Positions 1 to 32,640 of a stretch of 32,640 nucleotides of DNA are shown here, in pieces (the stretch's first letter is position 1; every line of letters begins with the position of its first letter). Location: positions 1 through 32,640 of IMG/VR virus record IMGVR_UViG_3300032214_000850, one strand, 5' to 3'. The notes beneath the pieces are model-generated. The model searched no databases. It saw nothing but the letters and a program-made list of their open reading frames with translations, and was not told where the DNA came from. The translations under genes were made by a program, and so were the position numbers. The DNA comes from a virus.

Positions 1-1
1 C

Positions 2-829
2 CGCACGGAAGAAGGTTTCGTTGGTCTCAAAAAAGAGTTTGATGAATACGAAAAAAACAAGTTGGTTAAAGAAAAATATGAAATCTCAGTTGAAAGTTGT
101 GATTTGAAAATTGGTGTATTAAAAGATAAGATCAAAAGGTGGGAAGAAATTCAAGATAAAATCCAAGAGAACCAAAAAATTGATTCTTTGTTGATTAAGG
201 CTGACGTTAGATTAGATGAGTTGGAACTTAAAAGAAGAACCATTAGTAATTCAATTACTACGAGTGAAGGGTCTATTAAATCTATTGAGGAAAAAATAGA
301 AGACGCCAAAAAGAAAATTGTTACCATCAAAGAAGAAGAGGAGAAAGAGAAGATATACAAGATATATTTGGAACTTTACGGTAAGAATGGTATATCAAAA
401 ATGATTATGAAAACGATGATGCCGATCATCAACTCCGAACTACAACGATTAATGGAAGACTCATGTTACTTCAAATTAGAGGTTCGTATTAATGATAAAA
501 ATGAGGTTGAGTTTATTATGACAGATAACGAAACTGGTGTTGAGAAATTAATGACAAGTGGTTCAGGTTTTGAGAAGACAATTTCCTCTTTGGCTTTAAG
601 ATCAGTTCTTACTAAGATCGCAAGTTTGCCAAAACCAAATCTGGTCGTACTCGATGAGGTGTTCGGTAAAATAGCCAACGACAACTTAGAAATGGTTTAT
701 GAGTTCTTCACAAAGATTAAAGATTACTTCGAAAAGGTCTTTGTTATTAGTCATAATAGTATTGTGTCAACTTGGGGTGATCATGTTGTGAAAATTAAGA
801 AAGAAAATAATTTGTCAAAAGTTTTGTAG
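2..829 (+). CDS. gp46/SbcC-like recombination endonuclease subunit, C-terminal part (5' end outside window)
   Basis: The frame is open from the first bases of the window, so this is the 3' part of a longer gene; a TTG at 62 is not a convincing start. The visible part is a charged coiled coil followed by the C-terminal half of an ABC-type ATPase head: an SGSGFEK signature motif, a Walker B strand NLVVLDEVF and an H-loop VISHN near the end. This order is diagnostic of SbcC/Rad50/T4 gp46 proteins, which pair with an Mre11/gp47-type nuclease to process DNA ends in recombination-dependent replication. The partner should lie upstream of the window. Family assignment is firm; the exact orthologue is inferred. 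Confidence 0.88.
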   Translation, partial: RTEEGFVGLKKEFDEYEKNKLVKEKYEISVESCDLKIGVLKDKIKRWEEIQDKIQENQKIDSLLIKADVRLDELELKRRTISNSITTSEGSIKSIEEKIEDAKKKIVTIKEEEEKEKIYKIYLELYGKNGISKMIMKTMMPIINSELQRLMEDSCYFKLEVRINDKNEVEFIMTDNETGVEKLMTSGSGFEKTISSLALRSVLTKIASLPKPNLVVLDEVFGKIANDNLEMVYEFFTKIKDYFEKVFVISHNSIVSTWGDHVVKIKKENNLSKVL

Positions 830-853
830 ATTAAAATGTTTTATATATATTTG
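823..853 (+). promoter_or_regulatory. Bacteroidota-type promoter before the gene at 864
   Basis: TTTG at 823-826, a 19-nt spacer, then TATATTTG at 846-853. This matches the Bacteroidota housekeeping consensus TTTG-N19-21-TAnnTTTG in full. The start codon follows 10 nt later, implying a very short leader. It overlaps the stop codon of the preceding gene. Confidence 0.7.
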
Positions 854-863
854 TTTTTAAAAA

Positions 864-1340
864 ATGGGAAATTGGATTAACAAAATAGTAGAACATCTTT
901 TAGAGGCTGAGAAAATTGCGTCTGAAAATGGTGTTGATAATTTATTCTATAATGAAATGTTTATGGAATTGATAATGGCGAGTAAATTAGACCATACTTG
1001 GGAATCACATACTCAAGGTGGTGATGCCATTGAAAACAACATCAATAAACCAACTGAATATAAATTTATTAACACTAGAAATAAATCTGGATCTGGATCT
1101 TACCAATTTCACTGGCTTAGTGTTGATAAAATGAATGAATTATCAAGAACTGAAAATATGTATTTTGGTTTAAGAGATGGAATTCGTATTGTTGAAGTTT
1201 TAAAATTACCAACAAGTGTTATTTTACCAATTATTGCTGAAAAGGCAACAAATTCAGATAGTATTAATGGACATAAGTCATTCGCTCATTCTACCATTAA
1301 AAAATTAGGTGGAGAAATTGTGTATAAATCTGAAAAATAA
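864..1340 (+). CDS. Hypothetical protein, possible PD-(D/E)XK nuclease
   Basis: A 158-residue protein with its own host-type promoter, so probably expressed early. Residues around 53-70 read GGDAIENN then PTEYKF, which fits the spacing of an acidic residue followed by E-x-K as in PD-(D/E)XK nucleases, including many type II restriction enzymes. A glycine/serine stretch (SGSGSYQF) follows, and the C-terminus ends GGEIVYKSEK. No recognisable DNA-binding domain is present and the family is not certain. Two DNA methyltransferases lie elsewhere in the window but not next to this gene. It could instead be an unrelated phage hypothetical protein. Confidence 0.55.
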   Translation: MGNWINKIVEHLLEAEKIASENGVDNLFYNEMFMELIMASKLDHTWESHTQGGDAIENNINKPTEYKFINTRNKSGSGSYQFHWLSVDKMNELSRTENMYFGLRDGIRIVEVLKLPTSVILPIIAEKATNSDSINGHKSFAHSTIKKLGGEIVYKSEK

Positions 1341-1372
1341 TTGAAACCAATCCCAATTTATCCGTATATTTG
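1340..1372 (+). promoter_or_regulatory. Bacteroidota-type promoter before 1395 and the sigma gene
   Basis: ATTG at 1340-1343, a 21-nt spacer, then TATATTTG at 1365-1372, 22 nt before the start codon. It probably drives both the gene at 1395 and the sigma factor gene, which follows after a 9-nt gap, so the phage sigma factor would be made by the host polymerase. Confidence 0.7.
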
Positions 1373-1394
1373 TAGAACATTTTAAAACCCCCAT

Positions 1395-1919
1395 ATGAAT
1401 TACCTACTTTTTGTTTATTACAATACAGACGTAAAAAACTCAGAAGAAAAAACACAAGAAATCGGAGGATTTATCTCCGATGTAATGACATCAAAAGAAA
1501 TCAAGTTTATGTATGGAGACCTACACTCCATCTTCAATTTTGCATCAGATCTATCATTCGACGAAATGAAAGATTTTATGGATATTGTTGCGGTTGATAT
1601 CCAACAATTTGAATACATCTTAATTCCAAAACCAAGAAACATAGGTTCAAATTTTGATGAGGATAATATGAAACATTTATTATCTTTGAAGAATAAACCA
1701 AAAGACAAGCTTAAACCGGTAACACCCAAACTAAGAACAAAGGATCTTGATAAAGAAAACACATTCACGGATTGGGCAGACATAATCTTTAATATCAAAA
1801 GACCTGAAGTGTGCAACCTTACTTTAGATGAGTTGTTGGATAAGATTGGTAACGAAGGTATCGAATCACTATCAGAGTTAGAAAAAAAGAAATTAGACGA
1901 GTATTCAAAATCACTTTAA
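1395..1919 (+). CDS. Hypothetical protein with DUF6576-like C-terminus
   Basis: A 174-residue acidic protein with no signal peptide or membrane segment. The N-terminal half (MNYLLFVYYN and onward) looks like a small alpha/beta domain. A lysine/proline-rich linker follows. The last 35 residues (LDELLDKIGNEGIESLSELE, then KKKLDEYSKSL) match the short helical domain seen at the C-terminus of Bacteroidota rhomboid proteins (DUF6576). Presence of that domain in a phage protein fits a Bacteroidota host. It lies 9 nt before the sigma gene and probably shares its transcript. Function is unknown; a role beside the sigma factor is only suggested by position. Confidence 0.8.
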   Translation: MNYLLFVYYNTDVKNSEEKTQEIGGFISDVMTSKEIKFMYGDLHSIFNFASDLSFDEMKDFMDIVAVDIQQFEYILIPKPRNIGSNFDEDNMKHLLSLKNKPKDKLKPVTPKLRTKDLDKENTFTDWADIIFNIKRPEVCNLTLDELLDKIGNEGIESLSELEKKKLDEYSKSL

Positions 1920-1928
1920 TAAACATAT

Positions 1929-2729
1929 ATGAAGGACAAAACATTAGGACCACACATTAACCAAGATGAAATCCAACACTACCTTAAAGACATTCGAAAG
2001 ATTAAGGTAATGACACCTGACCGTGAACGTGAGTTAGCAAAACTCATGAAGTCGGACGAACTATCAACATCCCAAAGACGAAAAGTTGAAGAAGAGTTGT
2101 TAACGGGTAATTTACGTTTTGTTATCACCGTAGCAAAACAATACCAAAATCAAGGTTTGGACCTGTCCGATCTTATTGCTGAAGGTAATTTAGGTTTGAT
2201 GAAAGCAATTAAAAACTTTGATTGGAACAAAGATCTACGTTTTATATCTTATGCGGTGTGGTGGGTTAAACAATCAATCATCCAATCTTTGAATGACAAT
2301 TCAAGAACGATTCGTCTACCAGTGAATGTGGTTCAGGATCTTCACAAGGCGAAAAAAGAGGTTGAACAATCGGGTAAAAAACTTGACGATAAGTTTGCTT
2401 CTTTACCATCAATGATCGACTTGGACATGAACATCAATGAAGATGGTGACACGTTGATAGATATGATTGTCAATCGTGATGCTGACGCTCCTGACGCGGC
2501 ATTTGACACTAAAGATTTATTGAAAGATAAGTTGTTATCATTACTACACGTATTGGATGAAAGAGAAAAGCTAATTGTTGAAGACTACTTCGGGTTAACA
2601 GGAACACCTCGTACCCTTGAGGACATCGGATCTGATTTTGGTCTAACCAAAGAACGTGTTCGTCAGATTAAAGAAAAGGCACTTCGTAGACTTAGAAACG
2701 ATTGTACGGAACTTTTTGACTATTTATAG
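1929..2729 (+). CDS. Phage-encoded primary-type sigma-70 factor
   Basis: A 266-residue sigma factor that would direct RNA polymerase to specific promoters. Region 1.2 is at about residues 15-45 (YLKDIRKIKVMTPDRERELA). Region 2 is at 58-130 with the core-binding stretch DLIAEGNLGLMKAI and the melting/-10 segment ISYAVWWVKQSI. Region 3 is much shorter than in host RpoD. Region 4 has its helix-turn-helix at 229-256 (LEDIGSDFGLTKERVRQIKE). It is closer to Bacteroidota RpoD than to T4 gp55, and it lacks the RpoD N-terminal region 1.1. It probably redirects host polymerase to later phage promoters; the TATTTAT motif found before many genes here is a candidate target (inference). Confidence 0.93.
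   Translation: MKDKTLGPHINQDEIQHYLKDIRKIKVMTPDRERELAKLMKSDELSTSQRRKVEEELLTGNLRFVITVAKQYQNQGLDLSDLIAEGNLGLMKAIKNFDWNKDLRFISYAVWWVKQSIIQSLNDNSRTIRLPVNVVQDLHKAKKEVEQSGKKLDDKFASLPSMIDLDMNINEDGDTLIDMIVNRDADAPDAAFDTKDLLKDKLLSLLHVLDEREKLIVEDYFGLTGTPRTLEDIGSDFGLTKERVRQIKEKALRRLRNDCTELFDYL
2721..2728 (+). promoter_or_regulatory. TATTTATA motif at the start of a structured RNA
   Basis: TATTTATA overlaps the stop codon of the sigma gene and sits directly before the structured region 2730-2857. It is the same motif found before 15 start codons in this window, but here no gene follows, so it may start an independent non-coding transcript. Confidence 0.45.
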
Positions 2730-2857
2730 AAGGGTTGAACCGAGATTACCCATACAACTCGGCGGAAGGTGCCTGATGTCACCAAGGTGAAACTCCTCAA
2801 TTCTATCTATATGGTAGAATGAAATTACACTCCCCCACCGGTACCAGTGGGGGTTTT
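2730..2857 (+). ncRNA. Candidate structured non-coding RNA of unknown class
   Basis: About 128 nt between the sigma gene and the next gene, with no open frame but dense complementarity. GGGT 732-735 pairs with ACCC 748-751, and CCGAG 740-744 pairs with CTCGG 758-762; together these interleave as an H-type pseudoknot. CACC 780-783 can pair with GGTG on its left (768-771), while the overlapping TCAC 779-782 can pair with GTGA on its right (787-790), giving two exclusive states. ATTCTATC 800-807 pairs with GGTAGAAT 813-820. A strong terminator ends the unit. It could be an independent phage small RNA or a structured 3' untranslated region of the sigma mRNA. It matches no class I recognise. Confidence 0.55.
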
Positions 2858-2866
2858 ATTGTTTAT
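2832..2866 (+). terminator. Rho-independent terminator
   Basis: CCCCCAC (832-838 of the 2000 block, i.e. 2832-2838) pairs with GTGGGGG (2847-2853) around a loop containing GGTACC, followed by TTTTATTGTTTAT. A strong GC-rich hairpin that closes the sigma transcript and the structured RNA. Confidence 0.85.
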
Positions 2867-2901
2867 AGGGTTTCTATTTTCATATCTTATGGTTATTTTG
2901 A

Positions 2902-2908
2902 TATTTAT
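2902..2908 (+). promoter_or_regulatory. TATTTAT motif before 2924
   Basis: The motif is 15 nt before the start codon and lies just after a strong terminator, so a new transcript must begin between 2867 and 2923. This supports reading the motif as a promoter element. Confidence 0.5.
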
Positions 2909-2923
2909 ACTAAAACAAATTAA

Positions 2924-4111
2924 ATGAATAAGAAATTTTTACCTTGGTTTTTACTTTTCTGTGCGATTGGTTTATCGGGTACCGCGGCTTACTATAGTGT
3001 TGTTGGTCTATCAATTATTTTCTCAGCAGTTGCAATCCCAGTAATCATTATGGGATCGTTCTTAGAGATATCCAAAATAGCAATCGCAACCTATCTTCAC
3101 GATAAGTGGAAAGAAACATACGGTCTTCTAAAGATCTATTTAACTATTGCCCTTGTGACACTATCAGTTTTAACTTCAGTTGGTATCTACGGACTTCTAT
3201 CAACAGGATTCCAACAGAATATTGCGGGTCTTGAGATAAACAATAAGAAGATTGAAAATATTGAAGTTAAAAAAGAAAGATTTAACGAGATTAAGGTTGA
3301 TTATCAAAAAGAAAAAGAAACTCTTGATAAGGACATTACCAACTTAAGAAACGCATTATCTAATAATACGACAACACAATCTATTGATAGAACAACAGGT
3401 CAGGTGATTACACGTGCAAATGGCGGAAATAGAAAGGCATTTGAGAGTCAGTTGAAAATAGCTCAAGACAATAGAGACGTGATCTCCAAAAAGATTGAGT
3501 CTTTGAATGATAGTATCACAAGTTTGGATATGGAAGTTTTGGATTTGGCATCTACTGAAATTGAATCAGGTGAGTTGGGAGCAATCAAATATTTAAGTGA
3601 GATTACTGGTTGGGACATTAAAAAAACTGCCAACTTCTTTATCTTGATTTTGATTTTCGTTTTTGACCCCTTGGCAATTGCGTTGGTTATATCAACAAAC
3701 CAAGCATTCAAACAACGTAATAAACCACCATATGTTATTATTGAGGATGATGAAAAGGAAGAAGAAAATCCTTTTTATGAAGATTGGGAAATACCTGAAA
3801 GTTATTTAACTTATGGTACCCCCCAAGTCACCCCCCAAGTCACCCCCCAAGTCACCCCCCAAGTCGAACCAATTGTGATTGAAAAAATTGTTGAGGTTCC
3901 TGTGGAAGTTATTAGAGAAGTTGAACGAATTGTTGAGGTCCCTGTTGAGAGAGTTGTTGAAATTGAAAGAAGAGTGGAGGTTCCTTATGAAGTTGAAAAA
4001 ATTGTTGAGGTACCTGTAGTATATTATGTGAAAGAAGATGGTACGATTACTGATGAAGAAGGTAATATAATTTCTGAACCAGAAAAAAGAGTATTGAAAT
4101 ATACCAAATAA
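2924..4111 (+). CDS. Multi-pass membrane protein with coiled coil and VEVPVE repeats
   Basis: A 395-residue inner-membrane protein. Three hydrophobic segments lie in the first 95 residues (FLPWFLLFCAIGLSG, then AVAIPVIIMG, then IYLTIALVTLSVLTSVGIYG), a coiled coil spans about 100-225, and a fourth membrane segment is near 238-258 (FILILIFVFDPLAIALVI). The cytoplasmic tail carries four exact TPQV units and then imperfect valine/glutamate repeats (IVEVPVE type). It is the first gene after the terminator and lies 1 nt before the amidase gene, which suggests a role in lysis or membrane reorganisation. It is not a typical small holin, so holin activity is only a guess. Confidence 0.85.
   Translation: MNKKFLPWFLLFCAIGLSGTAAYYSVVGLSIIFSAVAIPVIIMGSFLEISKIAIATYLHDKWKETYGLLKIYLTIALVTLSVLTSVGIYGLLSTGFQQNIAGLEINNKKIENIEVKKERFNEIKVDYQKEKETLDKDITNLRNALSNNTTTQSIDRTTGQVITRANGGNRKAFESQLKIAQDNRDVISKKIESLNDSITSLDMEVLDLASTEIESGELGAIKYLSEITGWDIKKTANFFILILIFVFDPLAIALVISTNQAFKQRNKPPYVIIEDDEKEEENPFYEDWEIPESYLTYGTPQVTPQVTPQVTPQVEPIVIEKIVEVPVEVIREVERIVEVPVERVVEIERRVEVPYEVEKIVEVPVVYYVKEDGTITDEEGNIISEPEKRVLKYTK
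3818..3865 (+). repeat. Tandem repeat, 4 x 12 bp, coding for TPQV units
   Basis: Four perfect copies of ACCCCCCAAGTC in frame inside the membrane-protein gene. Each contains a run of six C, and the codons ACC CCC differ from the ACA/CCA style used around them. Gain or loss of a unit keeps the reading frame, so the length of this tail could vary between genomes. Confidence 0.9.
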
Positions 4112-4112
4112 T

Positions 4113-4709
4113 ATGATTGAACTAATTGAAAAAGTAATGGGGAATGGGTTGGATAAAACCCACGTGAAAAAACAGATCATACTTACACACACTACTCGTA
4201 GGGTGGAACCTTTATTGGTATCATTCAAGTATAGATTTAACGGTAAGTATGATAGGTTACCACACTACATTATTACAAAAGAAGGACGTGTAATTAAGTT
4301 GTTGGACGACGATAAAGTATCAAATTACCTCAACGATAGAAACCTAAATGACAACTCAATTATTATTTCTTTTGAAAATTTGGGTTGGTTGGAAAAACAA
4401 CCATTAAAAAATGCTCACATAAATTGGATTGGAGATATTTATAGTGGTAAAGTTGTAGACAAAAAGTGGAGAGATTATATTTTTTGGGATCCTTACACAG
4501 AAATTCAGTTAGATAAAGGAGCTGAATTGTGTGTAGAACTATCAAAAACTCACAATATACCTCTTAATTGTATTGGACACAACACGAAGGTTAAAGGATC
4601 GGAAACATATAGTGGGATTTTAACAAGATCAAATTTTGATAATTTCTCAACAGACTTAAGTCCGGCTTTTGATTTTAATTATTTTGTAAACAAATTGAGT
4701 AATGAATAG
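4113..4709 (+). CDS. N-acetylmuramoyl-L-alanine amidase (Amidase_2/PGRP-like endolysin)
   Basis: A 198-residue protein with the zinc amidase fold of the T7 lysozyme/PGRP family, which cuts the bond between muramic acid and the stem peptide. Visible marks are the first zinc histidine in QIILTHTT (H26), the PHYIITKEGRVIKLL strand pair, the SIIISFENLG strand, the second histidine in CIGHN (H156) and STDLSPAFDF near the C-terminus, where D181 takes the third ligand position. No signal peptide is visible, so release would need a holin or another route. It starts 1 nt after the membrane-protein gene and overlaps the next gene by 8 nt, forming a lysis block. Confidence 0.88.
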   Translation: MIELIEKVMGNGLDKTHVKKQIILTHTTRRVEPLLVSFKYRFNGKYDRLPHYIITKEGRVIKLLDDDKVSNYLNDRNLNDNSIIISFENLGWLEKQPLKNAHINWIGDIYSGKVVDKKWRDYIFWDPYTEIQLDKGAELCVELSKTHNIPLNCIGHNTKVKGSETYSGILTRSNFDNFSTDLSPAFDFNYFVNKLSNE

Positions 4710-5295
4710 ATACGATGAAATAAAAAATTTGGTTAGTTTGAGTAAGAAGGCTCTTAATCGAACTATTACTGAAGACTATAACCATATTCTTGGTAAACAT
4801 GGTCTTTTAACTGAAGCTGAGGTTGAATCTGAAGTTGATACTGAGGTTGAGACTAAAGTTGAAACTAGTGACGATGAAAAAGAAGATGAGAAAATTGTTA
4901 AATCAGATAAAGTTAGAACCTTCAAAATTTCAGGAGGTATAATTTCCATTCATGGTAAAGACAAGGCAAACTTACAATTGACTTATGATGAGAAAACCGC
5001 TTTCCAAGAAACTATGGATGAGTTCAGACAAGAGGTATCAGAGTTAGTAGATTTCAACAAGTTAAATCTTTATGAAGCTAATGTTGAATGGTCTGGTGAA
5101 ATTCCTGAACTTGAAATGGAATTTTTCTTTTCAGTAAACGAAAGTGATGGCATCTACATTAAGGCAGATATGGTTCAAATAAACCAAGATTACCTTGAGA
5201 TGATTGAAAAATTGAAAAAATACTACGAAAAATTTAAAGAAAGATGGAGTAGAATAATCGCATCAAGAAAAGAAACAAGCGAGATAGAAAAATGA
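4702..5295 (+). CDS. Hypothetical acidic protein with leader-like N-terminus
   Basis: A 197-residue protein of unknown function. The first 38 residues are basic and helical and contain ILGKHGLLTEAE, which resembles the ILGLH...LxE-A leader of the protein at 32449 and offers an L-T-E/A site. Next comes an acidic low-complexity stretch (EVESEVDTEVETKVE), then a folded region of about 120 residues ending in a charged helix. It overlaps the amidase gene by 8 nt and the next gene by 4 nt (ATGA), so it is translated with the lysis block. It may be a virion protein rather than a lysis protein. Confidence 0.82.
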   Translation: MNRYDEIKNLVSLSKKALNRTITEDYNHILGKHGLLTEAEVESEVDTEVETKVETSDDEKEDEKIVKSDKVRTFKISGGIISIHGKDKANLQLTYDEKTAFQETMDEFRQEVSELVDFNKLNLYEANVEWSGEIPELEMEFFFSVNESDGIYIKADMVQINQDYLEMIEKLKKYYEKFKERWSRIIASRKETSEIEK

Positions 5296-5645
5296 AAACC
5301 TTCTTCGAAAATAATTTCAAATACATAATCACCATAATCATTTCTATATGGTTGATTTTTAATGTTGTTAACATGTTCACAAGAACAAATGGTATGTCAC
5401 CAAACGACAAAGAGAGAATAAAAAAATTAAATGAAGAAATTGAAGTTTTGATTGAAGGTCAGAAAAAACTTGATCAATCCATCAATTCATATAAAGAAGA
5501 GATCAACAAGATCGACTCAAACATTTCAAAAATCAAAGTGAAAAAAGAAGTTGTTAATAATTTCTACGGTCAAAAACAAAAAGAAATTAAAGACGCGAAC
5601 ACTAAACAAATCGATAGTATGTTTCGATCAAGATATAACTATTAA
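5292..5645 (+). CDS. Membrane-anchored coiled-coil protein, inner-spanin-like
   Basis: 117 residues: a short cytoplasmic start, one membrane segment at about 11-28 (YIITIIISIWLIFNVVNMF), then a long coiled coil to the end. A type II membrane anchor followed by a periplasmic coiled coil, downstream of an amidase, is the usual shape of an inner-membrane spanin (Rz-like). The next gene encodes an exported coiled-coil protein that could be the partner. Function is inferred from topology and position; there is no sequence match that I can name. Confidence 0.8.
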   Translation: MKTFFENNFKYIITIIISIWLIFNVVNMFTRTNGMSPNDKERIKKLNEEIEVLIEGQKKLDQSINSYKEEINKIDSNISKIKVKKEVVNNFYGQKQKEIKDANTKQIDSMFRSRYNY

Positions 5646-5647
5646 CT

Positions 5648-6058
5648 ATGAAAAAAATATTATTCATAACTTCATTGGTCTTAAGTTCTTTGAGTTTCGC
5701 TCAAAAACCAATGTCGGTTGCTGAAGAAATATGTATGCCGGCTGACGTTGCTAAAAAGGTGATGATGGATCTAAGTAGATTGGATTCAACAACTGCGGTA
5801 TTACAACTTGAAAAAAGTGAGAATCAAGAATTAAGAAGAAAGATTGTACTACAAGATAATATTATTGTTGCTTTGGAACAAAAGAACGATATGAGTCAAC
5901 AAATAATTAACAAAACTAACGAAAAGTTTCAGATAGTTGATAACATCAATAAAGACCTGACAACTGAAGTTAAAAGATTGAAAAGAAAAAATACCATTAT
6001 CGAGATTGTTTCAGGTGTTTTGATTTCAGGATTAACTTATGGATTATTAACTAAGTAA
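5648..6058 (+). CDS. Exported coiled-coil protein, possible spanin partner
   Basis: 136 residues. A clear signal peptide (MKKILFITSLVLSSLSFAQK) with probable cleavage after SFA, then a coiled coil at about 45-110 and a C-terminal hydrophobic segment (IIEIVSGVLISGLTYGLL). There is no lipobox, so this is not a classical outer spanin lipoprotein; the C-terminal hydrophobic helix could provide the membrane contact. It starts 2 nt after the inner-spanin-like gene and its stop overlaps the next start by 1 nt. It could alternatively be an unrelated periplasmic protein. Confidence 0.8.
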   Translation: MKKILFITSLVLSSLSFAQKPMSVAEEICMPADVAKKVMMDLSRLDSTTAVLQLEKSENQELRRKIVLQDNIIVALEQKNDMSQQIINKTNEKFQIVDNINKDLTTEVKRLKRKNTIIEIVSGVLISGLTYGLLTK

Positions 6059-6303
6059 TGGCAATAACAGCATCAGACAAGAGAGAAATTGAAACAATAA
6101 TTAGAAAAGAGATCAAAGATTTCTTGGGTTCAAATACTGCAAGACAATTCGAAGATAAATTATTAGATAAAATAGCGAAGGACCTACGTCGAGGAAAATT
6201 AGAGAAAGACGTAAAAGACCTGATAATAAAATCATTCAGAGAGTTCTACACGATCATGTATCAGCAAAGAAGTTTTTGGGAGTCAAAATTTAGAAACGCA
6301 TGA
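6058..6303 (+). CDS. Small conserved phage protein of unknown function
   Basis: 81 residues, highly charged and helical, beginning MAITASDKREIETIIRKEIK and ending FREFYTIMYQQRSFWESKF. I recognise the general form from large phages of Bacteroidota and marine metagenomes, where it is a conserved gene without assigned function. The start overlaps the previous stop by 1 nt and the stop overlaps the next start by 4 nt, so it belongs to a tightly coupled operon leading into probable virion proteins. Confidence 0.82.
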   Translation: MAITASDKREIETIIRKEIKDFLGSNTARQFEDKLLDKIAKDLRRGKLEKDVKDLIIKSFREFYTIMYQQRSFWESKFRNA

Positions 6304-7265
6304 AAGACCCTATTCAACCATTCATGGATAATTTAACAAGAAACATTACTGATCCTGATCAAAAACAAATGTTCAAGTCGGAACTTAATAAAGCAAAATC
6401 TCAAGTTAGTGAAAATAAAAAACACACTGACTATTTGAAGAACGCCGAAGATTTGGAAATGGTAATGAAGTTTATTAAAAATAAGAAATTATCTAATAGA
6501 GAAATCAAAAGTAAAATCCGTGAATTTTTGAATAACCCTGAAGAAATTACTGACTTCCTTAAGGCGTTATTAAAAAAGGTTGATACTAAAAAAGAAGAGT
6601 CTAAAGAAGCAACTGCAAGTGGTGCTGGTGTCGGTGCTTTTGTACCACCTTTAACTGGTGGTGAATATAAACCAACTACTAATGTACCAACGGTAAGAGA
6701 ATCAAAAGAAGTGTTAAAGGGTGGAAAGGCTGATAAAAAAACATTATTGGATTTGGCTAAAAAACACGCATACGACGACTCAACGGATTCTACAACAAAA
6801 GAACGAATTAATAAAGTTCATAAGGAGTTGAAGAATCAATTAACTAAAGGTATTAAGGTTGAGTTGGAACACACTAATAACAAATCTAAAGCGGAAGAAA
6901 TTGCTATGGATCATTTATCTGAAGATCCTAAGTATTACGATAAACTTAAAAAGGTTGAAACAAAAGAGATGACCACCACAACTTCATCCGGACAATATTC
7001 AACCAACTCAATTTGGGCTAAATCAACCAAAAAGAAAGATTGGGGACCAAGTAGAAAAACTCAAATCCCTGGTGGTAAATTTGTACAGGTTAAGAAAAAA
7101 TGCAAGAAGTTTCCTTATTGTAATCAGGGAGACATAAATGCTCTGAGAATTTTTGAAAACAAATCAGTTCAGAGCGTAATCGAGACTGTCTCGAGTAAAT
7201 ATGGTGTGGACAAAGTTATTATTTCTGACATCGTGTTCGAAGAGATCAGAAAAACACAAAAATAA
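6300..7265 (+). CDS. Hypothetical protein, probably virion-associated
   Basis: 321 residues, lysine-rich. The first 110 residues are helical, a glycine/proline-rich linker lies at about 115-135 (GAGVGAFVPPLTGGEYKP), followed by another helical part with LEHTNNKSKAEEIAMDHL, a basic segment with the cysteine pair KKCKKFPYC, and a C-terminal helix-turn-helix-like stretch (SVIETVSSKYGVDKVIISDI). It overlaps the previous gene by 4 nt and precedes the large 590-residue protein. I do not recognise a function. The LEHTNN...IAMDHLSEDPKYYDKL part resembles a short domain often repeated in uncultured phage structural proteins. Confidence 0.8.
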   Translation: MKDPIQPFMDNLTRNITDPDQKQMFKSELNKAKSQVSENKKHTDYLKNAEDLEMVMKFIKNKKLSNREIKSKIREFLNNPEEITDFLKALLKKVDTKKEESKEATASGAGVGAFVPPLTGGEYKPTTNVPTVRESKEVLKGGKADKKTLLDLAKKHAYDDSTDSTTKERINKVHKELKNQLTKGIKVELEHTNNKSKAEEIAMDHLSEDPKYYDKLKKVETKEMTTTTSSGQYSTNSIWAKSTKKKDWGPSRKTQIPGGKFVQVKKKCKKFPYCNQGDINALRIFENKSVQSVIETVSSKYGVDKVIISDIVFEEIRKTQK

Positions 7266-7268
7266 AGA

Positions 7269-7275
7269 TATTTAT
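7269..7275 (+). promoter_or_regulatory. TATTTAT motif before 7289
   Basis: The motif lies 13 nt before the start codon, in the 23-nt gap after the previous gene. Confidence 0.5.
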
Positions 7276-7288
7276 TAATAAAATTGAA

Positions 7289-9061
7289 ATGGAAAGAAAA
7301 AGTTATATCACAAGAAGATTTAATCAAATACTTAGCGAGACTATTAACGAAAAGGCAAATGAGTTGATGGGTAAATTAAAATTTAACCCACCAGGGACTT
7401 CATTTGACTATGTTCAGGAAGGAAAAGAAATGTGTAATGAGTGTGGAAAACCATACACGATTATGGCGGAAGTTGTTGAAGGTGAGACTTGTGAGTGTGG
7501 AGATCCGTATTCAATTGAAGTTAAAGAAAGATTAGTCGGAGGACAAAGAAAATTGGACAAAAATAAAAATAATAAGATCGACGCTGAAGACTTTAAACTT
7601 TTGAGAAAACACAAAAAAGAAATGAGAGAATATACTATGGGTGACGATGATATTGAAGGTGTTAAACCATATGGTGATATGTCAACAGATAGCCCTAATA
7701 TAAGACCTGGTAAAAACAAAGTTAAAAATGTTGGTTTTGACTATCAAAAGAAAGTTGCCAAAAAATTCGATGATTACGAACTTGATGAGAATTTCTTTAA
7801 AAGAATGTTCGGTAAAAAAGAGAAAGAAGAAGAAACACCGATTGAGACACCAAAGTCAGAAAAAAACCAAGTTGGTTTCCGTTACGACCCCTCAGATTTT
7901 GACCCACATACAATGATGCACAGATCTGATATGGAAGCTATCGATAATGAATTTAGAAAAAGAAAAGAAAGTCCACAACCTGCAGAAAACCAACCTCGTG
8001 AAAAAAGATCAACTATGAGTCCTGAAGCGGAAAAAATGGATAAAGAGTGGGGTGGTCTTGCGTCAGTTATGGGTGTTGATCCTCGTGAAGCACAAAGACT
8101 TTCAGATATGAGGAGAGGAGAGACTAATGAAACTATTTATGAACTTGAATTAGATGAAACAGAAACTGATGAGAGTAGAGAATTTGCTTATGCGGCTATG
8201 ATGGCAAAAAAGAAGGGTAAAAAGACTTTTGATTTAGATGGTAAAACATTTGATGTTAAAAATGGAAAATCTAAAGTTGATGAAACTTATTACAGAATAA
8301 AAGTTGATGGAGAAATGGCGACGTTCTCAGAAAATGAAATGATTGATATAATTGAAAGTATTGTGAAAGAAGAAAAAGATAATATTAAAAAAACAAAAGA
8401 ACCTGCGGGATATGCGGAGTATAAAAGAGCTCACAGAACTGACGGTAAAGAAGAGGATAAATACTTCAAAGAGTTGGCTAAAAAGATGATAGATTACACT
8501 AAAGATATGTCAGACCAAGGCTCCAAATTTGAAGAGAATGGAACCCAAAAATTCCCTACAGGAAATGGTAACATGAAGAAAGGTGATAAAAAGAAATATA
8601 CCGCATCTGATGCTGTTGATGAATACGTTGAAGCTTTTGAATATGGAAGTGGACAAACAGGTTTAAGATATGATGATATAAAACCTAACGATAAGAACAT
8701 TGAAAAATATATGAAAGGTTCTAGCTCAACAGGAAATGCTCAAGTTGATGAAGATGGTAATGCATTAGGTAATGTCGTACCTTCAAAAGTAGGGGACAAA
8801 TTTTACAACATGTATAAAAACAATCTTTTTGGTCAAGAACAAGCTAATGGATCATATAAAAGACAACCACAACCTGTTGATGTGGCGGGTGAAGACACCG
8901 AATCAGGTAGTTTAAAATCTAAACGAGGGAAAGGTAAAAAAACCGCACAATCAGTTTTAGATAAAGTTGATGAATCAGTAAACGACAAAAAAACTATGAA
9001 ATTGAATGAGGAGTTCAATAGAATGCAACAATTAATGGGATACAAACAAAAGACTCAATAA
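7289..9061 (+). CDS. Large modular phage protein with leader, zinc-ribbon-like and EF-hand motifs
   Basis: 590 residues. It opens with a leader-like segment (ITRRFNQILSETINEK, with an L-S-E site). A four-cysteine zinc-ribbon-like motif follows: CNEC near 50 and CEC about 20 residues later. An EF-hand-like loop LDKNKNNKIDAEDFKLL lies near 90-106, with D, N, N, D and D at the calcium-ligand positions. The middle and C-terminal parts are acidic and low in complexity, with repeated Y/E/D-rich helices. The C-terminus MKLNEEFNRMQQLMGYKQ looks like the leader of the protein at 17019. It is probably a virion or scaffold-type protein; no enzyme function is evident. Confidence 0.82.
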   Translation: MERKSYITRRFNQILSETINEKANELMGKLKFNPPGTSFDYVQEGKEMCNECGKPYTIMAEVVEGETCECGDPYSIEVKERLVGGQRKLDKNKNNKIDAEDFKLLRKHKKEMREYTMGDDDIEGVKPYGDMSTDSPNIRPGKNKVKNVGFDYQKKVAKKFDDYELDENFFKRMFGKKEKEEETPIETPKSEKNQVGFRYDPSDFDPHTMMHRSDMEAIDNEFRKRKESPQPAENQPREKRSTMSPEAEKMDKEWGGLASVMGVDPREAQRLSDMRRGETNETIYELELDETETDESREFAYAAMMAKKKGKKTFDLDGKTFDVKNGKSKVDETYYRIKVDGEMATFSENEMIDIIESIVKEEKDNIKKTKEPAGYAEYKRAHRTDGKEEDKYFKELAKKMIDYTKDMSDQGSKFEENGTQKFPTGNGNMKKGDKKKYTASDAVDEYVEAFEYGSGQTGLRYDDIKPNDKNIEKYMKGSSSTGNAQVDEDGNALGNVVPSKVGDKFYNMYKNNLFGQEQANGSYKRQPQPVDVAGEDTESGSLKSKRGKGKKTAQSVLDKVDESVNDKKTMKLNEEFNRMQQLMGYKQKTQ

Positions 9062-9081
9062 TTTACAATACTGAGTTTTTT
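9048..9081 (+). terminator. Weak AU-rich terminator-like hairpin
   Basis: ACTCA at 9053-9057 pairs with TGAGT at 9072-9076, extended by A/U pairs on both sides and followed by U-rich sequence. It spans the stop codon at 9061. The low GC content makes it weak. Confidence 0.35.
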
Positions 9082-9109
9082 ACTACCCTTTTTTTCATAG
9101 ATCTAAACT

Positions 9110-9577
9110 ATGGAAAATCTATTTAATTATATATCAAAACAGGTAGACCCTGAAGAAGTAGATATTTGGTTCAAAGTCAATAATATTATTCCCGAAAAAA
9201 TGGAGTTATATTATGACTTTTGCCATTCTCTTTTCGATCTAATGATAAGTACTTATCTCGGAGGGTCTCCAATGTCAACAGAAACAGGTGTTACAATGAA
9301 TGAAGACGATAACCATAACCATTTCATGTGGTGTTGGAATAAGAATATCGAAAACTTCAAAAAAGAAGAGATACCCTTTAATGATGAGGGTGAACACCTC
9401 GATTACATCTATTCGTTATTTAACGAGGTTTTCTATACTCAACAGAGAGAAGAAGTTAGAAATTCTATCAATGACTTTTTTGATGACCTATTCAACAGGG
9501 AAAAACCATTTACCCAAGTTGATTTGGATTTAGTATATAACATATACAAATCTTTAGATAAAAACATAATGGTATAA
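9110..9577 (+). CDS. Conserved hypothetical phage protein
   Basis: 155 residues, acidic, rich in aromatic residues, with the central stretch NHFMWCWNKNIENFKKEEIP and YIYSLFNEVFYTQQREEVRN following. This pattern is familiar from large phages in marine and freshwater metagenomes but has no assigned function. No signal peptide or membrane segment. It is preceded by a weak terminator and by U-rich sequence; no TATTTAT or TAnnTTTG motif is seen before it. Confidence 0.8.
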   Translation: MENLFNYISKQVDPEEVDIWFKVNNIIPEKMELYYDFCHSLFDLMISTYLGGSPMSTETGVTMNEDDNHNHFMWCWNKNIENFKKEEIPFNDEGEHLDYIYSLFNEVFYTQQREEVRNSINDFFDDLFNREKPFTQVDLDLVYNIYKSLDKNIMV

Positions 9578-9632
9578 ACTTTACTATGGGTTTTGAACTC
9601 ATATTATTAATCTTAACAAATTGTATTAAAAA

Positions 9633-9803
9633 ATGGAAACTTTAGAAAAAATCAAAGAATTAACGGAGCAACTGAGTGTTGATGTTAATAAGTTCTATGC
9701 TGGTAACAAGAGTGCTGGTACAAGAGCAAGAAAAACTTCACAAGATTTGAAAAGTCTATTACAAGAACTTAGAGGAGAAATCTTAGAAGAAAGAAAAAAA
9801 TAA
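9633..9803 (+). CDS. Histone H1-like protein (Hc1-like, Bacteroidota type)
   Basis: A 56-residue gene: METLEKIKELTEQLSVDVNK, then the hallmark AGNKSAGTRARKTSQDLK, then a helical charged end. The GNKxAGxRARK core is typical of the short histone H1/Hc1-like DNA-binding proteins of Bacteroidota, which bind DNA through lysine/arginine-rich helices. It is much shorter than most host copies and lacks their long lysine/alanine tail. A 2-nt gap separates it from the next gene. In a phage it could act in genome packaging or in controlling the host nucleoid. Assignment rests on the core motif alone. Confidence 0.75.
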   Translation: METLEKIKELTEQLSVDVNKFYAGNKSAGTRARKTSQDLKSLLQELRGEILEERKK

Positions 9804-9805
9804 TT

Positions 9806-10000
9806 ATGGAATTGAGTTTGGAAGTATTGTTTTTGTTCTTACTGATTTTCAGTTCTTTGTTTATTATTAAGCAAGTGTTTAATGTTGTGTTGAATTTGAT
9901 ATCAAGTCAACCGAAAGCTTTGGAGTATACAAAAACTGAAATCATAATGAATTACCTAACCTTAACCTACATTTTAACCTTTATCACCCAATCATTATAG
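9806..10000 (+). CDS. Small membrane protein
   Basis: 64 residues with one strong hydrophobic segment at the N-terminus (LEVLFLFLLIFSSLFIIKQV) and a second hydrophobic stretch near the C-terminus (YLTLTYILTFIT). It is packed 2 nt after the histone-like gene and 1 nt before the next, so it is very likely real. A function such as antiholin or membrane modifier cannot be judged from the sequence. Confidence 0.7.
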   Translation: MELSLEVLFLFLLIFSSLFIIKQVFNVVLNLISSQPKALEYTKTEIIMNYLTLTYILTFITQSL

Positions 10001-10001
10001 T

Positions 10002-10436
10002 ATGAGTATTTACAAAGAATTAGTTGATGTTTACGAATACCTACTTTCAGTTAGAAAGTTGGAAAAATACATATCATTTGATATTGAGTTCCCATCTACG
10101 TGGAAATTACCCAAAAAATATGTTGCGGAGGATAGAGTTATTGAAATTGATAGTCAAAACAATACTAAAAGATGTTTTTCTTTCATAAGTGAATTTAATG
10201 ATAAATCACTTGAAACAACAACGAATGGTATTAAGAATATCATTTTATACAATAAAGAAATTGAATTGAAAGAAAGACTACTACAACAAAAGATTAACGA
10301 ACTAAAAAACATCTTCCAAACTCAAGACCTTAATAACTTGAAATCACTTAAATTTGATTATTTAGACGAAAAACTTGAAGATGGAGAAGAAACGATTGAC
10401 ACCGGAGGAGAAACACATAGAGTGGTTGAAGAATGA
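10002..10436 (+). CDS. Hypothetical protein with C-terminal coiled coil
   Basis: 144 residues. The first part contains aromatic and proline residues (FDIEFPSTWKLPKKYVAEDR), followed by a coiled coil at about 75-110 (NKEIELKERLLQQKINELKN) and an acidic end. It overlaps the next gene by about 56 nt in a different frame. It belongs to a cluster of three overlapping small genes (10002, 10381, 10545). Function unknown. Confidence 0.78.
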   Translation: MSIYKELVDVYEYLLSVRKLEKYISFDIEFPSTWKLPKKYVAEDRVIEIDSQNNTKRCFSFISEFNDKSLETTTNGIKNIILYNKEIELKERLLQQKINELKNIFQTQDLNNLKSLKFDYLDEKLEDGEETIDTGGETHRVVEE

Positions 10437-10581
10437 GATTGAGAAAGATGTTTTAGAGCTTGAGAAAGAAAAACTAAAGTTCATTAACCAAATCAAAAAC
10501 TTCAAAAAAGAAGAAATAGTCGAAAAACCGAAAAAACTTTCATTATGGCAGAAGATAAAATTAGTGTTGGGGGTATCTTAG
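10381..10581 (+). CDS. Small coiled-coil protein
   Basis: 66 residues from the ATG at 10381 (an in-frame TTG at 10375 is less likely). The first part reads RLTPEEKHIEWLKNEIEKD and continues as a lysine/glutamate coiled coil, ending in an amphipathic LSLWQKIKLVLGVS. The LTPEE...WLKNEI...L..EK..FI pattern recurs in phages of this type. Both ends overlap neighbours, by 56 and 37 nt, which is long even for a phage, but the protein looks well formed. Function unknown; the tail could contact a membrane. Confidence 0.68.
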   Translation: MEKKRLTPEEKHIEWLKNEIEKDVLELEKEKLKFINQIKNFKKEEIVEKPKKLSLWQKIKLVLGVS

Positions 10582-10880
10582 AAAAGTTAGCGCTCATAAC
10601 TGATGGGTGTCAAAACTTATTCCCAAAAGGAAATGTCATCATGGTATTTGAACTTGAAGACGAAGACTTTACCAAAATCCAACAAAATTTCAGACAAATA
10701 GATCATCATCATAAAAAATTCACAATCAACATATCCGAAGTTGAATTGGTATTCATTAATAAAGATTACATTAGTGTAAAGGACTTAAATGAAACACCAA
10801 AAGAAGAGGAACCTGAAACACTCGGGAAAAAAATAAAAAAACTATTTTCTAAACGTCGTAAATCTTCTGTAAAGAACTGA
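10545..10880 (+). CDS. Hypothetical small protein
   Basis: 111 residues, beginning MAEDKISVGGILEKLALITD, with a mixed alpha/beta middle (NVIMVFELEDEDFTKIQ and INISEVELVFINKDYI) and a strongly basic C-terminus (GKKIKKLFSKRRKSSVKN) that may bind nucleic acid. It overlaps the previous gene by 37 nt and converges with the leftward gene at 10842, overlapping it by 39 nt. Function unknown. Confidence 0.75.
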   Translation: MAEDKISVGGILEKLALITDGCQNLFPKGNVIMVFELEDEDFTKIQQNFRQIDHHHKKFTINISEVELVFINKDYISVKDLNETPKEEEPETLGKKIKKLFSKRRKSSVKN

Positions 10881-11489
10881 TTTATCGATACCTTGACTTT
10901 GTAAAACATCGTACAGGTATTTTTTTTGGGACTTAGACGTGTCCTTAACCAAAATACAATCCATTCTACCATTGTTAATTAAAAACTCATTCAGCGAGTC
11001 TAAAAACCTATCAGCATCATCCTCAGACTTCAATGAGAATAAGCTTATCTCATCATTGTTCTGAAGGACAACTTTATTATTTAATTTGGATAATAATTTA
11101 ACAGAGTTTTTGGGTAAGTAGGTCTTAATGAATTTTGGTACGGAAATTTTTTTCTTTGTTTTCACATCATAGATAAGTTCCTCAACTTTGTACTTTCGAA
11201 CCTCAACCAGTTTAAAATCATCAATGTCAAGTTCAACCTTAACCTGTCTACCCATATCATCTTTGATAAAGTAAGATTCGAAGTTATTGGAGTTTTTTTC
11301 TAATAGACCTAATTCAAAAAAACAGTGAGATCCATTTTCAGTTTGGCAATCAAAAATCACATTATTTTCATCAATCAACTTTTTGTAAAACTCTGTTGCG
11401 CGTTCTTTAGTTTTGAACTTATTGATTATTTTCTTTTTTGTTTTATTTTTAAACAACACTACAACGTAGTTTGGTTCAGATCGTACCAT
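10842..11489 (-). CDS. Conserved hypothetical phage protein
   Basis: 215 residues on the minus strand, beginning MVRSEPNYVVVLFKNKTKKK. The N-terminal half has repeated beta-strand-like segments with basic loops; the C-terminal part has a stretch (RMDCILVKDTSKSQKKYLYD, then VLQSQGIDKSVLYRRF) of conserved look. No signal peptide, membrane helix or catalytic motif is evident. It is transcribed away from dnaJ; the 42-nt gap between the two holds both promoters. A near match to the host -7 element (TATATTTA) lies just before this start. Function unknown. Confidence 0.8.
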   Translation of the reverse strand: MVRSEPNYVVVLFKNKTKKKIINKFKTKERATEFYKKLIDENNVIFDCQTENGSHCFFELGLLEKNSNNFESYFIKDDMGRQVKVELDIDDFKLVEVRKYKVEELIYDVKTKKKISVPKFIKTYLPKNSVKLLSKLNNKVVLQNNDEISLFSLKSEDDADRFLDSLNEFLINNGRMDCILVKDTSKSQKKYLYDVLQSQGIDKSVLYRRFTTFRK

Positions 11490-11531
11490 AAAATTAAATA
11501 TAACAACACATAAAACTAAATAAAGTTTGAC

Positions 11532-12464
11532 ATGAGTCAGGATAATTATTACAACATATTAGGCGTTTCAGAAACAGCAAATCAAGATGAAATAAAAAAG
11601 GCATACAGAAAACTTGCCAAAGATAACCATCCTGATAAAGGAGGTAATGAAGATCAATTTAAAAAGATATCAGTTGCTTATGATGTTTTGGGTGACCCAA
11701 ATAAAAGACAACAATACGATCACCAAAGAAAGAACCCTTTCGCTGGTGGTGGAGGTATGTCTATGGAAGACATGATCAATCAGATGTTTGGTGGTAGAGG
11801 ATTTAATCAAGCACGACCACAAAGTCATACAACAAACTTAAATGTTGAAGTTGGAGTTATTGAGTCATTCTTAGGAAAACGTAAAACCATTAACTACCAA
11901 AGAAAAAAGGAATGTAATACTTGTAATGGTAATGGTGGTGAAAAGAAGACCTGTAATGTGTGTTCAGGAAGTGGAAAGATTGTTAGACAAATGGGTAGTG
12001 GACACTTTATTCAGATGATACAAACACCTTGTGATACTTGTAGGGGGACAGGACAGATACTCATAAGAGCTTGTTATAGTTGTAATGGATCAGGAGATAG
12101 TATTGAAATGAAAACCATCGACATCCAATTACCACACGGTATTGATGACGGACAGTTTATTAGAATGAAGGGAATGGGGGACTTCAAAAATGGGATATTC
12201 GGCGATTTAGTTATCAGAGTACAAATTAAACCAGAGAATAACTTTGAAAAGGCGGGATCACATTTGGTTTACAATGCTTACCTAACATTAGAAGATTTAC
12301 AACAAGGAACTTGTAAAGTACCACATCCACATGGTGAATTGAGTTTAAAACTACCAAATGAAGTAGATACGTCAAAATCCCTTAGAGTTAAGGGTAAAGG
12401 ATTTAATGAAAATGAAATAGGGGATCTGATTGTTAATCAGTTTGTTAAATACAAGAGAAATTAA
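11532..12464 (+). CDS. dnaJ: DnaJ (Hsp40) co-chaperone
   Basis: 310 residues with class-A DnaJ architecture. The J domain is at 1-66 with the HPD motif at 33-35, which stimulates DnaK ATPase. A short glycine/phenylalanine-rich linker follows. Four CxxCxGxG zinc motifs lie at 128-135, 141-148, 167-174 and 181-188, then the substrate-binding beta domain. It is about 60 residues shorter than host DnaJ, mainly in the linker and C-terminus, which lacks most of the dimerisation region. No DnaK or GrpE is present here, so it would use host DnaK. It probably helps fold virion proteins or supports replication. It converges with the small gene at 12461. Confidence 0.95.
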
Positions 12465-12622
12465 AATAAAGAAATAATATCTTTTACTAAATTAACAACG
12501 CCATAGATCATTAAAAAAAGACCTATTGCTCCGTATATAAAAACGAATTTCTGAGTGTCTTGGATTTTTTTACTATCTTTACAAGATTGACATCCAACTT
12601 GAGTTGCTTTTTGTTGTTCCAT
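12461..12622 (-). CDS. Small single-pass membrane protein
   Basis: 53 residues on the minus strand, overlapping the dnaJ stop by 4 nt. It begins [20 protein letters not shown], with a CxxC pair, and has one membrane segment [20 protein letters not shown] near the C-terminus. Protein-like composition, a clear start and a TATTTAT motif 30 nt upstream support it as a real gene. Small proteins with a CxxC and a tail anchor are common in phages of Bacteroidota. Function unknown. Confidence 0.72.
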
Positions 12623-12645
12623 ACCTATAATTTAATTACTGTTAA

Positions 12646-12677
12646 GTTGAAAATAAATATTTAAAAAACTATATTTG
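12646..12677 (+). promoter_or_regulatory. Bacteroidota-type promoter before the Dam gene
   Basis: GTTG at 12646-12649, a 20-nt spacer, then TATATTTG at 12670-12677. The start codon follows after 4 nt, so the mRNA would be nearly or fully leaderless. Confidence 0.65.
12653..12659 (-). promoter_or_regulatory. TATTTAT motif (minus strand) before 12622
   Basis: ATAAATA on the plus strand, read as TATTTAT leftward, 30 nt before the start of the small membrane-protein gene. It lies between the two elements of the rightward host-type promoter of the Dam gene. Confidence 0.4.
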
Positions 12678-12681
12678 TACT

Positions 12682-13521
12682 ATGTTAAGTTATATCGGAG
12701 GTAAGAGTAAGATAGGAAAGTGGATAGTCCCTTTCTATGATAAAAATATGGAGGTTTATGTAGAGACCTTTGGCGGAATGTTTTGGTGTTTTTTCAATAT
12801 GGACCTGAAGCAGTTTCCTAATTTAAAAAAAGTCGTATATAACGACTTTAACCCGCTAAACTACAACCTCTTCAAATGTATCCAAAATCCAACCGAGCTA
12901 TTGAAAGCGATTAACGCGATCGATTGCCAAAAACAAGGTGAGGATGTAACTTCTGAGTTGTACCGAGAACAATTTGTAAGGTTTCAGGCTGAAATATTCG
13001 CTGAAAATTTCAGCGTAGAACCTGGTAATTACGAGGTTGCCGCTAAGTATGTTTATATCCTAACACAAGTTTTTAGTGGATCAAAACCAGAAAAATCAAA
13101 ATTTATTGACTTAAAAGGTAAATATAAGTCAAAATATCTGACCTTTAGAGACAAGTTAATGAAGCCTGATTGGATTGAACATTTTCTTAAGATTACCGAA
13201 GTAGAGAATATGGACTTTGCCGATGTAATTGATAAGTATGACTCACCAACCACATACATTTATTTAGATCCACCATATTGGAAAACAGAAAATTACTACT
13301 CTAATCACGACTTTGATCGTCAAGACCATGAAAGATTGGCAAACGTACTACACGGAGTTCAAGGTAAGTTTTCTCTATCCTATTACGACTTTGAACTTCT
13401 TCACGAATGGTTTCCTGAAGACCAATACACTTGGGTTAAAAAAGAGTTTGCTAAAGCAGCTGCAGCTAAAAAAGGAGCCAAACAAAATATGGGTGAAGAA
13501 TTACTTATCATGAATTACTAA
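12682..13521 (+). CDS. D12-class DNA adenine-N6 methyltransferase (Dam-like)
   Basis: 279 residues. The SAM-binding motif is at the N-terminus (LSYIGGKSKIGKWIVPFY), with ETFGGMFWCFF next and the catalytic DPPY at 196-199 (YLDPPYWKTENYY). The order and length fit the D12/Dam family, which methylates adenine, often at GATC. It has its own host-type promoter, so early expression is likely. A probable role is protection of phage DNA from host restriction or marking DNA for replication or packaging. The target site cannot be read from sequence. The C-terminus ends in a normal family position (MGEELLIMNY). Confidence 0.92.
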   Translation: MLSYIGGKSKIGKWIVPFYDKNMEVYVETFGGMFWCFFNMDLKQFPNLKKVVYNDFNPLNYNLFKCIQNPTELLKAINAIDCQKQGEDVTSELYREQFVRFQAEIFAENFSVEPGNYEVAAKYVYILTQVFSGSKPEKSKFIDLKGKYKSKYLTFRDKLMKPDWIEHFLKITEVENMDFADVIDKYDSPTTYIYLDPPYWKTENYYSNHDFDRQDHERLANVLHGVQGKFSLSYYDFELLHEWFPEDQYTWVKKEFAKAAAAKKGAKQNMGEELLIMNY

Positions 13522-13539
13522 TTTTTTTATCATTTCTAA

Positions 13540-13546
13540 TATTTAT
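13540..13546 (+). promoter_or_regulatory. TATTTAT motif before 13559
   Basis: The motif lies 12 nt before the start codon, in the 37-nt gap after the Dam gene. Confidence 0.5.
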
Positions 13547-13558
13547 TATTAAAAAACC

Positions 13559-14947
13559 ATGTCATTACGCTTTACAAACTTATTGAAAGACCTTATCGTA
13601 GAAAATTCACGATTCCAAGTTCTCTATGACAAATTCGTTAAACCAAAAGAAAAAGGTAAAAAGGGATTATTACCTTTTGAAACTTTATTCGCATTAATTG
13701 CTGCCGATCCTACCTCTAAATTTCCTGAAGGAATGGATGTTGACAATGCATCTCCTGCTGAAATGGATAAGGTTAAAATTGGTAAATACACTCAGTGGTT
13801 ACTTAAAAACTTTTTAACACCTAAATTGGAGCCAAACCATCCTTTGATGATATTGGACCCACAATCGTCTCAATACAAATCGGCTCTTAAAGAATATAGA
13901 GATCTTTTTATGGAGGATTTGTACAAGGCGACTGGTGACTTACAAAAATTTGAAAGATTTAAAAATAGATTACCTCAAGAATTCCGTGATATTAATAAGT
14001 TAAGTATTGAAACATTATACGATCAAGTTAAAGACTTCAGTTTAGAAAAAACTAAGGCAACTAAAGATGAGAAGAAAGAAGCTTCTAAAACATATCAACA
14101 CCCTGGTGCGGACATTGTTTTCCGTGGGAATGATTGGACAGTTGCGAGAATTTCAGATACGGGTCAAATAGGTAAAGATGCGGCTTGTTTCTACGGAGGT
14201 TCATACCAAGAACCTGGTAAAGGTGAAACAAGATGGTGTACATCATCACCTGGACTTACTTGGTTTGATCGTTACATTAAAGATGGTCCTTTGTACGTTG
14301 TTATTCCTAACTCAGGTAAACAATTTACCGCGGGTAAAGAGTTTGGTGATGTTTCAGGACTTCCAGCATACAGATACCAATTCCACTTCCCATCTAACCA
14401 ATTCATGGACCCAGCCGACAGACAAATCGATTTGGTTGACTTCTTGAACACAAACGAAGAGGGATTAAAAGAATACTTCAAGTTCGAATTCATGAAAGGG
14501 TTATTGAAGAAACAGGGAGACGCAACTAAAATGAGAGTTGAGTATCCTGGTGATTCAGTATCTAAATTTATTGCACTTTATGGGTTTGATGAATTCTTTG
14601 ATACATTACCTGATGATTTGGTTTCTTTCGCATTTATTAACAAACAAGACAAAACTTTAGATATTAATTTACCTGATAATATCGGTAGGTTCAAAAACCT
14701 ACAAACACTTAATCTAACAGGATGTATATCTAGTGTAAATCCTGCAATTTGTAATCTTAGTAATTTGAAATTCTTAACGTTATCTAACAACAAGAATTTA
14801 CAAAGATTACCTGAGTGTATTGCTAATATGAAAAATCTTATAGTACTTAACTTGAGAGGAAGTAATACTGAAGGAGTAATACCACAAAGTCTACAACAGA
14901 GAATTGACACCGACGAGGAATTCAACTACTTCGGACAGGAAAACTAA
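13559..14947 (+). CDS. Leader protein with RWC domain and leucine-rich repeats
   Basis: 462 residues. The leader is MSLRFTNLLKDLIVEN, with an I-V-E site. A helical part follows to about 180. The central domain at about 185-330 carries FRGNDWTVARI, CFYGG, TRWCTSSPG (near 224), then FDRYIKDGPLYVVIP; this arrangement recurs in large phages and has no assigned activity. The last 100 residues are leucine-rich repeats (LQTLNLTGC, LKFLTLSNNKNLQRLPECI, LIVLNLRGS) typical of protein-protein binding. The layout leader + conserved domain + repeats resembles an effector carried in the particle. No toxin active site can be named. Confidence 0.85.
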   Translation: MSLRFTNLLKDLIVENSRFQVLYDKFVKPKEKGKKGLLPFETLFALIAADPTSKFPEGMDVDNASPAEMDKVKIGKYTQWLLKNFLTPKLEPNHPLMILDPQSSQYKSALKEYRDLFMEDLYKATGDLQKFERFKNRLPQEFRDINKLSIETLYDQVKDFSLEKTKATKDEKKEASKTYQHPGADIVFRGNDWTVARISDTGQIGKDAACFYGGSYQEPGKGETRWCTSSPGLTWFDRYIKDGPLYVVIPNSGKQFTAGKEFGDVSGLPAYRYQFHFPSNQFMDPADRQIDLVDFLNTNEEGLKEYFKFEFMKGLLKKQGDATKMRVEYPGDSVSKFIALYGFDEFFDTLPDDLVSFAFINKQDKTLDINLPDNIGRFKNLQTLNLTGCISSVNPAICNLSNLKFLTLSNNKNLQRLPECIANMKNLIVLNLRGSNTEGVIPQSLQQRIDTDEEFNYFGQEN

Positions 14948-14979
14948 AAAATAAATTTAAAAGTAAAATACTCTTAAAA

Positions 14980-15687
14980 ATGAATAGAAGAACAATTATC
15001 AATGAAGAAGAAAAAAGAAGAATTCTGAATCTCCATGAAAATAGAAGATCAAAAGAATTAAGTTTTTTATTTGAAGCGCCTAACCAAGAAGAAGGTGTTT
15101 ACAATAATGATAAAGATTATGACTATAAAAAAGAGGACGGTAAGTACTTTTTCAAATTAAAGGCCAACCCTGCAAGTGCTAAGGCTAAAGAATATAAAAG
15201 TGGAGGAAAATTTTTAAATTGGACACAAGCGACCAATCCACAGGCAATCGCTGCAATTTCAAAACTTCCATTTATTTCTAATTTAACAGCATTTCAAGGA
15301 CCAGGAAATGATGATGGAACGGCAGAAACTGAACTACCAAAAGACGCTGTTCCTACAACAACTGCGACCACAACACCAACGACAACCGCAACGACAACAC
15401 CAACAACGACAACACCAACAACAGCAACGACAACACCAACAACGGCAACTGCCGCTCCTACCGCTCAATTAAGAACTGGTAAAGAAATTAGACAAGATTA
15501 CAGACAACAAAAACAAACTGTAAGACAAGACGCAAGACAAGAGAGAAAGGATACAAGACAATTAGAGGCCGAATTAAAGAATTTACAAGCGAAAGCTTTA
15601 AGGTTAGATAATAAAATGACAGACCAGGATAAGGCAGCATATTATGGAAGAATTGCTCAAATCAAAAGTCAATTAGGAATTGCTTAA
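14980..15687 (+). CDS. Leader protein with Thr/Pro-rich linker and coiled coil
   Basis: 235 residues. It begins with the clearest form of the shared leader, INEEEKRRILNLHE, ending near L-F-E/A (residues about 29-32). A region of about 60 residues contains FFKLKANPASAKAKEYKSGG, followed by a threonine/proline/alanine-rich linker (about 125-165) coded by ACAACACCAACAACG-like repeats, then a basic Q/R-rich coiled coil (about 168-230). Linkers of this kind are extended and flexible, as in virion fibres or internal proteins. It follows the 13559 gene by 32 nt and ends at a strong terminator. No enzymatic motif. Confidence 0.8.
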   Translation: MNRRTIINEEEKRRILNLHENRRSKELSFLFEAPNQEEGVYNNDKDYDYKKEDGKYFFKLKANPASAKAKEYKSGGKFLNWTQATNPQAIAAISKLPFISNLTAFQGPGNDDGTAETELPKDAVPTTTATTTPTTTATTTPTTTTPTTATTTPTTATAAPTAQLRTGKEIRQDYRQQKQTVRQDARQERKDTRQLEAELKNLQAKALRLDNKMTDQDKAAYYGRIAQIKSQLGIA

Positions 15688-15706
15688 AAAATTAAGCTTA
15701 AATAGG

Positions 15707-15737
15707 AACCCCCCTTCTTTTGATCGGGGGTTTTTTG
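15707..15737 (+). terminator. Rho-independent terminator
   Basis: AACCCCC pairs with GGGGGTT around a 12-nt loop, followed by TTTTTTGTTTT. It closes the 13559-15687 transcript. Confidence 0.85.
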
Positions 15738-15747
15738 TTTTACAAAG

Positions 15748-15754
15748 TATTTAT
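15748..15754 (+). promoter_or_regulatory. TATTTAT motif before 15760
   Basis: The motif lies between a strong terminator and the start codon, only 5 nt before ATG. As the gene cannot be reached from upstream except by read-through, this short interval must contain a promoter. Confidence 0.55.
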
Positions 15755-15759
15755 CATAT

Positions 15760-16137
15760 ATGAAAATCATAATCACCGAAGAACAACTAAATCTAATCAA
15801 CGAAGAATACAGAAGGGATCGTTTCGATGCTGAATATGCTGACGAATACCCAAAGTACAAGAAGTTGTTTATGAAGGCGATATCAAAAGATGTTAAAAGT
15901 TGGGGTGAGTGGGCCGGTGGATCAACATATTTAATGAGTGAAAATGGTGATCCGTTATTTGTATATAGAAAACCATCTAAAACTGTTTATTATGATTATT
16001 CAATTGACGAAGAATTGGAAGATTTTATTCCTCCACACATAATATCAAGACATTTGAAAAATGCTGTTTATGATTATTTTAAAGCATTGTTTCCTGATTT
16101 CGAAATAAAAGAGGTGAGCGGGGCAAATATAGTTTAG
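15760..16137 (+). CDS. Leader protein of unknown function
   Basis: 125 residues beginning MKIIITEEQLNLINEEYRRD, with an I-N-E site. The rest is acidic and aromatic, with beta-rich WGEWAGGSTYLMSENGDPLF and YRKPSKTVYYDYSIDEELED. The next gene begins with nearly the same leader (MKVIITEQQYSKLSEE) but its body is unrelated, which shows that the leader is a movable module. No catalytic motif, signal peptide or membrane helix. A 2-nt gap to the next gene indicates co-transcription. Confidence 0.8.
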   Translation: MKIIITEEQLNLINEEYRRDRFDAEYADEYPKYKKLFMKAISKDVKSWGEWAGGSTYLMSENGDPLFVYRKPSKTVYYDYSIDEELEDFIPPHIISRHLKNAVYDYFKALFPDFEIKEVSGANIV

Positions 16138-16139
16138 TA

Positions 16140-16727
16140 ATGAAAGTAATAATTACAGAACAACAATATAGTAAGTTAAGTGAAGAGAAACTTCGCAAAT
16201 TCCTATATTCTATTTGGGACGCTCAGAAAAAAAACGGACAAGAACCAAGTTTGGAGGATGTTATTTATGACGTTACAGACATCACAAGAAATACTATGGA
16301 TGACTTTGTGATTATTAGACCGATTTGGTATGAGTACAATGGAGGTTTTAATAACATTTTTGAAAAGATGAAAAATGAAATCGAAGGAAAAACTTTCCAA
16401 ATAGTAGATGGTTTTGGAAACCTAAACACTAAAATCAAAATCCACGATGTTGAACCTTATGGTGAGGATGATAGTGGTAGAGGTGTTGAGATTTTGGTAC
16501 ATGTTGACGAACAAGGAACTATGAACTTTTTTATGTATGAAGAAGGTACTGATAATGAAATTGAGGTAAATGATACCATAGAAGCCGCATATTTTGAGGC
16601 ACTAGCCAATTATGAAAGTAGTGACCTTCAAGGATATTTAAGAGGTGAGGTTTTTACTTTCCTTCTTAACAAATTAGAAAAATACGGAATCCCAATTGAT
16701 GTGGATGTTGATATAAAAGAATTTTAA
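16140..16727 (+). CDS. Leader protein of unknown function
   Basis: 195 residues beginning MKVIITEQQYSKLSEEKLRK, with an L-S-E/E site. The body is acidic with segments DFVIIRPIWYEYNGGFNNIF and EILVHVDEQGTMNFFMYEEG, predicted mixed alpha/beta. It shares the leader with the previous gene. No known domain recognised. It is transcribed together with 15760 and is followed by another TATTTAT motif. Confidence 0.8.
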   Translation: MKVIITEQQYSKLSEEKLRKFLYSIWDAQKKNGQEPSLEDVIYDVTDITRNTMDDFVIIRPIWYEYNGGFNNIFEKMKNEIEGKTFQIVDGFGNLNTKIKIHDVEPYGEDDSGRGVEILVHVDEQGTMNFFMYEEGTDNEIEVNDTIEAAYFEALANYESSDLQGYLRGEVFTFLLNKLEKYGIPIDVDVDIKEF

Positions 16728-16732
16728 TGATA

Positions 16733-16739
16733 TATTTAT
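16733..16739 (+). promoter_or_regulatory. TATTTAT motif before 16747
   Basis: The motif lies 7 nt before the start codon in the 19-nt gap after the previous gene. Confidence 0.45.
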
Positions 16740-16746
16740 TATCACT

Positions 16747-16992
16747 ATGGGACCTATCGAAAAAAAAATACTCGAATTTATCAAATCTGAAAACATATCA
16801 GAAGGAACAAAACAAGTTTTATTGGAATTACATAGAGAGGTAAAACCGATGATACAGAAAGAGTTTAATAACGCTTATTTACAAGGGTACGACCATAAAG
16901 AATTTGGTAAACCAAGAAATAGTGGATATTACCAAACTTTATATCCTAATTTTAGTTTCAAATCCTCATCTTTATCGAAAGTAAACGACTAA
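16747..16992 (+). CDS. Small hypothetical protein
   Basis: 81 residues, beginning MGPIEKKILEFIKSENISEG. A helical first half is followed by a polar, aromatic second half (KPRNSGYYQTLYPNFSFKSS). It lacks the clear ExE/LxE leader of its neighbours, although ISEG at 17-20 would fit an I-S-E/G site. It lies between leader-bearing genes with TATTTAT motifs on both sides. Function unknown. Confidence 0.7.
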   Translation: MGPIEKKILEFIKSENISEGTKQVLLELHREVKPMIQKEFNNAYLQGYDHKEFGKPRNSGYYQTLYPNFSFKSSSLSKVND

Positions 16993-16997
16993 GGTAA

Positions 16998-17004
16998 TAT
17001 TTAT
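16998..17004 (+). promoter_or_regulatory. TATTTAT motif before 17019
   Basis: The motif lies 14 nt before the start codon in a 26-nt gap. Confidence 0.5.
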
Positions 17005-17018
17005 TAAATAAAATTACT

Positions 17019-17411
17019 ATGAAAAAAAATCTTAACGAAGAACTAAGAGATGTTTATTATCTTTTGGGTTATGATAGAAACAAAATATTAAGTGAACAAG
17101 CACCTATCGTTGAAGATGAAGGAATGATGTCGGATGAAGATTGGGAAAATTGGGGTAAACCTATACCAGATGAAGATATGGACATTGACAAATATGAACC
17201 TAAAGGTGACATAAGTATGGGATCTGAGTATGATGAATTTAATGAAGCGGACATGCCATCAATCGCACCTTCTAAACCCGGTATTAAAACACCAACAAAA
17301 CCAAACAAACCTGGTACACCATATAAACCAAAAGTTAAACCGGCACCTAAAGCTAAGAAATCAGATTTACCTGATTGGTTGACGTTTGACGAATTAGGAA
17401 TTGAATTTTAA
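17019..17411 (+). CDS. Leader protein, acidic with proline/lysine-rich tail
   Basis: 130 residues. The leader is NLNEELRDVYYLLGYDRNKI then LSEQ, with an L-S-E site; its first half resembles the C-terminus of the 7289 protein (LNEEFNRMQQLMGY). The body is low in complexity: an acidic stretch, then repeated K/P/T-rich segments (PSKPGIKTPTKPNKPGTPYK). No folded domain is apparent, suggesting a flexible linker or internal virion peptide. It is 5 nt before the next gene and co-transcribed with it. Confidence 0.78.
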   Translation: MKKNLNEELRDVYYLLGYDRNKILSEQAPIVEDEGMMSDEDWENWGKPIPDEDMDIDKYEPKGDISMGSEYDEFNEADMPSIAPSKPGIKTPTKPNKPGTPYKPKVKPAPKAKKSDLPDWLTFDELGIEF

Positions 17412-17416
17412 TTGAA

Positions 17417-18661
17417 ATGAGTAGAGATCTAAAAAGACGTTTATACACTGAAGGTGTATCTAAGAAAGAACTAATCAAGTTGATGGAAGCGCCTATCGAC
17501 TATGAGGGACCTGAAAGAATGGAACCTGGTATTGAAAGAAAAATTACTGGTAAAGAAACACCTTACCATAATTTCCCTTCAACACCCGAAATGGATAGAG
17601 ACTACATTGAATTGATATCTTCAAAAAGATTTAAAGATTCTGTTGAGAAAGTAAGATCTGCAATGGGTGACACAAGGGCAATTCAGGGTGGTAATCCTTT
17701 AATGAGTTTGATGATGTCAGTAATGGGATCAATGCAAAATTTGATGATGATCCAAGCTCAGAACAAAGAAACTTTGGAAAAATTGGCGGTAGATTTAGTT
17801 CGTAAAGAAATGGGTATACCAAAAGATGCAATGCAGTTTGATGCTAAGTTAGTGATGCAACCTATGGGTCCTGCAGAAGGAATGCAAAGTGAGCCTGAAA
17901 TGCCAAGTGAGGAAGAAATTGAAGAGTTCATGGGAGACGTTGAAACATTCAACCTTGAAAGAGCAAAAAGAAGATTTATCAATTCGCTTATTCAAGGGGC
18001 GGCGTTTAAAGGAGGTCACATGTTTAATTTGGTAAGAAATGAATTGAATGACATCAACCCTCGTTTGATGGACTTATATACAACAACACAGGCTCTTATG
18101 GAACACTCTTATTGGTTATTTCCTGACATGGAAGGAATGGCCGGTGGTGGAGGTGGTCAGATGGGTCAATCTGAGATCGACGATGAAACCGATCCACCAA
18201 CAGTAAAAGCGAGAGCGGTTACATTCCCATTACTTGTTCACGAACTGGTTAAAGGTGTGTATGAGACATTTGGAACTCATGGATTACCTGATGACCCAAG
18301 ACAACAAGAAATGATCATGAAAGCTGAAGATACGTTACCTGCTGAGATTTGGGATTCTCGTTTGGGACCAATCTTTTGGGAGAAGTTCTTAGCGACTTAC
18401 CCAATCGAAATCTTAATGGACGAGGATAAAAAAATTATCCAACACTACTTGTTCATGAGATTCTCACAACTTGAGGCCGAAGAATTCTTTAGAGTGGCTA
18501 AATTGATATTGTCTGACGACCCAAGAGGTAACAAAATCATCGAGAGTATGGTTAATGACATTACATCAGAGTTGAAAAAAGAAGAAGCGAAAAGAGCTTT
18601 AGGTGATGAGGACGAAGAAGAAGATTTAGATAATTTAGATTTAAGTGATTTGGGACTCTAA
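17417..18661 (+). CDS. Leader protein, probable virion component of unknown function
   Basis: 414 residues. The leader is MSRDLKRRLYTEGVSKKELI then KLMEAP, with a textbook L-M-E/A site. The body has a methionine-rich central part (GNPLMSLMMSVMGSMQNLMM, and further on GGGGGQMGQ), then an all-helical region (WDSRLGPIFWEKFLATYPIE, and YLFMRFSQLEAEEFFRVAKL), ending in an acidic tail. The size, mixed helices and lack of enzyme motifs suit a structural or internal virion protein. It closes a transcript with a strong terminator just after its stop. Confidence 0.82.
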   Translation: MSRDLKRRLYTEGVSKKELIKLMEAPIDYEGPERMEPGIERKITGKETPYHNFPSTPEMDRDYIELISSKRFKDSVEKVRSAMGDTRAIQGGNPLMSLMMSVMGSMQNLMMIQAQNKETLEKLAVDLVRKEMGIPKDAMQFDAKLVMQPMGPAEGMQSEPEMPSEEEIEEFMGDVETFNLERAKRRFINSLIQGAAFKGGHMFNLVRNELNDINPRLMDLYTTTQALMEHSYWLFPDMEGMAGGGGGQMGQSEIDDETDPPTVKARAVTFPLLVHELVKGVYETFGTHGLPDDPRQQEMIMKAEDTLPAEIWDSRLGPIFWEKFLATYPIEILMDEDKKIIQHYLFMRFSQLEAEEFFRVAKLILSDDPRGNKIIESMVNDITSELKKEEAKRALGDEDEEEDLDNLDLSDLGL

Positions 18662-18678
18662 TAGGGTCCCTTTTTTTT
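18652..18678 (+). terminator. Rho-independent terminator
   Basis: GGGAC at 18652-18656 pairs with GTCCC at 18666-18670, followed by eight T. The first stem arm is inside the last codons of the preceding gene. Confidence 0.8.
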
Positions 18679-18716
18679 ATCATACTTTTTAAGTATAATT
18701 GTTAAAACTATTTGTT

Positions 18717-19013
18717 ATGAAAAACATAGATTGTGAAATTTACATAAAACAAGTGATAACATTTTTTGAAAACAACCCAAATGATTTAATGGATTTGATC
18801 GGTGAAGTTCAGAAAAATGATTTCTTTGAAAAGATAAGAGAGAGATGTGAGAAGAATGTTGATGAGGATAAAGATTATGTTTTGACAAGACAACAAATGA
18901 TTGACATTGTATTGGAATTAAAGGCACCGGGATTACTCGACGTAATAAACCCAAAACAAGAAGTAGAAGGTTTCATACAAAAAACAAAGTGGGGTGAAAT
19001 TATTTTGAATTAA
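18717..19013 (+). CDS. Small hypothetical protein
   Basis: 98 residues from the ATG at 18717; an in-frame TTG at 18699 would add six residues but is unlikely. It begins MKNIDCEIYIKQVITFFENN. It is acidic and helical, with the segment LTRQQMIDIVLELKAPGLLD. It lies alone between a terminator and the host-type promoter of the DUF932 gene, so it must have its own promoter; a TATAATTG-like element lies just upstream but is not a full match. Function unknown. Confidence 0.7.
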   Translation: MKNIDCEIYIKQVITFFENNPNDLMDLIGEVQKNDFFEKIRERCEKNVDEDKDYVLTRQQMIDIVLELKAPGLLDVINPKQEVEGFIQKTKWGEIILN

Positions 19014-19025
19014 TTTGAAATAGTG

Positions 19026-19055
19026 TTTGGTAATTCAAAAAAAGCAGTATCTTTG
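19026..19055 (+). promoter_or_regulatory. Bacteroidota-type promoter before the DUF932 gene
   Basis: TTTG at 19026-19029, an 18-nt spacer, then TATCTTTG at 19048-19055, 23 nt before the start codon. Confidence 0.65.
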
Positions 19056-19078
19056 TATTGTAATTAAAAACGAAACAT

Positions 19079-19837
19079 ATGATCTACACTCCTGAACTTA
19101 TCGAATCTATCGCACCATCAGTCTTCGCAACTGAACCATCTTCAAAAATGACTCAAAAATACACCTTTGTCCCTACGGATCAAGTGATGGAATATTTTGA
19201 TCGTGAAGGTTGGCAAATCTCATCTGTAAAACAAACAGGTAAAGGTATCCATTCTGTTCACGAATTAAGATATCGTAACAGTGAACTACCTAAAGTTGGA
19301 GATACTATGGTTGAGGCTATCGTAAGAAACTCACACAACGGAACTTCAGCGTTCTCTATGTCGGCAGGATTGTTCCGATTAGTATGTTCAAACGGATTGA
19401 CAGTACCAACATCTGTGGCAGAACGATTCACATTACGTCACAATCACTTCAGTTTGGACGATGTAAAAATGTTGGCAGAATCTTTCTCTCAGAAACTTCC
19501 TAAGATTGAAACATCAGTAGGTCGTATGATGGAACGAGAGTTGACTGAAAGTGAAAAGAGAGGATTTGTTATGGACGCAGCAAGACTTCGTTGGCAAGTA
19601 GGTAGTGTACCGGCAACCCTAAACATTGATGAGATCCTCACAGCTAAAAGAAAAGAGGATGAAGGTGATGACCTATGGAGAGTATTCAACGTAGTACAAG
19701 AGAAAATGATCCGAGGTGGTGTAAGTTACAAATCACAAAGAGGTCGTAACACATCACTAAAAGGTATCAACAACATCATGGCTACGAACCGATTGAATAC
19801 TAAACTTTGGGAAACAGCGGAACTATTGTTAGTATAA
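19079..19837 (+). CDS. DUF932-family protein
   Basis: 252 residues with the family's recognisable blocks: YTFVPTDQVMEYFDREGWQI near the N-terminus, HELRYRNSELPKVGDTMVEA, then RNSHNGTSAFSMSAGLFRLV with CSNGL after it. DUF932 proteins are frequent in phages and plasmids; their function is not established. The gene has its own host-type promoter and terminator and is thus a single-gene unit, probably expressed early and strongly. Its sequence uses C-ending and G-ending codons more than neighbouring genes, as expected for high expression. Confidence 0.88.
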   Translation: MIYTPELIESIAPSVFATEPSSKMTQKYTFVPTDQVMEYFDREGWQISSVKQTGKGIHSVHELRYRNSELPKVGDTMVEAIVRNSHNGTSAFSMSAGLFRLVCSNGLTVPTSVAERFTLRHNHFSLDDVKMLAESFSQKLPKIETSVGRMMERELTESEKRGFVMDAARLRWQVGSVPATLNIDEILTAKRKEDEGDDLWRVFNVVQEKMIRGGVSYKSQRGRNTSLKGINNIMATNRLNTKLWETAELLLV

Positions 19838-19844
19838 AAAAAAC

Positions 19845-19866
19845 GGGGGTCACTGACCCCCATTTT
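19845..19866 (+). terminator. Rho-independent terminator
   Basis: GGGGGTC pairs with GACCCCC around the loop ACT, followed by ATTTTG; A-rich on the left, so it could also work leftward. It closes the DUF932 gene. Confidence 0.8.
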
Positions 19867-19871
19867 GAATT

Positions 19872-20219
19872 ATGGAAAAATTTAAACACGAAGAAAAACT
19901 ATTGGAACATATCACCGAAAAATCTGGTGAACTATTCTCATCTATATTGTTGACTGACGATCATGGATTAAATCCAACAGACTTACAAACTAAACCAAAG
20001 TTCAGCGCACACTTTTTAGAAGGAGTTCAGCAAAATGGTGGTGAAATTTTTTACCCAAACTCAATATTTGTATTCGATGAAAACATTTATATATATTTAT
20101 GTAAAAGTGAGCCTTTAATATCTTCTTTTTATTGTAAGATTTACTATCCTATTAGAAAAAAGAAAGATGTTGAGTTCTTTATATTAAACTTAAAAAAATT
20201 GAAAAAAAATGGAAATTAG
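19872..20219 (+). CDS. Hypothetical protein upstream of the redox pair
   Basis: 115 residues beginning MEKFKHEEKLLEHITEKSGE. Polar first half, then beta-rich (NSIFVFDENIYIYLCKSEPL) and a basic C-terminus (LNLKKLKKNGN). It overlaps the thioredoxin gene by 11 nt and so is co-transcribed with thioredoxin and glutaredoxin. No domain recognised; a redox role is suggested only by position. Confidence 0.72.
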   Translation: MEKFKHEEKLLEHITEKSGELFSSILLTDDHGLNPTDLQTKPKFSAHFLEGVQQNGGEIFYPNSIFVFDENIYIYLCKSEPLISSFYCKIYYPIRKKKDVEFFILNLKKLKKNGN

Positions 20220-20523
20220 TAGTGAACTATTAAGAGAAAAAATTAAAAATGGTGAAAAAGTTATTGTGGATTTTCACGCAACTTGGTGTGGACCATGTAA
20301 GATGATGAAACCGACTTTTGAAAGATTAACCAACGAAAATAAAACTGAAGTGGGTATGTTCACGATGGACGTTGATGCAAATAGAGAGTTAGCGGTTGAA
20401 CTAGGGATCAGAAGTGTACCTACAATTAAAACATTCAATATGGGGAGTGTTGCAACAACTAAAGTTGGTGTTCTAAGTGAAGGGCAAATAAAAGAGTTAG
20501 TATCTGAATTGATCAATGGATAA
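20209..20523 (+). CDS. Thioredoxin
   Basis: 104 residues, full-length thioredoxin fold with the active site WCGPC at 26-30 and the cis-proline in IRSVPTIKTF (P71). It reduces protein disulfides and, in phages, typically supplies electrons to a phage or host ribonucleotide reductase or acts as a polymerase processivity factor. No reductase is in the window. It overlaps both neighbours (11 and 8 nt), and the next gene is a glutaredoxin. Confidence 0.95.
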   Translation: MEISSELLREKIKNGEKVIVDFHATWCGPCKMMKPTFERLTNENKTEVGMFTMDVDANRELAVELGIRSVPTIKTFNMGSVATTKVGVLSEGQIKELVSELING

Positions 20524-20800
20524 GTTAGTAGTATTATTCTCAATGAAGTCTTGTCCTCATTGTGGAGAAATGAAAGAGATGTTGGTTAAAGAGAACATCC
20601 CTTTTGTAGATAGAGACATTGACGAATACGAAGAAGAATACAATCTGTTTGTTGAAGCAACAGGAAACGAGTTTGTACCGGCATTCATGTTAATTGAATC
20701 ACCAGAAGATGAACCTAAGACAGGTTTATATGCTCCAAGTAGAGACTTTAATGAACTCGAGGAAGGAGTAAGTATTATTAAAGAATTTTACGAAAGATAA
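20516..20800 (+). CDS. Glutaredoxin-like protein
   Basis: 94 residues with a dithiol active site CPHC at 13-16 (MKSCPHCGEMKEMLVKENIP), followed by a strand and the cis-proline region FVPAFMLIE (P55). It differs from classical CPYC enzymes and has a slightly longer C-terminus. It overlaps thioredoxin by 8 nt and ends at a terminator. The likely role is electron delivery for deoxynucleotide synthesis; T4 nrdC is a comparable phage enzyme. Confidence 0.88.
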   Translation: MDKLVVLFSMKSCPHCGEMKEMLVKENIPFVDRDIDEYEEEYNLFVEATGNEFVPAFMLIESPEDEPKTGLYAPSRDFNELEEGVSIIKEFYER

Positions 20801-20804
20801 AAAA

Positions 20805-20835
20805 AACCCCACTCACAAGGTGGGGTTCCTTTTTA
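20805..20835 (+). terminator. Bidirectional Rho-independent terminator
   Basis: AACCCCAC at 20805-20812 pairs with GTGGGGTT at 20820-20827, followed by CCTTTTT and preceded by A's. It sits between the convergent glutaredoxin gene and the minus-strand gene at 20833 and can serve both. Confidence 0.85.
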
Positions 20836-21528
20836 TATTAAAATAATGTCTTTTAACCTATCCTGTACCAAATAAGGTTTGGGATCATTTGGTTTTAATA
20901 TATCGTCCATTAAGTTGTAGTTTTCTAAACAACCACTGAACTCTTTTACATTCATATCAAAAACATCTAAAATAAGATCTTTAATCTTTTTATTGGGAAT
21001 TTTTGAATCAGAAACTATTTTGATTTTGTAATCTTCATTCCCATCTAATTCATTATGATAGTGAAACATTAAGTTATCAACACCTAATAAACTATACATT
21101 TGGTTAAACATGTAGTGTGCATAATAGTTTAGACCTCTACCACAACCTAAACTATAACCATAAGGGAATTCTGATGTAATACTAACTTCAATAACGGGGT
21201 CTTCCTCTTTAACATAAAGTGATTTGTTTACACGAACCCACGACTTTGAAAGATCGGGTATTTCCTGTTGGTATTTAATTATGTCTATAGTATTGAAATT
21301 TGTGATTTCTAAGGACTCTAATAGATCTTCATGTTCATTACTAAACTCTTCCTTCAGATCATTTATATCTATCACCTTATCCGATGTGGTTTGTCCATTC
21401 ACAACCATAAAGGTTCCACAATCAGTAACTTGTATAATTGTATTTTCTGATTTGTCGAATTTTGATAGGATATAATCTGCGAATAGGTTCACAAAATACC
21501 GTCTTGTGTTTTTTTCTAATTTTCTCAT
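20833..21528 (-). CDS. Hypothetical protein with weak resemblance to the SAM synthetase N-terminal region
   Basis: 231 residues. CGTFMVVNGQTTSDKVIDIN is similar in pattern to the VxxGEITT...VDI strand of S-adenosylmethionine synthetase (MetK), and FPYGYSLGCGRGLNYYAHYM parallels the FGYA...L.P...YAH block of the second domain. The order and spacing are consistent, but the SEGHPDK active-site start, the lysine- and DxG-rich catalytic segments and the C-terminal domain are missing, so it should not be catalytic alone. It may be a divergent homologue that regulates or binds SAM, or the likeness may be accidental. It stands alone on the minus strand and ends at a shared terminator. Confidence 0.72.
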   Translation of the reverse strand: MRKLEKNTRRYFVNLFADYILSKFDKSENTIIQVTDCGTFMVVNGQTTSDKVIDINDLKEEFSNEHEDLLESLEITNFNTIDIIKYQQEIPDLSKSWVRVNKSLYVKEEDPVIEVSITSEFPYGYSLGCGRGLNYYAHYMFNQMYSLLGVDNLMFHYHNELDGNEDYKIKIVSDSKIPNKKIKDLILDVFDMNVKEFSGCLENYNLMDDILKPNDPKPYLVQDRLKDIILI

Positions 21529-21577
21529 ATTCTTAGTTTTAATAATGGATATGAGAATTAAATGAAACTATAAAGAG

Positions 21578-22687
21578 TTAGATGTAATCATTAAAATAAT
21601 CATTAATGTTTTTCTGTGTCATTGAGTAGTCGGGGTAGTCTGGGATTCTTACATCAATACAATCAAGTATACCGTCGTTAATTAGACCCACCAGTAGATC
21701 ACTATATGTGCCGTAATATTCTAAAAACGAATCACTATAAGTATTACCTTTGTTATTCTCTAAAAAACCGCGTATTTCTTTTACAAAATCTCTGATTTTG
21801 ATGTAATGGAAATAACGAGTTTTCCCATTACTTTCTATTGGAACTTCATCTATTTTACCTTCAAAGAATTCATCTAAACCACCGTAAATTAATTCGTAAA
21901 TTTCGCTTTCGTAAGCGTGATTTTCGGCGTTATAGTAAAGACTTCTTAATTCTTGACCAATCTCCTCTAAATCATTACTGAATAATTCGTTAGTTGCGTC
22001 AGCATCTTTTAATAAATCGATCAGATCTTCAGGTCTTATTCTAAAATAACCTGGGGTCCCTTGTTCTTCCGATAAGTCTTCAAAAAAGTCAGAATCATAA
22101 TCTTCTAAAGATAATTCCGCATTACCAACTTCTTTGTAAATAATATCTTTTAGTTTGGTCAAGTTTGTATCGTCCAGTTCAGTTACCGTTTCGTAAGGTT
22201 TTGCGTTACTATCATAATAATCAAAATTTAAACCCTCCTCACTAAATATTTGTTCGGCAATATGTCTAACACCATCTCTTCGATTATTACTACCACAATA
22301 AAAGTTGGCCAATTCTTCCCTACCACTTAGATATAAATAAAAACCATCAGGTCTAATCGAAACGTCCGTTAGTAAATTATCCAAAATAAAGGCCATTGTA
22401 TCTTCATAGTTTTCATCTAATTTACGAAGTAGAAGAGTATTTTTTAATTCTTCGGGTGCATCATCATAACTAAGATTATTTAAAACACCATTTTCGTCCA
22501 AAAAGTTTATGATTTCATCATCCCAATCACGATAACTTACTTGATTTAAATCTACTTCACCTAAAAGACCGTATTTCTTCATGAATTTAAAAAAGGTCAT
22601 TAAGTCATTGAAGTGATCTTCAAGATCATCCACAAATCCGTCTTGATTAAACATATCTTTTAAATCTTGTGCAATTTTTAAACTCAT
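21578..22687 (-). CDS. Hypothetical acidic protein
   Basis: 369 residues from the ATG at 22687 (MSLKIAQDLKDMFNQDGFVD); an upstream in-frame ATG at 22723 is less likely because a TATTTAT motif ends 4 nt before 22687 and a terminator hairpin overlaps the extension. Very acidic throughout, with many tyrosines, and helical segments such as KLKDIIYKEVGNAELSLEDY. It has no clear leader, signal peptide or membrane helix. In length, acidity and style it resembles the rightward neighbour at 22997, but I cannot align them with confidence. Function unknown. Confidence 0.8.
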   Translation of the reverse strand: MSLKIAQDLKDMFNQDGFVDDLEDHFNDLMTFFKFMKKYGLLGEVDLNQVSYRDWDDEIINFLDENGVLNNLSYDDAPEELKNTLLLRKLDENYEDTMAFILDNLLTDVSIRPDGFYLYLSGREELANFYCGSNNRRDGVRHIAEQIFSEEGLNFDYYDSNAKPYETVTELDDTNLTKLKDIIYKEVGNAELSLEDYDSDFFEDLSEEQGTPGYFRIRPEDLIDLLKDADATNELFSNDLEEIGQELRSLYYNAENHAYESEIYELIYGGLDEFFEGKIDEVPIESNGKTRYFHYIKIRDFVKEIRGFLENNKGNTYSDSFLEYYGTYSDLLVGLINDGILDCIDVRIPDYPDYSMTQKNINDYFNDYI

Positions 22688-22691
22688 AATA

Positions 22692-22698
22692 ATAAATA
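22692..22698 (-). promoter_or_regulatory. TATTTAT motif (minus strand) before 22687
   Basis: Read leftward, TATTTAT then TATT then ATG: 4 nt from motif to start codon, just after the terminator of the 22757 gene. It decides the start of the 21578-22687 gene. Confidence 0.55.
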
Positions 22699-22704
22699 TA
22701 CCAC

Positions 22705-22736
22705 ATAAAAAAAGGTGTCCCATTTTGGAACACCTT
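22705..22736 (-). terminator. Rho-independent terminator for the small leftward gene
   Basis: On the minus strand AAGGTGTTCC pairs with GGGACACCTT around a short A/T loop, followed by seven T. It lies 21 nt after the stop at 22757. Confidence 0.75.
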
Positions 22737-22756
22737 GGACGATTTTAATTTTTTAA

Positions 22757-22894
22757 TTACTTGTTCTTGTAATATTTCTCCACAATTTTCTTTACGGACT
22801 CCTGTACTGTTTGAGTTTGTTGTTGTGGAGTCTGAACTACTTGTGGAGCCGGTTGTGCCGCTTGGTTACCTTTATTTTTACATCCGCATCCCAT
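22757..22894 (-). CDS. Small cysteine-rich-start protein
   Basis: 45 residues on the minus strand: MGCGCKNKGNQAAQPAPQVV followed by a glutamine/threonine-rich stretch and a charged helix ending IVEKYYKNK. The MGCGCK start and Q-rich spacer recur in small phage proteins of Bacteroidota. The two cysteines could bind metal, or be lipid-modified only if an export signal were present, which it is not. The gene has its own motif upstream and terminator downstream, which supports it strongly despite its size. Confidence 0.72.
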   Translation of the reverse strand: MGCGCKNKGNQAAQPAPQVVQTPQQQTQTVQESVKKIVEKYYKNK

Positions 22895-22924
22895 GTTAGT
22901 TAATTTTAATTAGTTTATTTATCT

Positions 22925-22931
22925 ATAAATA
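22925..22931 (-). promoter_or_regulatory. TATTTAT motif (minus strand) before 22894
   Basis: TATTTATAG read leftward, 30 nt before the start of the small cysteine gene. A plus-strand copy of TATTTAT lies next to it at 22916-22922. Confidence 0.45.
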
Positions 22932-22985
22932 CTTTGATAAAAACAATTTAATCCCTTTTCAAATTAAATCAATTCTTTTTTATAG

Positions 22986-22992
22986 TATTTAT
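22986..22992 (+). promoter_or_regulatory. TATTTAT motif before 22997
   Basis: The motif lies 4 nt before ATG. The divergent leftward gene has its own copy 60 bp away, so this 102-nt gap is a two-way promoter region. Confidence 0.5.
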
Positions 22993-22996
22993 TGTT

Positions 22997-24181
22997 ATGA
23001 AAATGTCTAAAATAGTCGAGGGTCTTATTATTGAGCAAGAATTGAACGATGAGTGGGTTAAATTATCGCCAGACGAATATGTTGATTTACTCGACTTGGT
23101 AAATGGAATTGGATCTCGAATTAAAAACATTAAAGGGTATAAAGGTAAAAAAATCTATATTACAGGTAATCTTAGAATACCTAGTACCGGTATTAAAATA
23201 ACTGATATTGATAGTATAGATTATGTTAATGGTAATTTAGATATAAGAGACACAGACATAAAATATTTCGATAAGAATAAGGTAGAAGGTAATTTTAGTT
23301 ATTACGGAAGTGAAATGTGGGACATCGAAAGAAGACAGGCGAACCAAAAGAAGTTAGCTGAGTTAGATGAGTTAAGAAAACAAGATGTTTGGAATATAAA
23401 CAACGGAGAGGATGTTTCAATCAGAACCTCACTTTTATTTAACAAACTCCAAAACGATGGAACGGTAGAGGAAGGTGAGGATAAATATTTTTTATATCCT
23501 GAATTAAGAGAAAGACAACGTCAAACTTTTGAATGGTTGGGTGATGATAAGTTTGAAAGTACTTACACGGTTTATACTGAAGAAGAAGCCGATATAGCTG
23601 CTATACAATATGTTGAGGAATTATTAGATGAGTTAGGATTTACCGCTTTTTCACCTTGGGTATTCGAAAATAATATAGATGAAGATGAGACCGAAGGTTT
23701 TCTGTATGAGTATTATACTGATACGGTTTATGAAAGTCCTGGAGATTGGGGGGTTCCTTTGGAATTATCTGACGATCAAAAAAAATATTTAGAGATTACC
23801 CAAAAACGTATTGATAAATTACAAGAAAGTTTAAATCAACCAAATATAACTGAGGAAGAAAAACAAAAAATTAAAAAAGACATTTTTGATTTCGAAGCTA
23901 TTATAGATGATATTAAAGAAAATCCTGAAGGTGACGAATATGATGAGGATCAAATCGTTGAAGTAGTAAAAAGTCTTGTGGATAACAATAAAGATAGTAT
24001 TTTAGATTTCATCGATGAACTGGGTATGGGGGACGAATTCAAAATGAATTTTATTGATAAAAAGGGGGCTGCGGAAGATGTTATCAATTCGGATGGTTAT
24101 GGTGTTTTATCATTTTATGATGGTGAGGTTGACGAAGAATATTACGACGGAGAAACATACTATATAGTGAGAAATGAATAA
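22997..24181 (+). CDS. Leader protein with beta-solenoid/LRR-like repeats
   Basis: 394 residues. The leader is MKMSKIVEGLIIEQ, with an I-I-E site. Residues about 45-105 hold three repeats of the form GNL.I..T.IK..D (YITGNLRIPSTGIKI, VNGNLDIRDTDIKYFD, then VEGNFSYYGS), typical of leucine-rich or beta-solenoid folds. The rest is very acidic and helical, with a Q/K-rich coil (KLQESLNQPNITEEEKQKI), and ends YYDGETYYIVRNE. An in-frame second ATG at 23003 is possible. It is similar in plan to 13559: leader plus repeat domain. Confidence 0.82.
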   Translation: MKMSKIVEGLIIEQELNDEWVKLSPDEYVDLLDLVNGIGSRIKNIKGYKGKKIYITGNLRIPSTGIKITDIDSIDYVNGNLDIRDTDIKYFDKNKVEGNFSYYGSEMWDIERRQANQKKLAELDELRKQDVWNINNGEDVSIRTSLLFNKLQNDGTVEEGEDKYFLYPELRERQRQTFEWLGDDKFESTYTVYTEEEADIAAIQYVEELLDELGFTAFSPWVFENNIDEDETEGFLYEYYTDTVYESPGDWGVPLELSDDQKKYLEITQKRIDKLQESLNQPNITEEEKQKIKKDIFDFEAIIDDIKENPEGDEYDEDQIVEVVKSLVDNNKDSILDFIDELGMGDEFKMNFIDKKGAAEDVINSDGYGVLSFYDGEVDEEYYDGETYYIVRNE

Positions 24182-24185
24182 AGTT

Positions 24186-24192
24186 TATTTAT
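24186..24192 (+). promoter_or_regulatory. TATTTAT motif before 24224
   Basis: The motif lies 31 nt before the start codon, the longest spacing of the set, just after the stop at 24181. Confidence 0.4.
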
Positions 24193-24223
24193 TATATCTC
24201 GAGTATGTACTATAATTTATTTA

Positions 24224-25003
24224 ATGGGAAGAAAAAAACAAAATATAGAATTTTTGATGCAAACAGATTGGATGTTTGAAAAACCTATTGATAGAGAACA
24301 CAAAGAATACAAATTATTATCCTACTTCCAAAAAATGGGTGAAAAACTGGACAAACTTGAACTCTATCCTGGGTTCATTGAATTATCGCTTCACTTAATG
24401 AATGTTCAGACCTTGATAAGGGAAAAGAAAATCATTTATACTGATAAAAAATTTAGCACGATTGACGATGAACTTTTGGTGAAAGACCTTAAAGTTAAAA
24501 GTCTCCCTGAGATGTCCTTTGAAGAACAAGAGGAGTTTGCAAAAATTCTAACATTATCCGCACCAAGAATTATGGAGTATTTCAACGTTGCGAAATCAGT
24601 TTGGAGTCTTGTTTATGACGCACTTCTAATGAAAGTAAAAAAGAACAAGAAAAACATATCATCAAACAAAGGGTACTTTTATTATTCAGATCAAGACACC
24701 AAAAACAAATACATTTGGGAGTATGAGATTAAAAAAGCGGCTAGAAGATCACCAGAATCTAAAACACATGTAAATTTAATTTATTCAGAACCATTAAATG
24801 GTTTGACTATAAATCAAATTATATCTAAATTTACTACGTGGACTGAAGAAGAAGTTAAAACAAGTCCTGTGTTTGAAATGATATCTCAAGGAGTATTTCC
24901 AATACAAGAAACCCTTCTTCCTCTCTTCAAAAGAAAGTTAATTTCATTTATCAACCAGTCAAAAGTTAGAGAGCATAATGAACGACTCGAAACTCAGAAA
25001 TAA
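24224..25003 (+). CDS. Conserved hypothetical phage protein
   Basis: 259 residues, mostly helical: MGRKKQNIEFLMQTDWMFEK at the start, LELYPGFIELSLHLMNVQTL, and FNVAKSVWSLVYDALLMKVK. The mixed basic/hydrophobic composition and regular helices suggest a structural or nucleic-acid-binding protein. I recognise no enzyme motif. It heads a run that leads through a 60-residue protein to glutamine synthetase. Confidence 0.8.
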   Translation: MGRKKQNIEFLMQTDWMFEKPIDREHKEYKLLSYFQKMGEKLDKLELYPGFIELSLHLMNVQTLIREKKIIYTDKKFSTIDDELLVKDLKVKSLPEMSFEEQEEFAKILTLSAPRIMEYFNVAKSVWSLVYDALLMKVKKNKKNISSNKGYFYYSDQDTKNKYIWEYEIKKAARRSPESKTHVNLIYSEPLNGLTINQIISKFTTWTEEEVKTSPVFEMISQGVFPIQETLLPLFKRKLISFINQSKVREHNERLETQK

Positions 25004-25014
25004 AACCAAAAGTA

Positions 25015-25197
25015 ATGAGCTTTAATAAAAGGTTTCTCAAAAAAGAAAATATATTAAATAATCTCTCAAACCTTTTTACTTATTTAAACGCCGATGCAAT
25101 TATTTGCACCGACGATTTTTCGCGCAAAGTTTATAGGATGTATAGTGAAGGTTTCAGCAAAGAAGAAATAATAAATGTCATAAATAAAATGAAATGA
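25015..25197 (+). CDS. Small hypothetical protein
   Basis: 60 residues. MSFNKRFLKKENILNNLSNL at the start and a C-terminal helix pair YRMYSEGFSKEEIINVINKM, which resembles a short helix-turn-helix. It starts 11 nt after the previous gene and overlaps the glutamine synthetase start by 4 nt (ATGA), so the two are translationally coupled. It could be a small regulator, but nothing shows a target. Confidence 0.72.
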   Translation: MSFNKRFLKKENILNNLSNLFTYLNADAIICTDDFSRKVYRMYSEGFSKEEIINVINKMK

Positions 25198-26471
25198 AAA
25201 TCAAGTTGGAATACGTGTGGCTCGACGGATATAAACCTGAGCCAAATCTAAGGAGTAAAGTTAAGATAGTTAATGCTGACACAATAGGTGCCTCAATCGA
25301 CAGCTTCCCAATGTGGAATTTTGACGGGTCATCAACAAATCAAGCCAATACTGGTAATTCAGATCGTTTATTAAAACCAGTTAGATGGTATATGTCAGAT
25401 CAATACCCATTAGAGGACAACACCGTTTATGTTTTATGTGAGGTATTGAATCCTGATGGAACACCACACGAATCTAATAAAAGATCTGGTATTGGTACAG
25501 GATTTGAAGATCTTTGGTTTGGTTTTGAACAGGAATATTTTATTCGCGAAGAAGTTAATGGGAACATTTTGGGTCACAAAAGAAATATCCTCAAAGGACA
25601 AGGTGAATACTACTGTGGTGTAGGACACAATGTTGTTGGACGTAAGTTTGTTGATGAGCACTTGAATATGTGTTTGAACTATGGTATCAACATTACAGGT
25701 ATCAATGCTGAGGTGGCATTAGGACAGTGGGAATATCAAGTGTTTTCACAAGGTAAATTAAAAGGTGGGGATGACCTTTGGATGACGAGATACTTTTTAT
25801 TCAAGATAGCTGAAAAATATGGTTATCATATTGAATTACATCCTAAACCAATCACACACGGAGAGTGGAATGGATCAGGACTTCATACAAACTTTTCAAC
25901 GGACACGATGAGAATTGATGGGAATGAAGAATATTTTATGGCATTATTCAATGCATTTGAGTCAAGACACGAAGACCATATCAAAGCTTACGGATCAAAC
26001 AATCATTTACGATTAACTGGTGAATACGAGACTCAAGCAATTGATAAGTTTAGTTGGGGTGTATCTGATCGTGGAGCATCAATCAGAGTTCCTCAGGACA
26101 CCGCAAAAGAATGGAAAGGTTATGTTGAAGACCGTAGACCAGGTTCAAATGCCGATCCGTATAAAATAATTCGTGAGATTGTTAATTCGCTATACGTTGC
26201 TCAACTTCTTTATGATACAAAAACTATGATCAATAAAGACGTTGATATGAATGGTCTTAGTGAAAAGTACGGAACAATGACTAACGATGAATTATTAAAG
26301 GAATATCGAGATGATTATGATTATGTGTTAGATGATCAAATTATGGAATCTAAAGCTAATATAAAACCAGGAACACAACCTGAAAATATTAATACAAGTA
26401 ATACGGGCACAATACCCGAAGCATTAAAAAACGCATTAATGAACGCTAAAAATTATTCAACCAATGGATAA
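25194..26471 (+). CDS. Type II glutamine synthetase with C-terminal extension
   Basis: 425 residues. It makes glutamine from glutamate, ammonia and ATP. The beta-grasp N-terminus has MWNFDGSST; the catalytic domain shows WFGFEQEYF, EYYCGVGHN, GINAEVALGQWEYQVF, HPKPITHGEWNGSGLHTNFS, DRGASIRVP and EDRRPGSNADPY, all signature blocks of eukaryote-type GSII, with metal- and ATP-binding residues in place. The core ends near residue 350; about 70 further residues (helical, then low in complexity) are not part of usual GSII. It is coupled to the small gene before it and overlaps the DUF3310 gene by 8 nt. The role in infection is unknown: nitrogen supply for nucleotides, or a specialised amide-forming reaction. 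Confidence 0.95.
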   Translation: MKIKLEYVWLDGYKPEPNLRSKVKIVNADTIGASIDSFPMWNFDGSSTNQANTGNSDRLLKPVRWYMSDQYPLEDNTVYVLCEVLNPDGTPHESNKRSGIGTGFEDLWFGFEQEYFIREEVNGNILGHKRNILKGQGEYYCGVGHNVVGRKFVDEHLNMCLNYGINITGINAEVALGQWEYQVFSQGKLKGGDDLWMTRYFLFKIAEKYGYHIELHPKPITHGEWNGSGLHTNFSTDTMRIDGNEEYFMALFNAFESRHEDHIKAYGSNNHLRLTGEYETQAIDKFSWGVSDRGASIRVPQDTAKEWKGYVEDRRPGSNADPYKIIREIVNSLYVAQLLYDTKTMINKDVDMNGLSEKYGTMTNDELLKEYRDDYDYVLDDQIMESKANIKPGTQPENINTSNTGTIPEALKNALMNAKNYSTNG

Positions 26472-26796
26472 AGAATGTGTATGTGGTGGAACAGGACCTT
26501 GTCAGTGTCCTACACCAAAAGTGGAACAAGTAAACAACATGCCGGGACATAGAAATCCGCCGCCACCACCTCAAAAAGAACAAGTAAATCATCCACATCA
26601 TTATGGTGGAGAAAATAATCCTTACGAGGCAATCAAAGTGATTGATGCTTGGGGTTTAGGATTTAGTTTAGGAAACACAGTAAAATATATAAGTCGTGCA
26701 GGAAAAAAAGGAAAAGACAAGGAACTCGAGGATCTCAGAAAAGCCCTCTGGTACCTCGAACACCACATCAAAACAATCGAAAAAGACAGGTCTTGA
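26464..26796 (+). CDS. DUF3310-family protein
   Basis: 110 residues. The N-terminal half is unusual: cysteine-rich CVCGGTGPCQCPTPK and a poly-proline stretch. The C-terminal half is a standard DUF3310 domain: VNHPHHYGGENNPYEAIKVI, then GFSLGNTVKYISRAGKKGKD and LEDLRKALWYLEHHI. DUF3310 is widespread in phages and is sometimes annotated as nucleotide-kinase-like, without proof. It overlaps the glutamine synthetase gene by 8 nt. Confidence 0.9.
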   Translation: MDKECVCGGTGPCQCPTPKVEQVNNMPGHRNPPPPPQKEQVNHPHHYGGENNPYEAIKVIDAWGLGFSLGNTVKYISRAGKKGKDKELEDLRKALWYLEHHIKTIEKDRS

Positions 26797-26866
26797 TACT
26801 GAGATTACAGTATTAGATGCGATCACAACGCCAAACGAATTGATCCGTGAAACCCTCATTAATTTT

Positions 26867-27088
26867 ATGTGGGGGTTTTTAGGGAACTCTATTGTTGTAT
26901 TTGCCGCAAAAGAACTGGACTTTTTAGTTTTGATAAACTATATTGTTTATTACATTTTAATCTCGTATATTGTTAACAGGAAGAAATACGAAACCATGTT
27001 AGGTAAGTTTATTGTTCTTCCTGGATCCGCAGCAATTGGAGCATTTACAGGATATAAGTTGGCACAATTAATTACTAAAATAATTTAA
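26867..27088 (+). CDS. Small membrane protein, holin-like (start uncertain)
   Basis: From the ATG at 26867 it gives 73 residues: MWGFLGNSIVVFAAKELDFL, then VLINYIVYYILISYIV and FIVLPGSAAIGAFTGYKLAQ, that is two or three membrane segments. The frame is open upstream to a GTG at 26696 inside the DUF3310 gene, and the residues just before the ATG (TPNELIRETLINF) look protein-like, so the true start could be the TTG at 26840 or further up. Compact size and hydrophobicity fit a holin or other membrane-active phage protein, but it is far from the amidase. Confidence 0.65.
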   Translation: MWGFLGNSIVVFAAKELDFLVLINYIVYYILISYIVNRKKYETMLGKFIVLPGSAAIGAFTGYKLAQLITKII

Positions 27089-27090
27089 TT

Positions 27091-27243
27091 ATGGAAGAAG
27101 AATGGAACCCAAATGAAAATCAAGGTAGGTCAAAAGAACATATTGAGCGAAACTATATGTCATTTAAAATACTTGCTTGGTTCGGATCAGTGTTAATAAT
27201 AGTATTAGTGACTAGTTTAATCGTAAAATATATTGCAAAATGA
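27091..27243 (+). CDS. Small single-pass membrane protein
   Basis: 50 residues beginning MEEEWNPNENQGRSKEHIER with one membrane segment at about 27-47 (ILAWFGSVLIIVLVTSLIV). The start lies 2 nt after the previous stop and the stop overlaps the next start by 4 nt (ATGA), good support for so short a gene. With the preceding gene it forms a pair of adjacent small membrane proteins, a layout seen for holin/antiholin pairs. Confidence 0.68.
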   Translation: MEEEWNPNENQGRSKEHIERNYMSFKILAWFGSVLIIVLVTSLIVKYIAK

Positions 27244-27770
27244 AATACTATAAAATTACAATAGGTGGTAAAGGAGCTGAGGTTTACCCCTTCCAATTAA
27301 ACACAGAACAATATGAAACTCTACGTGATGGTGGGGTTGAGCAGGATGAGTTGGACCACGATCAAATATGTGAAATATTAGGTGTTGATACGTTCTTTGA
27401 TTCACCAAACGAATCTATCATGGGACCATATCCTGACGCATTCTTTGTAAGAGTTGAAGATGAAGAAGGTAATGTTGTTTATCAGAGTGAAGATTTTGAT
27501 AGTGATAGAAGCGATTACGAAGAACAATATTGTGGTGAGGTTGCTTATCTTATCATAGAAGACTATTGTAAGGGGGAACATCTTGTTTATGACATCCCAT
27601 TAGAAGAAGACTTTGAAATTGATAAATTGAGATTCAAAGTAGACGACATTGGTTGTCGAGTAGAGATTGTAAGTGGAATATTGTACGAAGAAAAAGAATA
27701 TAATATATATAAATCATTTGGGGATACATCCAGTAAGGGATATTATTACCATTTAACGGCAGGAATTTAA
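27240..27770 (+). CDS. Hypothetical acidic protein
   Basis: 176 residues, acidic, beta-rich: MKYYKITIGGKGAEVYPFQL at the start, FFVRVEDEEGNVVYQSEDFD in the middle, and EYNIYKSFGDTSSKGYYYHL near the end. No domain recognised. It overlaps the small membrane-protein gene by 4 nt and lies 3 nt before the methyltransferase gene. Confidence 0.78.
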   Translation: MKYYKITIGGKGAEVYPFQLNTEQYETLRDGGVEQDELDHDQICEILGVDTFFDSPNESIMGPYPDAFFVRVEDEEGNVVYQSEDFDSDRSDYEEQYCGEVAYLIIEDYCKGEHLVYDIPLEEDFEIDKLRFKVDDIGCRVEIVSGILYEEKEYNIYKSFGDTSSKGYYYHLTAGI

Positions 27771-27773
27771 ATA

Positions 27774-28622
27774 ATGATAGAAACAGGAAAAATAATTAAC
27801 GGTGATTGTATTGAGGTGATGAAGACATTACCTGAGGGTAGTGTTGATTTGGTGGTTACTAGTCCACCATATGGTGTAGGAATTGATTACGATGTCCATG
27901 AAGATGACGTAGAGTTCAATGAGTATGTGGAGTTTGCGAAATCTTGGTTGAGTGAAGTATACCGACTATTAAAAGATGATGGGCGTATTGCTATAAACAT
28001 ACCTTACGAAATTAACAGACAGAAAAAAGGTGGTCGTATTTTCTTCGTATCGGAGATGTGGCAGATTATGAAAGAAATAGGTTTTGGTTTCTTTGGTATT
28101 GTGGATTTGGAAGAACAATCACCGCACAGAAGTAAGACTACGGCATGGGGTTCTTGGATGAGCCCATCAAGTCCGTACATATATAACCCAAAAGAATGTG
28201 TTGTGTTAGCTTACAAAAAACAACACATCAAAAAAATCAAAGGTCAACCACAGTGGACTGGAGAATTAACTGAAATTGAAAAAGAAGATGGTTCAAAAAG
28301 GAACAAAGTCGTTTATGACGAGAGCGATAAGAAAGAATTTATGGAACTTGTGTTTGGTCAGTGGAATTACTTTGCAGATACTAAATCACTCACCAAGGCA
28401 ACTTTCTCGATGGACATACCAACCAAAGCGATCAAGATATTGTCCTACAAAAACGATGTAGTATTAGATCCATTTGCGGGGTCAGGAACTAGTTTGGTTG
28501 CCGCTGAGATCTTAGATCGTAGATGGTTAGGAATAGAGCTCTCACCAAACTATGCTGAAGTAGCAAGAGGTAGAGTGCAAGCATTTGTTGACGAAAAAAC
28601 AAAAGTTAAGGTAGAAGAATAA
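27774..28622 (+). CDS. Beta-class DNA methyltransferase (TSPPY type)
   Basis: 282 residues. NGDCIEVMKTLPEGSVDLVV leads to the catalytic motif TSPPYG at 29-34, and the SAM-binding block VVLDPFAGSGTSLVAAE lies near the C-terminus, the beta-class order. Serine in SPPY is more typical of N4-cytosine enzymes, though some modify adenine N6. There is no linked restriction gene and no host-type promoter directly before it. A second methyltransferase, of the unrelated D12 class, is at 12682. The likely role is protection against restriction. Confidence 0.92.
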   Translation: MIETGKIINGDCIEVMKTLPEGSVDLVVTSPPYGVGIDYDVHEDDVEFNEYVEFAKSWLSEVYRLLKDDGRIAINIPYEINRQKKGGRIFFVSEMWQIMKEIGFGFFGIVDLEEQSPHRSKTTAWGSWMSPSSPYIYNPKECVVLAYKKQHIKKIKGQPQWTGELTEIEKEDGSKRNKVVYDESDKKEFMELVFGQWNYFADTKSLTKATFSMDIPTKAIKILSYKNDVVLDPFAGSGTSLVAAEILDRRWLGIELSPNYAEVARGRVQAFVDEKTKVKVEE

Positions 28623-28631
28623 ATTTGTGTG

Positions 28632-28656
28632 TATTTATATCTATATAGATATTTAT
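28632..28656 (+). promoter_or_regulatory. Two TATTTAT motifs around a perfect 16-bp palindrome, before 28661
   Basis: TATTTAT at 28632-28638 and again at 28650-28656, with ATATCTATATAGATAT (28637-28652) forming a perfect palindrome between and overlapping both. The second copy lies 4 nt before the start codon. The palindrome may be an operator for a dimeric regulator or a chance product of AT-rich sequence. Confidence 0.45.
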
Positions 28657-28660
28657 AGAC

Positions 28661-29674
28661 ATGGGTAATCTTGTAATCACCGAAAAACAACTTCAGTTAT
28701 TAGTTAATAACATTCAGGAAAGTTCCTCAAAAGGAGAACAACTGAATGAAGATACTTGGATGAACACCGCGGCTGGTGTTGTAGGTTTATTTGACCCAAC
28801 AGGTATTGTCGACTTTTTAAATGGTGTTTCATACATATATCAGGGTGATTATCTCTTTGGACTTTTATCTATGATTTCTGTTTTCCCTTTCTTTGGTGAT
28901 GCGATTGCTAAACCTATAATGGGTTCACTAAAAGTTGCTGGTAAAGGGGTTTCAATGGTTGACGATGCTTTAAGACTTGTTAAAGCTGGTAAATCAGCTG
29001 AAGCGGCTAAATTACTACAACAGGCAGGAACAAAATCTGATGACATTGCTAGATTGATTAGTACATCCGGAAAGTGGGGTGATAAAGTTATGGATACTGT
29101 AAATGCGATACCGGGTTCTAAAATGGCACCAAGAGCAAGAAAGTTAGTTGGGGATTATGTTGACCTATTCAAAGGAGCAAAGGCATCGCAACAAACCGTA
29201 AAGATTGCTGGTAAAGTTGATGATTTGATTACTAAATTCCCAAAACTTACAAAGGCGGATCAGATTAAAAACCTTAATACGATTAAAAAAGAGTTTGCGA
29301 GTGTAAAAGGTTTTGGTTCATTCAAATTAACTAACCCTGGATTCATGGGAACAATTGCTGGAGGTGTACCAAGATTTTGGGGTAACAGATCGGTTAGATC
29401 ACTTATGAATAGAAGTAAGTGGTACTTAGGATTTTTAGACTTTATAGGTCTTGGAAATTTTGTTGGTCCAGATGAACTTGACAAACAAATGGGTAAAGAA
29501 GAAGTTGAATCTAAATTACAAGAATATTCAAATACACCTGAATCAAAAAAACTTTGGGGTGATGATTTTGGAAGTGATGCTTCTACACAACCAACATCGG
29601 TAATTTCATCATTAACAGGTGGTGATAAAGGTGTTGACAACCTTTTTAGTTTCTTCTCATCAATCGCCGCTTAA
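28661..29674 (+). CDS. Leader protein with pre-toxin-like hydrophobic region
   Basis: 337 residues. The leader is MGNLVITEKQLQLLVNNIQE, with an I-Q-E/S site. Residues about 35-95 (AAGVVGLFDPTGIVDFLNGV, then GDYLFGLLSMISVFPFFGDA) follow the D-P-T-G...G.Y......P..GD pattern of pre-toxin domains that precede toxin modules in polymorphic toxins. A helical middle part and FKLTNPGFMGTIAGGVPRFW follow. The C-terminus is acidic and serine-rich; no toxin active site can be named. It may be an internal virion protein that helps DNA or protein pass the host membrane. Confidence 0.82.
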   Translation: MGNLVITEKQLQLLVNNIQESSSKGEQLNEDTWMNTAAGVVGLFDPTGIVDFLNGVSYIYQGDYLFGLLSMISVFPFFGDAIAKPIMGSLKVAGKGVSMVDDALRLVKAGKSAEAAKLLQQAGTKSDDIARLISTSGKWGDKVMDTVNAIPGSKMAPRARKLVGDYVDLFKGAKASQQTVKIAGKVDDLITKFPKLTKADQIKNLNTIKKEFASVKGFGSFKLTNPGFMGTIAGGVPRFWGNRSVRSLMNRSKWYLGFLDFIGLGNFVGPDELDKQMGKEEVESKLQEYSNTPESKKLWGDDFGSDASTQPTSVISSLTGGDKGVDNLFSFFSSIAA

Positions 29675-30010
29675 CTCAATCAAAGAACCTTCTTTGATGT
29701 CATACTTTTTACAAGTACCACCAGGTAGTTCTAAAACCAAATCACCAAAACCTTTGTAACTTTCACAAGGTGTTTCCTTACAAGGAGGACAATTGTGGTG
29801 AATTGTTTGAACCTCACCATCTTCAATAAAGATAATGTCCAACGGTACTATACAGTTCTTCATCCAAAAAGAATGATTACCAAGATTCATAAAGAATAAT
29901 AGACCATCAAAGTCACTATCAAACTTTTTACCCATCATTCCTTCGGAAATGTCTTTTTCTGTTATTAGACATTTAACATCAAAAATGTTATTATTTATAG
30001 TTAGAAACAT
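29660..30010 (-). CDS. DUF192-family protein
   Basis: 116 residues from the ATG at 30010; the longer frame to 30061 is unlikely because a TATTTAT motif lies 5 nt upstream of 30010. It carries the DUF192 marks: ISEGMMGKKF, LLFFMNLGNHSFWMKNCIVP then LDIIFIEDGEV, and a C-terminal LVLELPGGTCKKYDIKEGSL. DUF192 proteins are common in bacteria and in large phages; no activity is firmly established. It differs in having an inserted CPPCKETPCE cysteine group, possibly metal-binding. No signal peptide in this start. It is convergent with 28661 (15-nt overlap) and divergent from the Nudix gene. Confidence 0.88.
   Translation of the reverse strand: MFLTINNNIFDVKCLITEKDISEGMMGKKFDSDFDGLLFFMNLGNHSFWMKNCIVPLDIIFIEDGEVQTIHHNCPPCKETPCESYKGFGDLVLELPGGTCKKYDIKEGSLIELSGD
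29679..29698. repeat. Perfect 9-bp inverted repeat at the convergent gene ends
   Basis: ATCAAAGAA and TTCTTTGAT separated by CC, just after the stop at 29674 and inside the last codons of the DUF192 gene. The 2-nt centre makes a tight hairpin. It could slow or end rightward transcription, but no strong U-tract follows. Confidence 0.4.
29992..29998 (+). promoter_or_regulatory. TATTTAT motif before the Nudix gene
   Basis: The motif lies 25 nt before the Nudix start at 30024, inside the first codons of the divergent DUF192 gene. Confidence 0.4.
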
Positions 30011-30015
30011 ATTTA

Positions 30016-30022
30016 ATAAATA
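30016..30022 (-). promoter_or_regulatory. TATTTAT motif (minus strand) before the DUF192 gene
   Basis: The motif read leftward is 5 nt before the DUF192 start. It directly abuts the Nudix start codon on the other strand, so the two promoters face each other across 17 bp. Confidence 0.5.
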
Positions 30023-30023
30023 T

Positions 30024-30446
30024 ATGAGTAAGTTCAAAAGATATGCTGGTGTGATATACAAAGTAAGGGATAAAGTTCTTCTTTGTAAGAGGTCAGAAAA
30101 GTCGACACTACCTAGTCTGTGGTCAATCCCTTCAGGTCATATTGAAAGGGGTGAGTCACCAGGTAACGCGGCGGTTAGAGAGTTTTTCGAAGAAACAAAT
30201 ATTGAAATTGGACCAAACTTGGATCTTGTTGGGTTAATCAATATATACAAGGAAGATGAGATTAGTAAAAAAGGATTAATGTATGTTTTCCTATTCAATG
30301 AGAATGTTGAAAAACAAAAACCTGATCTTGAGGATGCTGAAGATGGTCACGAACATTCTGAGTGTGGGTTCTTTATGTTGGAAAATTTACCAAAAGACGA
30401 AAGAAATGACCAACTATATGAAATTTTAGAAAAAGTTTTAGGATAA
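30024..30446 (+). CDS. Nudix hydrolase
   Basis: 140 residues from the ATG at 30024 (MSKFKRYAGVIYKVRDKVLL); the longer frame from 29949 overlaps the divergent gene and is unlikely. The Nudix box GHIERGESPGNAAVREFFEE (38-57) has all catalytic glutamates and continues T-N-I. These enzymes cleave nucleoside diphosphates linked to another group, for example oxidised or modified dNTPs, NADH-like cofactors or RNA 5' caps. Substrate cannot be read from sequence. It could clean the nucleotide pool or act on host RNA. Confidence 0.92.
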   Translation: MSKFKRYAGVIYKVRDKVLLCKRSEKSTLPSLWSIPSGHIERGESPGNAAVREFFEETNIEIGPNLDLVGLINIYKEDEISKKGLMYVFLFNENVEKQKPDLEDAEDGHEHSECGFFMLENLPKDERNDQLYEILEKVLG

Positions 30447-30470
30447 ATTTTTTCAATCCGATTTTATTAC

Positions 30471-30478
30471 TATATTTG
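30471..30478 (+). promoter_or_regulatory. Bacteroidota-type -7 element before 30496
   Basis: TATATTTG, a perfect TAnnTTTG, 17 nt before the start codon. The upstream element is weak (a T-rich stretch at about 30448). Confidence 0.6.
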
Positions 30479-30495
30479 TAGAAATAACAAAGACG

Positions 30496-30771
30496 ATGAA
30501 AACTACCTATAACTTCAACATCAAAGTAATTAACGAAAAATACGGACAAATTCTTTCTGAGAATTTTGTTGATCAAACTCAATTCAAAATCTTTTTGAAA
30601 ATGGTTCATGGGGCTTTGGAATTGAAAGAAGATCTTTCTTTCTTTGATGGTAATACCTTTTTGGTACACATTCCATTTAGTTTCTTGAAGAACTCTATGG
30701 TATTAACCTCAACTTTTGAGATCTCATTAGCGGAACAAGTAAAAAACAAACTCGAAACTTTAGTTGACTGA
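30496..30771 (+). CDS. Small hypothetical protein
   Basis: 91 residues, beginning MKTTYNFNIKVINEKYGQIL, mixed alpha/beta, with FLKMVHGALELKEDLSFFDG in the middle. It has a host-type promoter, so it may be expressed early. It lies 1 nt before the lipoprotein gene. Function unknown. Confidence 0.75.
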   Translation: MKTTYNFNIKVINEKYGQILSENFVDQTQFKIFLKMVHGALELKEDLSFFDGNTFLVHIPFSFLKNSMVLTSTFEISLAEQVKNKLETLVD

Positions 30772-30772
30772 T

Positions 30773-31204
30773 ATGAAATACATTATGTTATTAGCCCTTA
30801 CATTGGTGATGTGGTCTTGTGTTAAACAAGAGCCTAAACCTCAACTACCATTAGCTCCACAACCAATTATCACCGATTCTACGTTGGTTGATTCTACTCT
30901 TACAATCAAAGAAGAAACTTGGGTGATTACAAAAATCATGTATACCGATTACCATTACGAGAATCGATCCGACACATTATACTTTATTGATAAGGAGAAG
31001 TATACGTTTAATGGAGACGAAAGTTTTTATGATTTGGATTTGACTTCTACGTATTATATCCTTACATTTTATGACACGGATTGGGGACATCTTACTGGTA
31101 AAGTTTACCTAAATCAAATTGATAACGGTGAACTAGTTGGAGTGTTGTTTACTGATTATATGGACAATACCAAAAAATACAGGTTGTGGTTAAAGAGAAT
31201 ATAG
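30773..31204 (+). CDS. Lipoprotein
   Basis: 143 residues from the ATG at 30773; an in-frame TTG at 30764 adds three residues but would break the signal peptide. MKYIMLLALTLVMWSC is a lipoprotein signal with the lipid-carrying cysteine at residue 16. A proline-rich spacer and a beta-rich domain follow (ETWVITKIMYTDYHYENRSD). An outer-membrane lipoprotein from a phage suggests superinfection exclusion or receptor masking, or an outer spanin, but no family is recognised. It follows a gene with a host-type promoter and may be early. Confidence 0.82.
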   Translation: MKYIMLLALTLVMWSCVKQEPKPQLPLAPQPIITDSTLVDSTLTIKEETWVITKIMYTDYHYENRSDTLYFIDKEKYTFNGDESFYDLDLTSTYYILTFYDTDWGHLTGKVYLNQIDNGELVGVLFTDYMDNTKKYRLWLKRI

Positions 31205-31207
31205 TTT

Positions 31208-31267
31208 CTTTGTTCTATAAAAACAAAGTGGTGGAGTAGATGACAGATTCAATGTCGGACCAAATTA
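31208..31267 (+). ncRNA. Structured 3' region before a terminator
   Basis: No open frame. CTTTGTT (31208-31214) pairs with AACAAAG (31222-31228). TGGT (31229-31232) pairs with ACCA (31259-31262) around GACA (31242-31245) pairing with TGTC (31253-31256). It directly precedes a strong terminator and looks like a structured 3' untranslated region or the end of a small RNA. No promoter-like motif is seen before it. Confidence 0.35.
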
Positions 31268-31294
31268 AGGTGAGAGTTTTCTCACCTTTTTTTA
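31268..31294 (+). terminator. Rho-independent terminator
   Basis: AGGTGAGA at 31268-31275 pairs with TCTCACCT at 31280-31287 around GTTT, followed by TTTTTTATTT. It closes the lipoprotein transcript. Confidence 0.85.
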
Positions 31295-31303
31295 TTTCTT
31301 AGA

Positions 31304-31310
31304 TATTTAT
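31304..31310 (+). promoter_or_regulatory. TATTTAT motif before 31328
   Basis: The motif lies 17 nt before the start codon and directly after a strong terminator, so a promoter must be present here. Confidence 0.55.
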
Positions 31311-31327
31311 TATTAAAAAATTGTTTT

Positions 31328-32434
31328 ATGAAACAAATATTCGAAATATTACAAGAAGAAAGAGATAGAATTATCAATATTCACGAGTCGGCAACAAAAA
31401 ACCAATATTTAAATACTTTAATTGTTGAAGAAAGAAACTACGGAAATCCATTGATAAATAAAGGTGGTAAGTTAGTTGGTGATAAAAATTACTTTGTAGT
31501 AAATAAAGATACTTATGCTGAAAACCCAAAAGGAGGGTCAGGATTAAAATTCTTTAAAGGTGTTAAATTTATTGGGTCAAGTCCTGGATTTTTGAAGACG
31601 GAAAAACCGGCAACAGTACAATTTCCCGACACATTTGGTAATGTTGGAAGTGTTAAGGCTACGGGTACGATAATTTTTAATTGTAGTAGTAAATTATTGA
31701 TCGTAAAAAACATTAGCGATCCTGGAACTAGTGAACTTTTTGGGTATGAAACTTCAAAAAATGCCTACAGCCTTAATGATGATTTAGGGGGTTATCAAAC
31801 TTTAGGTGGATTAAGAGCGGTTTGTGACAATATTAAAGAAGGTGTTAAACCATCAAGTCAGACACCAACACAACCTACTAATACGGAAATAAAACAAGGT
31901 ACCGATAAAGGTGCGGATAATACAAATTACGTAGTTGGGAGTGATCGTAATTTAATTGCGTCAAACGGTAAACCCGTCTTTAAAATTTTAAAAGGAACTA
32001 GTTTCAAAATATACCCCGAAAAAAATGGTGCATCAGGTAAAGCTAAATTCATAGGTGGCGATAAAAGTTCGCAAAATGTTTGGTTTAATTGTAATTCAGG
32101 TAAATTCTTAATTAAAAATGTATTACCGGTTGTTGACCCAACCACAAATACCACTATACCTGCAGGACAAAAAACATTTTCTTATACTTCAGATCAACCA
32201 TTTGTTGATTTCTTTAAGAAAAAATGTGAAACTGCTAAAAGTGGTAATAAAAAAGATAATAAATCAAATGTTGATAATACAAATTTATCTTCAGGAAATG
32301 TTGGTGTTAATGTAGGTGGTACTACAGTGGCAAAACCCACTGATACCGCTTTAGATACAATATTACAAAAAATATCTGCTGGTTCACAAAAACCAACAGA
32401 CGCTAACCAAGCTCCTCAAACATTTATAGGATAA
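31328..32434 (+). CDS. Leader protein with a duplicated domain
   Basis: 368 residues. The leader is ILQEERDRIINIHESATKNQ, then TLIVEE with an I-V-E site. Two related domains follow at about 48-175 and 195-305. Both run K.F..G..F, then FNCSSKLLIVKNI in the first copy and FNCNSGKFLIKNV in the second, a Y-S/T stretch and a C-terminal C...K..G. They are diverged, so the duplication is old. A serine/asparagine-rich tail ends the protein. The FNC motif and a distal cysteine in each copy may form a disulfide. It is probably a virion protein; no catalytic motif. Confidence 0.82.
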   Translation: MKQIFEILQEERDRIINIHESATKNQYLNTLIVEERNYGNPLINKGGKLVGDKNYFVVNKDTYAENPKGGSGLKFFKGVKFIGSSPGFLKTEKPATVQFPDTFGNVGSVKATGTIIFNCSSKLLIVKNISDPGTSELFGYETSKNAYSLNDDLGGYQTLGGLRAVCDNIKEGVKPSSQTPTQPTNTEIKQGTDKGADNTNYVVGSDRNLIASNGKPVFKILKGTSFKIYPEKNGASGKAKFIGGDKSSQNVWFNCNSGKFLIKNVLPVVDPTTNTTIPAGQKTFSYTSDQPFVDFFKKKCETAKSGNKKDNKSNVDNTNLSSGNVGVNVGGTTVAKPTDTALDTILQKISAGSQKPTDANQAPQTFIG

Positions 32435-32448
32435 TTAAAAAAATAGAT

Positions 32449-32640
32449 ATGAAAAGATTAGTACTTACAGAAGAAGAAAAAAATAGAATATTAGGTTTAC
32501 ATGGATCTAATATTATTTTAGAGGCCGCTAACTCAAAAGTTTCCCAAATACAAACTTATTTAAAAACTAAAGGACATAATTTAGGTACAACAGGACCAAA
32601 TAAAGATGGTGTTGATGGATTATGGGGTAAAAAAACTAGA
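32449..32640 (+). CDS. Leader protein with peptidoglycan-binding domain, 3' end outside window
   Basis: 64 codons are visible. The leader is MKRLVLTEEEKNRILGLHGS, then IILEAANS with an I-L-E/A site. Directly after it comes SQIQTYLKTKGHNLGT and GPNKDGVDGLWGKKT, the repeated-helix pattern of PG_binding_1 domains (GxxGDGxFGxxT-type), which bind cell-wall glycan strands. The catalytic part, if any, is beyond the window. Starting 14 nt after 31328, it shares its transcript. A cell-wall protein with a packaging-type leader fits an enzyme carried in the particle for entry. Confidence 0.85.
   Translation, partial: MKRLVLTEEEKNRILGLHGSNIILEAANSKVSQIQTYLKTKGHNLGTTGPNKDGVDGLWGKKTR

Follow-up and report, generated by a model that had tools for sequence, protein, structure and literature searches.

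What occupies the short stretch directly behind a phage sigma factor gene, and what might it do there? The question is raised by IMG/VR virus record IMGVR_UViG_3300032214_000850, analysed over its 32,640 bases (hereafter, the window), in which a sigma-70-like factor gene (1929-2729, plus strand; Pfam r1.2/r2/r4) is followed, after a gap of 194 nt, by the gene of a membrane/coiled-coil protein, F0 (2924-4111, plus strand; preceded by TATTTAT at 2902). A first-pass annotation had proposed a candidate new structured RNA in this gap, fitting either a phage small RNA or a switch-like, ligand-responsive 3' region, and the features it listed are present as described: the sigma gene, a promoter-like motif at its end, GGGT/ACCC interleaved with CCGAG/CTCGG, a hairpin and a terminator. 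The sole content of the gap is a conserved structured RNA, RNA-A, the core of which (2732-2826, plus strand) is defined by two alignments and a covariance model match. Its GGGT begins two bases past the sigma stop codon and opens the series GGGTTGAACCGAGATTACCC...ACTCGG, then three short hairpins, then a strong terminator. As for open frames, only unconserved ORFs of 26-44 aa occur in 2730-2826, and a conserved reading frame is excluded because homologues differ by 1-nt lengths inside RNA-A. Judging from promoter type and protein families, the host of the window virus is probably a member of Bacteroidota. Elsewhere in the window, 25194-26471 encodes a glutamine synthetase with both Pfam domains, an unusual phage cargo, and the genes at 11532, 20209, 20516, 29660 and 29949 are phage-encoded DnaJ, thioredoxin, glutaredoxin, DUF192 and NUDIX proteins.

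The conserved fold, all on the plus strand, begins with a 5' H-type pseudoknot, in which stem S1 pairs GGGT (2732-2735) with ACCC (2748-2751) and stem S2 pairs CCGAG (2740-2744) with CTCGG (2758-2762). Hairpin P3 follows (GGTG 2768-2771/CACC 2780-2783), then P4 (AGG 2785-2787/CCT 2795-2797, loop TGAAACT) and P5 (ATTCTA(T)/(G)TAGAAT, 2800-2820). The folding energy is unremarkable (z -1.1, with 26 of 200 shuffles equally good), and the minimum-energy fold of the window RNA alone is another, nested fold. Since the energy is ordinary and the single-sequence fold differs from the conserved one, the case for the structure rests on comparison of homologues. These were obtained in several ways. Fetching by sigma protein gave 80 viral loci, several dozen of which carry RNA-A, often immediately behind the stop of the sigma gene. 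When 2.9 million viral contigs were scanned with a pattern, 92 stretches were recovered (L111 and L138, apparent chance matches, were left out of the family); a further scan keyed to the 3' portion contributed just two real new variants, L173 and L176. The family comprises about 90 IMG/VR stretches, all of them metagenomic contigs. Its covariance model matches the window at 2729-2828 in a single copy with 116 bits (E 2e-30), the window itself being in the training set.

The covariance check on homologues proposed by the first-pass annotation yielded covarying pairs and compensatory changes in three hairpins. Among 54 distinct sequences, standard pairs fill 96.8% of cells and double changes occur at 10 pairs; the covariation score is 0.304, whereas shuffles give 0.154+-0.008 and slid controls no more than 0.12. 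A simplified, R-scape-like phylogeny-aware test, in which substitutions were re-placed on the tree, was applied to 5050 column pairs, and the top three are all proposed pairs, lying in P5 (E 0.008), P3 (0.067) and P5 (0.083); the P3 pair 45-56 and the closing pair of S1 are also within the top eight. With testing confined to the 25 proposed pairs, the values drop about 200-fold; since this alignment also supplied the structure, the unrestricted E values are the honest ones. Covariation is strongest in P5, with double changes at four inner pairs, while P3 alternates between GGTG/CACC, GAGA/TCTC and GGGA/TCCC, and the outer pair of P4 between A-U, G-U and G-C, P4 being swapped for different stems in the divergent loci L082, L098 and L122. 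The two exclusive pairings suggested for the GGTG-CACC-GGTG segment can be drawn in the window but did not survive this comparison: the first GGTG and its CACC change jointly while the second GGTG stays fixed, so the alternative pairing is impossible in most relatives. Two other helices were tried and rejected, namely TTACC/GGTGA, which is broken in L022, L040, L082 and L173 although S1 is kept, and an RNAalifold closing helix GGTT/AAAC, which is broken in divergent members. On this comparative evidence, RNA-A is a real, conserved structured non-coding RNA family.

The pseudoknot presents a different kind of evidence. Both S1 and S2 are invariant in 54 of 54 sequences, and covariation is confined to the closing pair of S1 (A-U in 28, U-A in 18, other in 8), the stem cores being invariant in sequence. 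As the first search pattern forced this invariance, the scans were repeated with parts of the stems free. No S2 variants with three of five pairs free were found across the 2.9-million-contig scan, and leaving the 3' strand of S1 free gave no new loci among the viral contigs; the invariance is therefore real within the collection. The pseudoknot likely forms, a conclusion based on this invariance and on the single covarying closing pair, which is absent from the window (an A.A mismatch, 2731/2752). Altogether, a stretch of about 35 nt is almost invariant, unpaired bases included, and two types can be told apart by the P3 loop, CGA and CCTGA, the window belonging to the latter.

As to novelty and range, the proposed Rfam check (release 15, 4227 models) gave no match at the gathering score and chance-level matches only at E up to 10, a tRNA/tmRNA search found none, and INPHARED isolated phages gave no match. 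Across 84,980 genomes of bacteria and archaea, the first pattern had no match; a relaxed pattern gave 11 matches, apparently chance and in coding DNA. The covariance model likewise found none across 395 Bacteroidota genomes, a set without a positive control. Among 40 whole records searched, RNA-A occurs in 11, once each, and is absent from 29, with relatives of 270-300 kb lacking it.

The RNA is bounded by a terminator and, in many relatives, by a promoter. The intrinsic terminator of the window (2832-2857, plus strand; CCCCCACCGGTACCAGTGGGGG + TTTT) has a stem of -13 kcal/mol and is terminator-like on the opposite strand too; relatives keep a terminator, the sequence of which varies freely and independently of RNA-A. 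Away from sigma genes, a TAnnTTTG element, the host-type promoter of Bacteroidota (PMC7366714), stands 19-31 nt upstream of RNA-A in 17 of 35 distinct upstream sequences; two others (L106, L149) carry a TATTTAT-type motif, and the remainder mostly lie directly behind the stop codon of another gene. A TAnnTTTG element of the window itself, TATATTTG (1365-1372, plus strand), lies 30 nt ahead of gene 1395, itself located before sigma and RNA-A. Such motifs also stand directly before the window genes 864, 1395, 12682, 19079 and 30496, and the genes behind them, which include a D12 methyltransferase and a DUF932 protein, are probably early genes.

The own promoter-like motif of the first-pass annotation fared less clearly. 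The candidate phage (late-type) element TATTTATA (2721-2728, plus strand) belongs to a motif that does recur: TATTTAT is found 11-38 nt before 10 other window genes (2924, 7289, 13559, 15760, 16747, 17019, 22997, 24224, 28661 and 31328), with 11 matches in upstream segments against 2.0+-1.5 expected. It forms a second promoter-like class in this phage, possibly read by its own sigma factor, for which the T4 late promoter TATAAATA offers a comparison. In the window, however, the same bases encode the C-terminus of sigma (Y-L-stop), so a role of TATTTATA as RNA-A's own promoter, with a start near 2733, is plausible but uncertain. TATTTAT stands at the sigma end in 14 of 18 distinct RNA-A carriers versus 8 of 31 non-carriers, a suggestive difference, though one confounded by phylogeny.

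The genomic setting is equally informative. In 77 of 80 loci, sigma as the fixed left border and F0 as the fixed right border enclose an interval of 97-4392 nt; empty sites span roughly 100 nt, and the one in L014 holds a terminator alone. Downstream of RNA-A lies F0, an opposite-strand gene F4, or others, depending on the locus. As judged from these arrangements, RNA-A is an optional accessory cargo of a variable sigma-F0 hotspot. Further cargo comprises F9, assigned by sequence to the C5 DNA methyltransferases; F6, a zinc-ribbon protein whose Lar match falls below the curated cut-off; F7, with a weak MuF_C match; and F4. Of these, F9, F6 and F4 are typical neighbours in accessory or counter-defence regions. 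The hotspot also houses RNA-B and RNA-C, two more small-RNA-like units that are unrelated to RNA-A and are both preceded by a TAnnTTTG promoter; Rfam and tRNA searches of their loci gave no match. RNA-B (L012 5600-5775, L023 7480-7650, L208-L218) is about 130 nt long and structured-looking, and the 3' strand of its long closing helix overlaps the end of F4 in antisense. RNA-C (L013 about 6010-6190, L064 about 5960-6165, L121, L157) combines promoter and terminator with ACGACGAAAGATAT...TCGGGTTTAAATTCCTCGAATCGGACC, and has F7 downstream of it in each of the loci checked for this, L013, L064 and L121; in L135 and L141 a shortened form stands directly before RNA-A. The intergenic stretch 31205-31327 of the window holds a terminator and TCGGACC-AAATTAAGGTGAGAG, like the 3' end of RNA-C (fold z -1.8), and is possibly another small RNA or a remnant.

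We consider RNA-A to be a stand-alone structured small RNA of Bacteroidota phages, about 100-130 nt long, which would act in trans and whose invariant pseudoknot would bind a protein in a decoy- or antitoxin-like manner; the probability of this reading as a whole is roughly 0.5. Its first part, a stand-alone small RNA gene, is well supported and would give rise to a discrete transcript: the phage small RNA anticipated by the first-pass annotation is borne out by some 90 viral stretches, by a non-coding fold with compensatory changes, by the terminator and by own promoters in relatives, the window offering a candidate promoter only. In many relatives, RNA-A would be transcribed from its own host-type promoter; alternatively, it may form the 3' end of the preceding gene's transcript or, in the window, start from TATTTATA in the sigma end. 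The genes on either side change from locus to locus, which leaves no constant target for regulation in cis, and the RNA would act in trans rather than on the adjoining genes. The invariant pseudoknot may be the part read by a protein, with the hairpins as a scaffold that need only keep its shape. Most likely, RNA-A would serve in counter-defence or nuclease neutralisation, as a decoy or antitoxin-like ligand by which a nuclease, or some other protein of defence or takeover, is held inactive while infection proceeds; the likeliest partners would be the RelE-like F4 or a host defence protein. A precedent for a phage RNA neutralising a nuclease is the pseudo-ToxI of phage PhiTE (PMC3475682).

The first alternative to be weighed narrows this partner to F4 and regards both as a phage-borne two-part module in which RNA-A, as the RNA antitoxin, keeps the nuclease inactive; we hold it as a tentative and on the whole improbable reading. 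F4 (131-151 aa, opposite strand) lies tail-to-tail with 31 of 48 CGA-loop RNA-As and faces RNA-B in nearly all RNA-B loci, even where the wider neighbourhood differs, and it accompanies RNA-A without adjacent sigma or F0 in L082, L090, L098, L125 and L153. Its structure model (pLDDT 77) has no significant Foldseek match, and the seven best rows of a VIA-align comparison are RelE-family toxins (RelE/HigB/YoeB/ParE), followed by T4 RegB, with Z at most 4.7; the model hints coherently but weakly at a RelE-type nuclease fold. One F4 member has a DUF4258 match (E 0.001, below cut-off). Searches of F4 against NCBIfam and PADLOC produced nothing coherent, and the Pfam Abi families gave no match. Against the module, none of the 18 CCTGA-loop RNA-As, the type found in the window, has F4 beside it, several large RNA-A-bearing records lack F4, the two elements are on opposite strands with neither a shared operon nor tandem repeats, and the linkage could be inherited synteny. 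Moreover, L077 keeps F4 beside a promoter and terminator remnant with neither RNA-A nor RNA-B, an arrangement that speaks against strict addiction.

In several F4 genes TATTTAT stands 7-36 nt ahead of the start, and the N-terminus of F4 resembles that of a packaged protein, so that production of RNA-A and of F4 could be separated in time. Such N-termini, with many short helices ending in (L/I)xE, are found in the window proteins 14980, 15760, 28661, 31328 and 32449 and in F4 and F7 of relatives; by analogy with T4-type capsid-targeting/prohead-protease sites, which they resemble, these proteins may be packaged and injected. A broader arrangement can be imagined along these lines, in which RNA-A, RNA-B and RNA-C would be counter-defence or antitoxin RNAs made from early host-type promoters and time-staggered with late, possibly capsid-packaged RelE-like nucleases. 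This arrangement, not described before, is speculative and we consider it doubtful.

Should RNA-A instead be a 3' end element of the sigma mRNA, protecting, processing or attenuating that transcript, no free small RNA need exist. The window and 22 other distinct upstream contexts, in which it directly follows the sigma stop, would suit such a role, as would other copies directly behind F6, F7 and F13. Nevertheless, many phages hold RNA-A elsewhere, behind its own promoter or without an adjacent sigma gene, and it is absent from many phages with an 80-87% identical sigma, which makes a cis element unlikely. An antisense small RNA pairing with one phage or host RNA would explain the fixed sequence of the 35-nt stretch, unpaired bases included; but the invariant bases lie mostly within stems, the best duplex with window gene starts is no better than that of shuffled RNA (p 0.08), and comparison with one Bacteroidota 16S/23S showed no significant match in antisense, leaving this option rather improbable. 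The switch-like, ligand-responsive region of the first-pass annotation can be set aside as very improbable, for although a compact pseudoknotted fold followed by a terminator would suit a riboswitch, a riboswitch would be an aptamer tied, together with its expression platform, to the 5' UTR of a single gene or pathway, which RNA-A is not: the downstream gene is unconserved and often on the opposite strand, the terminator varies without matching changes in RNA-A, the exclusive pairing is unconserved and Rfam holds no match.

Three further resemblances were rejected. The match of CGA-type RNA-A to Bacteroidota 16S (CGGCGGAATGAGACA, 14/15) is at chance level (p 0.06 against 16S; window p 0.4) and that of RNA-B falls in a non-conserved part, so that ribosomal mimicry was dismissed; the hammerhead-like CTGATG...GAAA and cobalamin-like GGTGNNAATCC elements seen by eye are unconserved in relatives and have no Rfam match.

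RNA-A belongs to large Bacteroidota phages, the RNA biology of which is little explored, and phage non-coding RNAs with a conserved tertiary-type fold are, to our knowledge, few. With its covariance model, empty sites and recurrent neighbours, the family lends itself to a direct test of the partner and of the blocked defence. Amongst known systems, Rfam families share with RNA-A a structured RNA and a terminator, while none matches it at the gathering score. Bacteroides GibS is likewise a stand-alone small RNA gene of Bacteroidota behind a TAnnTTTG promoter, but it is reported as relatively unfolded and host-encoded (PMC7366714), whereas RNA-A is encoded by phages, is highly structured and gave no similarity in host genomes. 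In the AbiF-type phage RNA/protein systems, a non-coding RNA reportedly also lies beside a defence-like phage protein (PMC12373285); F4 differs in its opposite orientation and has no PADLOC or Pfam Abi match. Pseudo-ToxI and the type III antitoxins (PMC3475682, PMC5086642), at a level other than sequence, share with RNA-A a non-coding, phage-borne character, an H-type pseudoknot and a terminator. Type III systems consist of a short-repeat antitoxin array in a same-strand operon of RNA, terminator and toxin gene (PMC5086642); RNA-A consists of one unit, some 95 nt long and carrying three additional hairpins, compared with the 36-nt repeats of ToxI, no such short repeats occur in window 2600-2960, and F0 (window) or opposite-strand F4 (others) lies downstream in place of a ToxN-type gene in an operon. 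As both repeats and operon order fail, RNA-A is not filed as a type III antitoxin. Like ToxI, it plausibly keeps a nuclease inactive, and if it does neutralise one, RNA-based counter-defence would extend beyond pseudo-ToxI.
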